Shown here piece by piece: positions 1-64,000 of a DNA stretch of 64,000 nucleotides. The stretch lies in contig VRMN01000001.1 of assembly GCA_008690995.1 (NCBI GenBank), forward strand, positions 2,976,001-3,040,000, read 5' to 3'. Each line of letters begins with the position of its first letter. Position 1 is the stretch's first letter. The notes under the pieces are model-generated. The model saw only the letters and a list, made by a program, of their open reading frames with translations, was not told the DNA's origin and ran no database searches. Both the position numbers and the translations under genes were made by a program. This DNA is from Porphyridium purpureum (Eukaryota > Rhodophyta > Bangiophyceae > Porphyridiales > Porphyridiaceae).

Positions 1-28
1 GAGACATGTCGGCCTGCGCCATGCTTAC

Positions 29-331
29 CTCAATGCGCGCATTGCGAAGGTCTGGTGACACGTTCACGTCCATGACACTGAGCATGAGTGTTGACCAAGA
101 CGGCAAGCCGTGAAACCTAGCATGCGTGGTATACTGGTCTCTCAGAACCATACTGATTTCTCTCTTAATCATCTCTGCTACTCGGTTGGGCCGCCGCCGC
201 TCCATTGATGTGTCGACCCCTCTCATACCGGAGCCGCGCGTCGAGCCAGAGCCACCACCTCTGCGCGCCGACGAAGACGACCGCCTCGACGCCTCTCCTC
301 CAGCTCCATTTCCACGCTTCGACGCGGCCAT
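29..331 (-). CDS. rbfA: Ribosome-binding factor A (RbfA-like), first exon, partial at the left edge
   Basis: RbfA binds the small ribosomal subunit and helps 16S rRNA maturation; in an alga this copy would act in plastid or mitochondrion. Read on the minus strand from the ATG at 331, the exon gives about 40 Ser/Arg/Gly-rich residues, plausible as a presequence, followed by the family signature NRVAEMIKREISMVL and VNVSPDLRNARIE, matching the 'RVAE.I.REIS' and 'V.VSPDLR.A.I' blocks of RbfA. The frame ends at GAG followed by gtaagc at 28-23, a good splice donor, so the rest lies on further exons outside the window. The frame is open upstream of 331 without an earlier obvious ATG; an upstream exon cannot be excluded. 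Identity is seen from motifs; compartment is inferred. Confidence 0.75.
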
Positions 332-947
332 GCGCAGCGCTCCTGCTGCTGCGGGAGCGCTGACGGCACGTCGCGAGACGAATATCTCGTGCACTTCACA
401 CACGAATTGCGCGTGTTTTGCGACGCGCGGCTGCTGCGTCCTGTGCGAGAACCATGGCGCCACTTGCGCCCCACCCTGTGTCACAAACGCCATGCCTGGC
501 ACTGCACGAAGATAGAATACAAAGGCAATGCGACGCAATGCTGCGCAACTCGTCACGCACAACGCACACCCGCCGCTTGTCTGTGCCAAGCGCACGCCCT
601 CAGCCTCGCTTCACGGCGTGTTCGGCCGCGCGCACTTCAAACCGGTCAGAGCTACATGTAAGTCACTGTACTATAAGTACACTGGCGGCGATGGGTTGTG
701 ACATGACAAAGGAACCAGGCACGACTTCGGTGCGACTCGTACGTGCGGCGCTGGCGTTGTGACCCGCTGTTTGCGAACGCAGAGGCTACTGCGGCGAGCA
801 GCTCTTCTCAAGCTCTACTTGGTGTCGACCCACGTGTCTGGAAATTGCGTAACACGCCCGCCACATGCTGGCAGACTGACTTGGTGGTGTGGGTCTTGCT
901 CTGGCTTCTTGTGCAACAAAAGGGAACCGAGGCTGAGATACGAAACC
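332..947. other. Divergent intergenic region between rbfA-like and TEX261-like genes
   Basis: Shared 5' region of two divergent genes. Open frames here (for example 126-515 plus) have no recognisable protein character. It holds the inverted TGTACT/AGTACA element listed separately. Confidence 0.5.
664..684. promoter_or_regulatory. CACTGTAC element with inverted TGTACT-ATA-AGTACA
   Basis: CACTGTAC at 664-671 overlaps a short inverted repeat (667-672 with 676-681). It lies between two divergent starts, about 265 bp from the TEX261-like ATG. It is one of many copies of this word in promoter positions across the window. Confidence 0.45.
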
Positions 948-1595
948 ATGGCGTTCTTTGTGGTTCTGATCTATGTGTCAGGATACCTGTCGCTGGTGCT
1001 CGCTGCGCTTAGTATGGCATGCGGCTTGTATTATATGGCCGAGTTGGCAGAGGAGCACACCTCCACCGCCAAGAGGGCGATCAAGTACCTGCTGTACGGA
1101 TTGCTGATAGCTCATGTACTGCTTCTCGTGTATGAACGCTTCCCGCCAGTGTATCCTTTGATCGGAATGGTGGCGCACGGTTCATACTTACGCCTCATGA
1201 AGGTATTTCCGCTCGTCGACCCAAAATCGGTTCCATTCTTTGCATGCGTGCTCATGTTCTGTGCGAGTAACGTGGGGTGGTTCTACATGTTCAAGACAGA
1301 GGCCGAGCGTTTTTACCAGTATCGAGTGCTCGGTGGCCCGAGCGTGAGCGCGTTCTTTGCGCTCATGGTTTGGAGCGTGCCTGTCGCGCTTTTTGTGAGC
1401 CTGACAGTCAATGACGCGATGTTACCAGGCGCTACAGATTCTCAGAGAAGCTCTGCGTCCCGATCTACCCTTGACAGAAGAGGAGGCTCAGGAAGCACCA
1501 GCAATGGCAGCTCTTTAATGACCGCCTTCTTGAGTTCTGCCAAGAGCTGGCTTGGTATTTCAGGTGGCACTTCACAAAAACACACTTTAGACTAA
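948..1595 (+). CDS. TEX261/SVP26 family ER-Golgi membrane protein
   Basis: Family members (yeast Svp26, mammalian TEX261) are tetraspanning early-secretory proteins that act as cargo adaptors for COPII export of glycosyltransferases. From the ATG at 948 the 215-residue product has four to five hydrophobic segments and family blocks: GLYYMAELAEEHTSTAKR near residues 25-42, then IKYLLYGLL, YERFP and FVSLTVNDAMLPG. The longer open frame back to 759 starts on a non-ATG codon and adds no family-like sequence. The last 45 residues are Ser/Gly-rich, plausible for a cytosolic tail, but the same DNA is also open in a second frame with protein-like composition (see findings). In this alga the protein could serve Golgi glycosyl- or sulfotransferase traffic; that is inference. 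Confidence 0.85.
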   Translation: MAFFVVLIYVSGYLSLVLAALSMACGLYYMAELAEEHTSTAKRAIKYLLYGLLIAHVLLLVYERFPPVYPLIGMVAHGSYLRLMKVFPLVDPKSVPFFACVLMFCASNVGWFYMFKTEAERFYQYRVLGGPSVSAFFALMVWSVPVALFVSLTVNDAMLPGATDSQRSSASRSTLDRRGGSGSTSNGSSLMTAFLSSAKSWLGISGGTSQKHTLD

Positions 1596-2279
1596 ATGAA
1601 GATATTCTGGAACCGCGCGAAGTTTGTGCTGCGTTGTGGACGAGACTGGGAACGCCCTCCAACACAAGTACTCCCCATCGCGATGAAGGTCGCGTTTTGT
1701 ACACCAATCTCGGCGTCACGGGCGGCGAGGCCATGTGCTTCAAGTACGAGCGCCCAACTTGGGCCGCAAGTGCGAGCACGCCCGCGGACGGAATCCCGCG
1801 CTCGATTCTATTTGTGCGCTGCTTCTCCACCGGATGGCGCTTTGGGTGAGAAGGACGTCTCGTGGGTGATGTTGTTCCGCCATGAGATGGCGATTAACAT
1901 CGCAGCAATTGCGGAGGCAGGGCTTCCGGTTCCGACGGGAATCAATGCTGTCGAACTGAATGTGTCGACCGTGAGGGAAGATCTGTACGCGCAGGCTCCT
2001 AGTGTGTGCGTGCTCGAGTACCTGGAACACCCCAAATTGTACCACATGCTCCAGATGGATTCCCTTCGAGTGCTGCCGGCCTTTGAAACTGAGCGTGACG
2101 CCGCCAACTTTGCAAAGGTCGCAGACGAGCGTGATGCCCTGAAGCTGCAGGTGCGTCGAATCGCTACTAAAGATCTCGAAAAGTATGCTCTGGAGTGGGA
2201 TCTTGACAACGAGATGCCTACATTGGGCTTTGTGCCCGACGGAAATACAGTCGACGTGATGTCGCTCCGCTCCGCATGA
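1596..2279 (+). CDS. Unidentified protein, probably wrongly bounded or spliced
   Basis: I do not recognise this protein. The frame begins with an ATG directly after the stop codon of the TEX261-like gene, which makes its start doubtful. The part from about 1850 looks genuinely coding: balanced charged and hydrophobic residues with segments such as AINIAAIAEAGLPVPTGINA, VLEYLEHPKLYHML and ALEWDLDNEMPTLGF. The first 80 residues are basic, Cys/Arg-rich and less convincing. In the +2 frame, about 1484-1849 reads as good protein (LLEFCQELAWYFRWHF, then LNEDILEPREVCAALW), so the real gene may use that frame first and switch here through an intron I could not place. An ATG at 1887 would give a 130-residue minimum product. 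Confidence 0.4.
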   Translation: MKIFWNRAKFVLRCGRDWERPPTQVLPIAMKVAFCTPISASRAARPCASSTSAQLGPQVRARPRTESRARFYLCAASPPDGALGEKDVSWVMLFRHEMAINIAAIAEAGLPVPTGINAVELNVSTVREDLYAQAPSVCVLEYLEHPKLYHMLQMDSLRVLPAFETERDAANFAKVADERDALKLQVRRIATKDLEKYALEWDLDNEMPTLGFVPDGNTVDVMSLRSA

Positions 2280-2327
2280 GAAGAAGAACAGTGGCGACAA
2301 GCGAATCGATCACACATGGCTTTCTAT

Positions 2328-3246
2328 CTACACAGAGGTGGTTCCGATGGACAGCTTACTACATGCAGGACACCGCCAAGATCCTTTCGGAGTCACTGTT
2401 AGGCCCACGCACTTAAAGTGGAACCATTCGCGTGGGCACTGTAGAAGGAAAGAAGTAGTAACTCGTTCTGGTCAGTAAAATCGCGCTCCGCTCACTTCTA
2501 TGAGATTGGAAAGGGAAATCTCAGCCAGCATCACCCATGCATGCTCACGCGGGCACAAGCAACAACGAACACAAACGCACCTCTGGGTTTTCACAGGCAA
2601 TCATCTCGCCGTAAGATATTTCGTTACAAAAGCAGTATCGCGGCCCGTCCGTGGCTTGCGCACCCGCGAGGGAGCCAGCCTGTATATCATTGCCGTCCAC
2701 TTCCAGCGCACCAGCTGCCGCGTCTCCTTCAGCACCGCGGCCAGCGCGAGGCGACGGCAACGCTCCTGACTGAAGTTTAGGCGACTGCTGCGTCTGCTGG
2801 ATTTTTTGGTAGGCGCTATTCCTGCGGATGGCGGCTTCGACCACATGGTAAGCGTCATTAAACTTGGAGCTCTTCTCCTGAATAAGGTCATGGATCTGCT
2901 GGGTCAGGTTTGCCTTCTGCTCGCTCAGGACGCAGGACGCCTTGTACAATGAGTCCAGCTCCTGCTGCAGCAGTGCGAATTTTTGCTGATTCAACTGGTG
3001 CGGCAATTGTTCACTCTCGTCCATCGCCTCGAGCAGATGCATCTTTGCTGCTGGGTCCGCATCGCGACTGTTGCTGCCGCTCATGAGCGCGAGCTGCGCC
3101 AACACGACGCCCTCAGCGCGGGCGCCGACCTGCTGCATTTCCACGTCCAGCTCTCTTATCCGACGGCATATCTCCACCGTCGAGCTCGACAGCGACGACC
3201 CCACAAACGACGCCTGCCAGGCCTCCTCCAGTTCTCGCAACTCCAT
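2328..3246 (-). CDS. ING-family (inhibitor of growth) PHD-finger protein, two exons
   Basis: ING proteins read H3K4me3 through a C-terminal PHD finger and recruit histone acetyltransferase or deacetylase complexes in the nucleus. Exon 1 runs 3246-2581 from the first in-frame ATG (the open frame to 3291 starts with GTG). It carries a helical N-terminal region and the start of the PHD finger, [19 protein letters not shown]. It ends GAG|gtgcgt. A 142-bp intron (2580-2439, acceptor ttctacag, branch-like tactgac) leads to exon 2 (2438-2328) encoding [13 protein letters not shown] and GSWRCPAC, which completes the Cys4-His-Cys3 zinc pattern and the conserved WFH. The spliced product is 258 residues, close to usual ING length. 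It shares a 390-bp divergent promoter region with the acyltransferase. Confidence 0.9.
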
Positions 3247-3330
3247 CGCTCCCCATACCACCTCCCACCCTTCTTCAGTCCTCCGCACCACAACCCTTCG
3301 TCTCCGTCCAAACTAGGAAAAAAAATCCAC

Positions 3331-3360
3331 CACTGTACTTCACTGTACACGTCGCTGTAC
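3331..3360. promoter_or_regulatory. Triple CTGTAC element in a divergent promoter
   Basis: Two CACTGTAC copies (3331-3338 and 3341-3348) are followed by CTGTAC at 3355-3360, spaced about one helical turn apart. The cluster is 85-115 bp upstream of the ING start and within 310 bp of the acyltransferase start. A GTGTGC-type microsatellite lies at about 3400-3418. Nothing else is seen in the 3247-3636 gap. Confidence 0.5.
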
Positions 3361-3636
3361 CTCGAAGGATGATGCGTGGCCGCAGGGGAACAAGGGGCGT
3401 GTGCGTGTGCGTGTGCGAAAGTGATCGAGTGAACGGATTGGAAACGGAGCACACGGGGGGAAGACGGAAGCTTGCATGGAGGGGACGCAGGTGGCGAACG
3501 CGTGATCGTGCGTTGTACGCAGGGAAAAACACGCGTGCACTGCGGCTGCCTGAGACCCGGGTGCTCCGGACGTGTGATCGGGCCGGCCGGCGGCGGTGTG
3601 TGCACAGCGGGACACGCGGCCAAGCGCACATCCAGC

Positions 3637-5937
3637 ATGAGTGCGGACGAGATGCTGCTTCCGGCGACGCCGACCACCGCAAGCAAGGCGTCTCGAGGCC
3701 GCGGGATAGTCGTGCGGACATTGGAGTACTTTGTCGATTCCGACGTGCCGCCGCACTGGCTGCCGCATCTGGATGGGCTGCGCGCGATCGCCCTGCTCGG
3801 CGTGCTCCTTTATCACTTCGAGCTGCTTGCATGTTTGGGCGGATTCACTGGCGTAGACGTCTTTCTGGTGCTCTCCGGCTTCTTGATGACAAGAAACATC
3901 ATGAAAAAGATAGCCACAGACTCGTTTGTGCTATCCGAGTTTTACAAGGGCCGCTTTTGGCGGCTCTATCCCTCGTCACTGTTCACCACAACGCTTACCA
4001 TGATGCTAGCGTACTTTATATTCTCGCCCACGCTTGCATACGATACGGTCAGATCAGGCTTTTCCAGCATGTTGCTCTCGTCGAATATTCTGTTCAGCAC
4101 TGAAGTCGGTGGTTACTTTGACAAGTCAGTCATTCTCAAACCGCTGCTACACACCTGGTCTTTATCGCTGGAGGAGCAGTACTACTTGTTCTGGCCACTG
4201 TTTCTGATCGTGACCGCAAGCCTGCAGAAGCCCGTGCTCGAGCCTTGGTTTGTCGTGATCGTCGCAGGACTTTCACTCATCTCTTTTGTGCTTGCATGCG
4301 TACTCGTGTATCCAATGGCGACGTTCTCATGGTATATGCTGCCCACGCGAATCTATGAGTTCACCATCGGGTGCCTTGTGCACGTCTTCTTTCCGCGTAT
4401 GACTTCGTGGCCACGGATGCTGCAGAACTCGCTTTGCTCGCTGGGCTTACTAGGCATTTTGTGGTCGTATTTCTTTCTGGATGACAATACGCGGTTTCCG
4501 GGTTGGGCTTCGATTCCGAGCACGGTTGGTGCCGCGCTGATTATTTTATCACCCAACTCCCATATCTCGCGCCTTTTCCTTTGCAACAAGGCGCTGCGAT
4601 GGCTGGGCAAAATTTCATACGCTGCGTACCTTGTGCATTGGCCGCTTTGGGTTTACTGCTGTTATATCACTGATTCGCGCGCACACGGCGTGTGGCTTTT
4701 CGGGCTCACGCTCGTACTTGCATATGCTCAGTTGCATCTTTTCGAGACCCCTATGAGAGAAGCTAAGCAGCCGAAGCTGCGAATGATTGCATTCATTGCC
4801 CTTGCTTGTTCTGCCGTCTTTTTGGTGACCAGTGGTCTTTACTCGAACGGCTGGTCATTCCGACTGGTTTCGCCAAATTTGGCACACGGCGGCAGCATCG
4901 GCAAAGCAACCGATTTGTCCGCGGGGGCTCCCGCCCATAGCTCGGGCGTAGAGCAAGACACAAAGCGTACAGGGCTCAATGGCGCCGCCGTTTCCACAGA
5001 AAGTGTCGTCGCACAGGTAGACCGGCACGGCCTCCCGGAGGAGCTATGCAGCGCATTCGAGAGCGTGAAAGACTTCCCTTCCTCTCTTTTCCACCACACG
5101 CGCTACCAAGGAAATCCTCTCCTGCTGGAAAATGGGGGAATTAGCGAATGGATCTCGACGCCACCCGAGCAGCTGGCATCAACCCTTGTTACGATTGGTT
5201 CCTTCAAGGATAGGCGACCCACAGCTATTTTCCTCGGTGATTCGTTCATGGGTAATTTGATACCTAGCTTCAACATCCTCGCGCGCGACCGGGACGTTTA
5301 CTTTGCTGGGGTTATTGCCAGCGGGTGCTTTACATTGTTTTCTGAATCAGAAGATCGCCAGGAAATTTACATGAGCTCGAAGAAGAATGGGCGCGAAGAC
5401 TGCATGGCGTGGACGCGTACTGCTCAACGACTTGTCGAGGATCTGAAGTTCAAGACAACCTTCCTGTTAGTGTACCGTTGGGGTAGCTCACCGTATCACC
5501 ACAGCTTGAAGCACGCCAAAAATGGGACGGACGCATTTCAAGAAGGTTTGACGAGCATGGTATCCTATATTCTCGATCAAGGGCACAAAGTGGTGCTGGT
5601 TGGTGCACCACCTAATCCGACAAAGAATCCGCAGGAATGCTTGGATCGTCGCGGAACGCTTGCATTCGGCAGCGAACCGTGCGACTCGTGGGCGAGCCCG
5701 GACCTCGCAGCGGCCAGGGCAAACTTTGTGATGAGTGAGCTTGTGCAAGCGCCCCAGTTTAAGGACAGAGTCAGTCTTCTGAACATGTTTTCACTTCTTT
5801 GTAGAAGGAAGAACGAGTGTCGCCAGATTGGCCTTCGCGATCGCGCGCTCTACCGCGATAATGTTGGGCACATGACTATCTATGGAGGACTCGCGTACAC
5901 AAATCCGTTGGGTGATAGCTTGCTGCGATTTTCCTAA
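3637..5937 (+). CDS. Acyltransferase-3 membrane protein with C-terminal SGNH domain (OafA/YrhL type)
   Basis: Such proteins move acyl, usually acetyl, groups across a membrane onto sugars. From the ATG at 3637 the product is 766 residues. Residues 43-60 hold HLDGLRAIALLGVLLYHF, the acyltransferase-3 opening with its conserved His, then FTGVDVFLVLSGFL, RFWRLYPSS and SLEEQYYLFWP, with about ten membrane segments to residue 405. The C-terminal half has an SGNH hydrolase pattern: GDS block IFLGDSFMGN near residue 530 and a late His in NVGHMTIYGG near 744. The combined AT3-SGNH layout is typical of bacterial polysaccharide O-acetyltransferases. Here a role in acylating secreted polysaccharide is plausible. 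The architecture suggests an old bacterial origin, but base composition is like its neighbours. Confidence 0.85.
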   Translation: MSADEMLLPATPTTASKASRGRGIVVRTLEYFVDSDVPPHWLPHLDGLRAIALLGVLLYHFELLACLGGFTGVDVFLVLSGFLMTRNIMKKIATDSFVLSEFYKGRFWRLYPSSLFTTTLTMMLAYFIFSPTLAYDTVRSGFSSMLLSSNILFSTEVGGYFDKSVILKPLLHTWSLSLEEQYYLFWPLFLIVTASLQKPVLEPWFVVIVAGLSLISFVLACVLVYPMATFSWYMLPTRIYEFTIGCLVHVFFPRMTSWPRMLQNSLCSLGLLGILWSYFFLDDNTRFPGWASIPSTVGAALIILSPNSHISRLFLCNKALRWLGKISYAAYLVHWPLWVYCCYITDSRAHGVWLFGLTLVLAYAQLHLFETPMREAKQPKLRMIAFIALACSAVFLVTSGLYSNGWSFRLVSPNLAHGGSIGKATDLSAGAPAHSSGVEQDTKRTGLNGAAVSTESVVAQVDRHGLPEELCSAFESVKDFPSSLFHHTRYQGNPLLLENGGISEWISTPPEQLASTLVTIGSFKDRRPTAIFLGDSFMGNLIPSFNILARDRDVYFAGVIASGCFTLFSESEDRQEIYMSSKKNGREDCMAWTRTAQRLVEDLKFKTTFLLVYRWGSSPYHHSLKHAKNGTDAFQEGLTSMVSYILDQGHKVVLVGAPPNPTKNPQECLDRRGTLAFGSEPCDSWASPDLAAARANFVMSELVQAPQFKDRVSLLNMFSLLCRRKNECRQIGLRDRALYRDNVGHMTIYGGLAYTNPLGDSLLRFS

Positions 5938-6207
5938 CGTTCGTGGATGCACCACTCGCCTTTGTCATCATACAGCAAGGACGTAGAAAAATGAAAAAGA
6001 ATGCAAAAAAAAATGATGGCTAAGTGAGCTTCGCGAGGCTTCTATGCAACGTCTTCTCCCGCGCCCAGGTCGCGTGCGATCTCTGTCGGAAATTGGCACG
6101 TTCGAAGGGGCAGTCAAAGACCGCATCTTTGCTCGCGACGCGGCCAGCTCGGAAAAAATCCAGCTTTCTTACCGAGGACACTTTGGTTTCAGTGTCTTTA
6201 CTGGATC
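5938..6207. other. Convergent 3' region
   Basis: Short stretch between the convergent acyltransferase and rsmH genes. It contains A-rich runs near 5990-6015 and no convincing gene. Confidence 0.4.
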
Positions 6208-7434
6208 CTAGATCTCTTCTGTGTCCTCCATGTCCTGAATGTTATCCATCTCTGTGCGCCTCGGATATTTATTCCGTTTCCGCTGTGGCACCATGCCCTC
6301 CTCCAACCGTTCCACCACGCGCAACTTGGCGCTACGGGCTCGAGGATTCCGACGGCTCTCGTCGACTTCGGCCACGATCGGTCTCTTAGTCAAGATCCTC
6401 ACTCCACCCGTCTCGAGCGCGTACTCCTTGAACGTTTGCTTGACAATGCGGTCCTCCAAGGAGTGAAAGCTTATCACTGCCAATCTACCGCTCCCTGGTC
6501 GGAGGGCGTGAATGGCATCCGGCAGTGCGCGCTCAAGCACGTCCATTTCGGCATTGACATGAATGCGCAAAGCCTGGAAGGTTAGCGTAGCTGGGTGTAT
6601 TTTCATTTTGCCGCCGGGACGCCTTCTCGCGGCACCGGCCACCAAATTGGCCAGCTGCTCCGTGCTCTCGAATAGACCGTGCTCTTCACGGTGCTGTACA
6701 ATCCTGGCCGCCAGCTTTCTCCACCGCGGCTCCTCACCGTACGTCTTCAGAATGTAGCCGAGCTCTTCCTCACTGCGGCGATTTACCACATCAGCTGCCG
6801 TCTCTCTGCTGCGTGGATTCATTCTCATGTCCAGCGGTCCTGCCCGCATGAAGCTAAAGCCTCGCTCGGCGTTGTCGAGCTGCATTGACGACACACCAAT
6901 GTCCAGCAGGATCGCATCCACCCCACCGTACACATCCGACCCGAGCCGCAATAGTTCGTGTCGCATTTCTGCAAAGTTGGCGTGGACGAACCGGACCTTG
7001 TCTCGCCACGGATGCAGTGTACGCTGCGCAATGGTCAACGCGCTTTCGTCTTGGTCGAATGCAATGTACTGTTCAATCGACGGACATGCCTGCAAAAGAG
7101 TTGACGCATGATACCCGGCGCCCACGGTTCCATCCACAACTATTCTCACCGGTGGCCACGGCGTCGTCAACACACCAGTCGCACTCTCGCTCTCGGGCCG
7201 GCTCCTACTGGTCAAAAGCTGCTCAACAACCTGCTGGGATAGCACGCCCTCGTGCGGCAAGTCGGCGCGTTCCGCGTGTTCTACCGCATCACACCCGGCA
7301 TCATGATCCGTAAGCACACTCCCACTCAACCTTCTCCTGCCCTTTGGTGCGCGCCATAGGATCGGCATTCGGCACGCTCGCGCTCGCGGCCATCTGCGCA
7401 CGACGCAGGTGCCGGCAACAAACGCGGCTGTCAT
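6208..7434 (-). CDS. rsmH: Organellar 16S rRNA (cytosine-N4) methyltransferase RsmH/MraW
   Basis: RsmH uses SAM to methylate N4 of C1402 in the decoding centre of bacterial-type 16S rRNA, so a nuclear copy implies plastid or mitochondrial action. The first in-frame ATG is at 7434 (the frame to 7491 begins GTG), giving 408 residues; the bacterial enzyme is about 310, leaving roughly 90 Arg/Ala-rich residues as presequence plus extension. Family motifs are clear: VVDGTVGAGYHAS near residue 100 (SAM site), ILLDIGVSSMQLDNAERGFS, GPLDMRMN, IHVNAEMDVLERALP, and near 325 VISFHSLEDRIVKQTF. The C terminus ends in a basic, then acidic tail. All catalytic-region motifs appear intact. Which organelle is not decided by the sequence. 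Confidence 0.92.
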   Translation of the reverse strand: MTAAFVAGTCVVRRWPRARACRMPILWRAPKGRRRLSGSVLTDHDAGCDAVEHAERADLPHEGVLSQQVVEQLLTSRSRPESESATGVLTTPWPPVRIVVDGTVGAGYHASTLLQACPSIEQYIAFDQDESALTIAQRTLHPWRDKVRFVHANFAEMRHELLRLGSDVYGGVDAILLDIGVSSMQLDNAERGFSFMRAGPLDMRMNPRSRETAADVVNRRSEEELGYILKTYGEEPRWRKLAARIVQHREEHGLFESTEQLANLVAGAARRRPGGKMKIHPATLTFQALRIHVNAEMDVLERALPDAIHALRPGSGRLAVISFHSLEDRIVKQTFKEYALETGGVRILTKRPIVAEVDESRRNPRARSAKLRVVERLEEGMVPQRKRNKYPRRTEMDNIQDMEDTEEI

Positions 7435-8390
7435 GTGATGTGAATGTGTGTAGAGCGCAGGCGCACCATGCCATGCGCCTGCCACTTTCACCGTCGTCCC
7501 AACGGAATCTAAAAGATCCGATCAAACCCCGCGTGGGCGATAAACTTCCGACGAGACGCAATCACCCCGACCATATCCCAACTTGCACGACGTGGCGGGC
7601 GACGACGCGAGACGCCAGATGGAATGGGAATGGATAAACGCCTTCTGTCGGTTGTTGTGCCGATGAATGAAGGGGACCCGTCGACGCGGTGAGTGTGGCG
7701 ATGTACACGAAAGATAAAAGCCGATGCGCTGACCGTGACAAGATGCTGAGTAGGCGCTCCTCCGGTCGCACGCTAGACCTTTACCATGTTGTAATAATAA
7801 GAAGGTCCGTTTTGATAGACATTGCCAATTTCCGCTCAGTCCAACATTCTTCCAACTAGAAGAGCCAGCTTGCAGAAGTGTGAGCTTCGTGAACCGGTTG
7901 GCGTCGAGATGGACAGTTGCGGCGGGACGCAGCCGGCTCTTCATTCACACAAACGCACCGCTTCGCATCTTTTCTTCAATCTGACAGGGAGGCGAGCTCG
8001 GTACTCCCACAAGATTATGCCGAATCCGAGATGGCTCCTCTGTGACAAGGACATTCTTGCTCTACTCCGAGGCCGCGTATTTGCTTCTTGAATTTTCTCA
8101 CACCTCGCAGGCCGTCATGCTTCATGTCTTACGCGGATAAGTGAGCGGGTTTTCAGTACGTCCGCGTGGACTCGTCCATCGCCAGTTGACTTACGTGTCT
8201 CTCAAAATTGGTGAATTAGCTCTGATGTACGTCCTGGCAAAGCAAACCAGTTCCACGCAAGCAGAAGATATTTGAGCACGCGTGAGGTTACAGAAATCAG
8301 TCCTGCTACTCTAGAGCCACCACTTATGCTTGACGACTGAATCTGTCGAAGAACTGGAGCTCGCATGCGCATATAAGTTGCTTGTCGCGC
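7435..8390. other. Gene-poor stretch
   Basis: Nearly 1 kb without a convincing gene. Short open frames exist on both strands (7522-7944 minus; 7822-8091 plus) but show no domain character. A TATA-like CATATAAG lies at about 8370-8377, some 15-20 bp before the next ATG. Confidence 0.4.
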
Positions 8391-9044
8391 ATGGAATTAC
8401 TTGGCTCAAGATTGTCGAAGCAAAGGGAGCCAAGAAAAGTGATACGCTGGACGTGGCGACAACCAAGGAGTGGCCGTTTCGAGGCAATGAAGGTCGACGA
8501 TGACGCGGTGGTGCCTGCTCTGAGTGGAATCAGAGAAACTTGGGATACTCAGCGCCGGCACATTTCACAAAGCATTGACTTTAGCCAGTTGGCGAGTCTG
8601 GTCGCGGCTTCCGAAAGCGACCTGGGCATGTCCAAGCCGGAGCCTTCGCTTGCATGGATGGCTAAATTGCAGACCGCCCGCAGCGCTCAAGACCCGCAGA
8701 TATTGATTAGACAGTGGAAGTCTCAGGCTTGCATGGTCGACCGAGGTGTGCGCAAGTCACACTCAGTGAATAGTCAGGCCGACTTTTTCAGATTACCTGA
8801 GCATGGAAATCAGCAGCGAGAGCAAGCGCCTCTTTGTAGCAAATACAGCTTGGAGTCATTTTCCGAATTGAGGTCTCTTGACGCCTTCCTGATTCCGACG
8901 CCGTACAAGACAACGAGCAGAAGTACATTGCCTACCATCCCAGAAGAGTGCGAGTATACTTCCGATGCAGACATGGATGAGGAGGTTCCTGAGGTGCCGG
9001 ATGCTGAGCTTCGTGGCGAGATGAACATTTTTCTCATGGATTAA
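8391..9044 (+). CDS. Hypothetical protein, 217 residues
   Basis: I do not recognise this protein. The first ATG of the frame is 8391; a second candidate start is the ATG at 8487 (MKVDDDAVVPALSG). The body is hydrophilic with no membrane segment: a region with SIDFSQLASLVAASESDLG, a Gln/Ser-rich middle, and an acidic C-terminal tract (EECEYTSDADMDEEVPEVPD) ending EMNIFLMD. Composition suggests a largely disordered nuclear or cytosolic protein. Open segments just downstream (about 9087-9290 and 9290-9430), preceded by an acceptor-like ctaattag, may be further exons of this or another gene. Confidence that the frame is expressed is moderate. Confidence 0.45.
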   Translation: MELLGSRLSKQREPRKVIRWTWRQPRSGRFEAMKVDDDAVVPALSGIRETWDTQRRHISQSIDFSQLASLVAASESDLGMSKPEPSLAWMAKLQTARSAQDPQILIRQWKSQACMVDRGVRKSHSVNSQADFFRLPEHGNQQREQAPLCSKYSLESFSELRSLDAFLIPTPYKTTSRSTLPTIPEECEYTSDADMDEEVPEVPDAELRGEMNIFLMD

Positions 9045-9560
9045 AAGTAAAAGATGATAATTTATATTCAGCACTGCGACTAATTAGGCGCGTTCTTTCC
9101 CAATGGAGAAGTGCAAGAGAAAGCAGAATACTGCTTGCGGCATCCGGAGCTCATGAACCTCCCTATTGTCGGTACCATCGAAATGGAAACCACCAGTGGA
9201 CGTAGCGCGAATCCGCAGCCGGTCTGCGAAGGAGCTTCTGCGCAGGCCGACCCACTCTCACCTGCGAGCGAGCGCATCCATCTTCCGTGAATGTACACAA
9301 GCGCCTCTGATTCTTCCCGCGTGGGTCAGCCAGGCGCCGACGACAGCTTTCACGTCCGGATGGTGGCTGAGCTTGTTCCGCTGCGCTACGTCCCCAACCC
9401 CTGCGGGTGTCGTCCGCCAAACGTGAGCTGAGGAGGGAGGTACAGTTATGAAAAGTTATTTAATGTTATAAAGGTACAGTGGCGTAAGGTTGGACCAGAT
9501 GTCGGGCTTTGTGCGCGTGGGTTGGGAGATGGTGAAGTGGGTCTTGGCGATGGAGACAGA
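9045..9560 (+). other. Unassigned open segments upstream of ADAT3
   Basis: About 9087-9290 plus is open and protein-like (EKAEYCLRHPELMNLPIVG) without an ATG at its start, preceded by an acceptor-like gactaattag. A second frame to 9429 reads DDSFHVRMVAELVPLRYVPN. They may be 3' exons of the preceding gene. GTACAGTT (about 9440) and GTACAGTG (9474-9481) sit just before the ADAT3 start. Confidence 0.35.
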
Positions 9561-10853
9561 ATGGCGTGCTGTGCGCGCGTGATAGGAGCGTCGTGGACGC
9601 GCGAGTACAGGCCATTTGGTATTGACAATTGCGAGGATGTCTGCGATGTGGAGTTCGCAAGCCTGCAGTGCCGCGCCGTGCAGCGCGCCATGACGTTGAT
9701 CGCAGCATGCGCACCAGAGGAAAAGAGCCAGCCACGGAATGACGCGCTGCAGAGGCTCGCGCGCGTGAGGAAGACAAACGGTTCAGCCCAGAAAGATCGC
9801 TTGTTTGTGGATTTGCTCCTCGGTGCGCGGGGCAGCTGGCAACGCATTTGTCAAAATGCAGCGCCTGATGCAAGCGCGGCACTCGATGCCGCAGACCCGC
9901 AACAGGCCGGAACTACAGCTGCGAGGGAATGCAGGGACTGGATACAGGCCTATCTGGAGCCAGGGTCGTCGCTTCCGCAAGTCGCTCGCGCTCCAAGGAC
10001 AATTCCGAAGTCTGGCATCGCCAGGAAGCAGTTGCGCTCGCCTGAACTTTGGCCCATCGTTACGAAAAATCTTTCCGCTCTTCCTCAGGACATTGTCTTC
10101 GCTTCGGCACTCAAAGCGAAAATGTACGAAATCATGTACGCGCTGTACGAGGCGCAACGAACGAGAGACCGGGAAGACGGGACGGACCAAATGCGCAATG
10201 CAGCACTATTGATGGGAAGTGATTCGGCACGCATTGTTGCGGATGGTTGGGATTGCTCCAGTGCGCAGTCCACAAGCCGGACCCTGAAGGTCGATGAGCT
10301 GTGTAGCTCGATCCCGTCACAAGCCAATCTGACTGCGGATGGACAAAGATGTACCTGCTCGGAGCTTTGTGATGAGGATCCGAGAAGTACAGGTGCACAC
10401 GAACAAACGTGGCACGGCGTGGATGTGTCGAGCTGCGTGACGGCTTTTCTCATGACCTTCTCTGGTGGCAAGGCGCTCACTGGTTCTCCAGTGGCGCATG
10501 CTGTGATGATGTGTGTACATCGTGCCGCAGAACGCTTCGTACGTGATACCAAGCGAACCGGTCTCGATGCCATTGCGGCCGAGCCCAAGACAGAGGTCCA
10601 GGTCGGGCCCGAAATGGCGCAGTATGTGTGTACAGGCCTTGACTGCTTTGTACTGCGCGAACCGTGCGTCATGTGTGCCATGGCGCTGACTCACTCGCGG
10701 ATTCGACGGGTTTTCTTTGCATTTGCCCGCACCGCGAGCAGCGGAGGATTCTATGATGCATCGATTCATGAAGTCAAGGAGCTCAACCATCGCTACTATG
10801 CCATACATCTTGTGCATTTCGATGCGTACGTCGCAGCGCGCAATACTAAGTAG
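9561..10853 (+). CDS. TAD3: tRNA adenosine-34 deaminase, non-catalytic subunit (ADAT3/TAD3)
   Basis: With TAD2, TAD3 forms the eukaryotic enzyme converting A34 to inosine in tRNA anticodons. From the ATG at 9561 the product is 430 residues. The deaminase fold is C-terminal: HAVMMCVHRA near residue 312, then YVCTGLDCFVLREPCVMCAMAL and HSRIRRVFF near 355-385, and ELNHRYYAIHLVHFD at the end. The zinc ligands (His and the PCxxC cysteines) are present, but the catalytic Glu of the HAE motif is replaced by Val (HAV), the hallmark of TAD3 rather than TAD2. The N-terminal 290 residues are divergent. The frame back to 9522 starts on TTG and is not used. The partner TAD2 is not in the window. Confidence 0.88.
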   Translation: MACCARVIGASWTREYRPFGIDNCEDVCDVEFASLQCRAVQRAMTLIAACAPEEKSQPRNDALQRLARVRKTNGSAQKDRLFVDLLLGARGSWQRICQNAAPDASAALDAADPQQAGTTAARECRDWIQAYLEPGSSLPQVARAPRTIPKSGIARKQLRSPELWPIVTKNLSALPQDIVFASALKAKMYEIMYALYEAQRTRDREDGTDQMRNAALLMGSDSARIVADGWDCSSAQSTSRTLKVDELCSSIPSQANLTADGQRCTCSELCDEDPRSTGAHEQTWHGVDVSSCVTAFLMTFSGGKALTGSPVAHAVMMCVHRAAERFVRDTKRTGLDAIAAEPKTEVQVGPEMAQYVCTGLDCFVLREPCVMCAMALTHSRIRRVFFAFARTASSGGFYDASIHEVKELNHRYYAIHLVHFDAYVAARNTK

Positions 10854-10955
10854 CCTTTTTTGTGGACAATCTGCGGAGATGACAAGACCAGTCTGTTTCT
10901 TTGTGCCTCTAGTGTTTTTTGACATGATCATCGCGCTTAAAACATACTTCATTCG

Positions 10956-11525
10956 TCAAAAGTAGTCGTCCTGTGCGGCAAGCGGCCACTCTAACTTCTC
11001 ACGGCGGCGAATGGCATCCGCGTCTTGTTTTTGAGCCAGCCGGGCGCGCTCAATTTCATCCGGTGTGACCTGCTGTAGCTTGGCACACAAGAAAACGTCG
11101 CGCGCAGGATCAATCTGGAAAGTCGAGTTGCAGTGAAACGGGCACGAGGGAGGAAAGAAAGATTGTATATACAATGTCAGGTTAGTCTCATCTGTCCAAC
11201 AAACTTCACACGGCAAAATGAATAGAACCACTCATGCCGTCGCCAAGCCGAGTGTTTGTGATGCTTCGAGACAAAGATCAAGACGCACCTCTCCAACAAG
11301 CATGACATTCTCGCCTCGCACTAAGAAGATACCCAACGGCACATCTGCAAATGCATGCTGCACCACCACGCGTTCCGCAGCGTCCTGCAGCACCACATTC
11401 GAATACTGGTCGAACGAGCGCAACTTGCCAACTATGTTCCGCCCGTCGCGCAGGCTCACCATCACACGTTTGTTGAGCTGCTCGGCAAGGCTGCATGCGC
11501 CCACGAGCTTATCGGCACCATCCAT
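10956..11525 (-). CDS. LSM1: U6 snRNA-like Sm protein LSM1, two exons
   Basis: LSM1 is the defining subunit of the cytoplasmic LSM1-7 ring that binds 3' ends of deadenylated mRNA and promotes decapping. Exon 1 (11525-11289) begins at the first ATG and carries the Sm fold: LNKRVMVSLRDGRNIVGKLR, SFDQYSNVVL, and Sm2 block FLVRGENVMLVGE. It ends GAG|gtgcgt. The intron is 174 bp (11288-11115, acceptor ctttccag) and exon 2 (11114-10956) encodes IDPARDVFLCAKLQQVTPDE plus a charged helix ending AAQDDYF. The joined 131-residue product matches usual LSM1 length (about 130), and exon 2 supplies the C-terminal helix typical of LSM1. The stop codon inside the intron shows splicing is needed. Confidence 0.9.
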
Positions 11526-11833
11526 CGCCACAAACCCTCCCGCAGTGCCACCAAGCGCAATTGATCGACCGGGGAGTCCTGGATTCCGCACATCCACTCT
11601 CGAAAAAGTTCACACAGCAAAAAGCGGACGAGTCCTGCGCCCGGAAGGCGGGGGCAGCGTTGGAACGGCCTGGTGACGCATTTTAGATTGCGAGACATGG
11701 TTGGTCGCAAGGGGCTCAATCGCCACCTGTTTTCCTTATGCTGCGCTCCAGCCTTGTGTGAGGCATCGTGACGGTGCTGCCACCGCAACAACACGCAACA
11801 CACACGGCTTTCCAAGAATACTTTACGGGATTG

Positions 11834-13450
11834 TTATCGAAAAGGAGGAAGCGACGGTGACAGAGGTGGCGATGACTGCGCAGATCCTGCCGCGAGGCTC
11901 GTGCAGCGTCCCTGCATGCGCTTCTGATGCTTATTCAAGTTTGACCGCAGCGCAAACTTTCTGTGGCAAGTACATTCAAAGTCTTTCCGCTGCTCATGGA
12001 TCGTTCTGACGTGTGAAGACAAATGTCCAGACTGAGAGAAAGTAAGCGCACATATCTTGCAATTAAAGCGACGCTCTTTCTCGTGAATTGTTCGCGTATG
12101 GCGTCGCAATTCCTTATTTCCTGCGAAAACTTTTGCGCACTGGGCGCACATATACCGCTCCGCACGTGAGGCAGATTCGAGGCAAGAGGCGCCTTCGTCT
12201 GCTCCTGAGGTTGCTGGAGACCAATGCCCAGGCCGGACTGTATTGAGGTCGGCCATCAACCTACTATTCGAGTTATCGGATGAATGTACTGCAGACGTGT
12301 CGTATGAATTCGCGGCTTCAAAGGGACCCCACCTCCGGTCCTTTCCGGAAGCGCCATCCCTTCGAGCGTGTGCTGATTTGGATGCCGCCGCCACGCCATT
12401 CTTAGGGGGTACTTGAAGCATGTCGTGGTCAAACCCGTCTTGCAGGCTCTGCTGAAACATGGCAAAAACGTCTACGTCCTGAGTTGAAGTGCTCCACACA
12501 CCTCCTGCGTGGAGGGGGAGGCCTTGCACCGCATCAGCGCCGGTTCTTTCATTGCCCGCTTGCTCCTTCAACGCCGGCGAGTCCTCCAAAAGGCAACTGC
12601 GACGAGCGAACGCCACCTTACTGGTTCTATGAAAACAAAGCTGCTGCAGCTTCTGATAGTTCGCGTATTCGTGGCCCCAGTAAGCTTTGCAGCTAGTATT
12701 GACTACGTGTGAGAAAGTTCCACGGCCTGCACGGATATCGAGTGTCATCGATGTGGCACCTGGACTGAACGCACGGATACCGTTTCCCCATTCCTCCCAT
12801 GATAAGTCCACCGTCTTTGCAACCTCATCAAACGGTGGTGCGTCTGCCTCGTAAACGACCTTGACAAGCGTCTCGAAAGTGGCGCCGTTTGGACTGGCGG
12901 CAAGGCCCAAAAACTCGTCTACCTGTGGGTGTCCATTGATGTTGCGCTTCAGCATGAAGATTGGCTGACCGTCATGCGTGCGTCCTACCGCCAAGAACCC
13001 GTAACCCTGTGCGGCGCGGAACCCCACAAAGCGAAACGCAGGCCAAAGGGCCGACTCTTGCAGCGGCAGAGCGGTCATCGATGTGAAAAACGCACCATAC
13101 ACAAACGGGCCACGAGAGCCCTGATACAGAAACGCGGCCATTGCCGTTGGATTGAACAACTCGGACGTTGTGGTATCGACCACCAACGCGTTCTGAAAGT
13201 CCTCTCGCGACGGCATGTGCGCGAGGCGACAACCATCCATCTCGCTATCAGCCACCCTTTGTGACGACGGTTCAGAGAGCCTTCGGACTGCCGCCGCTGC
13301 TGCGGCCGCCTCCGCAGCAGCGCCGCCACCGTCATGCGGACTAAACACACGACGCGCGATTGCGCGACCGCCCTCATCGTCCCCCATCAACCAATGGTAA
13401 CACTCATCGCTCAGCGCCAGTCGCAACACGTTATCGGCCAGCTGCGGCAT
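11834..13450 (-). CDS. C2H2 zinc-finger protein, paralogue 1
   Basis: A 538-residue putative nucleic-acid-binding protein. The start is the first ATG at 13450; the frame to 13498 begins TTG. Three zinc fingers lie at about residues 433-515: CAQCAKVFAGNKELRRHTRT, then CKICALTFSQSGHLSSHVRT, then a third, altered finger CTCHRKFALRSNLNKHQKRM ending in GRC, with only one residue between the first two Cys and a terminal Cys in place of His. The N-terminal 230 residues share an uncharacterised region with the neighbouring gene (SDECYHWLMGDDEGGR, FVYGAFFTSMTALPL, WPAFRFVGFRAAQGYGFL). The linker is Ser-rich and disordered. It is a tandem duplicate of the next gene on the same strand. DNA targets are unknown. 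Confidence 0.8.
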   Translation of the reverse strand: MPQLADNVLRLALSDECYHWLMGDDEGGRAIARRVFSPHDGGGAAAEAAAAAAAVRRLSEPSSQRVADSEMDGCRLAHMPSREDFQNALVVDTTTSELFNPTAMAAFLYQGSRGPFVYGAFFTSMTALPLQESALWPAFRFVGFRAAQGYGFLAVGRTHDGQPIFMLKRNINGHPQVDEFLGLAASPNGATFETLVKVVYEADAPPFDEVAKTVDLSWEEWGNGIRAFSPGATSMTLDIRAGRGTFSHVVNTSCKAYWGHEYANYQKLQQLCFHRTSKVAFARRSCLLEDSPALKEQAGNERTGADAVQGLPLHAGGVWSTSTQDVDVFAMFQQSLQDGFDHDMLQVPPKNGVAAASKSAHARRDGASGKDRRWGPFEAANSYDTSAVHSSDNSNSRLMADLNTVRPGHWSPATSGADEGASCLESASRAERYMCAQCAKVFAGNKELRRHTRTIHEKERRFNCKICALTFSQSGHLSSHVRTIHEQRKDFECTCHRKFALRSNLNKHQKRMQGRCTSLAAGSAQSSPPLSPSLPPFR

Positions 13451-13687
13451 CCTCACATTCGCTTGCACGACGAGACCTATGCCTTCACGTGCTTTCAAGC
13501 GTGGCCCGAGCGGTCACACCCTCTTCCTTCTTTTGAAGCAGCCTCGCGTTCCTTGTACACGTGTTTGTCAAACTCGCAAGAACGCAAATCATCCATGTGA
13601 CTGTCAATTTGACTTCGACGCAGCGCTGGGGTAGCCGAATGTATGGAATTGGTGGACTTGTCTGCCTCCCTGTGGAGGACGCACGAT

Positions 13688-13792
13688 ATGAACTGGGCAT
13701 GATCTGGGCGTGATCTGGGCATGAACTGGGCGTGAACTGGGCATGAACTGGGCATGAACTGGGCACGAACTGGGCACGAACTGGGCGCGAAC
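13688..13792. repeat. 11-bp minisatellite (ATGAACTGGGC)n
   Basis: About nine and a half head-to-tail copies of an 11-bp unit, ATGAACTGGGC with variants at positions 1, 2 and 5. It lies between the two zinc-finger paralogues, about 135 bp downstream of paralogue 2. Open frames across it are repeat-driven artefacts. Confidence 0.9.
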
Positions 13793-13927
13793 AAGATGGG
13801 CTAAAGATATCGTACTTATGATACAGGGAAGATTTATCAAGTGCTGGATGACTGCGCTCCGGCTGAGCGGTACTTGGTGAGGCACCGAAAGTGGCGCTCA
13901 ACGTGTATTGAAGTCACTGTGCGCCGG

Positions 13928-15526
13928 TCACGATTTCTCCAAGAGAGATGAATGCTGAGCTTCGCTTTCGCCACCTTCCGCGCATTCAGAGGAGATGGAA
14001 GCAGCAACAAAGAAAGAGGTTGGACATGTCTCTCCTCGACTACACCGTCCCTGCATCCGCCGCACGTGCTTGTTTAAATTTGAGCGAACGCCAAATTTTC
14101 TATGGCACGAGGCACACACAAAGTCTGCTCGAAGCTCGTGAACGCTGCGGACGTGGGTGAGTAGATGGCTGGACTGTGTGAATACTTTGCCGCAGTGCTT
14201 GCACTCGTGCGTTCTTGCACGCTTGTGGTCCGAGCGCAAATGCTGGCGAAGTTCACTTGGCCGTGAAAACCCGCGTCCGCATTCACCGCAACGTTGGGTT
14301 TGCGAGTGAGCATTAGGGGAACGGTCCACGTTGCGAATGATTGATTCTGGCTCGATTCCGTGCACAGTGTCGGCGTCGTTGCTCGAATGCGACGAATCAA
14401 GTACATTCATGAGTTCCTCCAGAGTATATTGGCTACCAAGATCGGCGCCATTCCAAAAGGATTCGGCTGAGATCCAATCGATGCCGAGCAATTGATACAA
14501 GCCCAATGGCACACTGCGTTGCGGCGCAGATATCCTACTCACTCGATCCAGAAACAATGCCTTGAGCTTGGGGAATTCAGGATAGTGTGAGCCAGTCACG
14601 GCGCCTAGCGCGAAGGGCGCCTTTTTCGAAAAAAGTTCCTCATCCTGGCCTGTGCGAATCGATATGAAGAACAGCGGGCTGTTCACACGCATCCGATTCC
14701 GCGACTCGATAAGACTTTGTGCCCAAACGGCCCAGGTAACCGGCTCGGCAAGCTGCGCGTCGCTAAAAAGTGCGCCGGCTTTGTGCCTCCATTCTTGCGC
14801 CCGCGCAGAACTGCACAGAGGCTCACAGGCACCGACAGATTCAAGCGCTTCAGCGCGCGTCTCTGGCGGCGAGCCGCTGACGTTCGAGTCGACATGGTCC
14901 GCGGCGTCGACAGAGCGGTCAGCAGGTTGAATAGAGACACGTAAATCAAACGCTACGCGCGTACCGTGGTAGCGTAGGTTGTGGTACTGATCCATTGCGA
15001 CCTTGCCAGAGTTGAGCGAGCGACTGAGTAAGGTAATAGGCAGTCCGTCTGAGTCGTGGCCCACGCACAGATATCCGTACCCCGCGCGCATGCGAAAACC
15101 CACGAAGCGATATGCTGGCCACGCGGTAACACCTGGCTTGAGCGGCAACACGCAGGCGTTCGTGAACATGGTGCCCAGTACGAAGCGTCCGACCTGTCCC
15201 TGAGGAAAGTAGACCGCACACAAGTTGGGACTAAGCGACGTGAAGTCTGCGTCGACAATGACCGCGGCATTCATCTCTGCCTGCGTGGGCACGTAGCTAA
15301 GGCGCGACTCGGACTCGTTGCTGCAGTCTGCCACAAGCGCAGCACCATGCCACTCCGGCTTTGCTGCCGCCGGTGGCGAGCGTGTCACGCCGCCAAACAT
15401 GCGCTCCGACAGCCGCGCGCCCGCGGCGTCACCAAAGAGCCATTCGTAGCAGTGGTCGCTCTGCGCAATCTTGAGTATCCGCTCGGCAGTGCGCGCAGAC
15501 GCCGACCCGCTGCCTACCGCGGCCAT
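13928..15526 (-). CDS. C2H2 zinc-finger protein, paralogue 2
   Basis: A 533-residue paralogue of the preceding zinc-finger protein, same strand, separated by about 480 bp. Start is the first ATG at 15526; the open frame to 15601 starts GTG. N-terminal region shared with its neighbour: SDHCYEWLFGDAAGAR, GTMFTNACVLPLK, WPAYRFVGFRMRAGYGYL. Three fingers at about residues 412-495: CGECGRGFSRPSELRQHLRS, CKHCGKVFTQSSHLLTHVRS, then CASCHRKFGVRSNLNKHVRR ending GRC. In this copy finger 3 keeps two residues between its first cysteines but also ends in Cys, so C2HC is the likely ancestral state of that finger. No other domain is recognisable. The pair probably arose by local duplication followed by strong divergence. 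Confidence 0.8.
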   Translation of the reverse strand: MAAVGSGSASARTAERILKIAQSDHCYEWLFGDAAGARLSERMFGGVTRSPPAAAKPEWHGAALVADCSNESESRLSYVPTQAEMNAAVIVDADFTSLSPNLCAVYFPQGQVGRFVLGTMFTNACVLPLKPGVTAWPAYRFVGFRMRAGYGYLCVGHDSDGLPITLLSRSLNSGKVAMDQYHNLRYHGTRVAFDLRVSIQPADRSVDAADHVDSNVSGSPPETRAEALESVGACEPLCSSARAQEWRHKAGALFSDAQLAEPVTWAVWAQSLIESRNRMRVNSPLFFISIRTGQDEELFSKKAPFALGAVTGSHYPEFPKLKALFLDRVSRISAPQRSVPLGLYQLLGIDWISAESFWNGADLGSQYTLEELMNVLDSSHSSNDADTVHGIEPESIIRNVDRSPNAHSQTQRCGECGRGFSRPSELRQHLRSDHKRARTHECKHCGKVFTQSSHLLTHVRSVHELRADFVCASCHRKFGVRSNLNKHVRRMQGRCSRGETCPTSFFVAASISSECAEGGESEAQHSSLLEKS

Positions 15527-17446
15527 CCCGTCATGATCCGGTGCACATCCACACGTCGCGTATTCCTCGCCACCCTCGTCCAATCTCGCTTCCACCCACA
15601 CGCAAGTTCCGTTGCAGTCACTTGACCATCTTCATCAACACAATCGTTACCCAACATGCGCAACGCTCCTTTCCGCGCTATGGCGGAATGGGCACCAAAT
15701 TCACGATGAGACGAGGCAGTTGCGTGCGGATTGTGTCGGACGTTGGGTGTCGGGTGTCTGCCACACGCAAGACGCCGAAAAGCGCGTCGCGCTGAGCCAG
15801 AAACCTGCAGCCGCGAGTATCGGCGCACAGCCGCAGCCGCAGCAAGAGCAGCGGCGGGTGCGCGCGACGCAGTGCAACCTGCACTTGCACGCGGACACTC
15901 ACACATCGAGTGGTGTCAACGAGACTACGGCCCAGACCATTCCGTCACACGCTCCGCACGCAACCCCGTTCTGCGCGTCCCACGCAGTTCACACACAAAA
16001 AAGCACACAAACACACACACACGCGTTACTCACTTTTCCAAACAAAAGTCACGTGTTTTCTGCTACGACGCTGGAACTTCATCATCATCATCATCATCAG
16101 AGCACATGAAATTTGAAGATCAGGTACAGTTTGTACAGCTGGTGAGGTGCGGCGCTGAATGAATTTTTTCCTTCTGGATTGCACAGCGGCCGCTTTACAG
16201 GAGTAGACGCTAATGCCGTTCATAGAAGAAGCGGGCTGGTTGGTGAGGCTAAAATTCACCACCGATGTGGGCCGCTGTTGCGTGGTGGAATATTGCCACA
16301 TGAAGACGGTACGTGACCGGAAACGATCGTCCACCCAGTAAAAAAGAACGGCACGCTTGCCAGGTTTCAGACTGTTGCGGCACGCGATCACATATCGCGT
16401 CTCCAGTAGCTTGCACTTGTCCAGTCGCGAGCCGCACGCCGTTCCGAATGCTTCCGCGGAGGGACTGTGAAACGATTTCGCCGTAGCGGGCTCATGGCCG
16501 CGCAGGATGCCGCCGTCCGCTCAGCGCGATGCCCCGTGCCCGAGCTCGTGATCGAGCCGCAGGTTTTCGAACACAGATCTTGGAGTCGCTCGGCGGCATG
16601 AAGCCGGCTCCTCTCGGTGCAGGCAGCTCCTCGCGCGCGCTTTGTGGCGTATGGCATATCCCGGCAGTACCGGTGGTCGCCGACCGCGCCAGCATGCTCT
16701 GCGATATGGAGTCGGGGCCTCTGTTCGTGGCTACCGCTGGACGCGCACCCATGAACGGACACAAGACGTCCCTGGGTGCCGGTGAACTCTAATGCATGGA
16801 CCCTTTTGAGCGAGTTCTGCCAGTCAACGACGTGATCTTGCAAGACATTCTTGACACCCGCGACAGTCTAGCCCATCCCTCTGTGACATTTGACCCGATG
16901 CGAGCGCTCGGCCTGGCCGACGTGCGGTCTGGGGCGCCGGCGTGCGGTCTGGGGCGCTGGGTGCGTTGCAGCGGACGCGCTGCACCGGAGCGCGCCGTGG
17001 CGCTATCGCACATCGCACGGACAAGAGCGAGCAGGACGGCCGTTCCATGTGGCATGCGGCTCTGCAGCCGTCGTTCTCGCGCGAGTCTGCGCACCTCACT
17101 GCTTGGCAGGTCACGACGCGCCAGATGCATGCACTGTACACCCCGAAGGGTTATCTGCAGTCACTTAACCGCCTGAGCGCGTATGCTGAAGTAGGCGGAG
17201 TACTGGCAGGAGTCTCCAGGTGGAGCGTTGCATACTGCCGCGTGCTGCTATGCAACGCGCGCCGCTCAATCAGCGCGGTGTGTCTAGCTCCGCGTCAAAC
17301 TATGAGGATAGGCGCGTGTCTCGCACGCACAGACAGGCAGTGAGGTGCGTGTTGCTTTGTGGTTTGGAGGTGAGACCGCAGTGGTTTTGAGGGGGGCGGG
17401 AGAGACACTCAGAGGGACTCCGAGTGGCAGTTAACGCAAGCCCATC
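15527..17446. other. Long stretch with no settled gene, microsatellite and candidate exons
   Basis: An ATC trinucleotide microsatellite lies at about 16080-16100, with GTACAGTT and TGTACAG at 16124-16137. On the minus strand about 16490-16120 is open and protein-like (KCKLLETRYVIACRNSLKPG, AVLFYWVDDRF) but lacks an ATG; it could be a downstream exon of a minus-strand gene beginning near 16764. A directly repeated 20-mer occurs at about 16920-16959. CACTGTAC occurs at 17132-17139, 308 bp before the sulfotransferase ATG. I could not build a consistent splice model. Confidence 0.4.
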
Positions 17447-19039
17447 ATGGTGGGCGTGAAGAGCTTGCCACGCTTTTGGCAAGACGGGCGCGTCCCTCGT
17501 TGGGTCATCTGGTGGGCTGGCTGTACGACCGCGCTCGCACTAGTGGGCGGAGCGCTCGTACGGCCACGCGGCGGCGCCGCGCTTGAGACATGGCGTCTCG
17601 GGCGCGTAGAATCCGGACGGTTTTCGGCTACGCCGCCATGGTCGTCGTACAATCCCCGCGCGTTTGTGCATTTTGACTTGTGCACGGACTTTGAGGCAGT
17701 GCTTGATCAGAATTGGAGCCCGCGCGACCTGGAGCTCACGCTTTTCGACCTGAAAAGCAACATCTCCAAGATGAAACCGCAGGAAGTATCTCTGCGGCGC
17801 AGGCAGCTCGCATGCCTGTTCTGGCAGCTGCACGACGCGTATGCAGCCGCACACATCGAGATGGACCCGGCGCTGCTCACGCTGCTGCATGACGTGATGA
17901 TGGATTACTGGAGATCATACCGGGACCGGGCGCGGAGGAAACTTTGGATGTATCACTTCCACATCAGCAAGGCCGGCGGTACGCACTTTTGTCGAGTGGC
18001 CAGGCGCAACGGCTGCACGGAGCCCGGCGTGGTTAACACACCCCATGCAATACCCGCAACGAACTGCCTGGCAAAGGATCTGGGGGACGGGCCGAGCTGG
18101 AACCCAGGGAATGTGGGCAGGCTGCCGAATGCAAGCGAAGGTCACCGGTCATGCCGCGGGCGAAAAGAGTATCTGACCGCCGTGGGAGTGAATTATGAGG
18201 CAAATGAAAAGTGGGCCAGCGCACCAGACGACGACCCTACTTGCTCAGACGATGCTTTATCGTACACTGTTCTGCGCGATCCCGTGGAGCGCACAGTTTC
18301 CATGCTGTCCAATTCGAAACCGTCCCTTATTGTGGACCACGTGTGTCCCGGAGTTGACCCGCAGAACCAGTCTCGCGTGGTGTTCGATCCGGAATGTGTC
18401 CTGGAGCTGAAGTACTATTCGACTGACAACTACCAGGTGCGTATGCTGGGAGGCTTTCAGGCAGCGAACCGGCCGCTAGGGGGTGTTCTGGATGAGGACG
18501 TGAATCAGGCAAAGCGTCTGACGCGAATGCTGGACACCCTCTTCATTCAGCACGGAGGCGAACCGCAGTTTATGGCTTCGGATAGTTCGCACTTGGCGCT
18601 TGGGCTCGGCTTTGATGTCTTCCGCAACATGACGGTGCACAAGCGCAAGGAAGCGCACGGTTGGAGCGTGGAAGACTTTATGTTCACGGATCATCACTAT
18701 GAGGTTCTGAGGAAGCGGAATGAAAAGGACTACGAACTTTTTAGGTATGGCTTTGCTCTGTGGGAGCTGGACCATTTCTTGATGCACCACACCGAACTGG
18801 TGTGCGCACAAACCCTAGGGGCAGGTGTTAAAGTCCCATACGCGGGCTCACTGACCTGCAAAATGCTGCACGCAGATGTTGACCCGCTGCGACAGGGCCC
18901 CGGCCGTTTCCCGAAAGGGATTGATCACGCCACAACCGGGATGTGGAGGCCGTCTTCGTGCGGCTGTGGGTTTGTTGGGCATTCGCACGTTCCTAGGCCG
19001 GAATGTCTGGACGACTTTGTACAGCTGCTGCCGCATTGA
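17447..19039 (+). CDS. Golgi-type sulfotransferase-like protein
   Basis: Carbohydrate sulfotransferases transfer sulfate from PAPS to sugars in the Golgi lumen. The 530-residue product has a type II topology: short basic N terminus, one membrane anchor at about residues 19-41, and a lumenal domain. A 5'-phosphosulfate-binding loop is visible as YHFHISKAGGTHFCRV near residue 170 and a 3'-phosphate site as YTVLRDPVERTVSMLSN near 271, both typical of the sulfotransferase-2 superfamily. Many cysteines in the lumenal part fit disulfide bonding. The exact acceptor cannot be read from sequence; sulfated cell-surface polysaccharide is a reasonable guess for a red alga. The ATG at 17447 is the first of the frame and immediately precedes the anchor. 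Confidence 0.75.
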   Translation: MVGVKSLPRFWQDGRVPRWVIWWAGCTTALALVGGALVRPRGGAALETWRLGRVESGRFSATPPWSSYNPRAFVHFDLCTDFEAVLDQNWSPRDLELTLFDLKSNISKMKPQEVSLRRRQLACLFWQLHDAYAAAHIEMDPALLTLLHDVMMDYWRSYRDRARRKLWMYHFHISKAGGTHFCRVARRNGCTEPGVVNTPHAIPATNCLAKDLGDGPSWNPGNVGRLPNASEGHRSCRGRKEYLTAVGVNYEANEKWASAPDDDPTCSDDALSYTVLRDPVERTVSMLSNSKPSLIVDHVCPGVDPQNQSRVVFDPECVLELKYYSTDNYQVRMLGGFQAANRPLGGVLDEDVNQAKRLTRMLDTLFIQHGGEPQFMASDSSHLALGLGFDVFRNMTVHKRKEAHGWSVEDFMFTDHHYEVLRKRNEKDYELFRYGFALWELDHFLMHHTELVCAQTLGAGVKVPYAGSLTCKMLHADVDPLRQGPGRFPKGIDHATTGMWRPSSCGCGFVGHSHVPRPECLDDFVQLLPH

Positions 19040-19428
19040 ATAGGAAGCGTGAGAATCCGAGGGGGTCGGCTTGTTTGCGTGCGCAACATATTTCCTGCGT
19101 CCAGGCCATGACTATTCACCCGTGGCAGAATACGGCCTAGAAGGCGTGGAAAATACCAGTGCCGGTAGCGAGTGTGCGCGCGTTGGTGCCGCACCGACGC
19201 TGGTCGATGCTTTACAGAATCATGCGGCAGCAAGTCGCACTACTGCTCTTATTTCAGAAGTGTTTGTGTTCACAACGTAAACGTGATTTTTCTTTCAGAG
19301 AGCAAGAAAGCGGGAGAGCGGGTTGGAGCGCTTTGGTGGTGTGAGAGGGAAGGGAGTGTGGCGAGAGCGATTGGAGGGGTGGGAGCATTTGAGCGGGGAG
19401 GGAGCGAGAGCGCGCGAGAGGCTGCGGG
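19040..19428. other. Intergenic region upstream of a small gene
   Basis: Between the sulfotransferase and the small membrane protein. Purine-rich from about 19310 to 19430 (GGGAG-type runs). No convincing gene. Confidence 0.4.
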
Positions 19429-19716
19429 ATGGCGGGAGTGTTGGGACGGTGGGGAAGCGTGGTCCGCGCGGGCGCGCAAGCGTCGCGCGCGCCACGGGCA
19501 CAGATCCAAGTCCAGTCGCGCAGGAACATGGCGGGTGGAGGCGACCACGGACACGAAAAGATTTCGTGGGCCGATTATAGGGCGGGCAAGTACACGCTTC
19601 AGGAGTGGCAGGACGCAAACCGCCCGATCATTGTGGGAATTGTTTTCGCTGCGTCGGCTTTATTGTACGTGGTCTTGAAGCCCAAGAAGAAGCAGGCGCC
19701 GCCAACCAGCGAGTAG
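19429..19716 (+). CDS. Small single-pass membrane protein, probably mitochondrial
   Basis: A 95-residue protein I cannot name. The N-terminal 35 residues are Arg/Ala/Gln-rich with no acidic residue, resembling a mitochondrial presequence. They are followed by a soluble His-containing segment (GGGDHGHEKISWADYRAGKY), then EWQDANRP and one membrane helix IIVGIVFAASALLYVVL ending in a lysine-rich tail KPKKKQ. The size and layout recall accessory subunits of respiratory complexes (for example small complex I or IV subunits), but no diagnostic motif is present. The ATG at 19429 is the first of the frame; an internal ATG follows the presequence-like part. Composition and placement between regular genes suggest it is real. 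Confidence 0.6.
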   Translation: MAGVLGRWGSVVRAGAQASRAPRAQIQVQSRRNMAGGGDHGHEKISWADYRAGKYTLQEWQDANRPIIVGIVFAASALLYVVLKPKKKQAPPTSE

Positions 19717-20370
19717 ACAGAGGAGCGGGTCCGGCGTGACCGCGAGCCTTTGCGCCCGAGACCCTGCGTATCTTTATGGCGCGTGCTAGTAGTGAGGAAG
19801 ACTGTTTCCATCATTCTCTTGGTAGTGGCGACACTTTGTGCACTGGGGGTGAATGAAAGGGCAGTCGGCGCTGCGTTGGGGTTCTAAAGCCGTTTGTCAT
19901 TCTCCCAGGCTTGTCGCGAGCCGCGTCGCTTGCGGTCAAAACGCAGTGGTCTAATGCTTGTCCCCAAAGACTGGCATGTCCTTTGCCACGACGTGGCTGC
20001 AAAGCCAGGTGCCTCCGTCTGGCACCCAAAAACAAACAAACAAACAAGCGAAGGAAAAAGAACAGAAAAAAAAAGAAAGAAAAGAAAGAATGTCATCTGC
20101 GCGGGCACGGAACTTTAGACCAAGGAGATAGCAGGCACGTGCGGCCGACCAGGGTAGTGTTGCGGCGTGCCGCAAAGGCTCGTGCAGGTTTAAACCATTT
20201 ACTCGTAAATTCCATCGAACTCTTGAAAATGTGACCCGGATTCTTCGACTGTAGTGTCCTCCTCCAGTAACCGAGCCGGTATCAGATTGTGTCGCGCGGG
20301 AACAGAAATGTTACATCACTTTAAACACATAAGAGTTCTGCAATCTTCAGACCTGCCCCCCACGTTCTAC
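19717..20370. other. Convergent 3' region with low-complexity A-rich tract
   Basis: Between convergent genes. An A-rich tract with AAAC and AAAG repeats runs from about 20027 to 20091. No convincing gene is seen on either strand. Confidence 0.5.
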
Positions 20371-23300
20371 TTACTGCGGTGAAAGTGGCGGTTGGCTTCC
20401 AAAAATTCGCTCCTTCAAAGTCTGAATAGCCTGAGCGACCTCCTCTTCGAAAACGGTAATCTTCTCGACGTGAACTTGCGGGGCTGCGCTTCCAGCCGTG
20501 TTCATAACGGACACCGATCCCAGCCACGGATGTGCACAAATATCATCCAACGTCGCGCGTTTGTACGGCGATTTCACTAAAATTTTCTTGAGCAAGTCCT
20601 TGACCTCGCCGCTAACCACTGGTCGGCTTGGTATCTTCAAAGGGTCCTTACAAATCCTGTCCGCCATGTCTCGCAACGAATCCCCATGGAATGGCACCTG
20701 ACCAAACAGCATATAATACAGCGACGCCCCCAATGACCAAATGTCTGCCGCGTAACTCTCGTAAGGCCCGGGCGGGGCGTGCATCGAGTTTGAATCCTCT
20801 GGTGCACAGAAAGCTGGCGTTCCAACCATTGTCTTGGTGCGCATCAGCTTGCGGCGGTCCCGATCGCGAGCCCCGCCTTGCCTTGTGTCATCGCGAGCAT
20901 CAAATTCGGCACTGTACACCTTCGCACATCCAAAGTCGCTCAGCAGCACGGTCCCCGCTGCGTTCACCAACAAATTGTCCGGCTTAATATCACGATGTGC
21001 CACGTTATTCTGGTGTAGGTACGCGAGCCCAACCACGGCGTCAGAAAAAGCTGCGCGGGCAACATCTTCTGAAACATACGCACCATTTATGGGTGAGACG
21101 GCGTCAACGATCGAACCGCGCGACATGTAGTCCATCACCATATAAAAAGCGTCCATGCTCGGGTCGTCGATTACCTCGCCAAGACTCAGCACGTTGGGAT
21201 GGTTGAGCTTTTTCATGATCGCAATTTCGCGCAGGTCAGAAAAATTCGGCGCGCCTTTTGAAGCCGCCGCATTCATAAACGCGCTTGCAGTCAGATTTTT
21301 CTTCAAGTAGCTCTTGCTCATGATCTTAACCGCATAGAAGCGCTTGGAAGAGGTGCTCAGCGCTAAATGCACAGTACCAAATGCGCCAGAACCAATCTGG
21401 TGCATGAGTATATACGACGCGATGCGCGGTAGTTGCGTAACCTGCAAACCTCGCCAGTAGTCGAAAAATACATTGTAGTCGTTGAGAACGTTGGCAAGAG
21501 AGCGCGCGCCGTCCTTAATGCGTGCGTGCACCGGGACAAGGCACGCCAAGCCTGAAAAGTATAGCTTGGACAATACGCGCTGCTCGAACAGTAATTCCAT
21601 ACAGCTTTGCTCATTACTCTGCGTAAAGAACTTGATCAGCAACTCGAAGCCAGTGCGCTTGAGGTGAAACACATTCGCCAACTGCACGCTGCCCTGCGCA
21701 TCCGCCTCGTGCGCGAGCACCAGGATAGGCTTGTAAGATGGACTCATCACCTCATACGTCTTCGACGGTAGCGTGGCTCGTGCCGTCAATAGCTTTTTAC
21801 GCCAGTGCAGAGCTGTCATGTCTCGGTCCAGCCACAAAAATACCAGGCTCCACTTCAGGATACCTTCGCGCACAGTTGCGTTGAAACCTCGCAAGAGCAA
21901 AGATACACACTCAAGAAAACTCGCGCTCATCACATCACCTCCAAACGCACTTCCAAAGGATTTTGGAAACAACGACCCGTCGTTTAGACTTCCGCCGGCC
22001 GTGGTCGCACCCGTGCCAAAACTGTTGGAGTTCGTCGCAGCGAATGTTGCGTCAGCAGCCGCATTCTTATTCGGGACATGCATGGCACCACTTGGATAAG
22101 CCGTGTTGGCACTGCTCGCGTGTAGCGCAACCACAGAGTCCGAAGACTCCGAGGAGGGGAGCGATGAACTTGAGCCGCGATTGAAGATGCGAGAGAACAG
22201 CGTAGCGCTACTCCCTACCTTTTGATGGGATATATTCCCACTTGCAGCATTGTGGTGGGGAGTAGGCGTCGATCCGCCTGGCCCGAGGCCGCTACCGTTT
22301 CCAAGAAATTCAGCTCCACGCATTTGCGCGAGCTTTTCCTCGGCATTCAACCCCTGTTCGTCCGGTGGCGGCGCCGCACTAAGCGAAAATCGGTTCGGCC
22401 TGCGAGGAGGCGGCTGCGAGGGGTGATTATGATGGTGCCTGTTGCCTTTCCCAGCTTCACGTTTCATGCCAGCTTCGCGTTCGCGACCTGCTCCTCCGAC
22501 CGCGATCTTGAAGCCTTCGCGGATCGTGCCGACGGGTGTCTCAAACACATTTGGCAGTGTCACCCCATCTGACTCTCTTCTGGCCTCCTTCGTTGCATTT
22601 TCAGCTGCATCCCCGCCATCGCCAGAAGAAGCCTCGTGCTGCAGCAAATCAAAGTCGTCGCGACTCAGCGCGAAGGGAACAAAAGACTGCTCGCGCATAA
22701 GTGGGTTTCGTGGCATGACCGATCGGTTAAAGAAGCTCGGTGCCTCAATTGAGGCATCCAATTTCGTGACTGAGCTGTCCCAGCTCCGTACAACCTTGCG
22801 CGATTGCACGAGAAATTCCATCATACTCAGGGCTAGGTCGTCGTCGTCATCATCATCGTCATCATCATGCGAGCGTAACCGCTCAAAGAAGCCAACGCCG
22901 TCCAACGATCCTGACCTTGAACGCCGTTCCTTTTTACCACTGCTGCCCGACGACTTCTTTTCTACTCGCTCTCCACCGAGCTGCACAAGGCGGCTTGAGA
23001 CTGAGCTAAGCGTGCACGCGTCGCCCGAACGACTACCACTGACCTTCCCTCGAGAAGCCTGTGGCGTAATGGTACGGTCGGGGAGCTGTGACGACAGAGA
23101 GCGTTCGACATTGGTGCGATCGTCATGCTGTACGTGGATGCTAGGCATAGGTCCGTCTGCTGGAACGTAAGGCGCCAACTGATCCGCGCAACCTGATGCG
23201 AGTCGAGCATCGTAAATTCCTCCGCGTCCCGCGCTAACTTGCTCGCCCATCAAAATTCCCATGGGCGCAGCGCCATGTCCACCACTTTGCGACGGGCTTC

Positions 23301-26157
23301 TCAGAGCCGCAATAGCCTCCAGCCGGTCATTCTGAGCATCACTAAGTACGCGTGACCTTTCCCCTCGTCTGGTGGGGGGAGGATAGTTAGCCATGGCGTA
23401 AGGCTCAGTGACCGACCTTTCCGGAAATGGGACTGCTGGGCTGACTTCGACATTCGCTTTGTCCAATTTGGCAGGGGCGGACACACGTGCGTGCAGGTCA
23501 CCATCATCGCTCTGACGACTCTGGTGCTTGACTCCAATGCGAGCGCCTGGCATGAAACTGGGCGCGGAATCGTCCGAATCTTCATCGCCTTCTTCCCCTT
23601 CAATCTCAACGGATACAGACGTCTGGGAAACATAACTTGTAACCCCGATTTTTGCCCCCGGCATAAAACTTGGCGCAGAATCGTCCGAATCCTCTTCGCT
23701 TTTACCACAATCCAAACTTGTGGCTGCATGCCTATAATGGCCTGCTTGACTTTCTACATTCTCACGCGCATTCGCAAATACACCCAATCTCGCTCCGGGC
23801 ATAAAGCCCGGCGCAGAGTCTCCCGAGTCATAGTCGTCCGGTTGCTTGCTTTGCGAAAAACTACTCGGGCGATGATCTCTGTTCCGTGCATCACCGGAAA
23901 ATTTCTCACCTGGACTTTCCCGTGCCTTGTTTGCGATGCCAAGGGCACGTCCAGGCATGAAGCTTGGTGCTTCGTCGCTTTCGTACTGGTCGACAGAGTT
24001 GGAGTCAATCATGTCAGCAACAATAATCTCGGCTCCTTCGCCATCAAAGACACGAGTGTCGCCGCTAGGCGGGTTTAAGCTAATCCTCAAGTCTCCGCGC
24101 TCAATGCCGCTTCCTGTTTGAGCACACGCTTTGAAGCCCGGCGTAAACGAGGGTGCGGAGTCATCGGATTTTTCTCCAGCGTTCTCGTGCGCGACGGCAC
24201 GATCCGTAGGCTCATTGTCACCGCGACGAAGACCAACGCGTCCTCGAACCGCATGCAATTCTGACCGTTCAAGTTCGCCGGGGATGTTCCCGCCGTCAAG
24301 AGAGCCACTGCACTCATCGTTACTAATACTTTTGCGTTTCGGATTCAATGGCTGCTGTACGCCCTCCGAATCGTCTGGGCCCATACCATATCCCATTCCT
24401 TTTGCGTCCTTCTTCGCGCATCTTTTCCTTTCGAAAATGGTTGGTGCCCGAGTCACAGGGCTTGCGGGTGCTGCGGTAGGGCCCGACGATGAGGTGTTGC
24501 TGAAAAGCAATGCAGCAGCTTTCTCCTCCACCTTCAATCGACCAACGTGCAACCTGTTCGCGATTTCTGCAACACCATCGGTAAAACGCAGCCCAGGCAT
24601 TTCCGCGCTCGACGGCGTTTCGTTCTGCGTACGCACTGTACTGGGCGAAAGACTGCGTGGATCATGAGCATACCCAGGCGACACGCTGGGTACCCGACTT
24701 ACATTGCTGCTTTGGCTTTGGCTTTGGCTCTGGCTCTGGCTCTGGCTCTCTCGGCTCGATACTGATGCCGCCGACGTTGCACTGGGCGCGAAAGCAGGTG
24801 ACGCAACATCCGGTAAATTCCCGTTCGACATGGAGCTCTGTATTTTCCGCGGGTTGGAAGACATCAAGCCCCCTCCGGTCTTGTTCCCACGTCGAAGAAC
24901 GCCCCAGATCTTTTTCTTGTTATTGTCCGAGGCAGTAGCGACGGCAGAAGAGGTAGCTCCAGCGCCAAGCGCACTCCGACCTTCTTCATCACAGAAACGG
25001 TACATCATGAATTTGTCCTCAAAGTTGTACTCCCTGTTCACGTGTTCGATGCGACCTTGCTCCATCATCAAGTTGCCCGCCCTCACAGCATCCTTGCGGG
25101 ATGCACATACGCCGCGTCGCACCATTTCAGATACTGTCTCATCGCCTACAAACACGTTCGATAGCATCTTGCCACGAAGTAGTAGATCTTTCACTTGCAG
25201 CTGGGTGCAAAAGAAAGCTTCGATCGCCTCGAAATCAAGTTCTTCAGCCGACGGCGGGGACGACCTGAATCGCGCAGAGTCCGTTTGGTCCGGCACAAGC
25301 TCCGTCGGACGGGCATTCTTTGCGTCCTTGCTCTCACTGGTCACAACAAGGTCTTGTCTACTCTTTCGCGACGGAGCGACCACGGTGTCCGCGGCTCCTG
25401 CTTTTGTAGTTTCATGGACATTCACCGCAGCAGTTGAAGGTACACTGACATGCCTTGCGTAGTCAACGGCAGGTGGGCCACATGAAGGCGGAATACCAGT
25501 GCGGCCGGAAAGGGAGCTCGCACCGGTCACGTTTCCACTAGAACTCGCGACGCGTTGCGAAGTGTGGAGGCCGCGGTCGACGCCTTCCAGCGCACTCGAG
25601 CATTCGGCCAGAATGTCTACTTTGGTTTTCTCCTGTGGTGACATTGACTGCCTGCCAGTATTCCTGGTCGCTGTGCTTGTTGCTCCGCCTGCTGCAGACG
25701 ATTTCCGGTTCCAGCTGAGCTTCTGCGCCAACGGTTCTGGCGTGTCGTGGATGGACTCGTGGGCGCTTGCCGGGTTATTCCAGTCAGAAAATCGATTCAA
25801 TGTGACGAATGACGATCGGTTTGGCTGCTCGTGGTGCTCTGCGTTCCGCTGGCATGCCTGCTGCTCTGCTGCGGCCTCTTTCCACGACACCGCCTTCTTG
25901 AGTCCCTCATGCACCTCCTGCAAGTCCAGCTTGATGGATGCCGGCTGCATGATTTCATGCACGGACGACTGCCACCTCTGCGCCGCCTCGGACGACTGCG
26001 CCACAATTGCGGCCAGCGCGCTGTCTGCTCGATCCAGCTCGGCCTTGCCTTCATTCGCGGGGTCCTGCTGCGCGCCATGCTCTCCCGCGGCGGCGCGCAC
26101 GTCCCTCCTGTGCATGCGGCCGCGAGTGCGCGTCTCCGCGCCTCCCCGACTCTCCAT
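20371..26157 (-). CDS. Large DEP/PH-like protein kinase of CaMKK/SnAK type
   Basis: A 1928-residue intronless gene. Residues about 300-385 form a DEP-like domain (LQVKDLLLRGKMLSNVFVGD through KFMMYRF). Residues about 650-870 hold five imperfect repeats of the form SDDSAPSFMPGARIGV. There is an SQ dipeptide run near 475 and a ten-Asp run near 1100. Residues about 1430-1560 look PH-like (GILKWSLVFLWLDRD). The kinase domain spans about 1580-1880: GSGAFGTVHLAL, FYAVKIMSKS, AHRDIKPDNLL, SDFGCAKV, VGTPAFCAPED, all catalytic residues present. The insert before the C-helix and the VGTPAF activation loop resemble CaMKK and plant GRIK/SnAK, the upstream activators of AMPK/SnRK1. That class assignment is inference from motifs. 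It is divergent from TM9SF. Confidence 0.85.
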   Translation of the reverse strand: MESRGGAETRTRGRMHRRDVRAAAGEHGAQQDPANEGKAELDRADSALAAIVAQSSEAAQRWQSSVHEIMQPASIKLDLQEVHEGLKKAVSWKEAAAEQQACQRNAEHHEQPNRSSFVTLNRFSDWNNPASAHESIHDTPEPLAQKLSWNRKSSAAGGATSTATRNTGRQSMSPQEKTKVDILAECSSALEGVDRGLHTSQRVASSSGNVTGASSLSGRTGIPPSCGPPAVDYARHVSVPSTAAVNVHETTKAGAADTVVAPSRKSRQDLVVTSESKDAKNARPTELVPDQTDSARFRSSPPSAEELDFEAIEAFFCTQLQVKDLLLRGKMLSNVFVGDETVSEMVRRGVCASRKDAVRAGNLMMEQGRIEHVNREYNFEDKFMMYRFCDEEGRSALGAGATSSAVATASDNNKKKIWGVLRRGNKTGGGLMSSNPRKIQSSMSNGNLPDVASPAFAPSATSAASVSSRESQSQSQSQSQSQSSNVSRVPSVSPGYAHDPRSLSPSTVRTQNETPSSAEMPGLRFTDGVAEIANRLHVGRLKVEEKAAALLFSNTSSSGPTAAPASPVTRAPTIFERKRCAKKDAKGMGYGMGPDDSEGVQQPLNPKRKSISNDECSGSLDGGNIPGELERSELHAVRGRVGLRRGDNEPTDRAVAHENAGEKSDDSAPSFTPGFKACAQTGSGIERGDLRISLNPPSGDTRVFDGEGAEIIVADMIDSNSVDQYESDEAPSFMPGRALGIANKARESPGEKFSGDARNRDHRPSSFSQSKQPDDYDSGDSAPGFMPGARLGVFANARENVESQAGHYRHAATSLDCGKSEEDSDDSAPSFMPGAKIGVTSYVSQTSVSVEIEGEEGDEDSDDSAPSFMPGARIGVKHQSRQSDDGDLHARVSAPAKLDKANVEVSPAVPFPERSVTEPYAMANYPPPTRRGERSRVLSDAQNDRLEAIAALRSPSQSGGHGAAPMGILMGEQVSAGRGGIYDARLASGCADQLAPYVPADGPMPSIHVQHDDRTNVERSLSSQLPDRTITPQASRGKVSGSRSGDACTLSSVSSRLVQLGGERVEKKSSGSSGKKERRSRSGSLDGVGFFERLRSHDDDDDDDDDDLALSMMEFLVQSRKVVRSWDSSVTKLDASIEAPSFFNRSVMPRNPLMREQSFVPFALSRDDFDLLQHEASSGDGGDAAENATKEARRESDGVTLPNVFETPVGTIREGFKIAVGGAGREREAGMKREAGKGNRHHHNHPSQPPPRRPNRFSLSAAPPPDEQGLNAEEKLAQMRGAEFLGNGSGLGPGGSTPTPHHNAASGNISHQKVGSSATLFSRIFNRGSSSSLPSSESSDSVVALHASSANTAYPSGAMHVPNKNAAADATFAATNSNSFGTGATTAGGSLNDGSLFPKSFGSAFGGDVMSASFLECVSLLLRGFNATVREGILKWSLVFLWLDRDMTALHWRKKLLTARATLPSKTYEVMSPSYKPILVLAHEADAQGSVQLANVFHLKRTGFELLIKFFTQSNEQSCMELLFEQRVLSKLYFSGLACLVPVHARIKDGARSLANVLNDYNVFFDYWRGLQVTQLPRIASYILMHQIGSGAFGTVHLALSTSSKRFYAVKIMSKSYLKKNLTASAFMNAAASKGAPNFSDLREIAIMKKLNHPNVLSLGEVIDDPSMDAFYMVMDYMSRGSIVDAVSPINGAYVSEDVARAAFSDAVVGLAYLHQNNVAHRDIKPDNLLVNAAGTVLLSDFGCAKVYSAEFDARDDTRQGGARDRDRRKLMRTKTMVGTPAFCAPEDSNSMHAPPGPYESYAADIWSLGASLYYMLFGQVPFHGDSLRDMADRICKDPLKIPSRPVVSGEVKDLLKKILVKSPYKRATLDDICAHPWLGSVSVMNTAGSAAPQVHVEKITVFEEEVAQAIQTLKERIFGSQPPLSPQ

Positions 26158-26425
26158 TCCGTCGTCTCCACCTCAACCCACCCCGCCACCTTATTCCCTC
26201 TTACCCTTCCTCCCCTCAGTCTTCCCCTGCATCCACACCCTACCCATACACCCGTTTTTCCAAACCCACTTGCAAACAGCCCAGCTGTCCCACTAGACTC
26301 ACGCACGCACGTCTTCTTGATTAAACTGTACACTGCACGAAACACTACCAATGAACACGCCCTACAGAACCGCCTCTCCCGCCACTACCCAAAAAATCAT
26401 GTTTCATCAATTTAACCTGGATCAA

Positions 26426-26441
26426 GTACAGTGCACTGTAC
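26426..26441. promoter_or_regulatory. Perfect 16-bp palindrome GTACAGTGCACTGTAC
   Basis: Two CACTGTAC half-sites abut in inverted orientation to make an exact 16-bp palindrome, about 190 bp before the TM9SF ATG and 270 bp before the kinase ATG. It looks like a dimeric protein-binding site. Confidence 0.6.
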
Positions 26442-26452
26442 ATCCGTCAATT

Positions 26453-26505
26453 CTTCACGGTTCAACGGTTTCACGGTTTCACGGTTTCACGGTTTCACGG
26501 TTCAA
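26453..26505. repeat. Octamer array (TTTCACGG)n
   Basis: Four exact copies of TTTCACGG at 26469-26500 with degenerate flanking copies, just downstream of the GTACAGTG palindrome in the kinase/TM9SF promoter gap. Confidence 0.85.
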
Positions 26506-26629
26506 ACTAGGAAAACAGAACAAGGGCCAAGCAGAGCCACTAAGGCTCGGGTAGATTGCAAGTGTCGTGACGTGACTGCGGGGCTGAGAGTAGAGGAAAG
26601 GAAGGGGCAAAGGTGGGAAGGGGGATGCG

Positions 26630-28663
26630 ATGGGGAGGAGGGTGGCTATGGGGATGGGAAGGGGAGGATGCTTGCGGAAGCGATGGGACGCGATGTGGTG
26701 GATTGCGCTGGTGCTGATGTGCTGGGCAAGCGGGAGCCGCGAGACGCGCGCGTTTTACCTGCCCGGAGTCAGCCCAGTCGATTATGAGCAGGGCGCGCCG
26801 CTGAACGTGTTTGCGAACAAGTTGCAGTCGCCGGTCAACTATGTGTCACAGGATTATCACCGCTTCATCTTTTGCAAGCCGATTGACGAGGGCACGGGGT
26901 CCGAGTCGCAGGTCGAGCGCGTCCGCAATGCAAAGCGCCTCAATTTGGGCCAGCTTTTGTCAGGACAAAAGTACGAGCCCACGTCGATCGAGTTCAATAT
27001 GATGAATTCAGAGTCCTGCGTGCTCTCGTGCGTGCGCGATCTCGCGAGACAGAGCTTTTCAAATCCCAAGCGCGCACAGCTGGTAGAGGCGAAGAAGGTC
27101 AAGACGCTCAGACTCATCCGTGAGCAGTACTTTGTCCGGCTCATCCTCGATAACATGCCCGTTCTTACAAAGCTGACAGATCCGGGAAGCGGTCGCACAT
27201 TCACATGGATGGGGTACCCGCTTGGCGCGGTCAAGCAGGGAAAGGAGTTTCTGTTCAATCACCTCAAATTCAAGGTGCTGGTGCATCAGGTGAAGAATAC
27301 GCTGCTGGAGCGCGTGTCGCCCGGCGCGCAGTTTTACCGCGTGGTTGGCTTCGAGGTCACGCCGACGTCCGTGGACCACTGGATTTCCCAGGATGGCACG
27401 TCGGTAAAGTGCAAGAAGGATAACAGCGACCAATTCTTTGAGCCCCGCGCGCTGGCCGAATTATCGCGCATTGCGTTTACGCACGATGTGGCTTTTGAGG
27501 AGAGTGAGCTCAAGTGGGCCACACGCTGGGACTCGATTTTGAACGCAAGTCCTGAGACAAAGCGAGTCGAGTGGTTCTCGATCGTCAACGTGCTTTTGAT
27601 CACGCTGTTTTTCTCGCTGCTGACTGCGTTTGTGTTACTTCGTACGGTGTACCTGGACTTTGCCCGATACAATGGACTAGCAGACGACGAAGTCACCCAG
27701 GAGTCGGGGTGGAAAATGCTGCATGGCGATGTCTTCCGTGTACCTCGCGTGTTTGAGTTGCTGTGTGTGTGGGTGGGCGCCGGCGTGCAGCTCGCCATCT
27801 TGGCGGTTGCTACCCTCTCGCTTTCTGTGATTGGATTGGTGTCACCAGCGAACCGTGGCGGCCTTTTGAGCGTGATGCTTTTCATGTGGGTCTCGACAAG
27901 CTTTTTCTCCGGCTACACGTCCGGTCGGCTGTATGGCGGCATGGGTGGTACACAAAAGCGCAGCGTCGCCTTGATGTCTGCGTTGTATCTCCCTGGACTC
28001 ATTGCGGGCGTGTTTATTTCTCTCAATGTGCTGCTGCGCATGAATGCAGCCTCGAACGCCGTCCCCATCTTTACGCTTATTGTACTCGCGTGTGTTTGGT
28101 TCGGCATCTCCGTGCCACTAAACCTGCTGGGCTCGTTCATTTCGCTCAAGCAGGGCGCGATCGACGTGCCCTGTAAGACCAATGCGATTCCTCGTGAAAT
28201 TCCAGAATCCCCACTTTACACGGAACTTCTTTATTTGATGTTGCCCGGTGTGATTCCGTTTAGCGTGGCGGTGGTACCGCTCGCGTTTATTCTCAACAGT
28301 ATCTGGCAGAGCGCAATCTTTTACATGTTTGGCTTTCTGTTCCTGGTGCTGATGATGCTCGTAATCACATGCGCACAGCTTGGAATGGTCATCGCGTATG
28401 CACGTCTGTCTTCCATGAACTTCCACTGGTGGTGGCCGGCGATTGGCACGGGCGCTTCTTCTGGACTGTACGTCTTTTTGTATACAGTCAGCTACCTTTT
28501 GAGGTTCTCGCGCCGCGCTGAACACGAGTGGCTCTCCACAGTCGTGTATCTCAGCTACATGATGTTGCTTTCTGTCTGCTTTGCTCTTTTCTGCGGCGCG
28601 TGCAGCTTTCTGAGTGCGTTTTGGTTTGTGCGACGTATCTTTGGCGCCGTGCGCATCACGTAA
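26630..28663 (+). CDS. Transmembrane 9 superfamily protein (nonaspanin, EMP70)
   Basis: TM9SF proteins are Golgi/endosome nonaspanins that sort proteins with glycine-rich membrane segments. The 677-residue product begins with a signal peptide (AMWWIALVLMCWASG near residues 21-35) and the mature family start FYLPGVSPVDYEQG with VFANKLQSP. A large lumenal domain follows to about residue 310, then nine membrane segments; family blocks include SGWKMLHGDVFRVP, FFSGYTSGRLYGGMGG and, near the end, SSMNFHWWWPAIGTGASSG with YMMLLSVCFALFCGACSFLS. Length fits the family (about 590-680). The ATG at 26630 is the first in frame; internal ATGs at codons 7, 9 and 22 are possible. Intronless. Confidence 0.95.
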   Translation: MGRRVAMGMGRGGCLRKRWDAMWWIALVLMCWASGSRETRAFYLPGVSPVDYEQGAPLNVFANKLQSPVNYVSQDYHRFIFCKPIDEGTGSESQVERVRNAKRLNLGQLLSGQKYEPTSIEFNMMNSESCVLSCVRDLARQSFSNPKRAQLVEAKKVKTLRLIREQYFVRLILDNMPVLTKLTDPGSGRTFTWMGYPLGAVKQGKEFLFNHLKFKVLVHQVKNTLLERVSPGAQFYRVVGFEVTPTSVDHWISQDGTSVKCKKDNSDQFFEPRALAELSRIAFTHDVAFEESELKWATRWDSILNASPETKRVEWFSIVNVLLITLFFSLLTAFVLLRTVYLDFARYNGLADDEVTQESGWKMLHGDVFRVPRVFELLCVWVGAGVQLAILAVATLSLSVIGLVSPANRGGLLSVMLFMWVSTSFFSGYTSGRLYGGMGGTQKRSVALMSALYLPGLIAGVFISLNVLLRMNAASNAVPIFTLIVLACVWFGISVPLNLLGSFISLKQGAIDVPCKTNAIPREIPESPLYTELLYLMLPGVIPFSVAVVPLAFILNSIWQSAIFYMFGFLFLVLMMLVITCAQLGMVIAYARLSSMNFHWWWPAIGTGASSGLYVFLYTVSYLLRFSRRAEHEWLSTVVYLSYMMLLSVCFALFCGACSFLSAFWFVRRIFGAVRIT

Positions 28664-29031
28664 TGACGAAAGCAGGCTGGTCGTGTGGGAAGAATTTGGT
28701 GACAGAATCCGGTTGTTCGGCACGTCCCGCATCTTGGCTCAGTCGCTGTGCAAGGTGGGATGGTGTTCAGCCTGGGGTGCGGGATCTCTGAGATCTATTG
28801 CACCAACTCCCGCTCTCGGCACGTGCCGACGTGCACGCATCCTGCGACTGCTTCATGGTCATTGGGACAGGTGTGGACTGCTTAGCGATGCACATGCCGC
28901 TCGTTCGCAAATTCATTCTTTCGTTCTCACTAAACGGGTAGTGTACAGTTTCACAATCCACCGTCACACGCGTTGCTTCGCGCTCGTGAACACGCGCAAA
29001 ATCGACGTGTCTGCCCGTCGCGCAAGCTGGG
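28664..29031. other. Intergenic region upstream of pseudokinase
   Basis: Contains GTGTACAGTT at about 28941-28950, some 85 bp before the pseudokinase ATG, a degenerate copy of the recurrent element. No gene seen. Confidence 0.4.
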
Positions 29032-31089
29032 ATGGAGAGCGCGACCAGCGCCTCCGAGAAGGACACTGGGGGATGGCTGCTGGATCCCACGTCGTCCGGC
29101 GAGCAGGTTTACTCATCCGTGGAAAACGCATCCAAGCTGTCGACGCTATCTTCCGAGACGTGGCTGCGAGTTCATACAGACAGCGAGCACGGCGAGTCGA
29201 CGTCGCCATCGTCACCCTCCGCTCAGGATGAGGCTGGGTCACGCCATCATCATAGTGACCGACGTGCTCGCCCAGGCCCGTCGTGGAGTGCGCATGGTGC
29301 GCACGAAGCGGATCTGCAGCTGCGGCCGCCGCAGTCTACGCTCATTGACGACGCGGAGCTGACGCGTGTGCTCTTGCCGCACAACGGCCGGAAGGATGCT
29401 CGCGCAGAGCTGGAGGCCTTTCAAAGCTCCGCAATGTCAAATTTGGATCACGTGGTGTGGCTTCTGTACGGCTGCACTGTCCTGAAAAAGATAGCGCTGC
29501 GTCAGCCGCAGGAGCGTATAGTGTGGGTCGACTCAAGTCTGAGCGCGCTGCTTATTTCTTCTCGAAAGGGCGAACGCGATTTGGAGGAGGCACATGTGCT
29601 GGAGGAAACGGACACGAGCAAGCGATGCATTCGCATTCCATTTGCACAGCTCAAGTCTGTATCCGTGTCACCGTCGGAGCTGAGACTGGATGTGGGTACC
29701 GCGCAGACCTCACTTCGCTTTGGATTCCACGAAAGTGAACATGCGCGAAAGCTGGCGGTAGCCCTGCACACCCTATTGCAAGGCTCGTCATGCGCCTTCG
29801 TGGCTCATGCTGCGCTGGGCGAGCCAAAGTCGCTTGTCCCAGCCTGGAATGACACATTCATGGGCAGTGATGTGCAGCGCTTTTCGCGCGTCAATGAGTA
29901 CGTACTGCTCGCTTCGCTCGACTGCATTGGTCATGAGCATCATTGCTCATCTAAGCTTACATTGCAGTTTCTCGCTTTCAACACAGACACATTTACCTTT
30001 CACAAAGTGCGGTTCGGACGCAACGAGCACCGCGATGTATTGCTGCACTCACCAGAATCACTTGTTCTGCTGCGGAAGATTGCGCACTCGGTCGCAATTC
30101 CGTACGCGCGCATTTTGTTCTGTGACGAAACATTTAGCGGGTTTTTCCTGGTCCTGGATTTTGTCGTGAGTGAGCGTGAGTGCGTTGAGATGAGACTTTC
30201 ACGCGGCGCAGCCATGCCTGAAAGACAGGCGCGCCTAATGGCGTACGATATTCTTACGCTTCTTGCCTACCTCTTTTCGTCCAATGTCGCACTCGGAGAG
30301 CTTTCTCTCGACCGCGTATGCATCAGTCTGGACTCGTCAGTGAGGATCGATCCGCTGGGTATACTATGCTTCGATTTTATCGATCGTAATGCATTGGCGG
30401 GTGAGTCTGATCCGAAAGGGATGGCAGCCGCAAAGGACGCAATGTTCCTTGCGGTCGACAGTGTCGCGTCAAGGACGCACAGGCAACAGGAAATATGCCG
30501 GGCCTTGTTCCAGCCACCGGAGCGCCGAGGCAATCCAAGCCGGATAGCACCACAGATTGACAGCCATGCCGGTTTTGTGCGAGATACGTGGGCGCTCGGT
30601 ATTCTTTTGTATTCACTTCTATCTGGAACATTATTATCGTCTGGCTGCACGAGCGCTGAGCAAGTGGCGACCAAAGTGGACGCTGCCGCCAGCGATGTGA
30701 GCGGGACTTTGCGTTCAAGCATGAGAAGCAGCAATTCAAGCACCCCGCTGTCGCGTCACGCGACCGATTTCGTCGGTACCTGTTTGCAGTCCGACCCAGC
30801 ACGACGGCCGACGGCCGAGCAGCTGCTGGAGCACCCCTGGTTTAGTACCAATGAAAGCGAGAGCGATCAATCCTTGTCGGGAAAGAGTCTGCGCCAGTCT
30901 CTCACCGGCTCGTTTCCGCTTGCTACCATGCTGTCGCGCAAGCGATCTGAAATGCGCACCAGCAAAAGCATGAGCAGGAGGCGGCGCCTCATTCTCACAC
31001 CAGATGATATGGACGGTATCATAGAAGACGCCACATTTTGGAGCGAGCTCTTGCCAGTTGAAGAGCTCGCGTTTAAACAAACCGACTGA
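29032..31089 (+). CDS. PH-like domain pseudokinase
   Basis: A 685-residue protein with kinase fold but missing catalytic residues. Residues 1-115 are disordered. Residues about 140-255 are PH-like (WLLYGCTVLKKIALR, IVWVDSSLSALLIS, LRFGFHESEHARKLAVALHT). The kinase-like part at about 285-605 has recognisable C-lobe landmarks: WALGILLYSLLSG, and RRPTAEQLLEHPWF at the end. The HRD catalytic loop is replaced by GELSLDRVCISL and DFG by a FDFID stretch, and no glycine loop is evident, so phosphotransfer is unlikely. It lies 2.9 kb from the large kinase that also has a PH-like segment before its kinase domain, but shared origin is only a suggestion. The 3' end is 2 bp from the stop of the convergent next gene. 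Confidence 0.7.
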   Translation: MESATSASEKDTGGWLLDPTSSGEQVYSSVENASKLSTLSSETWLRVHTDSEHGESTSPSSPSAQDEAGSRHHHSDRRARPGPSWSAHGAHEADLQLRPPQSTLIDDAELTRVLLPHNGRKDARAELEAFQSSAMSNLDHVVWLLYGCTVLKKIALRQPQERIVWVDSSLSALLISSRKGERDLEEAHVLEETDTSKRCIRIPFAQLKSVSVSPSELRLDVGTAQTSLRFGFHESEHARKLAVALHTLLQGSSCAFVAHAALGEPKSLVPAWNDTFMGSDVQRFSRVNEYVLLASLDCIGHEHHCSSKLTLQFLAFNTDTFTFHKVRFGRNEHRDVLLHSPESLVLLRKIAHSVAIPYARILFCDETFSGFFLVLDFVVSERECVEMRLSRGAAMPERQARLMAYDILTLLAYLFSSNVALGELSLDRVCISLDSSVRIDPLGILCFDFIDRNALAGESDPKGMAAAKDAMFLAVDSVASRTHRQQEICRALFQPPERRGNPSRIAPQIDSHAGFVRDTWALGILLYSLLSGTLLSSGCTSAEQVATKVDAAASDVSGTLRSSMRSSNSSTPLSRHATDFVGTCLQSDPARRPTAEQLLEHPWFSTNESESDQSLSGKSLRQSLTGSFPLATMLSRKRSEMRTSKSMSRRRRLILTPDDMDGIIEDATFWSELLPVEELAFKQTD

Positions 31090-31091
31090 GT

Positions 31092-31766
31092 TTAAGCAAA
31101 GTACGGACGCGCCTTAAACGAGCAACCGATCGATTTTGCAAGGGCCTCGGCAGCCGCGATGTCGACTTCGGGCCGAGCGATAATCGAGCACTCTACACTT
31201 ACCCCATGCTCTTGTAAGCGCTGCGCGAACTCGACTGCATCTTTGAGTCCTAGCGTTGTGTCCCATGGCCGCGTCAGCTCGCGATGTTGTTCTGGGTCCG
31301 CACTCTGGATCTGGACACACGCATTTGACAGACCGGCGGCAGCGAGCTGGCGTGCTGCGGATTGCTTGTCCTGAATCAAGCCATTTGTGTTCAGGCGAAG
31401 TGAATGCACGTGTTCAGTCCGTGCACGTAGGATGCGCATGGCATCGCACATGGCCTGCAAACGCATCATGGGTTCGCCGAGTCCGGCAAAAACCACTTGA
31501 CGACACGATGAAGTGAGCTTGTTTGTCTGCATCTGCTCGTGCTCCTGAGCGTCCAGCGCCCGGCAAGCCTCGATCGCAGCGGCTGCAGCCTCCTCACCAC
31601 TCGGCTCGTAAGAAAGCGGACTCAGCGGAGTGAAACCTGTGCCGGGGGGGAACTCGAAGCGCGGGCCGTTTGCCGCGAGCATCGTGACCCCACAATTGGA
31701 CGCGTTGGTAAGTGCCACATAAACATTCCCGAACAGCGTGTATGTCAGTCCTTTCCGTATGGCCAT
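31092..31766 (-). CDS. Radical-SAM-fold protein (TatD-linked type) lacking cluster cysteines
   Basis: A 224-residue protein with the layout of radical-SAM enzymes: first strand YTLFGNVYVALTNASNCGVT, the SAM-binding GGE-like motif VVFAGLGEP near residue 95, then LRLNTNG, VQIQSADPEQHRELTRP, and a final strand with SIIARPEVDI and GCSFKARPYF. The order resembles the TatD-associated radical-SAM family. The Cys-x3-Cys-x2-Cys that binds the 4Fe-4S cluster should follow the first strand, but only one Cys is found there (SNCGVTMLAANGP). Hence ordinary radical chemistry is unlikely. The ATG at 31766 is the first of the frame. Its stop codon is 2 bp from the convergent pseudokinase stop. Fold assignment is from motifs; function unknown. 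Confidence 0.65.
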   Translation of the reverse strand: MAIRKGLTYTLFGNVYVALTNASNCGVTMLAANGPRFEFPPGTGFTPLSPLSYEPSGEEAAAAAIEACRALDAQEHEQMQTNKLTSSCRQVVFAGLGEPMMRLQAMCDAMRILRARTEHVHSLRLNTNGLIQDKQSAARQLAAAGLSNACVQIQSADPEQHRELTRPWDTTLGLKDAVEFAQRLQEHGVSVECSIIARPEVDIAAAEALAKSIGCSFKARPYFA

Positions 31767-32116
31767 CCCCCAAGTTTACTTTCGCGCAAGTCGCCTTGAG
31801 CGTCGATCTGGAACGAGAAATGTGCTGGTGTTGAGCACAGCAACAAGTAGTACGTGGGGCGGCCGCGAGTTTGAGCGCGCATGCGCTTCTTGCCCCCAGC
31901 TCGAAAGTATGAAGTACACGAATTCGACCAAGAAAAAAAAGTCACACTCCACGAGATTCTGTTGCGTCCTGGTTCTATTGTGCGTACGGGACCAGGCGTA
32001 TGCCAAAAGGCAACACAAAAGGATGACAGCAAAGGAAACAACTGCGATCGGCCCAACAAGAATTTTTCCAGGGCTGGGAAATTTAAATACGCTCACTTTA
32101 CATGTAATTCTTGGAG
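31767..32116. other. Intergenic region
   Basis: Between the radical-SAM-like start and the 3' end of small basic gene A. Open frames on the minus strand (31776-32120) have one hydrophobic run but no family character. Nothing convincing. Confidence 0.4.
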
Positions 32117-32404
32117 TCAACCGACGAATTCTGTCGTCGAGGCAGCAGTCAGCGGCGACTTGAGCACTGACTGAAAGACGGCGGTCACATCGTCGACCGG
32201 CTCTGCACCCAAAGTTGAGCTTTTCGACGGATTGTCACGCCGCTGAAACGCGAGTGATCCCATTCGCGCACGAACCCTGAACTTGGTCTGTTCTTCTGCC
32301 ATCGCGGCATACTCGTGGCGAGCCTCGCTCCGTGAGCGCTTCCGTGTGTTCGGGCGGACGACAGTGCGAGAGCGTCCTTGCCGCCCAGCGGCTTCTTTTT
32401 CCAT
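32117..32404 (-). CDS. Small basic protein family, copy A
   Basis: A 95-residue unknown protein from the first in-frame ATG at 32404. It shares with copies B and C a basic core, here GRSRTVVRPNTRKRSRSEAR, directly followed by HEYAAMAEEQTKFRVRARMG, then a Ser-rich linker and an acidic/hydrophobic tail (DDVTAVFQSVLKSPLTAAS). The basic core resembles a nuclear localisation or nucleic-acid-binding segment; the following part is predicted helical by its spacing of Ala, Met, Glu and Arg. No known domain is recognised; a degenerate bZIP-like region was considered but the diagnostic Asn-x7-Arg spacing is absent. A TATA-like CATATAAG (minus strand, 32494-32487) lies 83-90 bp upstream of the ATG. Confidence 0.65.
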   Translation of the reverse strand: MEKEAAGRQGRSRTVVRPNTRKRSRSEARHEYAAMAEEQTKFRVRARMGSLAFQRRDNPSKSSTLGAEPVDDVTAVFQSVLKSPLTAASTTEFVG

Positions 32405-34205
32405 GGCTTCGTTCCTTCTTTCGTGGAAATATTCATTACTCGCATCTGTCAAGCAACCTGTCCACGAATCTGTTGACCCTGTCGAGCTTATATGCCTTTA
32501 CCGCGTCTTCGTGCGGCTCTTGCCTCGCGCCAGCCTGAGCGACGTGAGGGCCACATTGACGCGAGGTGAGCGGCACGCGCACCCTCAGAAGACGCAATCT
32601 AAAAAATATCAGTTCTACGCAGAGAAAGATCCTCCTTTCGACGCCACGAGCCGCAGCCGTCCGTGCGTTCCGCCGTTTTCGCAGACTGGCCGTCTGAGTC
32701 AGGAATGGCCAACACCCGCCGAAGCCTCAGCAACACCCGACAAGTGTCTGTGGGTAATTGGAGTCCTACCATGACTCGGACGTTCGTGGGAGTCTGCAGG
32801 ACGACGTTGACGGAATCAGAATGTCGAAATTGGGGTTCTGCGTAGAAACGCCTCGGGAAGCGAGTTTGTGTGGCTGGATGCTGCAAGGGATCGATTGAGG
32901 GCAATGGATCCGACGCTCGAACGTCCCATGGGGAGCGAAGACAGCGCAACGCTGAGCACGATGGCCACAACCGTGGCGGACTCGACGAGGCACTTTGACG
33001 ATTCTACACTACCTCCCTAACGCTCTCGACGACAACGAACATGCCAAAGTCAGTCGCAATAGAAAATCGGTCGCTTCCAAAATGTTGGCCGGGTCCAGGA
33101 AGCTTCCCACGCCGCACTTGCGCAGCGCCGTCTCCGTGCGTGGACAGTGATATCCGCTGCTAGGTTGGTCGACATCCCTGAGGTTGGTACCGCACATGTA
33201 GTTCGAGGCACGACAGAGCCAGGTTCCGACGTGCAAAGCTCAACTGCTACACGACTTGATTTATCCCAGGACAATACATTTTTAGCATCATGATTGACCA
33301 CCTCGCTCTCTAATTGCTCTGCAAGTCTTTTGCTGGAAGCTATTCTGGGAGTTGCACGTCCATGTGCGAGTTTTCATCAGCGCCGTCGAGCTTTCGAGTC
33401 TTCCAACTCGCCTCATCGTTGCGCGCACAGATACGTGCACAGGTCGTGCGAGCGGGGCGCAGAAGAGTTGTTTCTGGCTAAGATACCAGCGCTCGGAAAA
33501 GGACACATGGTCATACAATATGTTTCATGCATCAGTTAAGACGATGAGCGCGACGCAGACCGTGGCGTAGCTTCTGTCTCTGCTCGCCGACATGGTTTGA
33601 GCTGGGTGAGGTGTTGCCAGGTGCTCTCACCTAGCCCGTCAATGACACGGGATACCACACGCGACACAGGTGCTTCAAGGACACGGTCCATGCTTGGCAT
33701 ATTCTCGGACTGAGTTGCTCCCCGAGCACTATACAAGGCGCAGCCGGTCCGGTCGTTCGGCTGGTGCAGCGCCAGCCTACCTGTATCTCTCCATCCTAGT
33801 CTGCTTTCTCGCCGTGGCCACAACCGCTCGGCATGTTCCTACCATCGGTTGCTCGTGCCCACCACAAACGTGCCTGCCCCGTCATCGTACCGATTGTGGT
33901 CTTCCAGCCTCTGTTACATGCTCCGGCATCGGCGCCGAGGATTTTCGACGACGAGGTCATCGAGCGCACCCGTTGGTTTCCTTCGCAGCTTTAGCATTCG
34001 AGGAGTTCCGGTTGCGTCACGCAGTTAATCGCGCAGATCTTCTTCCATCACGTGTCGGTGTAACCGTGTAACTGGCGTCGTCGGCACTGTACTTCTCACG
34101 CAAAACTCTCACTGTACCTGGGGACCGATCGCACACGCTTCCTCTGAACGTTCACCGGGAGGCACGAGTGTAAATACCCACGATGCACACGATCATGTTA
34201 TCATG
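32405..34205. other. Gene-poor stretch between copies A and B
   Basis: Contains short protein-like open segments that cannot be joined into a gene, for example about 32835-33020 plus (EFVWLDAARDRLRAMDPTLE) and 32780-32890 plus in another frame (DDVDGIRMSKLGFCVETP). These look like remnants of a decayed gene of unknown family. Two CACTGTAC copies occur at 34085-34092 and 34110-34117. Confidence 0.35.
32487..32494 (-). promoter_or_regulatory. TATA-like box of copy A
   Basis: CATATAAG on the minus strand, 83-90 bp upstream of the copy A start codon. Confidence 0.4.
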
Positions 34206-34568
34206 TTATTCGAGGGCCTTGAAGCTTGTTTCTTGATCGGACCACTCGCTTGACGCGAGCAGGTTGTCTTCGTCCGCTGATGTCGACACTGACGTCGACG
34301 ACTTCAGCACAGATTGTAAGAAAATGGTTAGCTCTTTGACGTCATGTTCGCTCGTGCAGTTGATGATGGGCAAACTTGCGGAGCGCTTGGCTGTCTCGGA
34401 ACCCAAAGTGCCCCGGCGCTCCAAGTATTTGATCCGCGCTTGACTTTCCATCAGAATAGCGTGCTCGTGGCGCGCCTCACTCCGTGAGCGCTTTCGAATG
34501 TTGGAGCGCGCGACAATACGAGAGCGACCCCGCCGTTCGGCCGGTGCAGCGATAACGTCTCTGTCCAT
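34206..34568 (-). CDS. Small basic protein family, copy B
   Basis: A 120-residue unknown protein from the ATG at 34568. Core: RRGRSRIVARSNIRKRSRSE then ARHEHAILMESQARIKYLER, nearly identical in its KRSRSEARHE stretch to copy A. The C-terminal part is acidic with HDVKELTIFLQSVLKS, matching DDVTAVFQSVLKS of copy A, so the family has two conserved blocks: a basic N-terminal core and a short amphipathic C-terminal block. Same orientation as A, 1.8 kb away. A TATA-like TATATAAC lies on the minus strand at 34671-34664, about 96 bp upstream of the ATG. That coding and promoter parts are both retained argues for an expressed gene. Confidence 0.68.
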   Translation of the reverse strand: MDRDVIAAPAERRGRSRIVARSNIRKRSRSEARHEHAILMESQARIKYLERRGTLGSETAKRSASLPIINCTSEHDVKELTIFLQSVLKSSTSVSTSADEDNLLASSEWSDQETSFKALE

Positions 34569-34663
34569 GACAATACTCAATCCAGATTGTGTCCTCTTGC
34601 CTGTCTATTCAACCTGTCCAAGCCCTTCCGCCTATCCGTCTCCGGTCTTCGGTTGTTGTGCTA

Positions 34664-34671
34664 GTTATATA
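34664..34671 (-). promoter_or_regulatory. TATA-like box of copy B
   Basis: TATATAAC on the minus strand, about 96-103 bp upstream of the copy B start codon. Confidence 0.4.
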
Positions 34672-35180
34672 CCATCTATCTCCGGCTGCCAGATTTAAAT
34701 ACCGCTCCCGAGCGGGAGCACTCATCGTGCACCGACTGCGCGCGTTCTACATGTTCCTTCGCTCGTGCGCTACCGGTCGGGCATCGATGGCCCTGTCGGT
34801 CGACCGACACAGGAACCCTCCGAGAGACGACGAACGCCGCTTCGCTCTGCGAGTAACCAGAAATTCCTCCTGTTTACATCTTCATCGGCTCGCGACGCCC
34901 CATTCACCCGTGCGGGTGAGCATCAATTAGCGAAAGAGCTGCGCTGACGTGCTCGGAAACTTTCAATTTGTTTCTGCTTTGTGTTTCTACGCTCCCCGAA
35001 AAGTATCAGTGGGGCGAAATCACGCGACCCATCTGCGCATTGTCGTCCGGCGTCATTGGGTGAGCGACGAAAGTTGATGTAACCGGCGTATCCACGTGAC
35101 GTATGCGACGTGCAACTCGACGGCGCCTTATCGGCAGTTTTCGCTCACTGGCGGAGGCATGCTATTGTAACCAACGGAAG

Positions 35181-35194
35181 GGCCTTATAAGGCC
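35181..35194 (+). promoter_or_regulatory. Palindromic TATA region GGCCTTATAAGGCC, copy C
   Basis: An exact 14-bp palindrome containing TTATAA, 122 bp upstream of the copy C ATG. An AGCA-type short repeat (AAGCAAGCAAGCAAGC) follows at about 35237. Confidence 0.45.
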
Positions 35195-35315
35195 GAGCGC
35201 GGATGTTTCGTTCGGGAGGGCCTGGCAGACAGGATGGCAAGCAAGCAAGCAAGCAGGCAAGACGGAGTAGCAGACACGGGAAGCTGGAGACAAGAGAACG
35301 AACAAGAAACCAGAA

Positions 35316-35603
35316 ATGATGTTGGAGCAGGAGGTCCGACAAGGTCGATCTCGATCTCGGGGATGCGCTGGCGTGGGCGCTCACATTTGCAAGCGCTCAC
35401 GGAGCGAAGCGCGCCGTGAGTACGCGAAGATGACAGAAAGCCAGGCGAAAAATAAGTATCTGCAGCGCACATCGCAGCTGCGCGCGTCCATCACGTCCTT
35501 GAGCGATTCGGACAGTGGAGCTGATGTTGATGGGCTGACTACGTGCCTAGAAAGCCTGTTCGAATCGCGGCCGCTAGAGGGTCTGACGACAGCTAGCGAT
35601 TGA
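35316..35603 (+). CDS. Small basic protein family, copy C
   Basis: A 95-residue unknown protein on the opposite strand to A and B. The ATG at 35316 opens MMLEQEVRQGRSRSRG, followed by the family core KRSRSEARREYAKMTESQAK and NKYLQRTSQL, then Ser/Asp-rich linker and the C-terminal block DVDGLTTCLESLFESRPLEG. It aligns with A and B over both conserved blocks, with the linker length variable. A palindromic TATA region is 122 bp upstream. It is convergent with the decayed copy D. No known domain. The overlapping minus-strand open frame (35381-35920) is antisense and has no family resemblance. Confidence 0.68.
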   Translation: MMLEQEVRQGRSRSRGCAGVGAHICKRSRSEARREYAKMTESQAKNKYLQRTSQLRASITSLSDSDSGADVDGLTTCLESLFESRPLEGLTTASD

Positions 35604-35959
35604 GCCGAGCCACCAATGAGCAAAGATATTCGTGTATAAATGTATCTGCATTGTGAACACATCTCTCTTCGTGCTTCAGTAAACGGAGCGCTTCGGATCG
35701 CTCCATGTGTGCATTTGATGATTTCTGCAACCAGTTCCGTCATCCACACTAATCCGCCTTCATGGCCTGCGGCATTTTTGCTTCGTTCAATCACTTGTGA
35801 GCAATGTTCGGAGTAGGCATCTGCGATCACACCGCCGCCGATCGCAAAGCTCGGCATGCTACCAGCATCCGAACATGGTCCTAGATTTACGACGAGATGG
35901 CGTGGTTTATCTTTTTCCAAATGGATTTGCTACTCTACTTCGTGAGAATCAATCTGCTC
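35604..35959. other. Convergent gap between copies C and D
   Basis: A 356-bp stretch between the convergent copy C and remnant D; no gene recognised. Confidence 0.35.
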
Positions 35960-36294
35960 TCAATAGATTGCGGTTTGTGCTTCCTTGCCAAGCTGCTCCG
36001 AGTCGCTCGCGGATGTCGGTTCCGACAAAACAGGTGGCAATTCAAACAGGCCTTCGAAGCGCTTTGTCCATCAACGTCCGACAAGCTCGGAGAGCTGTAG
36101 TGGCCCTAAACCGAGGTTGTCCCATCTTGCCCACACGTGAGATACAGCTCACGTCTCTCCTGATTTTCAATCATCTTTGCGTGCTCGTTACGCGCTTCTT
36201 GCGTGAGCACTTTCGAACGCGAGCAACGACACCAACAAGTAACACATGCACGGCATCAAGATCGACCTTGTCGCATCTCCTGCTCCACCACCAG
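35960..36294 (-). pseudogene. Small basic protein family, decayed copy D
   Basis: A fourth copy on the minus strand. Its first part reads VVEQEMRQGRS, matching LEQEVRQGRS of copy C; the core is degraded but EARNEHAKMIENQE is recognisable; the C-terminal block survives as FEGLFELPPVLSEPTSASDS, matching LESLFES...TASD of copy C. In-frame stop codons and at least one frame change separate these parts and no TATA-like box was seen upstream, so it is probably a pseudogene. The closer match to C than to A or B suggests C and D are the most recent duplicates, now in convergent orientation. Confidence 0.65.
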
Positions 36295-38029
36295 GTCTCG
36301 TTTCTTGTCCATTCACCTTTGTTCGGCTGCTTGCGTCGGCTGCACGCACTTGCCTGTGTACCCTCGAGACTCCGTCCGCGCTCGCACTCTCATGACTTGG
36401 TTCCCACACCGCTGCGTCATTTCGCGCGCTCGCCACGCACCATCGATGATGATCAAGCAATGAAGCTACTCCGTCCTTCGCAAGGTATCGAGTCCCTTGA
36501 GTACCACGCTACTCAAATCCGTGCAAGCACCAAAAGTTGCCCGCAAGCAATGGTAGAAAAGCAGCCGCTCCTTAAAATTCTGAACATTGGCAACGTTTGG
36601 GCATGTGGATGCGCCCACCATTGAGGACGAAGAGGTGCAACCAAAAGAATTAGACCCGGCGGTGCACGATGCTCTCCGTCTAGTCGGTGATTCCCGGTCG
36701 ACCCGATCCGTCCTCGCAGCGGCGCGACGTCGTGGACGAGAGCGCGGCCGCAGGGGTCAGGATGGCGTAGAACGGTCAGTCTGTGTCGACCACGCGTCTG
36801 TATCGGTCACATGATGTCCGAGTGTTTCCTCCTGATAGTAAAGATATCCTGTCACAAGCGAGAACGTACGTTCTTGCAATCGACAGCCACGTCGGGTATC
36901 TACCCACGCGCGCGCCGACCGTTCTACGCACATGCACGTCATGAGACGTGTGCGCGCGGGTTACCCAGACGTCCAAGCGCTATCGCCGTCGACTCGCGGC
37001 TCGTCGAAACATGACGCGCGCCAAAGATAACAGGACTGTCAAACAAAAATAGGTGTGCGGGTCACTGCACACTCGGGAACGTGCACCGCGCGGCACCCAA
37101 CAGGAGAAAGCATGGGCCACAACCTTGCGTAGCGCTGGACACGGCGACAAAGTTTTCCAGGCGGCCAAGTCATGAATGTTGGCCGTTGGCGCGCGCGCTT
37201 TGGGCTTCTCAGCGCGACGGATGTCAGACGCTGAGCACTGTCGTATGCAGGGCTCTGTATCCATCCCTAGAAATCTTTTCACTCCCAACACTTTGGCCAA
37301 GTCGGTCGTCCGGGAGGATGCTGAGCTTCCCCTGTATGTCGCCGGTGCTTCAAACTGGCAGAGCTGGGAACAGCCCCTGAGAAGTTTCGCTCGCATGTTT
37401 TCCCGAGCAAGGACTTTTCCAAGGCAACATGGGCCCAGAACAGCGACGAAGGCTATGCGGAGAAGAATAGTTCCAGCCAGGTCAGCCAAGCAGAGCCGAG
37501 CGTGGAGCGAGACGAATCACATCTAGGTGTTGGCCGATGCGAGCGTTGCGTGAAAGTTACATTCATGGGCGAGGAAAAGCATTGTCACTAGTTGTCCAAG
37601 TCAAAGTGCACGAGAGTAGGACGCTTGTCGCACCTGCGTCATTGTCAGGGCGGAGGTGCAGGAAGCAGTTGGGGTGCTTCTGCGGGCAACTGGAATGGTA
37701 GAAGTTCGGGAATGGGCAAGGCGGTGGTGCAGTAGCAAGAAAGAAGGGCAAGAAACCTGACACGCCAGCAGAGGAGAAAGTGGAGAAGAAAGACCAGCAG
37801 ATCGAAGAGGATTGAAGTACGAGAAGGAACTCTCTGAGTACGAGAATTCGGCCGCCGGCATCCGCTCAGCGCCGAGGCGGTGCTCCACAAGTCGTTCGCG
37901 TCATTGTTCTCGTGCGCTCACGCAGCGAAGCGAGTCATGAAGACTCTGTGATGAAAGAGAACGGAGAAAGGAGCAAGCAGTAGCGGCGCGTGTGCGGTGA
38001 TGGATTTGGTTGCGGCACAGTGTGCTCCT

Positions 38030-38314
38030 TTAGCAGAATGTCTCCGCACTGTTTGACCTATGTTTCTTGCATGTGTGGAAGCAGAATCTCTCCCACTCTG
38101 CATCCATCTGCATGTCATGTTTGCACGATGGACAGTCTTTGGAATTCATCAAAGTGTTGCAACCGACTTTGAAGACTACGCATTGCTCTTCGTCTTTGAA
38201 AAGGTGCCACACGCATGTTAGCACGGGAGGGCTATCTTGTGGGCTATGCCGTGCCCTGGTCTTCTCAAAGCATCTGCCGTGCTTGCAGACATGCACAAAA
38301 CCAGCCACCACCAT
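38030..38314 (-). CDS. Possible small Cys-rich protein
   Basis: A 94-residue frame from an ATG at 38314 with about ten Cys and several His: HVCKHGRCFEKTRARHSP, LTCVWHLFKDEEQCVVFK, KDCPSCKHDMQMD, RFCFHTCKKH. The spacing could bind zinc, but it fits no family I know. The plus strand is also open here, which weakens the case. Treat as a candidate only. Confidence 0.25.
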   Translation of the reverse strand: MVVAGFVHVCKHGRCFEKTRARHSPQDSPPVLTCVWHLFKDEEQCVVFKVGCNTLMNSKDCPSCKHDMQMDAEWERFCFHTCKKHRSNSAETFC

Positions 38315-38778
38315 GTTCGAGCGAGGCTTTTCCTGTATGCTCGTAACCGGTTTACCGGTTTATCGGCTTACCGGCGCGCACAAGACGGTTTTCTGTCTTT
38401 GGTGCGTGCTGGGTCGGTGGCCACGCGCCGTTAAGCAAAAGCATAGTAAAATGCCGTCAAGCAGTGATAAACGTTCGAGCGGAGAAGAGGCGACGCGCGC
38501 TGACCGGCGCCGCGAGACAGAGCTGTACCGCACGCGGCGAGCCGAATGGCATTGCAATGGCGCATTGCGGCCCGGGAGGTTAACCTTGAGCTTCCGCACT
38601 TCGCATGAGCTGCTCGCAGCCGCGCGACTCCCGGGGGGAGAAACGGCGCGCGCCTGAAAAATCTCGGTGGTTTCCTCCCACAATAACGGCCATTTTGGTG
38701 GTGCGCAGAACCACCGCAGCCAGCTGCCCTCTGCACTGGCGCGCTCGATGGGCCAGCCAGCTGGTCCGGCGATGCGGG

Positions 38779-38785
38779 TATATAG
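38779..38785 (+). promoter_or_regulatory. TATA box of LhcaR
   Basis: TATATAG about 150 bp upstream of the LhcaR ATG, in an otherwise ATG-poor leader region. Confidence 0.5.
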
Positions 38786-38930
38786 CAGTGTGAACGAAGG
38801 TGGGGCATACAGGCGTGGTGAAGGGGAACGGTCGCTGGCGGAAGGGTAGGAAGAGTTGTGTAAAAAGGAACTGCAGAGGCGCAAGTCAGACGTTGGTGTG
38901 AAGATACAACAGACACACACAGATAGCAAA

Positions 38931-39602
38931 ATGGCTGCTGCGTTTGTGAGCGGAGCGGGCGCGGCGCTGGGCCGCGTCAACAAGGTGGCGGCGATCCAGA
39001 GCAAGAGCGTCAAGGCAGCGGTGCCCGTCAAGGCCGGCCGCATCGCTATGATGGCGGAGATGTCCAAGAGCATTCCGTTCCTGGAGAAGCCGAAGAACCT
39101 GGACGGCTCTATGGCCGGCGACGTAGGCTTCGACCCACTGGGCTTCTCCGACAAGTGGGACGTCAAGTTCCTCCGTGAGGCTGAGCTCAAGCACGGCCGC
39201 ATCTGCATGCTCGCCGCGCTCGGCTTCATCTACCCGGAAATCATGGGGGGCAAGTCCATCCCGTCTCCAGAAGGTTACTTCACAGAGCTGAACCCGCTCA
39301 AGGCCGTCAAGACCATCCCAACCGCTGGTCTCCTGCAGATTGTGCTGTTCGTCATGGTGCTTGAGGCTATCTCATGGAACAAGGTCTTCATGGACAAGAC
39401 GAGCGCGCCAGGAGACTTCAAGTTCGACCCACTGGGCCTCAAGTCCCCCAAGATGGAACTCTCCGAGGTGAAGAACGGAAGATTGGCAATGATTGCCGTA
39501 GGTGGCATGATTCACCAAGTGCTCCTCACCAAGCAACCCATTCTTGCGCAGCTCAAGAACGGGCCGTACCTGCCAAAGGAGTCCATGTTCCCTATCTGGT
39601 AA
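38931..39602 (+). CDS. Red-algal light-harvesting chlorophyll a protein (LhcaR)
   Basis: A photosystem I antenna protein of the plastid thylakoid. The 223-residue precursor has an N-terminal transit region of about 40 residues (Ala/Val/Lys-rich, ends near VKAGRIAMM), then the LHC motif GDVGFDPLGFSDKWDVKFLR. Helix 1 carries REAELKHGRICMLAALGF with the chlorophyll-ligating Glu and Arg; helix 2 is LLQIVLFVMVLEAISWNKV; helix 3 carries ELSEVKNGRLAMIAVGGM, the mirror ExxNGR motif; a second FDPLGL precedes helix 3. The order and size fit the three-helix LhcaR proteins of red algae rather than two- or four-helix relatives. Intronless; the strong, regular codon choice fits high expression. A TATA box lies about 150 bp upstream. 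The ATG at 38931 is the biological start; the frame upstream lacks transit-peptide character. Confidence 0.95.
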   Translation: MAAAFVSGAGAALGRVNKVAAIQSKSVKAAVPVKAGRIAMMAEMSKSIPFLEKPKNLDGSMAGDVGFDPLGFSDKWDVKFLREAELKHGRICMLAALGFIYPEIMGGKSIPSPEGYFTELNPLKAVKTIPTAGLLQIVLFVMVLEAISWNKVFMDKTSAPGDFKFDPLGLKSPKMELSEVKNGRLAMIAVGGMIHQVLLTKQPILAQLKNGPYLPKESMFPIW

Positions 39603-39887
39603 GTAAACACAAATGACCTCGCACCCCCCTGTGAGTTGACGATGTTCGATCAATGATAAAGCGCAAGCTGTCCCGGGTTCTTCAAGTCGTAGACAAGGGC
39701 ACACGAGCCTTGCGAGAACGTAACTGGCACCTTGTTCCGGCTTCCAGCCGCTTGTCATCTGATAGCATCGAAAACACCAACACATTCTGAAGACCGCGCG
39801 AAAGCAAGCGGGCAGTCGATCATATCCACTCTGGAGCGTTTGCCCGAAGCGTGGAACAAAAAGCTAGAGAAACACCATCACCTTCCT

Positions 39888-41060
39888 TTACTTAAAAAGG
39901 TCGGAAGCCGTTCGCCTGGTCTGCTTCGCGCTCCAGACCTTCAGCTCGCGCTCGACCAGCGCTGGATTCTCGACCGCATCAAAAATAAATTGCAGAGCCT
40001 TGCGCTCCACCGGCATCAGCTGCGGGTGCCAAAAGCGAATCAGCAAAACGTACCGCGTGTCCGTGCTGGATTCGTTAAAGGTCGAGTGCGTGAATGAGGT
40101 GTCAAACACAAGCGCTTTCCCGTTTTCCCAGAATCGCTGCTCGCCACCAACTTTGATCCACGATTGATTCGGCGGCGCGTCGAGAGCGAGATGGGCCGTC
40201 ATTATGAAATTGCAGTTATCCGTGTGTGGCTTGATACCCGTCTGCGGGCCCTGGCGGGCAAAAAAGACCTCGACTGATGGTACCTTGGCATCCTTAACGA
40301 TTTTCGTGGTCTTGCTAAACAGTTTGCTATTGGTCGGCTCCCAGACGCGATCCTGCAGCACCAGAGTGCGCCAATCCGGGCCATATTCCAGTGCAACATC
40401 CTTGACCGCAGGCACCCACACGTTCACGCCGCGCTTGACCACGTGCGAGTTGTCCGAGTAGGAGCGCCGCAGCTCGTCCCGAATCGTCTCCCAATTTTGT
40501 TCCAACTCGTGCACCCAGGGAAAATTCCCGCCGTTCGGGTCATGAAAGGGACGTGCGTCCAAGCCTTCAATGAAAGAGCCGCAGCGTTGCCAAAACTCCT
40601 CCCCATTCTGTCCTGACGGGTCCCAATTTTTCTCGTAGACTGTGCCCTTCTGCGCCAAGTGCCACGCTGCCAGCACACGTGCAATCTTGTCCTCGTCGAA
40701 CATTTCTTTCAACACTATCGCTACAGCCTCAAAGAACGTGTCCTCATCTTCCCGCACAGACTTTGCGGCGGCGCCGGGCGACGCTTCAGCGCCGAGCCGA
40801 TGACCGACTCGGTTTTGGCCACCGACACGTCGAGACACCACGACTCCATTCCCTGCCGCGCGTCCTCGACGGCTTCGCATGCCGACCACACATCTCGAGC
40901 TCGCGCCCGCACTACCTGAGCCCAAGCGCAGTGCGCATCCCGGCACAAATCCCGCCGCCGCCGCTGCCGTCACCATCGTCATCGTTATCCCATGTCCATC
41001 CGTCCACAGCAAGAAGTCGCCATGTCGCAGCAACTCGAATCTCGACGCCGCATCGCTCAT
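39888..41060 (-). CDS. Aspartyl/asparaginyl beta-hydroxylase domain protein
   Basis: These Fe(II)/2-oxoglutarate oxygenases hydroxylate Asp/Asn side chains, in bacteria also lipids or other substrates. From the first ATG at 41060 (the frame to 41117 starts GTG) the product is 390 residues. The N-terminal part is Ala/Gly/Ser-rich with a hydrophobic stretch and may be a signal or transit sequence. The C-terminal domain has the double-stranded helix motifs: VEVFFARQGPQTGIKPHTDN with the first iron His, FIMTAHLALDAP, LVFDTSFTHSTFNES with the second His, and RYVLLIRFWHP with the 2-oxoglutarate Arg. The family's second metal ligand varies, so activity looks preserved. The substrate is unknown. It is convergent with LhcaR and divergent from the coiled-coil gene. 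Confidence 0.85.
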   Translation of the reverse strand: MSDAASRFELLRHGDFLLWTDGHGITMTMVTAAAAAGFVPGCALRLGSGSAGASSRCVVGMRSRRGRAAGNGVVVSRRVGGQNRVGHRLGAEASPGAAAKSVREDEDTFFEAVAIVLKEMFDEDKIARVLAAWHLAQKGTVYEKNWDPSGQNGEEFWQRCGSFIEGLDARPFHDPNGGNFPWVHELEQNWETIRDELRRSYSDNSHVVKRGVNVWVPAVKDVALEYGPDWRTLVLQDRVWEPTNSKLFSKTTKIVKDAKVPSVEVFFARQGPQTGIKPHTDNCNFIMTAHLALDAPPNQSWIKVGGEQRFWENGKALVFDTSFTHSTFNESSTDTRYVLLIRFWHPQLMPVERKALQFIFDAVENPALVERELKVWSAKQTRRTASDLFK

Positions 41061-41417
41061 GTCGAAGTACAGTGTGTACTGTGGTTGAGTACAGTGAAGG
41101 TTCAGTGCGCATGGCACGAAGTCGCGCTTGGTTCGAAACTGACCAGCACGTTCAAATTTTCAAATTCTTTGTATGTAAACGAGCGCGTTTGATGGGAAAC
41201 CGCGTGGGACGGAGGAACATGGACGGCAGTGGATGACATGATGTGGTGGTGGGTTGGTGGATGCGTGTGTGTTGGTTGTTTGGGCAGACCAAGTGCGTGT
41301 GCGGCCGGGGTGTTTCTCGCATGAGACGAGCTGCGAGCGGTGGGTTAGCGCTCTGCTGACGGCTCTTTGTAGAAGGAGTGCGGACGAGCGCGGAACTAAG
41401 ACGCGACTCAGAGTCGG
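41061..41417. other. Divergent promoter region, hydroxylase / coiled-coil gene
   Basis: A 357-bp shared 5' gap that contains the GTACAGTG pair listed separately. Antisense open frames (41152-41712) run through it without protein character. Confidence 0.45.
41067..41096. promoter_or_regulatory. Paired GTACAGTG elements
   Basis: GTACAGTG at 41067-41074, GTGTACTG immediately after, and GTACAGTG again at 41089-41096, only 7-36 bp from the hydroxylase ATG (minus) and about 320 bp from the coiled-coil gene ATG (plus). Confidence 0.5.
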
Positions 41418-44162
41418 ATGGAGATTTACAGGGACAGTGATGTGCCTGAGGCGCACGCGTCCGTGCGTCCGGCAAGGCTGCTGGCGCCGCCGCGCGTGCT
41501 TGGTGAGCGCGACATGAATGTCGGGGCGCTGGATCTGCTCGTGCACAAGCACATGGATTCGAAAGCACAACGCGACGCCCGCGCGTCCGAGCTGCAGCTG
41601 CAGCTGCGGGGCACGGTCGAGAAGAGGGCAGAAGCGAACCTGAGTGCTGTCGGAAGAAACAACGAGACTCATGCTGGGATTGTAGCGACGGGGAAAACCC
41701 ATGGGGGGTCAAGCGCCGTTTGCGAAGCAGAGCAAAACCACGCGCACACCGCTGTCACGCAGCAGGACTCCACCAGACAAGGCTCTGCAAGGCCCGGAGA
41801 GGACACAGCCCGGGCCGTGTCCACGTCGGTCTTATCTGATCCTTTTGCAAATGGACTGGCGGCAGTGCCGTCTCAGCGGCTTTTGCGTCGAGCCAATCAG
41901 TTGGAGAGCGCGCTGACGGGAGGAAGCAGAGCAAACGCGGCTCCGCTGACGCCACACAGCACAAGCACGGACACCAAGAGCCACATTGCCGTAAAAGACA
42001 ATCCATGGACTCTGAGTGCCAAACCGTCTTCGACCCGGAGCGCATCGCGTGATGCGGCAATTGGATCAGATCAAAGCACAAACAAAGTGATCGCAAAGTC
42101 AAACGCATGGACTTGTGAAGTGTCTGATCTGCTTGACAACTTGGACGCGCACCTCCCTGCTTCACTTGCAGAGCGTGTAAGCCGATTGGGCGCCATTAAC
42201 ACTCCACAAAGCGAGCCCGCGGGCCTGCGGAGCAGCAACAAGCAGCGCCATGTCTACAGTGAGAGCACCGAATATGGACGAAACGGCGTCCAATCCGACC
42301 GAGGAAGCGTTTCGCGCCCCGAAGCAGCAATTGATGCAGCAGATGGGAAGGCCCCGTCTCGTGCAAGCGTGCTCCAATCATCTCGCGGTAGTACAGGCGG
42401 AAGCGAAGCGACGGCGTTTGGGGTCAAAAAGGAGAGCCCTGAAGACCATGACCATGCATTCAAGACTCCAAAACGCCGACTTGGTGAGGCATTCGAGTCT
42501 GCTAGCATGCAGGTGAACGGAACAAATGACACAGAGTCTCATATTCCACGTCTTGATCAGACAGACTTGCCTGAAGACGTGCGCAGTGCGCTTGAGCAGC
42601 TGTGCAGCGCTGAGTCAAACGCCAACTGGTTGACCATGAGCCAATGCTTTCAAACCTTGACAGATCACGCGCGAAAGGAGGTGCAAAACGAGAACACGAG
42701 CACGAAGCTTTCGTTCAGCTTCAGCTTAAAGGCGCTTGAAAAAATGCTCGTCGCGATCGCCACTCATCTGACTGCCTCAAGTCGTCCGTCTTTGCGACGG
42801 AATGCATGTGAGCTCCTCGAGGTGTGTTTAATTCGAGCACAAGCAGTGGGTGTGAATTGTCACGAGCTCGCGGACCCCGCATGTAGCCAAGTAGCATGCG
42901 CTTTGTACAAGGTGCTTTGTGCTGGGTCGCGGATTGTGCATGAGGTCGCTGCTCTCGCGCTGGCGGCCGCCGTGCAATGGACGGACTTACGCTCACTCGC
43001 TGCATTTGACAGGCAAGAGCTCGAAGTTTTGCGCAGGAGCTGTGAAGGCGTGATGGATAGCCCGACATTAGAGGATTTGCCGCGTTCCAGGATTCTCTCC
43101 TTGCAGCAGAGTGTTGAGAAGCAAATGGCTTTACATGATGTTGCTCCGGCAAAAGTGATGAATGAAATGAAAGCAGAATCAGACCATGGCACGGCGACAA
43201 CGGAGCTTGCCACGACTTCCATCTCACCAGCAGAACAGTCAGCGGTCGATGCAGCTGCACCCGAGCCTGTGAAGCTTGTGGTGGCTCGTGAGCAAGAAAC
43301 GATTGAAGATTTGCAAGCAAGGAATTCGTTTCTTATCAATCGATTAGAAGAGTTCAAAGCGACGCTCGAAAATCTGTGGCACAACAACCCGTACTCGCGC
43401 GAGCGTGATGAGCTCCTCGCGCGATTGAACGAGCGAGAAAGCGAAAACGCCCAGCTCAAGGCAGAAATGTTTGGCTACGACTCCAAGTACAAAAGTCTGT
43501 ACAAGCGGTATCAAGAGCAAACGCAATTAGCAGAGCAGCGACACGCAGCGCGAGACGAAGCCGCGGCGAGTCGAAGGGAGCTCCGCGAAGCGTCAAAGCA
43601 GCTCATTGAGTGGCGGCAGCAAAAGCATACCGAGATTGAAAAGTACAAGGTGCTTCTCAAACAGAGCACGGAACGAAGCGAACAAGCGCAACGCTCGGCG
43701 CTTGCGGAGCAAGATCAGTCGAAAGCATTACGGAACGAACGTGACGAGCTTGCTGCGCGAGTCGAACAACTGCATCAGGTTGAAAAAGTATGCGAAGACC
43801 TTCGGGAGCAAGTGCGCGTGCTGGAGCAAAAGTCCTCACAGGAGCAACCAAAACTCGAGCAGCTCGGCCGTCAGCTCGAGGAGCGCAAAGGAGAAGTGGA
43901 TTCACTGATGAAACAGAACCAGATGCTGAAAGCGCGCACCGAAGAACTAGAGCGGAACACGATCGAGCGCAAGCGCTTGGCGGACGAAAACCAGCGTCTC
44001 AAAGCGAGTGCGTATGATAGCGCCAAAAGAATTGAGGATCTCGAGACGAACTTGAATTACGAACGGCACGCGAACTTGAAGTTGGAAAAGCTTGTTGAGA
44101 CAGCCAATGAAAGGAGCAACTATTTGCAGGATCTGCTAGATCAGCTGCAGTCGCGCGTGTAG
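41418..44162 (+). CDS. Large coiled-coil protein of unknown function
   Basis: A 914-residue protein I cannot assign to a family. Residues 1-390 are Ser/Ala-rich and disordered, with short conserved-looking pieces (VSDLLDNLDAHLPASLAERV, NAWTCE). Residues about 390-560 are helical and leucine-rich (LPEDVRSALEQLCSAESNAN, RRNACELLEVCLIRAQAVG, VHEVAALALAAAVQW), consistent with a small armadillo- or TOG-like array. Residues about 620-914 are a long coiled coil of E/K/Q/R/L heptads starting ETIEDLQARNSFLINRLEEF and ending LLDQLQSRV. The layout suggests a cytoskeletal, centrosome-like or nuclear scaffold role; this is inference from composition only. The ATG at 41418 is the first of the frame. Confidence 0.75.
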   Translation: MEIYRDSDVPEAHASVRPARLLAPPRVLGERDMNVGALDLLVHKHMDSKAQRDARASELQLQLRGTVEKRAEANLSAVGRNNETHAGIVATGKTHGGSSAVCEAEQNHAHTAVTQQDSTRQGSARPGEDTARAVSTSVLSDPFANGLAAVPSQRLLRRANQLESALTGGSRANAAPLTPHSTSTDTKSHIAVKDNPWTLSAKPSSTRSASRDAAIGSDQSTNKVIAKSNAWTCEVSDLLDNLDAHLPASLAERVSRLGAINTPQSEPAGLRSSNKQRHVYSESTEYGRNGVQSDRGSVSRPEAAIDAADGKAPSRASVLQSSRGSTGGSEATAFGVKKESPEDHDHAFKTPKRRLGEAFESASMQVNGTNDTESHIPRLDQTDLPEDVRSALEQLCSAESNANWLTMSQCFQTLTDHARKEVQNENTSTKLSFSFSLKALEKMLVAIATHLTASSRPSLRRNACELLEVCLIRAQAVGVNCHELADPACSQVACALYKVLCAGSRIVHEVAALALAAAVQWTDLRSLAAFDRQELEVLRRSCEGVMDSPTLEDLPRSRILSLQQSVEKQMALHDVAPAKVMNEMKAESDHGTATTELATTSISPAEQSAVDAAAPEPVKLVVAREQETIEDLQARNSFLINRLEEFKATLENLWHNNPYSRERDELLARLNERESENAQLKAEMFGYDSKYKSLYKRYQEQTQLAEQRHAARDEAAASRRELREASKQLIEWRQQKHTEIEKYKVLLKQSTERSEQAQRSALAEQDQSKALRNERDELAARVEQLHQVEKVCEDLREQVRVLEQKSSQEQPKLEQLGRQLEERKGEVDSLMKQNQMLKARTEELERNTIERKRLADENQRLKASAYDSAKRIEDLETNLNYERHANLKLEKLVETANERSNYLQDLLDQLQSRV

Positions 44163-44485
44163 TGAGAGTAAACGAATTGCCTACTATTAGACACTTGTGC
44201 ATCGTGCGTCATAGTTTGGATCACTTCTTGTTCCTGCCATCTGGTGCTCATGAAAGCAAGTAGAACAGTGATTGAACGAACTGAATTCCCGCTAAAAGCT
44301 CTGAAGCGACGCAGCTCTGAACGCAAGCTTAGTCGGAACTGCCAAGGACGCACGCAATACGAAACCAATCGTGCGAACGAAAAGTCTGACTTTACAGAAA
44401 AGAATCTACCATTCCATCAATCTGTGCTTCCAGAACCCGTCCGAGATTGATTCACTGAGTTAGTTTTTGATTAGTATCTGTCATT
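44163..44485. other. Convergent 3' region
   Basis: Between the convergent coiled-coil and glycosyltransferase genes; nothing else seen. Confidence 0.5.
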
Positions 44486-47155
44486 TCAAGAATTGAGGCA
44501 CGTGGTGTTGTCGTCCGCAACAAACCAGTGCCTAAAGGACTTTGCGCGCGAAATTTTGGCGTCGAGACCAATGATAAAATTATTGTTCACCACAACGGGC
44601 CTCTCGAAAGCGTGTTGTGCCTTTGAATTCGTGTACCAAGTCCCGTCAACCACAGTGCCTACAGGCAGCGCACAAAAGCGCGTCGTATCCGCCAACAGCC
44701 AGTAAAGTGGCGGAAACGACGCCTTCCTGAAAAGCCACGCAAAGACAGACTCAAAGCGACTGCTCAAAGTTTGCGTCAATATGCGTGAGATAATGCTTTG
44801 GTCATTCTCCACATCAATTCGTCTGCTGGGGTGTGGTTCGGTTTTCATGCGCGCTCTAGCCACTGCAAGAGCGCTTTCAAACTTGGACGCCACGAGCCCG
44901 GCAACAAGCGCGCTTTGTGACGAGCCCGAGAAGAACAGAAAATTGCCTCCGATCTCGTTTCGCGAGTTCAGTGCGCCTATGACATCGCACTTTGACTGCC
45001 GGTGCATATCGACAAGGTTCGGAAGGGGATTCTGCAGCCACACCTGGTCCAGATCGAACAGCAGCACGCTGATGCCCATATTTACAAGCGTGCGCACGAC
45101 GACCGCGCGCCGGTGCATCAGGCGCCAGTACGACCACGTACCGAACTTGCGTTCTTCGGTCTCGACAGACGTCTCCCCAACTTCCTCCCGTTCTGAAATA
45201 TCCACAATCAGCGCATGCGGGTACGAACGCCGAAGAAGCGAAAGAAATTGTGCATCGCCGTATGCTAGCAGTACCAAGCCAGGCAATGTCCATTGATGGC
45301 CAGCAGTGTTGCAATGCCAGCTATTCAGCATCCCTAGAAAACTGCGCGAGACAAGGCTAAGCACCACCGAATTATTGTGCCTGTGCGAGAATTCGGCAAG
45401 GTTCGTATTCATCGTGAAATGCTTGATTCCATGTCGACAACGAAGCATGGTGTCGCTGCTTTTGCTCATGGCTGTCCCAGTCAAATCCAGAGCCGCGTTT
45501 GCTACTTGATTTTCGATCAAACGCACGTTTCCCAGTGCTAGAGCTTGACTCAATGCGCCCAAGACCGGAGCATTTAACGGAAAGAGCGGCTCCTGAAGTA
45601 CGCTGTCGGCGCGGGTTAAAAGCAAGCGCGCACCCAGTGGATCAAACAACGAGATCAGACCAACTTCAAAGCTGTGCGCAAATTCCTCCAGAAACCGGAA
45701 AAGCGTGCGGAAACTCGCACCCTTTGCCAAGCGGATTCCACGGCTGCCGTTTCGATGCCAAAGCATGGCGTTTGGTGCGTTCATATGGTAAAAGCGGTGG
45801 AATTGATCCCAGCTATCGGCATGTACCGCAAGGGTTTGAAGATTGAACCATCGGTACTTTTCATTAAGGCGCCATATGTGGCACTGGAGCGGCACAGTCG
45901 TCCCGTCGATGGCTGCAGCTACGTCGACGACGAAGAATTCGTACTTGCAGCTGGGTGAAAACTGGGACGTGTATGAAGTATCGACATGGTCTGCGGTAAT
46001 CCATAGCTCGCTGAATGCAAACCCACGAGCCAGTTCTGCACGGGATGCAAATGCAGACTCCACCCATGCAATGAGCGCCGGAGATAGCGTCACGGCATCG
46101 GAACGAAGAAACAAAAGCCTCCGGTCCACTCTCGCCAAGAAGCCCTTCTCGTGTGAGCTTCCAGCTCCGCTGCTTCCACTGGCAGCTGTACTTTTTGACC
46201 TTGAGCACAGGGCATCCCGCAAATTCCCATACACACTTTGCGGCGTGTACATCTCGACCCACGCCACGCCAGCGTTGTAATCGGGCGGAAGAAGTTTTAG
46301 AATGCGAATGCCATTCCGCCAAGGAACGCGAAGTGCCTCGCGCATGAACACAGGTATTGCGTCACGCGCGCCAGAACTGTCGTACGTCACCCAGACTTCG
46401 ATATCGACACTTACGTTTTGCTGCAACGGCGTCGCCACTCCGATTACAGAAAAATTCGCTTGTGCGGCTTGCACGATACGATCAAGTTCCCAGTATAGAC
46501 GCTCTAGTCTGCGTATCGAAGGTGTAATGGTCGTCGTAATCACCAGGCGCTCGGAAGACGAGCAAAAGCTGTCTCTATACGCATCTGTGCTGAGCTGGCT
46601 GTCAAATGCGTTTGCCAATGATCGAAACGATACGCTTGACTGGTCCATCGAGCGCTTGTACACGCGTGGTCGATCGAGAATGAATTTGAGCTCATTCTCC
46701 AGCGACTCACGAGACAGTACCGGCATGGCGATGCGCAGAGCGAGGGCGTACATCACACCACACGCAGCCAAGCTGAGCAACAGAACGAGCCAAAGAGAGA
46801 ACACAGGCGGTTGCTCGTTTCCGTTGCTTCCGGGAGAGGGCGAGCTCGCTTTCGGGGGAAGCCAGATGATCCAGTGCTGCGCGCACCATCTGCGCGCGCG
46901 CGCTAATTTCGACCGGACAACCTGTTGCCAACTGATGCCAGAACTAGTACCTGCATGACTGCTACCGGCGTTACCACAGATATTTCCACTGCTGCTGTTG
47001 CTGCTGCCAAGCATCGCATTTCCGCGCGCCGCGGCAGCAAGACTCAGATGCGCAGGAGATGCGTCGCCGTCAGGCGTGGCGCCTCCTTCATCTGCGCCAC
47101 AATTTTCGCTCCGCAGCACGCGGACGCGCAACAGGGACATGTCACCCCTTTGCAT
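44486..47155 (-). CDS. Type II membrane glycosyltransferase, GT77-like nucleotide-diphospho-sugar transferase
   Basis: Such enzymes add sugars to polysaccharide or glycoprotein in the Golgi. The first ATG is 47155 (the frame to 47254 starts GTG), giving 889 residues. A single anchor lies at about 119-147 (FSLWLVLLLSLAACGVMYAL). The catalytic domain is C-terminal: LPGLVLLAYGDAQFLSLLRR, then KFGTWSYWRLMHRRAVVVRT and near residue 700 GISVLLFDLDQVWLQNPLPN, where DLD is the DxD metal/nucleotide-sugar motif of this superfamily. Further C-terminal features are DVIGALNSRNEIGGNFLFFS and a His-Trp near the end. Plant GT77 relatives act on cell-wall polymers. The 550-residue lumenal middle part is not recognised. 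Donor and acceptor cannot be deduced. Confidence 0.8.
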   Translation of the reverse strand: MQRGDMSLLRVRVLRSENCGADEGGATPDGDASPAHLSLAAAARGNAMLGSSNSSSGNICGNAGSSHAGTSSGISWQQVVRSKLARARRWCAQHWIIWLPPKASSPSPGSNGNEQPPVFSLWLVLLLSLAACGVMYALALRIAMPVLSRESLENELKFILDRPRVYKRSMDQSSVSFRSLANAFDSQLSTDAYRDSFCSSSERLVITTTITPSIRRLERLYWELDRIVQAAQANFSVIGVATPLQQNVSVDIEVWVTYDSSGARDAIPVFMREALRVPWRNGIRILKLLPPDYNAGVAWVEMYTPQSVYGNLRDALCSRSKSTAASGSSGAGSSHEKGFLARVDRRLLFLRSDAVTLSPALIAWVESAFASRAELARGFAFSELWITADHVDTSYTSQFSPSCKYEFFVVDVAAAIDGTTVPLQCHIWRLNEKYRWFNLQTLAVHADSWDQFHRFYHMNAPNAMLWHRNGSRGIRLAKGASFRTLFRFLEEFAHSFEVGLISLFDPLGARLLLTRADSVLQEPLFPLNAPVLGALSQALALGNVRLIENQVANAALDLTGTAMSKSSDTMLRCRHGIKHFTMNTNLAEFSHRHNNSVVLSLVSRSFLGMLNSWHCNTAGHQWTLPGLVLLAYGDAQFLSLLRRSYPHALIVDISEREEVGETSVETEERKFGTWSYWRLMHRRAVVVRTLVNMGISVLLFDLDQVWLQNPLPNLVDMHRQSKCDVIGALNSRNEIGGNFLFFSGSSQSALVAGLVASKFESALAVARARMKTEPHPSRRIDVENDQSIISRILTQTLSSRFESVFAWLFRKASFPPLYWLLADTTRFCALPVGTVVDGTWYTNSKAQHAFERPVVVNNNFIIGLDAKISRAKSFRHWFVADDNTTCLNS

Positions 47156-47471
47156 AGAGCGCTGCTGCGCGCGCGCAGCGACGCAAGGCGCGCGAACCTG
47201 CAAGTCGTCGCGGGTGGAACCGCCACTCGCGTCGTGTGTTCGTGCGTTTCTCACACGCGCACACGCAAGCGCCTACCGGACAAAAGGTCTGCCACACTTG
47301 GGTCCGTGGCAATGCGGGAAAAGCAAAGACACGGTGCATTCTCTCATATTAAATGCGCAGTTTAGAACATGTGAAATGCATTGCAATGGAATGCCATGTG
47401 GCGGATGGGAACGAGGTTGTGCGCGGTCTGGCGCGAAGACACGATGCAGGCGCGTCGCAAAGGAGGAGACG
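47156..47471. other. Divergent promoter region, glycosyltransferase / CTF8
   Basis: A 316-bp gap; open frames continue through it from both sides without protein character. No element recognised. Confidence 0.4.
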
Positions 47472-47954
47472 ATGAAAGGCGCGGTGCTTTGTACTGGAGC
47501 CGATGGAGGTGCGGCGGAATGGGTGCTGATGGAGCTGCAGGGCACTGTGAACGCCGTGGCCCCTGACTGTGGCGCAGAAGCTTCGGCGGGCCTGCCAGAC
47601 CACCAGCAAGACGGACGCGAGCACGCCAGCGCGAATGATGCCGAGTCGTGCCCGGCCGGAGTAATGGAATGGTCTGCGTTGGATGGCATACCTGTGGGCA
47701 ATCTCCTGATGGACCCGAACTCGGACCAAGCCGTGCTTGTCATCCAGAATCATCGGCTGAACGGGAAGCAGGTCGTCCTGCGCAAGCCACTGCATGTCAT
47801 GAGGCGATCGGACGAGAGCACGCCTACCGGTCAGGTCAAGTGGGAGATTATTGGCAAGGTTACGCGCTCCGTTGTCTTCAAGGAGCGACCTACGCCCATC
47901 GTGCGCCAGACGGGCGTCAAGGCGCAGTCCAAAAAGCGATCCTTTTTCGGGTAG
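47472..47954 (+). CDS. CTF8: Chromosome transmission fidelity protein 8 (CTF8)
   Basis: CTF8 joins CTF18 and DCC1 in an alternative clamp loader that places PCNA for sister-chromatid cohesion. From the ATG at 47472 the product is 160 residues (human CTF8 is about 120). Matching blocks are EWVLMELQGTV near the N terminus, GIPVGNLLM, AVLVIQNHRLNGKQVVLRKP, LHVMRRSD and the terminal WEIIGKVTRSVVFKERPTPI, equivalent to the conserved 'G.vk.k..FK.RP.P' end. The 55 residues between the first and second blocks are an acidic insert. Upstream ATGs at 47376 and 47391 are in frame and could extend it by up to 32 Cys/Arg-rich residues; I prefer 47472 because conserved sequence begins there. Confidence 0.85.
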   Translation: MKGAVLCTGADGGAAEWVLMELQGTVNAVAPDCGAEASAGLPDHQQDGREHASANDAESCPAGVMEWSALDGIPVGNLLMDPNSDQAVLVIQNHRLNGKQVVLRKPLHVMRRSDESTPTGQVKWEIIGKVTRSVVFKERPTPIVRQTGVKAQSKKRSFFG

Positions 47955-48077
47955 TCGGAAATGAACACTTTATCGCGGTCGCACAGCTGCACTGACAGCT
48001 TCTTGCATGAGGAATAAGAGCTTGACCGCAGCTTCCGTGCAAATAGAGAAAAGGATCCGCATACTCAAGCCTCAGAA

Positions 48078-49046
48078 TCACTGCGCTTTCTGTTCACGCT
48101 CCTTCTTTTTTAGCGCACGCGCACGAATTTTTCCGTGCAGGTCGTTCACGTACGACACCTGCGATTTTAGCGGCAAGAGCCTTAGAGCGTTTGCCATGGC
48201 ATCGTGTGGCCAATACGCATTCAGCTGCACATCTGAGCCGCGGGCATCCAAGCACAACTTGGCATAGAACGTTGCGGATGGCACAGTGAACGAGCTCTTG
48301 CGGAATTTGCTCATTTCAGAAACCACGTAGAAGGGAATGCAGCTCTGCACCGACACGTTGTACCGAGCGACTTCGCCGGAAAGTGAAATCGCGAGGCTGT
48401 CCATGTACGCTTTCGTGGCGCCGTAGATCGAAAGCATCGGGGCAGGCGATACAGTGCCTGCTGCAGAACTCATCATATAAATAGCGCCTTTCTTATTTGC
48501 GATCATGGCCGGAAGCAGCATGCGCGTCATCTTGTTGGTGGACGTGATGTTCACGCGTACGATGCGATCCTCCGCTTCCGGTTCCACATCCACAAAGTCT
48601 GTCGGGAACGGCACATTGACACCGACATTATTGACCAGCACGGAGACGTTCAAATCCTTGAGCGAGGCCTCGAGCGCTGCGTAGTCCTTTGCGGTCGCCG
48701 AGTCGAAATCGAAACGAATCACCTTGGTCTTGATGCCGGTATTCTGGCGCTCCACGTCGGCTGCGAGGGTCTTGAGCTTTTCTTCCGATCGCGCAAGAAG
48801 CACCACGTTCATCTTGCGCTTCGCGAGCTCGCGCACGAAGCCTTCACCAACACCCTGCGACGCGCCAGTCACGACGGCCCACTCACCGCGGAACGCAGCG
48901 TACGACGCTGGCGCGGCGTTTGGACGTAGAAAGTAGCGCAGAAGCCAGCCCGCCAGCCCGCCCAGTACGCGAGCCAACGCAACCGCGCCCAGGCCTAGCA
49001 GCACGTACGCGACAATCACCTTGTTCAACATCGCGGGATCCGCCAT
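48078..49046 (-). CDS. Very-long-chain 3-oxoacyl-CoA reductase (KCR/HSD17B12 type)
   Basis: KCR performs the NADPH-dependent second step of ER fatty-acid elongation. The 322-residue product starts at the ATG at 49046 (MADPAMLNKVIVAYVLLGLG), directly followed by the N-terminal membrane segment. An in-frame ATG at 49157 exists but would translate a CA-repeat microsatellite, so it is rejected. SDR motifs: VVTGASQGVGEGF (cofactor glycines), LVNNVGVN, YMMSSAAG (catalytic Ser) and YGATKAYMDS (Tyr-x3-Lys). The C terminus ends in a Lys-rich KKKEREQKAQ, compatible with an ER-retrieval-like tail. Family length is about 310-320. Alternative: a related steroid dehydrogenase; the overall motifs favour KCR. 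Confidence 0.9.
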   Translation of the reverse strand: MADPAMLNKVIVAYVLLGLGAVALARVLGGLAGWLLRYFLRPNAAPASYAAFRGEWAVVTGASQGVGEGFVRELAKRKMNVVLLARSEEKLKTLAADVERQNTGIKTKVIRFDFDSATAKDYAALEASLKDLNVSVLVNNVGVNVPFPTDFVDVEPEAEDRIVRVNITSTNKMTRMLLPAMIANKKGAIYMMSSAAGTVSPAPMLSIYGATKAYMDSLAISLSGEVARYNVSVQSCIPFYVVSEMSKFRKSSFTVPSATFYAKLCLDARGSDVQLNAYWPHDAMANALRLLPLKSQVSYVNDLHGKIRARALKKKEREQKAQ

Positions 49047-49081
49047 CTTCGCGCTTTCGTGCTCTCGACTAGCTTCACACA

Positions 49082-49110
49082 GACACACACACACACACAC
49101 ACACACACAC
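49082..49110. repeat. (CA)n microsatellite
   Basis: About fourteen CA units between the divergent KCR and DMT transporter genes, within the KCR 5' leader. Nothing else is seen in the 49047-49374 gap. Confidence 0.95.
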
Positions 49111-49374
49111 CTTCTCCCCCTGCCCGCGCCATCACTGCCCGCGTTTAACTCCTTCATCTCATCTCAGTTTTCCATAGCAAACTGGCCTGCGTTTGCCATT
49201 TTTGGGTTTTGGGGTTTGTTGGGCTGCACGACCAGCAGGCGCTAGACGATGCGCTGCGGACGTGTGGGTGGTCGCGTGCGTGCGAAGCCGCCGCTGGGCA
49301 CGAGGTGTGTGCGGCTGCGCAGCTGAGCGAATTCTAAAATACATCGCTTGGTTTGAACAGCAAAGCATTCAAGC

Positions 49375-50688
49375 ATGACGGGTCATCGCGGACCATGCGC
49401 GGCTTGGATCGGCACGCCCCCGGCAGCTGGGCGGCTCCGTGGGTCACATCGCCTGGCACGTTCCGTCTTGCAATGCCCAGAAAAGTTGCTGGGACGCACG
49501 CTACGGACGGGTGGACCACGTCGAGCACTTCTGTCGATGCGGGCGTCGCCCGATGCGATAGATGGTCGGGATGGTGGAAAGGAAAAGAGTGACGCTCAGG
49601 CAAAAGCCGACCTGAGACGCCATTTGATCGGGATTGCTGCTCTTGTCGTGACCACCTACTCCTGGGCACTGAATAACAGTGGTGTCAAGTACTGCTTAAA
49701 GTTTGGAATGACTCCAGGCTTTCTCACGCTGTCGCGGTTCACTGTCGCGCTGCTGCCTTTCTTGGCGTCGCTACGCGTCACGTCATTTGTCGCGTCCGCG
49801 CCAATGTCCATTTTTGCGTTCTGTGGCAATCTGAGCCTGGCCTACGCGTTGCAGTCGACCACAGCCGGCCGCGTCGGCTTCTACAGCTCAGTCTCCACGT
49901 GCTTTGTGCCGCTCCTGCAAAAGCTTGTGCTGCCCAAGCAGTTTCAGAGCAAGATTTTGCCGCGGCAAGTGATCAGCGTGGTGATCAGCTTGATGGGCAT
50001 GGTGTGCATGTCGTGGCGCGCACTCGCGGTACACAGTCCGTCTGTAAAGGGCGACGCACTTGCGTTCACCGGCTCGCTCTTCTTCGCGATGTATACCGTT
50101 TTACTGACTCGAACGGCGAAAACACATCCCATCAGGGAAGTTAGCGCGGCAATGCGGGCATGGATCTGCATCTTCGCCGTAGGATGGTTTCTTGTCGAGC
50201 AACGGGTGTGGAATGCTGGATTACTTCCTGTGCTGCGAAATTTGATACCAGCCGCCGCGCCCGGAATCAGGGGCGCGTACGCGGTCATTGGGATCCTGTC
50301 ACTGCTTGTGGCAGTGGCATCCTTCACGCAAGTATTTGGGCAGCAGCGCGTGTCGAGCACCGAGGCAGCTATCACGTACTCGCTGCTGCCCGTGTGGAGC
50401 GCGCTTTTTGGCTTTCTTTTCTTTGCAGAGCGTTTGAACGGGCCTGAGCAGATCCTCGGCGGCTTGCTCATCATATGCAGCTCGCTCGTGGCGCAAATCC
50501 CGCTCAAGATTGGTGTGAAGATGCCCGGCTCCGGGTCTCGGACTGGGACGGCGCCTGCGGCCACCGCGCAACAATCATCATCAGACTCAACGTCCAAGCC
50601 GCCATCGCCATTCAGCAGATTTCCGATGCACCGTCCGACGAAACTGCCTGGGCCACCCCAGCCGTACGACCCAGACTCAGCGATATAG
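49375..50688 (+). CDS. Drug/metabolite (EamA/DMT) transporter, probably plastid envelope
   Basis: A 437-residue transporter with ten predicted membrane segments in two five-helix EamA repeats. The N-terminal 85 residues are hydrophilic, Arg/Gly/Ala-rich and poor in acids, resembling a transit peptide. Repeat 1 starts GIAALVVTTYSWALNNSGVK with FLTLSRFTVALLPFLASL and SLAYALQSTTAGRVGFYSS. Repeat 2 has KGDALAFTGSLFFAMYTVLL, SSTEAAITYSLLPVWSALFG and the end LNGPEQILGGLLIICSSLVA, which is the typical E...G..LI.. EamA ending. The substrate cannot be read; triose-phosphate/nucleotide-sugar transporter-type specificity motifs are not evident. It shares a 328-bp divergent promoter region with KCR. Confidence 0.85.
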   Translation: MTGHRGPCAAWIGTPPAAGRLRGSHRLARSVLQCPEKLLGRTLRTGGPRRALLSMRASPDAIDGRDGGKEKSDAQAKADLRRHLIGIAALVVTTYSWALNNSGVKYCLKFGMTPGFLTLSRFTVALLPFLASLRVTSFVASAPMSIFAFCGNLSLAYALQSTTAGRVGFYSSVSTCFVPLLQKLVLPKQFQSKILPRQVISVVISLMGMVCMSWRALAVHSPSVKGDALAFTGSLFFAMYTVLLTRTAKTHPIREVSAAMRAWICIFAVGWFLVEQRVWNAGLLPVLRNLIPAAAPGIRGAYAVIGILSLLVAVASFTQVFGQQRVSSTEAAITYSLLPVWSALFGFLFFAERLNGPEQILGGLLIICSSLVAQIPLKIGVKMPGSGSRTGTAPAATAQQSSSDSTSKPPSPFSRFPMHRPTKLPGPPQPYDPDSAI

Positions 50689-50924
50689 TCAAGCGCTCAG
50701 CTTCCGCGTACACGCGTGCTTCTGCATGTCTGTCCCACGCCACTTTCGCATTCTATTCTCTGCACAAGGCTGACAACGGAAATAAAAACAAGCGGCTAGT
50801 AATTTTTTTTTGAGGGGAGATGGAAAAGGGACAAAGCGGAGGACAAGGGCGTTAAAGACTAACAGGACGTCGAGAGAGGGCGCGGAAAGGAGCGTGGCGA
50901 GGCTTGGAGGTGAAGCACGAAATC

Positions 50925-51562
50925 ATGGGAACTTTGGTTGTGGGCTCGATCATCTTTCTGATCCTCACGTTGGTCGGGTACCTCGTGGTTTCGATCGTGT
51001 GGCGCAACGACAAGGATTCGCAAGCGTACGTTGGCGGTCTTTGGCGGTGTTGGTTTTGCGTTTGGAGTTCGGGCCCTGTAACTGCGCTCTGTAGAGGCCC
51101 TGGGTGGGTGGCAATCGTTGGAGCTATGACACTAACTTTTGTTTGTTTTATTCCGTGTTTGTACGGTGCGTACTCTCCTGTCTCCTGCGCTCGCGTTCGT
51201 GTCTTATGATTCGTATCTCCGCTGCTGCTGTTCAAACTGCCTTCGTGTCTTCACTCATCGAAGTCTGGGGCAATTGTGCGTGCTGCTGGCCGCCGCGTGC
51301 ATGTAGTAAGTTGACGCGGACACTCCGCCGGCATTTTGATTTGTTGGTCTTCCATGTTGTTTACGGTTCCCTGTGCGTTTCACACGCGCAGCTTTGTGCT
51401 TTGGGCAAGTCAGCTAACTCGAATAATTCCAATCCACCTTTGTGCTTGCCCGTGCAACATTCGTTTCTTGTTCCACCCCTCAGCATCATGTGGGTCACGT
51501 GCTTCTTGCATCAACTGCATCCGATTATTCGACCGGTAAAACCGTTCCACCTCGAGGCATAA
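50925..51562 (+). CDS. VMA9: V-type ATPase V0 subunit e (VMA9 type), three exons
   Basis: Subunit e is a small two-helix component of the V0 proton channel of vacuolar-type ATPase. Exon 1 (50925-51025) encodes helix 1, MGTLVVGSIIFLILTLVGYL, and ends at GC|gtacgt. Intron 1 is 69 bp (acceptor ctctgtag). Exon 2 (51095 to about 51154) encodes GPGWVAIVGAMTLTFVCFIP. Intron 2 is about 329 bp (acceptor ccctcag). Exon 3 (51484-51562) encodes IMWVTCFLHQLHPIIRPVKP and ends at the stop after FHLEA. The conserved MW...QLHPL/I.P of subunit e is clear. The spliced product is about 79 residues, within the family range of 70-81. The donor of intron 2 is weak (gtgttt) and could be 6 bp downstream. Confidence 0.7.
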
Positions 51563-51651
51563 GCTTAGGATGCGGAACGTACGCGCATCGTGCCAAATAT
51601 AAACAGTGTTCGGCTTGAACGATTCAGTCTTTTGATTTTGCATCTTTCTGT

Positions 51652-53355
51652 TCATCTCAGGTGCAGCAGCATCTGGCCAGGCTTTTCCACAAGTGCCTTC
51701 CAATGATTGCTAAAGTTGGCCATCGTGGCACCATCAATTATACGGTGGTCTGCACTCCAACTCACTGCGCACACCCGGCGCATAGTAGGTGCTGCGGTAG
51801 CCTCGTCACACATCAGCTGATTCCGGATGCGACCGATAGCACCAATAGCCACTTGAGGAGGCATGATTAGCGGGCTTGTATAAGTACCACCAATCGAACC
51901 AATATTCGACAGCGCAAACGTCCCTCCCTCGAGATCAGCCTCAGCAAAGCGCATGTTGCGCACCTCGTTCTGGATCCGGGCCAGTTCGCGTGCAATATCT
52001 GCCACAGTCAGCTCATTGACATTTTTGATGTTGGGAACAATCAAGCCTTGAGGCGAGTCCATAGCAATGGAGATATTGTGCTGCATTTTGTAAGTTATGT
52101 TTTCGCAAGCGTCGTCCACCGATGCATTTAGAATTGGAAACGCTTCTAGTGACATCGAGCACGCCTTGATAAGTAGCGGTAGGTATGTCAATCGGATGCC
52201 GCGCGTTTCCAAAACAGAAGCAAGATCACGCTTAAGTTTAACAAGCTCGTCCATAATGACCTCCTCGCCCAGTACTAGCTGCGGTATTTGCGCCGATGCA
52301 GTCATGCTCCTAACCATTGCACGCATGAGCCCGCGAATGGGCTGTACTAGACGCTCCTGCTGACCCGCACGGGCAATGGTATCCTCACCCGCCCCTTCAA
52401 CATCATTCCCCAAGTCATTGACACGCTGGTGCTGCTCTGAAATCCAATCACCCACTCGCGGCGCCTGCGCAGGATGGGGAGCGGACGAGTCGCTTCCACG
52501 CATCCCTGCCGCCATGGACTCCCTGCCCTCGGTATGGTATGCTAGCACGTCTTGCCTTGTGATACGACCTTGACTCCCCGTGCCTTTGACGAGCGCCAAA
52601 TTTATCCCCAGCTCCCTTGCAAGGAGGCGCACCGGAGGTGCGGCGAGCACGTTTGTCTCTGTTCCACGCGTCTGGGTTGCATCTGAGATGGTCGGTTTCA
52701 CCTCGGGTGAACTTGACGAAACTAATCCAGTTGGTAAGTCCGCGGCGCCGCCGCGCGATGCGTCCAATGATGCCTCTGAATGATCGTCGCCATCTACTTC
52801 AAAACGGCACAGCAAGTCGCCCACCTTTGCAATATCACCCTTCTGGAACATCAAATCGACCACTTTTCCATCAAAGCGCGACTCGATTGTGATGGTGGCC
52901 TTGTCAGACTGGGCGTCTAACAGCTTGTCAAACTGATGCACGTGATCGCCTTCACGCACATGCCATTCGATGATCTCAACGTCATGAATACCTTCTCCTG
53001 GCTGCGGTACGAAAAAATCTCTCAACGCCTTGCCACTGGCTGCATCCGAGAGAAGCGCAGGCTCCGCGTGCGCCTCTGTGCCCAAACCTCTTGCCTGACT
53101 CGCGCGGCACCACCTTTGCGCGCATCCTGCTTTTGCAGGACGCGCAGCAACACAGAATGGCTCAATCCTCGCAGCTTTCTTCCATCCATGCCCGCTCTGG
53201 CCGACACACGAGCCCAGTGGCCATCGCACCTGCGTGGCACGCATGGAATATGCTCTGCACTCGGTCTCATACCCGGTAAGCCGGCAGCTCCTCGCGCCAC
53301 GTGCGGCGCGCGCGCGCAGCGTTACGAGCCAGCGCATACTCACATTTTTCACCAT
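51652..53355 (-). CDS. DBT: Branched-chain 2-oxoacid dehydrogenase E2 (dihydrolipoyl transacylase)
   Basis: The E2 core of the mitochondrial BCKDH complex transfers acyl groups from lipoate to CoA in Val/Leu/Ile breakdown. From the ATG at 53355 (the frame to 53490 begins GTG) the product is 567 residues. An Arg-rich presequence of about 100 residues precedes a lipoyl domain at about 118-191, FFVPQPGEGIHDVEIIEWHV with the lipoylated Lys in DAQSDKATITI. The peripheral-subunit-binding domain is at about 243-275 (VRLLARELGINLALVKGTGS). The catalytic domain follows a linker and ends with WSADHRIIDGATMANF, holding the HxxxDG active site. One lipoyl domain and the sequence details favour branched-chain over pyruvate or 2-oxoglutarate E2. 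Confidence 0.92.
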   Translation of the reverse strand: MVKNVSMRWLVTLRARAARGARSCRLTGYETECRAYSMRATQVRWPLGSCVGQSGHGWKKAARIEPFCVAARPAKAGCAQRWCRASQARGLGTEAHAEPALLSDAASGKALRDFFVPQPGEGIHDVEIIEWHVREGDHVHQFDKLLDAQSDKATITIESRFDGKVVDLMFQKGDIAKVGDLLCRFEVDGDDHSEASLDASRGGAADLPTGLVSSSSPEVKPTISDATQTRGTETNVLAAPPVRLLARELGINLALVKGTGSQGRITRQDVLAYHTEGRESMAAGMRGSDSSAPHPAQAPRVGDWISEQHQRVNDLGNDVEGAGEDTIARAGQQERLVQPIRGLMRAMVRSMTASAQIPQLVLGEEVIMDELVKLKRDLASVLETRGIRLTYLPLLIKACSMSLEAFPILNASVDDACENITYKMQHNISIAMDSPQGLIVPNIKNVNELTVADIARELARIQNEVRNMRFAEADLEGGTFALSNIGSIGGTYTSPLIMPPQVAIGAIGRIRNQLMCDEATAAPTMRRVCAVSWSADHRIIDGATMANFSNHWKALVEKPGQMLLHLR

Positions 53356-53494
53356 TCCCGACACCAACGCCAGCACCAACACCAACAACCAGCGCAGAGC
53401 CAGACCTTCACGCCCCGCACTGCATCCTCTCGCTCTCGAACTCACTGAATCTCCCTTCGCGCGGCTACGTGGGCTGGAATGCAATGGCACAGAG

Positions 53495-53560
53495 GTACAG
53501 TATGTACACTCACACGCATACAGTACCTAAAACATGGACTGTACCCCTGGAGGTACAGCT
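53495..53560. promoter_or_regulatory. Degenerate GTACAG cluster in a divergent promoter
   Basis: GTACAGTATGTACACT at about 53495-53510, CAGTAC at 53521 and CTGTACC-CCTGG-AGGTACAG at about 53539-53558, the last forming an imperfect inverted repeat. The cluster lies between the BCKDH E2 and DET1 starts (53356-53634). Confidence 0.4.
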
Positions 53561-53634
53561 GACGGGAGGAGAACAAGGAGACATGCGCGAGGAGGATGTA
53601 GCGCCGGTTGATGTAGCCGACGCCAAGTGAATGG

Positions 53635-56193
53635 ATGATGAGCAGACCGGCATTGCCGCAGTGGCCAGACACCAGCGCAGATAATCCAGCAGACGGTCGA
53701 GCGCGGGCTGCTTCTCCGAGAGCGCGGTATGTCGACAGCGCCGTGCAGTTCAGCGTCGGGCACGATCTGTTTGCAGGCGCGACGCCCAGGCGCCCGATTG
53801 CGCATGGCGTCCCCGCCTCGCGCAAGCGTGCACTGGAGACAGAGCCGGCGCTCCGCCCGGCTGTGCCTGTCAACGAGACGCCGCGTGAAATGGAAGCGCA
53901 CTCGTTGCTACGCCGTATACGCGCGCAAAGTCTGTACGGCGTCGCGTGTCCAGCACGCCGCCGGTTCCGCACGCTCACGTACGAAAGCACCGTGCCCAAT
54001 CGCTTTGTGCGCATTAGAGAGGAGGGGGCTCCAGACGTCTACTTTCGCAGGTTCACGGCGGACGGAAAGTACCTCATTGCATTTTCGCGCTCGTTTCGTG
54101 AAGTGCTGGTATTCCGTGTCGAAAGTGGCGCGGCAAGAACAAGCTGTTCACTTGACGCGGAAGAAGAGCGGATCATAGACTCTGAAGTCATGCCTGGCGA
54201 GAATGAATTGCTGCATGCGCACGAGAATTCTGCACACAGTTGCAGTGAAGACCTCGGCCAGCAACAACAGCAGCATCCGAAATCGCAAACTCTCACGCCG
54301 TCCATGCCATTCTCGCGCTTTTTCACATTGGCTGCGAGTGTGGTCGTGCCAAGCGGTAATGAGATTTTATGCAAGGATTTTTGTCTGATTACAAGCGACG
54401 ATCGGTACGCTGTACTTGGGAGCTGGGCGCCGCCGCTAGAAACCGGAGATTTGTCCGGCGAAACTTCTAGCGAGGATGCGGCGGCTCTGACTCAAATGCC
54501 GCGGCTTGAGTCCATTTCGCTACACTTGCTTGACCTTCACAGTATGAAAGTGACAGACACATACACATTTCGTGATGATTTTGTGCTACTTGAAGCACAT
54601 GAAGGCGTGGACCTCATGGATAACATGCTGATGGTATTGTCCCTACGTCATCAGGAGCTGCACTTTGTTGAGATCCGAAGCGTGACCGGCACTCTACGAC
54701 GCGTGTTTTCGATAGGACAGAATTGCTTTGACGATGACCAGCTTTTGCTGCGTGAACGTGAAGAGCTGGAAAGGCGATTTACGTCGAGCAAGGGTCAACC
54801 GCGAGCCCCTCGGCGCGACAGAAGCCAAGCTCCAGATGGCTCGACACAAGACAGTCGTGCAAGTTCGGACGGCGGCATTCTGGGAGATGGTGAGTACGAA
54901 AATGACACCGACTATTTTGCGCGCATTTCGCACGCACCGGCTGTCATCGTGGATGATCGAACAGGCTTCGGCCTCGGCGAAGGCGGGCAAATGCGACGTG
55001 AAAGTGCAGAAGACGCCGCGAATCCCAGGACCACAGGTGCGCGAGCGCTGCACTTGAACCGGCCCGCACTAGCTGGGCGCGGAAGGCTGCAACCACTTCT
55101 GCCCACTATGAATGTGGTGGTTGGGAGAGGCTTAGGGAACGGACTTCAGCAGGGCGGATTTTTTTCGGGCCTGATGCACAAGTTTCTCGTGTATGTGTGG
55201 AAACAGCATGTTGCGCTAGGCACGCGCTCACATTTTTTTCTCGCCTTCAAGTCATTCTGCTTCTTGGTGATGCTGAAGGCGCAGATTCTCGACACAAGGC
55301 ACATTTTGATCCGCCTGGGTCATCTCGAGTCGATCAGGAGCCAGACATACGCACAAGGTGCGAACCAGCATCGCTTGTTCTTAGTTGTATACAATCACGT
55401 CGAGGCGCGTATTGTGGGAGTGTTTGAGAACAGCTCTGAAGAACTGCTGAATCTGCTCGCGCGATACTCTGATTTCTTTTCGCGAGGCTCGCCCAGTCTT
55501 TCGCTCCGAAGCGAGCTGCACGGAATAGGACAGCGAGGAGTGGGAGCGCCCTCGCAACGTACGGATGCCTCAGGTTCTGAGCCAGGCTCCGCGAGCTCGC
55601 CTGCCTTGTCATCGAACGGCCGTGCGCGCAGCGGCGGAGGTCGTGGCAGCGCGTCTGGCCAAGCAACCATTGGTGTCGAACCGGGTCGAGCACGAAGCGT
55701 ACTTAACATGCTGCCCGTGTCGCCGCAAGTCAAACACCACAGCGTGTACCTTGACCGAAGCATGTTTTCGTATGACGATCGCCGCTCAAGTGCTTTGGAG
55801 GGTGCTAAGGCACAGGTGTTTTCTGAGTCGAGCGCGATCAAGTTTGTGGCACGTCGGCACCACCGGCTCGCGTTCCGCGTGCACATTGGCGCGGAGAGCG
55901 CAGCCGAGCCTTCCAGCGCGAGGTTTGTCGGTCCGCCGTACAGTGCTGCAGCTGGCTCCGGCGAAGCCGCAGTCCCTGGAACTCAGGGCGCTGCGACCCG
56001 ACAAGCGGCGGCCGCCACGGCGCGCGGAGGAGCGCATGGAGCCGGCGCCGCCGCTGCTGGAAGTGGAGCCAGAAACACGAATCGCCGTTGCTCTGCGCTG
56101 CTTCTGTTCCACCCAGTGTACCCATTTGTGCTGGGCATTGAAATGACAGCATCGGCTACGCAACGACTGACCATCCATTTCCGTGTAACCTGA
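53635..56193 (+). CDS. DET1: DET1 (de-etiolated 1) homologue
   Basis: DET1 works with DDB1 and COP10 on CUL4 ubiquitin ligases and represses light signalling in plants. The 852-residue product, from the ATG at 53635, has the Det1 blocks: FRTLTYESTVPNRFVRIREE, DVYFRRFTADGKYLIAFSRS and FREVLVFRV (residues about 115-165), then CKDFCLITSDDRYAVLGSW, SISLHLLDLHSMKVTDTYTF, HQELHFVEIRSVTGTLRRVF and IGQNCFDDDQLLL. The C-terminal part has HHSVYLDRSMFSYDDRRSSA, SSAIKFVARRHHRLAFRVH and HPVYPFVLGIEMTAS. It is about 300 residues longer than plant or animal DET1 owing to low-complexity Ser/Gly/Ala-rich inserts. Intronless. Its partner genes are not in the window. Confidence 0.88.
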   Translation: MMSRPALPQWPDTSADNPADGRARAASPRARYVDSAVQFSVGHDLFAGATPRRPIAHGVPASRKRALETEPALRPAVPVNETPREMEAHSLLRRIRAQSLYGVACPARRRFRTLTYESTVPNRFVRIREEGAPDVYFRRFTADGKYLIAFSRSFREVLVFRVESGAARTSCSLDAEEERIIDSEVMPGENELLHAHENSAHSCSEDLGQQQQQHPKSQTLTPSMPFSRFFTLAASVVVPSGNEILCKDFCLITSDDRYAVLGSWAPPLETGDLSGETSSEDAAALTQMPRLESISLHLLDLHSMKVTDTYTFRDDFVLLEAHEGVDLMDNMLMVLSLRHQELHFVEIRSVTGTLRRVFSIGQNCFDDDQLLLREREELERRFTSSKGQPRAPRRDRSQAPDGSTQDSRASSDGGILGDGEYENDTDYFARISHAPAVIVDDRTGFGLGEGGQMRRESAEDAANPRTTGARALHLNRPALAGRGRLQPLLPTMNVVVGRGLGNGLQQGGFFSGLMHKFLVYVWKQHVALGTRSHFFLAFKSFCFLVMLKAQILDTRHILIRLGHLESIRSQTYAQGANQHRLFLVVYNHVEARIVGVFENSSEELLNLLARYSDFFSRGSPSLSLRSELHGIGQRGVGAPSQRTDASGSEPGSASSPALSSNGRARSGGGRGSASGQATIGVEPGRARSVLNMLPVSPQVKHHSVYLDRSMFSYDDRRSSALEGAKAQVFSESSAIKFVARRHHRLAFRVHIGAESAAEPSSARFVGPPYSAAAGSGEAAVPGTQGAATRQAAAATARGGAHGAGAAAAGSGARNTNRRCSALLLFHPVYPFVLGIEMTASATQRLTIHFRVT

Positions 56194-56264
56194 AGCCGCG
56201 CTGTGCACTTCACGCGCACAACACGGCTTCACCAGTTTGCGCTCCTCCACGTGGAAAACAAACG

Positions 56265-56279
56265 GTACACTAAGTGTAC
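56265..56279. promoter_or_regulatory. Inverted repeat GTACACTAAGTGTAC
   Basis: A 15-bp near-perfect palindrome (GTACACT / AGTGTAC) about 260 bp before the DPE2 ATG, related to the recurrent GTAC element. Confidence 0.45.
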
Positions 56280-56303
56280 TTCATCGCGCGCTCGCTAATC
56301 AAC

Positions 56304-56352
56304 GGTCCCGGCCCCAGTCCCGGTCCGGGTCCGGGTCCGGGTCCCGGTCCGG
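56304..56352. repeat. GC-rich (GGTCCG)n-like tract
   Basis: About eight degenerate hexamer units of CCGGGT/CCCGGT type between the palindrome and the TATA box of DPE2. Confidence 0.8.
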
Positions 56353-56365
56353 TGCGTCAAGTGTG

Positions 56366-56373
56366 TATATAAA
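56366..56373 (+). promoter_or_regulatory. TATA box of DPE2
   Basis: TATATAAA 164-171 bp upstream of the DPE2 ATG. Confidence 0.5.
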
Positions 56374-56536
56374 TCGTGCGTTCTTCTCACGTTGCCTAGT
56401 GGTTTAGCACTGGATCTGTGGATACAAGAAGGGGAAGGCCTGCTGGCTCTGTAGACGTGGAGTGGTGGTAGCGTCTTGATCAGGACACACAGAGTAGGAA
56501 GGGGCCGGGGGAAGGTATGAGTGCATGTGAGGAGCG

Positions 56537-59500
56537 ATGGTGTTCGGAGCTTTGTTCAGTGAAGGGCGCTCATGCAAGCTACATCTTGCGCTGACCATTC
56601 CGCGGAGCACCGCGGCGGTGATTTCCCGCGCGCTGGGCGAGGACGATGTGCGCGCGATTGGCGTGAGTGTCGTGGGCACTGCGGCGCCGCTGGACGCGTG
56701 GGCGCCCGTGGACAAGGAGCTGATCAGCCCAGAGGAGCTCAAGCAGGCGCTCAGGCTCGAGTGGCGGGAAGGCCCCGCTCAGGACGACTGGCGCTTTGCG
56801 GGAGAGGTCGACGTGCCGCTCGATCAGAAGGCGCTCAAGGCCGCCGGCAGTCAAGCCGCGCTCGCCTTCCGGTTTGTCGCATTCTCGCTTAATCACCCGT
56901 CGAAAATATTCGCAGAGGCATCCGCTGCTGCGCATTCTCTGGATCTGAAGTGGCTGGGTGAGGGGGAGTTTCTGTGTGCGGCCGAGTTCTTGGCGCCAGA
57001 GAATAATGTGCTCACATCCTCGGCGTTCTGCCAGGTGATTTTCGGTCGGGATGCATGTCAGGAGCTACGGCCTGCTGATTTAGCCACGTCGAATGTCGCA
57101 GGCGGGAAGGACAGCGTCCTGCTGCACCTCGTCGTTATCGCTCCGAGGATTCCGGCCTCGAACACCAAGCTAGTTGCGTGCGGAAACGTGGACGAACTCG
57201 GAAATTCAGAGCTTTCTAGGGCTCCCGTGCTGCACAGAAAAGATCGCAAGGTGCCGCGGTACGAGGCGACGGTACGCGTGAGCCGCGCCGCTGTGACGGA
57301 TGTTCAGTTTCGCTTTTTCTTTGTCGACGCAGAAAACGCTGCTCATGCACTCCTGAAGGAGAGCGGCGAGGAACGGCGACTTGAGGAGCTGTACTCTCCC
57401 GCATTGCTGAAAGCCAGTCTCGAACGAACAAGTGACGGGTTACTGCAGCTAAGCTACTCTGGCGTGTTCCGGTACGCCTCGACGTGGAAGGGCGCCGGCG
57501 TCGCAGTTCCGGTTTCTTCTCTTCGGAGCGACGCCTCTGCTGGCATTGGTGAATTTTTGGACATCATAGACCTGGTCGAGTGGTCGTCGAGTTGTGGGTT
57601 GCGCCTGATTCAGCTGCTGCCGATCTACGATACGGGCTTTGATCCCAGCCCCTATGCCGCTTGTTCTGTGTTCGCGCTACATCCAGTGTACATGCGTCTG
57701 ACCGCCGTTGCGGACAGCATTGGGCTTCCAGCCGAGCACGACGTTCGCAAGGAAATCATGCAGGCGCAGTCTGAGTTGAACGCGTTTGCGTCCGTTGAGT
57801 ATCAGAGGACGCTGCGCTGGAAACTTCGATTGATTGAGCTGCTGTACCAGGCGGATAACAACCAGACGCTGAGCACGCCTGAGTTCCATGCATTTTTTGA
57901 AGCAAACAAGGACTGGCTCCCCGTTTACGCACTGTGGAAAGGTTTGAGGGACCGGACAGGCGAATGGAACTACAAGTTGTGGCCGGCGAGTGCGAAGCAG
58001 GCGAAAGATCTCGCTAAAGTAGAGAACAAGGAGTACGGTGCCAAAATCGGACTTGTGTTTTTCACTCAGTATTACCTGCACGTACAGATGCAAGCCGCGT
58101 CTGAGTGTGCGCGTCGCTGCGGTGTGGTCCTGAAGGGTGATTTGCCCATCGGCGTTGCGCGTTTCGGAGCAGATACTTGGACGCATCCGGATTTATTCCG
58201 CATGGATATGTCGGCTGGCTGTCCCTCGATGGGGGATTGGTCTGACGCCCAAAATTGGGACTTCCCGCTTTACAATTGGGAGGAAATGGCACGAAAAAAG
58301 TTTGCGTGGTGGAAGCGACGCATGGAGATGATGTCTCAGTATTTCACAGCGTGCCGTGTGGATCATGTGCTAGGCTTCTTCCGCATCTGGGCAATTCCTT
58401 CGCATAACTGGACGGGCTTCCAAGGCCACTTTGATCCTTGCAACGCGCTGAAGCTGGACGAGCTCAAGGAGCTACGTGCCGTTGATAACAGCAAGGCTGT
58501 CCTGGAGCGCCTGTTGCAGCCGTACGTGACGTTCCGCGAGGTAGAGGCGGCGTTTGGCGAGCAAGCAAATCGTGTCGTGAGTGAGGTTTTCACCGCGCGC
58601 AGCGGAGGAGCGATGCTGGATTTCAGACCGGAGTGCGACACAGTAGAAAAAATAGGTGTGTTGTACGACCCGAGCGAGCCGGAGCTGAGCGACAGTGAGC
58701 GTGCATTTCGAGAGCATGCGCGGAAGGTCCTGTGGAAACTTCAGGACAATCGCATGGCGCTGTGCTTTGAAAAGCAATATTATCTGACTTGTCATATGTT
58801 GTTTACGTCATCCTTCAAAGACTTGCACGATGACCCCGGCGATCCGGTGAATGGAGTGATCAACAAGGCTAAGCTTTCAGATTTGTGGCATGATTTTTAC
58901 AACAAGCGGCAGTCGTGGCGTGGCCCAGGTCTGGTTAGGCTGTCCATGATTCAAAAGGCATCGAGCATGATGATCTGCGCAGAAGACCTCGGCTCCGTGC
59001 CAGATGAAGTGTACCCTGTGCTAGATCAACTTGGCATATTGGGGTTGCGAATCCAGAGGTGGCCCCCGGGCGGAGGCAACTTTCTACGAAGCGACCAGTA
59101 TCCGTATCTTAGCGTTGCGGCTACAAGTTGCCATGACTGCTCAACTCTGCGCGCGTGGTGGGAGCACGACGATCGCCTCAGTGCGCAGAAGCTGTACTCG
59201 GAGCACCTCAACCATGACTTGGCGCCTGAGACGTGTACGGACGTTGCGAGTCAGCTAGTCGTGGCGAGCAATTTTCGGTCAGACGCTATGTGGGCCATCA
59301 TCCCTATCCAGGACTTGATGGATATGTGGGATGAATTGCGGTCGCCCGATCCCAGGATGGATGCCATCAATCGGCCGGGAACCGTGGAGGGCTGCTGGGC
59401 TTACCGCATGAAGTGGTCTCTGAGCGACCTCAAAGGTAAGTCAAGTTTCAATTCGTTTCTTCTGAACCAGCTTCAGGATTGTGGACGGCTTGACGTATAG
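56537..59500 (+). CDS. DPE2: 4-alpha-glucanotransferase DPE2 type (disproportionating enzyme 2)
   Basis: Cytosolic DPE2 transfers glucose from maltose to glucan acceptors. In red algae starch is cytosolic, so this enzyme likely acts directly on floridean starch products. The 987-residue product (plant DPE2 about 955) opens with two starch-binding CBM20-like domains (LHLALTIPRSTAAVISRALG; then LHLVVIAPRIPASNTKLVAC). The GH77 domain follows: YSGVFRYASTWKGAGVAVPV, GLRLIQLLPIYDTGFDPSPY, the DPE2-specific helical insert near QRTLRWKLRLIELLYQ, DLPIGVARFGADTWTHPDLF, and RVDHVLGFFRIW with the catalytic region. SMMICAEDLGSVPDEV and AATSCHDCSTLRAWWEHDD complete the active site. Intronless. The next gene starts only 46 bp after the stop. 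Confidence 0.93.
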   Translation: MVFGALFSEGRSCKLHLALTIPRSTAAVISRALGEDDVRAIGVSVVGTAAPLDAWAPVDKELISPEELKQALRLEWREGPAQDDWRFAGEVDVPLDQKALKAAGSQAALAFRFVAFSLNHPSKIFAEASAAAHSLDLKWLGEGEFLCAAEFLAPENNVLTSSAFCQVIFGRDACQELRPADLATSNVAGGKDSVLLHLVVIAPRIPASNTKLVACGNVDELGNSELSRAPVLHRKDRKVPRYEATVRVSRAAVTDVQFRFFFVDAENAAHALLKESGEERRLEELYSPALLKASLERTSDGLLQLSYSGVFRYASTWKGAGVAVPVSSLRSDASAGIGEFLDIIDLVEWSSSCGLRLIQLLPIYDTGFDPSPYAACSVFALHPVYMRLTAVADSIGLPAEHDVRKEIMQAQSELNAFASVEYQRTLRWKLRLIELLYQADNNQTLSTPEFHAFFEANKDWLPVYALWKGLRDRTGEWNYKLWPASAKQAKDLAKVENKEYGAKIGLVFFTQYYLHVQMQAASECARRCGVVLKGDLPIGVARFGADTWTHPDLFRMDMSAGCPSMGDWSDAQNWDFPLYNWEEMARKKFAWWKRRMEMMSQYFTACRVDHVLGFFRIWAIPSHNWTGFQGHFDPCNALKLDELKELRAVDNSKAVLERLLQPYVTFREVEAAFGEQANRVVSEVFTARSGGAMLDFRPECDTVEKIGVLYDPSEPELSDSERAFREHARKVLWKLQDNRMALCFEKQYYLTCHMLFTSSFKDLHDDPGDPVNGVINKAKLSDLWHDFYNKRQSWRGPGLVRLSMIQKASSMMICAEDLGSVPDEVYPVLDQLGILGLRIQRWPPGGGNFLRSDQYPYLSVAATSCHDCSTLRAWWEHDDRLSAQKLYSEHLNHDLAPETCTDVASQLVVASNFRSDAMWAIIPIQDLMDMWDELRSPDPRMDAINRPGTVEGCWAYRMKWSLSDLKGKSSFNSFLLNQLQDCGRLDV

Positions 59501-59546
59501 TTTCAATTAAAGAAGGCGGTGCACGTAACTCTATCAGTTGCTCAGA

Positions 59547-59936
59547 ATGGCGGGGGACGCGGCGAGTTGCATATTCTGTTGTCGCATGTGTGGCTGTCAG
59601 CTGTTCAGCGATCGCGATGTCACACATGGCAAGTCGAACGGGCAAACGAAGGACGGGGTTGCAGCCTGCACTTCGATCTTTGTGACCGAGGCGCCCGCGT
59701 GGTTTTGGACGCCCGAGAACAGTAGCGAAAATGCTGGGAAGATTGTGTGCCCGACGGCAAAGTGCGCAAAGAAGCTTGGCCATTGGTCTTGGTCGGGGCT
59801 GCAATGCTCGTGTACGGCGTGGATCGCGCCCGCGTTCCAGTTTGTGAGGTCGCATGTCGACGCGAAGCCTTCTGATCCCGTGACACCAGTGACGAACGCA
59901 CGCGGTGTAGGTCCGACTTCAACCACGGGCTTTTAG
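59547..59936 (+). CDS. Stand-alone YVH1/DUSP12-type zinc-binding domain protein
   Basis: In YVH1/DUSP12 a phosphatase domain is followed by a zinc domain that suffices for 60S ribosome maturation. Here only the zinc domain is present: 129 residues from the ATG at 59547. Features are FCCRMCGCQLF (first cysteines), ACTSIFVTEAPAWFW, KIVCPTAKCAKKLGHWSWSG and LQCSCTAWIAPAFQFVRSHV, matching the C-terminal block 'CP.C..KLG.F.W.G.QCSCG.WI.PAFQ...S.VD' of DUSP12. No CX5R phosphatase motif lies upstream; the preceding 46 bp separate it from DPE2. It may be a real single-domain protein, or the gene may have lost its phosphatase half. Its C-terminal 20 residues are low complexity. Confidence 0.8.
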   Translation: MAGDAASCIFCCRMCGCQLFSDRDVTHGKSNGQTKDGVAACTSIFVTEAPAWFWTPENSSENAGKIVCPTAKCAKKLGHWSWSGLQCSCTAWIAPAFQFVRSHVDAKPSDPVTPVTNARGVGPTSTTGF

Positions 59937-61867
59937 GGCCGCAGTACGGTTGGTCGTACGATTTCTTGTATCGCGCCGGAGGAGGTTCGGAGCGACGAGT
60001 GAAGGATATAGCTTCACGAGAGACAAGAACACCGGGATCAGACCGACTTGGCAAAGACCATGTGGTTTCATTTGAGAACGGCCATTGGTATACGGTCCGA
60101 TCGCGGTGGATGCGCTCTCACGAGTTCAGTGGACGGTCGAATCTTTGGGCCACAATCGAAAGGGAACGCACTGTAGTCCTTGCTGCGGCTGCAGACCAGT
60201 GCTATTATTCAGGAATGTCTCGAAACACGTGACGATTCCAGGCGTTGTGCTTTGAATACTAGGAAAGGCTCCTCGACAACCGGCTGGAATGTTTTGGACT
60301 GACCAACACACGTACCAAACAGCGAGTTGGCTGTTGGGCGTCGCGTTCGTACCTCACAGCGAGCACATCTACGATGTGCAGTCGTTCTGGACGAACTGTT
60401 GGCGCTTGTGTACCCACGGGTGCTTCTTGGCCGACGATACTTCAGGATATCGTTGAGCGGAAAGTATGTTGCGCCTCTGATTCGAGCTTCGCGGCGGGCT
60501 TGCCGTCTTACTGCAAGCCAGCTCAACGTTGGGCCAACGCCATTCACGTAATCCGCTTGGCTTCGTCCCACGCTAGTCATCGGCCTGGAGCGCCAAGTCC
60601 AAGCCGTGGCCTCGTCGCATATCAGCAGCCGGACTCTTGCGGCGACAGGTCCACTGGCCTTGGCACTTCAGCATCGCCACGGTTACATTCTAGAAACGCA
60701 CGAGCATGTTATCGCATTATGCAGCGGGGTCGCCGCATTTGCCGAACGTGTGCGTGGATCATGATGCGGCCGGGAGTACGACAGTTCTGGCGGGCGCGAA
60801 ACGGCATAAGGTTGCAGCCTAATTCACGGACGCAAGAGCGAGGCGAATAGAATTCGCCACAGCGCGCGCGCGCGCGTCGGGCATGAGCCCGGTGTGATGC
60901 GCGACGTGCTCATGCAGCAGAGCGTTCACATGACCTCCGCGCACGCACCACTCATTCTCGCCTCCCCGTTCCAATTCCGCGCGTCCGAATTCTGACGCTC
61001 GACATAAAATAAATAGAAAAAATAAAAACCTCGCGCAGTATCGCGCGGTGTTCTTTCTCTGCTTTGTGCGAACCCTAGCGGCAGAATTCGAACGACCGAG
61101 CGCTCCTCAAGAAGCTACCCAAAAACCGGCCACGCGCGTGATTTTCCACCGCCTGATCCCAGTTGACCATTTTGGACTCGCGCACGGCCATTGCGTATCA
61201 TCCGCATCATCTGCCGCGCTGCGATGAAGGTTGATGTGTAACCGGTTAGATTTATTTGGTATCAGCTCGAACCGCCCGAAGTGTGTGTGTCTGGAACTGC
61301 CACCTTTTAGAGGAGGAACGAAGAACGAATCAAACGCCACAATCGAATTCGGTCCCTCCTAGGATTATTCTTATTGTGCGCAAGCGCGTGCGTGCGCGTG
61401 CACGTGTCGGCACGTGTCGGTGCGTGTCGGTGCGTGTCGGTGCGTCGAATTCAAAGCAAGGTTGGCTGTATGTATGAAAACGGGAGTTGTTTTTGATGGG
61501 TGAGTGTGCAGCTGCGTGCGGGATACTACTGACGCGGACGCGCAGCGTAGATGCTGCGCGCATGAAAGAAAGGATAGGAGGGAAGCGCCGGAAGAATGGT
61601 GAGCACGCGCGTGCCCGCTGGACAAACAGCACAGTTTGATTTCGGTTTGAATTTGGTTGCACAGTCTGCGCCAACCACGCAACGTGGTCGGTGGCAACTC
61701 GTTTCGTCTGGTTTGGAGCAGGTGGCCACGCATGGACGCTGGGTATAAGTGTTGGCTTGACGGCACGGATACTTGGCAGCAGGCGTCGCACAGGAGGAGA
61801 GACGGACAGCGGGAATACTAAGGCGATACGGGAGAGAGGGTTCGGAGGTAGTGGCAAAGGAAGAACC
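59937..61867. other. Gene-poor stretch with unassigned open segments
   Basis: From 59940 to about 60230 a plus frame is protein-like (YGWSYDFLYRAGGGSERRVK, then HVVSFENGHWYTVRSRWM) without a start. Another plus frame at about 60370-60551 reads VVLDELLALVYPRVLLGRRY. They may be remnants of a decayed gene of unknown family. From about 60860 the region is a GC-rich CG tract, then AT-rich (60995-61030), then promoter of the secreted-protein gene. Confidence 0.35.
61401..61445. repeat. 10-bp tandem repeat (TGCGTGTCGG)n
   Basis: Four to five copies of a 10-bp unit (CACGTGTCGG, TGCGTGTCGG), about 425 bp before the secreted-protein ATG. The first two units contain CACGTG, a G-box-like word. Confidence 0.85.
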
Positions 61868-62767
61868 ATGACAAGAGGAAGCTTCGGCATCACGGCCCTT
61901 GCGGCCGTGGCGCTGGCTGCGATGTGTGTCTCTGTGCAGGCTTATACACTCACGGTTTCGTTCGAAGACTGCATGGCACAGAAGGGAGCGTATACGTTCC
62001 CGGCGTCAACGCTCGAGAGGAAACAACTTGCGCTGAAGACCGACTTGATTGGCAACGGCGTCGACTCTTTTACGGCCAGCGTTCTTTCCGGACTCTTCTA
62101 CACGACGATGCCGCAGGAGACCACATCGGGCGACTATTGCTACTCGCACGCGAAGAGAATGCAGCTGGCTGCATTGAACGACCTTGGCTTTGGAGCAGAC
62201 GCAAAGCCGTTCATCAGGGATGAGGCAACCTGGACAGCGATGCTCGAAGCCGAAAACGCTTTCCTGAACAACATTCTTGCGATGGAGGCGAATGGCACCA
62301 CGACTCGCACGTCGGCCGGTGTAGGCGTCCAACTCGAATCTTTCAAATCGCGCGGTCTGCTTGATGACCTCGTCTGGGACCCGCTCAAGCAGCTTTTCTG
62401 CTGCGCGAGTAGCGGGCAGTGCTTTGTTCATCAGCTCTGCGCGCAGGAAGCGTGTGCTAATTGCGACACCGTTTGGACGACAAACATTCCGACCGCCGCC
62501 AGCGGATGCGGAGGATGGTCGCAGGTTGTGCAGAATGGACTGAATGAGCCGCCATCGTGGTCTAAGCGTAGCGACTGGCGTCGCCGCATGTATTTGAACT
62601 GTCTGGCGGAGACTGTTCCGTCCAACAACGCGGTGGACTGGGCTTTGGCTGGCGTTGGCGACGCGTTGTCGTTCTCGTCAAACTCTTTCGGAAATGCGTG
62701 CCCGGTGGGCGTAACGTGGTCCTTCGCACTCGCGCCAAACTCGTGCACTCATATGCAGGGCCACTAG
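61868..62767 (+). CDS. Secreted Cys-rich protein of unknown function
   Basis: A 299-residue protein from the ATG at 61868 (the frame to 61691 has an Arg/Gly-rich leader and is not favoured). Residues 1-24 are a signal peptide, MTRGSFGITALAAVALAAMC then VSVQA with a likely cleavage before Tyr. The mature part has at least thirteen cysteines, clustered in LFCCASSGQCFVHQLCAQEA and CANCDTVW near residues 180-205, plus CGGW, YLNCLAETV, ACPVGVTW and SCTHMQGH at the end. One N-glycosylation site type motif (NGTT) is seen. No transmembrane segment follows. No family is recognised. An extracellular or cell-surface protein is the reasonable reading. Confidence 0.75.
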   Translation: MTRGSFGITALAAVALAAMCVSVQAYTLTVSFEDCMAQKGAYTFPASTLERKQLALKTDLIGNGVDSFTASVLSGLFYTTMPQETTSGDYCYSHAKRMQLAALNDLGFGADAKPFIRDEATWTAMLEAENAFLNNILAMEANGTTTRTSAGVGVQLESFKSRGLLDDLVWDPLKQLFCCASSGQCFVHQLCAQEACANCDTVWTTNIPTAASGCGGWSQVVQNGLNEPPSWSKRSDWRRRMYLNCLAETVPSNNAVDWALAGVGDALSFSSNSFGNACPVGVTWSFALAPNSCTHMQGH

Positions 62768-63303
62768 TCCGAGTGCCTTGGATCCGAGGAAGTGCTTCGG
62801 TATTCAATTTACAGAGTTCAGAGTTTTGCGCCTTACCCGGTGCAGGGTATTAACCTAACTAAAGGATCGTTTGCTTTCACGCGATACCCTGACTACTGCA
62901 TAAAATTCATCGTTAGCACCCGTGCACTAGGAATGCGATGGAACATCTGCAAACCGCAGTCCCACCCCACGATCACGACGCCCGCGGCATTCTTGGTCCG
63001 TTGCCCGGACCATGCTGCCGACGGGATGGTGAATTTCGCGAGCCACAAGGAGGCTCGTCGCCATTGTAGCACTAGCGAAAAGCGGGTGGCACGCAAGGTC
63101 GTACAAAAGATGAGGTTTCAAAGAACAATTCAAGATTGCGTGCGCCGCCGCCCATGGTGTCCCGTCATGGAAAGCGTTCACTGCAGCAGCGATTCTCGGT
63201 GTGAGGATTCAGCCTGACAAAGTTATTAGGTCGAGTACACTAGATTCTCAAGCAGATTTGCGTTCAAAGAATGAATATAATCCTACGGTAATTCACTGTG
63301 TGC
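62768..63303. other. Convergent 3' region
   Basis: A 536-bp stretch between convergent genes. A plus open frame (62792-63217) and a minus frame (62927-63181) overlap it; neither shows a domain. Nothing assigned. Confidence 0.4.
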
Positions 63304-63933
63304 CTAGGCCTGCTTGCGCATACCAAGCTTATACTTGACCCACTCGAAGAACGGCAAAGCCGCCTCCGGTGTCACAATGGTGGTTGGCCAGTCCCGAATC
63401 TCAGTCGAGATCACCTTGTATCCGAATTCAAGTTCATCTCTATATTTGCTCAGCTGCGGGTACTTGTTCATCGCGCCGGCCAGGAATTTACGCGAGTCCG
63501 GCCCAAAGACCACCTGGGCAATACCCTTATCTAGCGCGCCCTGGTAGAGTTTTCTGCTCCAGTTGGCCTTCATCGCGTTAACCAGCGTCTTGGAGTTCCT
63601 GTCTCCTCCGACCATTCCAACAGGATACCAAATCTTCGCACGCTGCGTGCGCGCAAAGATCGCAAACACGGGGGTGCCATCCTTGGGCAGCTCTGGCGGA
63701 CCTCCCTGTGGCAATCTGTCCCTGGACGCACGCCCAGAACCCTTCGCCATCCTTAGCACGCTGGACTTCTGCTGCCGCAGGTACTGTTGGTGCAGCAGCT
63801 GCTGCTGTCTCACGACACCCACTGTCCTCTTCTGCCGCACCGCGCCCTCAAAGGGCAGCGCCACCTGCACAAACGCCGCGTCCATTTCGTCCCCGCCCTC
63901 GTTGAAAGGATGCCGCGTCTTCCCTACACGCAT
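63304..63933 (-). CDS. HHL1-like plastid protein (HYPERSENSITIVE TO HIGH LIGHT 1 family)
   Basis: In Arabidopsis HHL1 is a thylakoid-associated protein that protects photosystem II under strong light. The core here (about residues 75-205) matches that family: DGTPVFAIFARTQRAKIWYP, VGMVGGDRNSKTLVNAMKAN, LYQGALDKGIAQVVFGPDSR, ELEFGYKVISTEIRDWP, ending FFEWVKYKLGMRKQA. The ATG at 63933 gives 209 residues; a second in-frame ATG at 63885 (MDAAFVQVALPFEGAVRQKR) looks more like the start of a plastid transit peptide and gives 193 residues. A Gln-rich stretch (QQQLLHQQYLRQQ) precedes the core. Plant HHL1 has a C-terminal membrane part that I do not see here. Function is inferred from family resemblance. 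Confidence 0.75.
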   Translation of the reverse strand: MRVGKTRHPFNEGGDEMDAAFVQVALPFEGAVRQKRTVGVVRQQQLLHQQYLRQQKSSVLRMAKGSGRASRDRLPQGGPPELPKDGTPVFAIFARTQRAKIWYPVGMVGGDRNSKTLVNAMKANWSRKLYQGALDKGIAQVVFGPDSRKFLAGAMNKYPQLSKYRDELEFGYKVISTEIRDWPTTIVTPEAALPFFEWVKYKLGMRKQA

Positions 63934-64000
63934 TCACGGATCGACGTCCTCTCTCGCACACCCCCTTGCCGACTTTGATCCCCTCAGACACTTATATCCT

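Follow-up and report, generated by a model that had tools for sequence, protein, structure and literature searches.

Three short genes in the window, A, B and C, and two on another contig, E1 and E2, form what is, by sequence criteria, a real and selected family of small genes, recognized by the octapeptide KRSRSEAR, which is identical in A, B and C. The window is the whole 64,000-nucleotide stretch of the Porphyridium purpureum genome analyzed here (C43:2976001-3040000), and the genome searched comprises 22.16 Mb in 46 contigs. For comparison, PMC6811547 gives 9898 gene models for P. purpureum CCMP1328, whose assembly of 22.1 Mbp is divided into 52 contigs, the largest measuring 5.7 Mbp; it also names the public RNA-seq experiment SRX242707. 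With these genes, a model unicellular red alga offers an undescribed and selected set of small basic proteins as a tangible candidate for lineage-specific regulation. Annotation easily overlooks short genes of this kind.

Within the window, A (32117..32404, minus strand, 95 residues), B (34206..34568, minus strand, 120 residues) and C (35316..35603, plus strand, 95 residues) are intact from ATG to stop and are identified by open reading frame and homology. All three contain GRSR, KRSRSEARxE and a C-terminal hydrophobic block, with 25 invariant columns among them. A search of the genome with B retrieves A with an E-value of 1.7e-12 and C with 7.6e-7, so their likeness goes beyond chance. The same search with C yields the decayed copy D (about 36067..36294, minus strand, E 6.4e-6), which carries two in-frame stops. 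The resemblance of D to C extends roughly 60 bp into the 5′ flank: an alignment of 202 columns, covering this stretch together with the 5′ part of the gene, has 69% identity. The initial annotation had described these three intact frames and the decayed copy with its common core, and the homology bears it out; its inventory missed E1, E2 and a second broken copy in the window, F (37858..37989, plus strand), which was found by the genome search and has the core RSRSEASHE and one in-frame TAG. The cluster is flanked by a radical-SAM reading frame (Pfam E 4.3e-7) on one side and by an LHC gene (38931-39602) on the other. The latter matches PDB chain 7y5e_12 over the full 174 residues of the chain with an E-value of 6.3e-115; we take this entry to be from P. 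purpureum. Eight other open reading frames (116-289 residues) overlap the interval between these two flanking genes and give no Pfam match at E ≤ 0.1, so the earlier label "gene-poor" is a fair one.

The search with B also matches C1:1830754 (E 6.3e-5) and C1:2207754 (E 4.7e-4), which are the cores of E1 and E2, two intact frames of 140 residues that are 92% identical to one another. They lie in a 3.77-kb inverted segmental duplication with 84% identity, of which the genome search found two copies. The second conserved block of this duplication encodes tubulin binding cofactor A (TBCA) in two exon pieces, the first matching PF02970 with an E-value of 4.5e-12 and the second with 1.4e-6 (29.0 bits, just below the cut-off of 30.3). 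A decayed relative of E1 with two stops is located at C1:1829760-1829984 (E 5.2e-5). The family thus numbers at least five intact (A, B, C, E1 and E2) and at least three decayed members, a count obtained with five protein queries (A, B, C, E1 and a hand-made composite of 89 residues) and one degenerate pattern. Among the matches listed, the six exact hits of the 27-base core pattern are A, B, C, F, E1 and E2; with up to two mismatches allowed, it gives 97 forward and 103 reverse matches versus 101 and 90 for the reversed control. With these protein queries and the pattern, the 22-Mb genome yields no further credible member. Two further candidates were rejected: C44:171881 (E 0.16) was judged a chance match from the list of reading frames, and C11:726952 (E 0.27) lies inside a frame that by eye resembles SRP54. 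Other weak genome matches are C1:145984 (E 0.18) and C43:3915184 (E 1.1).

The family therefore spreads by local and segmental duplication and sheds copies by decay, in keeping with the local birth and death first proposed for the cluster. Copies gathered on both strands of a gene-poor stretch, together with the duplication of E1/E2 at a distance, could also be expected of cargo or remnants of a virus or transposon. We consider such an origin extremely unlikely, as the 3.77-kb segment carries an ordinary gene, TBCA, was found in two copies, and ends without obvious terminal repeats (by eye). Moreover, the window region has no DNA match outside itself, and one exact 8-residue pattern found no relative in IMG/VR. 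It was the presence of TBCA in the duplication that led us to drop a mobile-element origin for the copies on C1.

The clearest evidence for selection comes from the E1/E2 pair. Their alignment is free of gaps over 140 codons and contains 30 base differences, 18 of them in third positions, giving dN = 0.039, dS = 0.199 and omega = 0.197 (bootstrap 0.08-0.42). This ratio indicates that the pair is protein-coding and under purifying selection; the value near 1 that the initial annotation linked to decaying repeats is not observed where the ratio is well measurable. The two genes specify the same residue in 130 of 141 codons (stop included) compared with a neutral mean of 120.2, a level reached in only one of 5000 simulations (P 0.0002) in which the same number of differences was placed randomly according to the substitution pattern of the flank. 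The pair also reveals which parts of the protein are constrained. Residues 1-71 show no amino-acid change and eight synonymous differences, the linker (residues 72-112) has changed at 9 of 41 positions and residues 113-140 at 2 of 28, which places the constraint on the N-terminal/core part and the C-terminal helix. At the DNA level, identity per 100 columns is 89-96% in the reading frame and 64-82% over the next 1.1 kb downstream. About 280 bp directly upstream are also well conserved (87-93%), and the conserved block takes in the promoter side. Gene conversion, which would leave tracts of different ages side by side, may therefore contribute to the contrast in DNA identity; omega is unaffected by it.

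Taken singly, A, B and C are less well supported as genes than E1/E2. Synonymous sites are near saturation in their pairwise comparisons (dS 1.3-1.9, dN 0.53-0.63). A crude neutral simulation places residue identity above expectation for A/B (P 0.019), A/C (0 of 3000) and B/C (P 0.008), though the protein-guided alignment favors identity, and we regard the selection result here as supportive only. Codon bias exceeds the 95% point of near-open intergenic frames (0.038) only in C, E1 and E2. The values for A (0.009) and B (0.016) fall below all 17 training frames (0.023-0.095) and inside the noise of the overlapping near-open intergenic frames (mean -0.008, sd 0.029).

All five intact genes are preceded by a TATA-like box. 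In A it is TATAAGCT (32485..32492, minus strand), at -88 from the ATG; in B, TATATAAC (34664..34671, minus strand), at -103, with TATAW at -103/-101; and in C, TATAAGGC (35186..35193, plus strand), at -130. These positions agree with the 80-135 bp reported initially, and both E1 and E2 have TATAW at -124. Between -160 and -60, TATAW occurs upstream of 5/5 intact genes versus 4/29 control reading frames (Fisher P 4.5e-4, or 1.7e-3 with E1/E2 counted once), P values that are indicative because the range was picked with the family already in view and the control frames begin at ATGs assigned mechanically. The controls comprise 23 frames inside the window and six outside it, and one of the four with TATAW was judged on 67 bp of upstream sequence. 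By chance, TATAW is expected in 5.4% of draws of a 105-bp strand from the region. A fifth control frame has TATAW at -171/-169, beyond the range. TATAW was not seen in the 240 bp upstream of D or the 270 bp upstream of F; the resulting comparison of intact with decayed copies (4/4 vs 0/2, P 0.067) is not significant.

These data bear on whether the reading frames in the window are functionless decaying repeats, that is, remnants rather than active genes. Two of the five copies in the window, D and F, are broken, the codon bias of A and B is not above noise, and a stop-free frame is possible under neutrality, with a probability of 0.025-0.045 for each pair among A, B and C. We nevertheless find this explanation very unlikely given the clear purifying selection on E1/E2, the residue identity among A, B and C above the neutral simulation, albeit with an alignment that favors it, and the TATA-like boxes that accompany the intact copies and not D or F.

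The initial annotation called the family unclassified, and indeed none of the five members matches any Pfam family, DNA-binding or other, at E ≤ 10. Among 5.8 billion predicted proteins, query B finds only itself (7980 and 7990 candidates scored) and query E1 finds no match among 54 candidates scored. One exact 8-residue core pattern gives 30 matches in IMG/VR viral contigs, none of them confirmed, and one exact core stretch gives 67 in prokaryote genomes, again with none confirmed; as each of these scans used a single exact stretch of the core, they would miss relatives with an altered core. A sequence search of the PDB returns five matches (best E 0.2) and no significant solved structure, and Foldseek with the model of B returns two (best E 6.7). 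The string KRSRSEAR is absent from the literature searched, and the literature listings for Porphyridium purpureum and red-algal MED15/KIX contain no paper recognizable as describing the family. The homologues known are thus the intact E1 and E2 in the same genome, with none elsewhere in the collections searched, and the family appears to be an orphan with respect to Pfam, the PDB, predicted proteins, IMG/VR and prokaryote genomes, with members observed to date in this red alga alone.

Could the members instead be strongly diverged representatives of a known transcription-factor family such as TEA/TEAD or bZIP? A weak profile similarity to the TEF-3 (TEAD) chain 5gzb (E 0.27) points in that direction, but a value of this size is no better than chance, and the same search ranks a bacterial Rok chain higher (E 0.2). 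The TEA domain spans about 70 residues; TEA/TEAD membership was rejected, with only 45 positions matched to 5gzb and no Pfam match. The signature of the bZIP basic region is N-x7-R, which by eye is absent from the A/B/C alignment, and bZIP membership was likewise rejected with no Pfam match at E ≤ 10. We give descent from either family next to no credence.

AlphaFold2 models of B and E1, made with five sequences, place one helix over the core and one over the C-terminal block. The helices comprise residues 29-63 and 74-89 in B and residues 41-52, 58-80 and 105-123 in E1, with the remainder modeled as coil, all at low confidence. Model quality is poor (mean pLDDT 64 and pTM 0.26 for B, 58 and 0.21 for E1), and a single ten-residue block in the core helix of B reaches a pLDDT of 90. 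Structure prediction thus provides the two helices with little certainty. The C-terminal block noted initially is common to the members, and its consensus is corrected to [VFC][FL][QE]S[VL][LF][KE]S in A, B and C and to LVRLLES in E1/E2. The first part of the protein, up to 30 residues from the start of KRSRSEAR, has a net charge of +8 in A, B and C and +3/+4 in E1/E2. Of the tails, described before as acidic, those of B and C have a net charge of -6 each; that of A is only just acidic (-1), and those of E1 and E2 are not (0 and +1). We read the members as small, basic, mostly disordered proteins, for which the models suggest, at low confidence, a basic helix starting within KRSRSEARxE and a second helix near the C-terminus.

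Overall, the earlier interpretation of the family is partly supported: the anatomy fits a putative nuclear regulator, and the proteins may alternatively act on a larger protein as its partner or antagonist. The anatomy would also suit a small cytosolic or plastid-related inhibitor or adaptor, in which both helices bind and switch off an enzyme or kinase with no DNA binding, much like small disordered inactivating factors. The proteins are short, basic, largely coil in the models and have no DNA-binding Pfam match. A, B and E1 contain R-x-G-[ST]-L after the core, a motif that can be read as a possible phosphosite; it is not conserved in C (RTSQL) or E2 (RAGCL), and the invariant KRSRSEAR would be more akin to a nuclear localization or nucleic-acid-binding stretch. 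The inhibitor explanation is possible, if on balance rather unlikely.

We tentatively favor, at a little short of even chances, an orphan family with birth and death whose members are putative small nuclear DNA- or chromatin-binding regulators that dock a co-regulator. The segment with GR[SP]R and KRSRSEAR would carry the protein into the nucleus and bind DNA or chromatin, and the C-terminal PhixxPhiPhi helix would dock a co-regulator, for which a MED15-type KIX domain is one candidate. The family proteins would then work as small transcription adaptors or antagonists, their own genes being transcribed from TATA promoters. PhixxPhiPhi followed by xS is found in the tail of all five members, on the predicted C-terminal helix. 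PhixxPhiPhi occurs in 27-52% of shuffled tails, and in 4-13% with the following xS, and its frequency makes the KIX idea weak. The genome contains three KIX_2 domains above the cut-off, and KIX_2 domains lie at C13:143583-143813 and C18:227635-227856; both of the Q-rich proteins scanned have a KIX_2 match, one of them with a Med15_N match as well. CBP-type KIX (PF02172) and zf-TAZ (PF02135) have no match in the genome. With the basic helix, the PhixxPhiPhi tail and the KIX_2 proteins, a role as small nuclear adaptors is possible and testable. A more specific version, in which the family represents red-algal mini transcription regulators of an undescribed basic-helix type (KRSRSEARxE), with a C-terminal helix that docks a MED15-type KIX domain and fast birth and death, is unlikely.

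Like lineage-restricted (orphan) small gene families, these genes are short, have no relatives in the collections searched, and occur as local and segmental copies with broken neighbors; they differ in having measured selection (omega 0.20 for E1/E2) and a TATA-like box at every intact copy. KIX-docking activation domains are PhixxPhiPhi helices, which the predicted C-terminal helix of all five members and the KIX_2 domains of the genome recall. Unlike KIX-docking activators, the family has no known DNA-binding domain, and the putative likeness involves a motif that is chance-frequent in such tails. AT-hook and other small basic chromatin proteins offer a third comparison: the members are basic, mostly coil in the models and all contain GR[SP]R. 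In contrast to AT-hook proteins, each has a single GRxR, and none of the five gives an AT-hook Pfam match at E ≤ 10, a threshold on whole-protein E-values that such short motifs may escape. We note that the GRPR form in E1 and E2 is a four-residue resemblance to the AT-hook.

Contig C1 carries a 3.77-kb segmental duplication, the copies of which (C1:1828375-1832139, L021:2376-6140; and C1:2206525-2210259, L022:3526-7260, where L021 and L022 denote the stretches around family members E1 and E2) are inverted and spaced ~375 kb apart. Each copy contains one member of the small basic family and a spliced gene for tubulin cofactor A (TBCA). Exon 1 of TBCA and its flanks are 94-100% identical per 100 columns between the copies. 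This identity exceeds that of the remainder of the duplication and could reflect a recent event of gene conversion, or else strong constraint.

Three KIX_2 domains score above cut-off in the P. purpureum genome, on contigs C13 (L067, C13:143583-143813), C18 (L068, C18:227635-227856) and C1 (L069, C1:1325366-1325563). Two of the three belong to Q-rich proteins, and one of these two proteins has a match to Med15_N as well; this unicellular red alga possibly has two MED15-like paralogues.

Within the window, adjoining ORFs of 538 and 532 aa (11834-15526) appear by eye to share a similar layout, each with C2H2-like zinc fingers at the C-terminus, and are apparently tandem duplicates on this visual comparison. 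Also by eye, a 914-aa ORF (41418-44162) has a coiled-coil appearance and an 889-aa ORF (44486-47155) looks glycosyltransferase-like.
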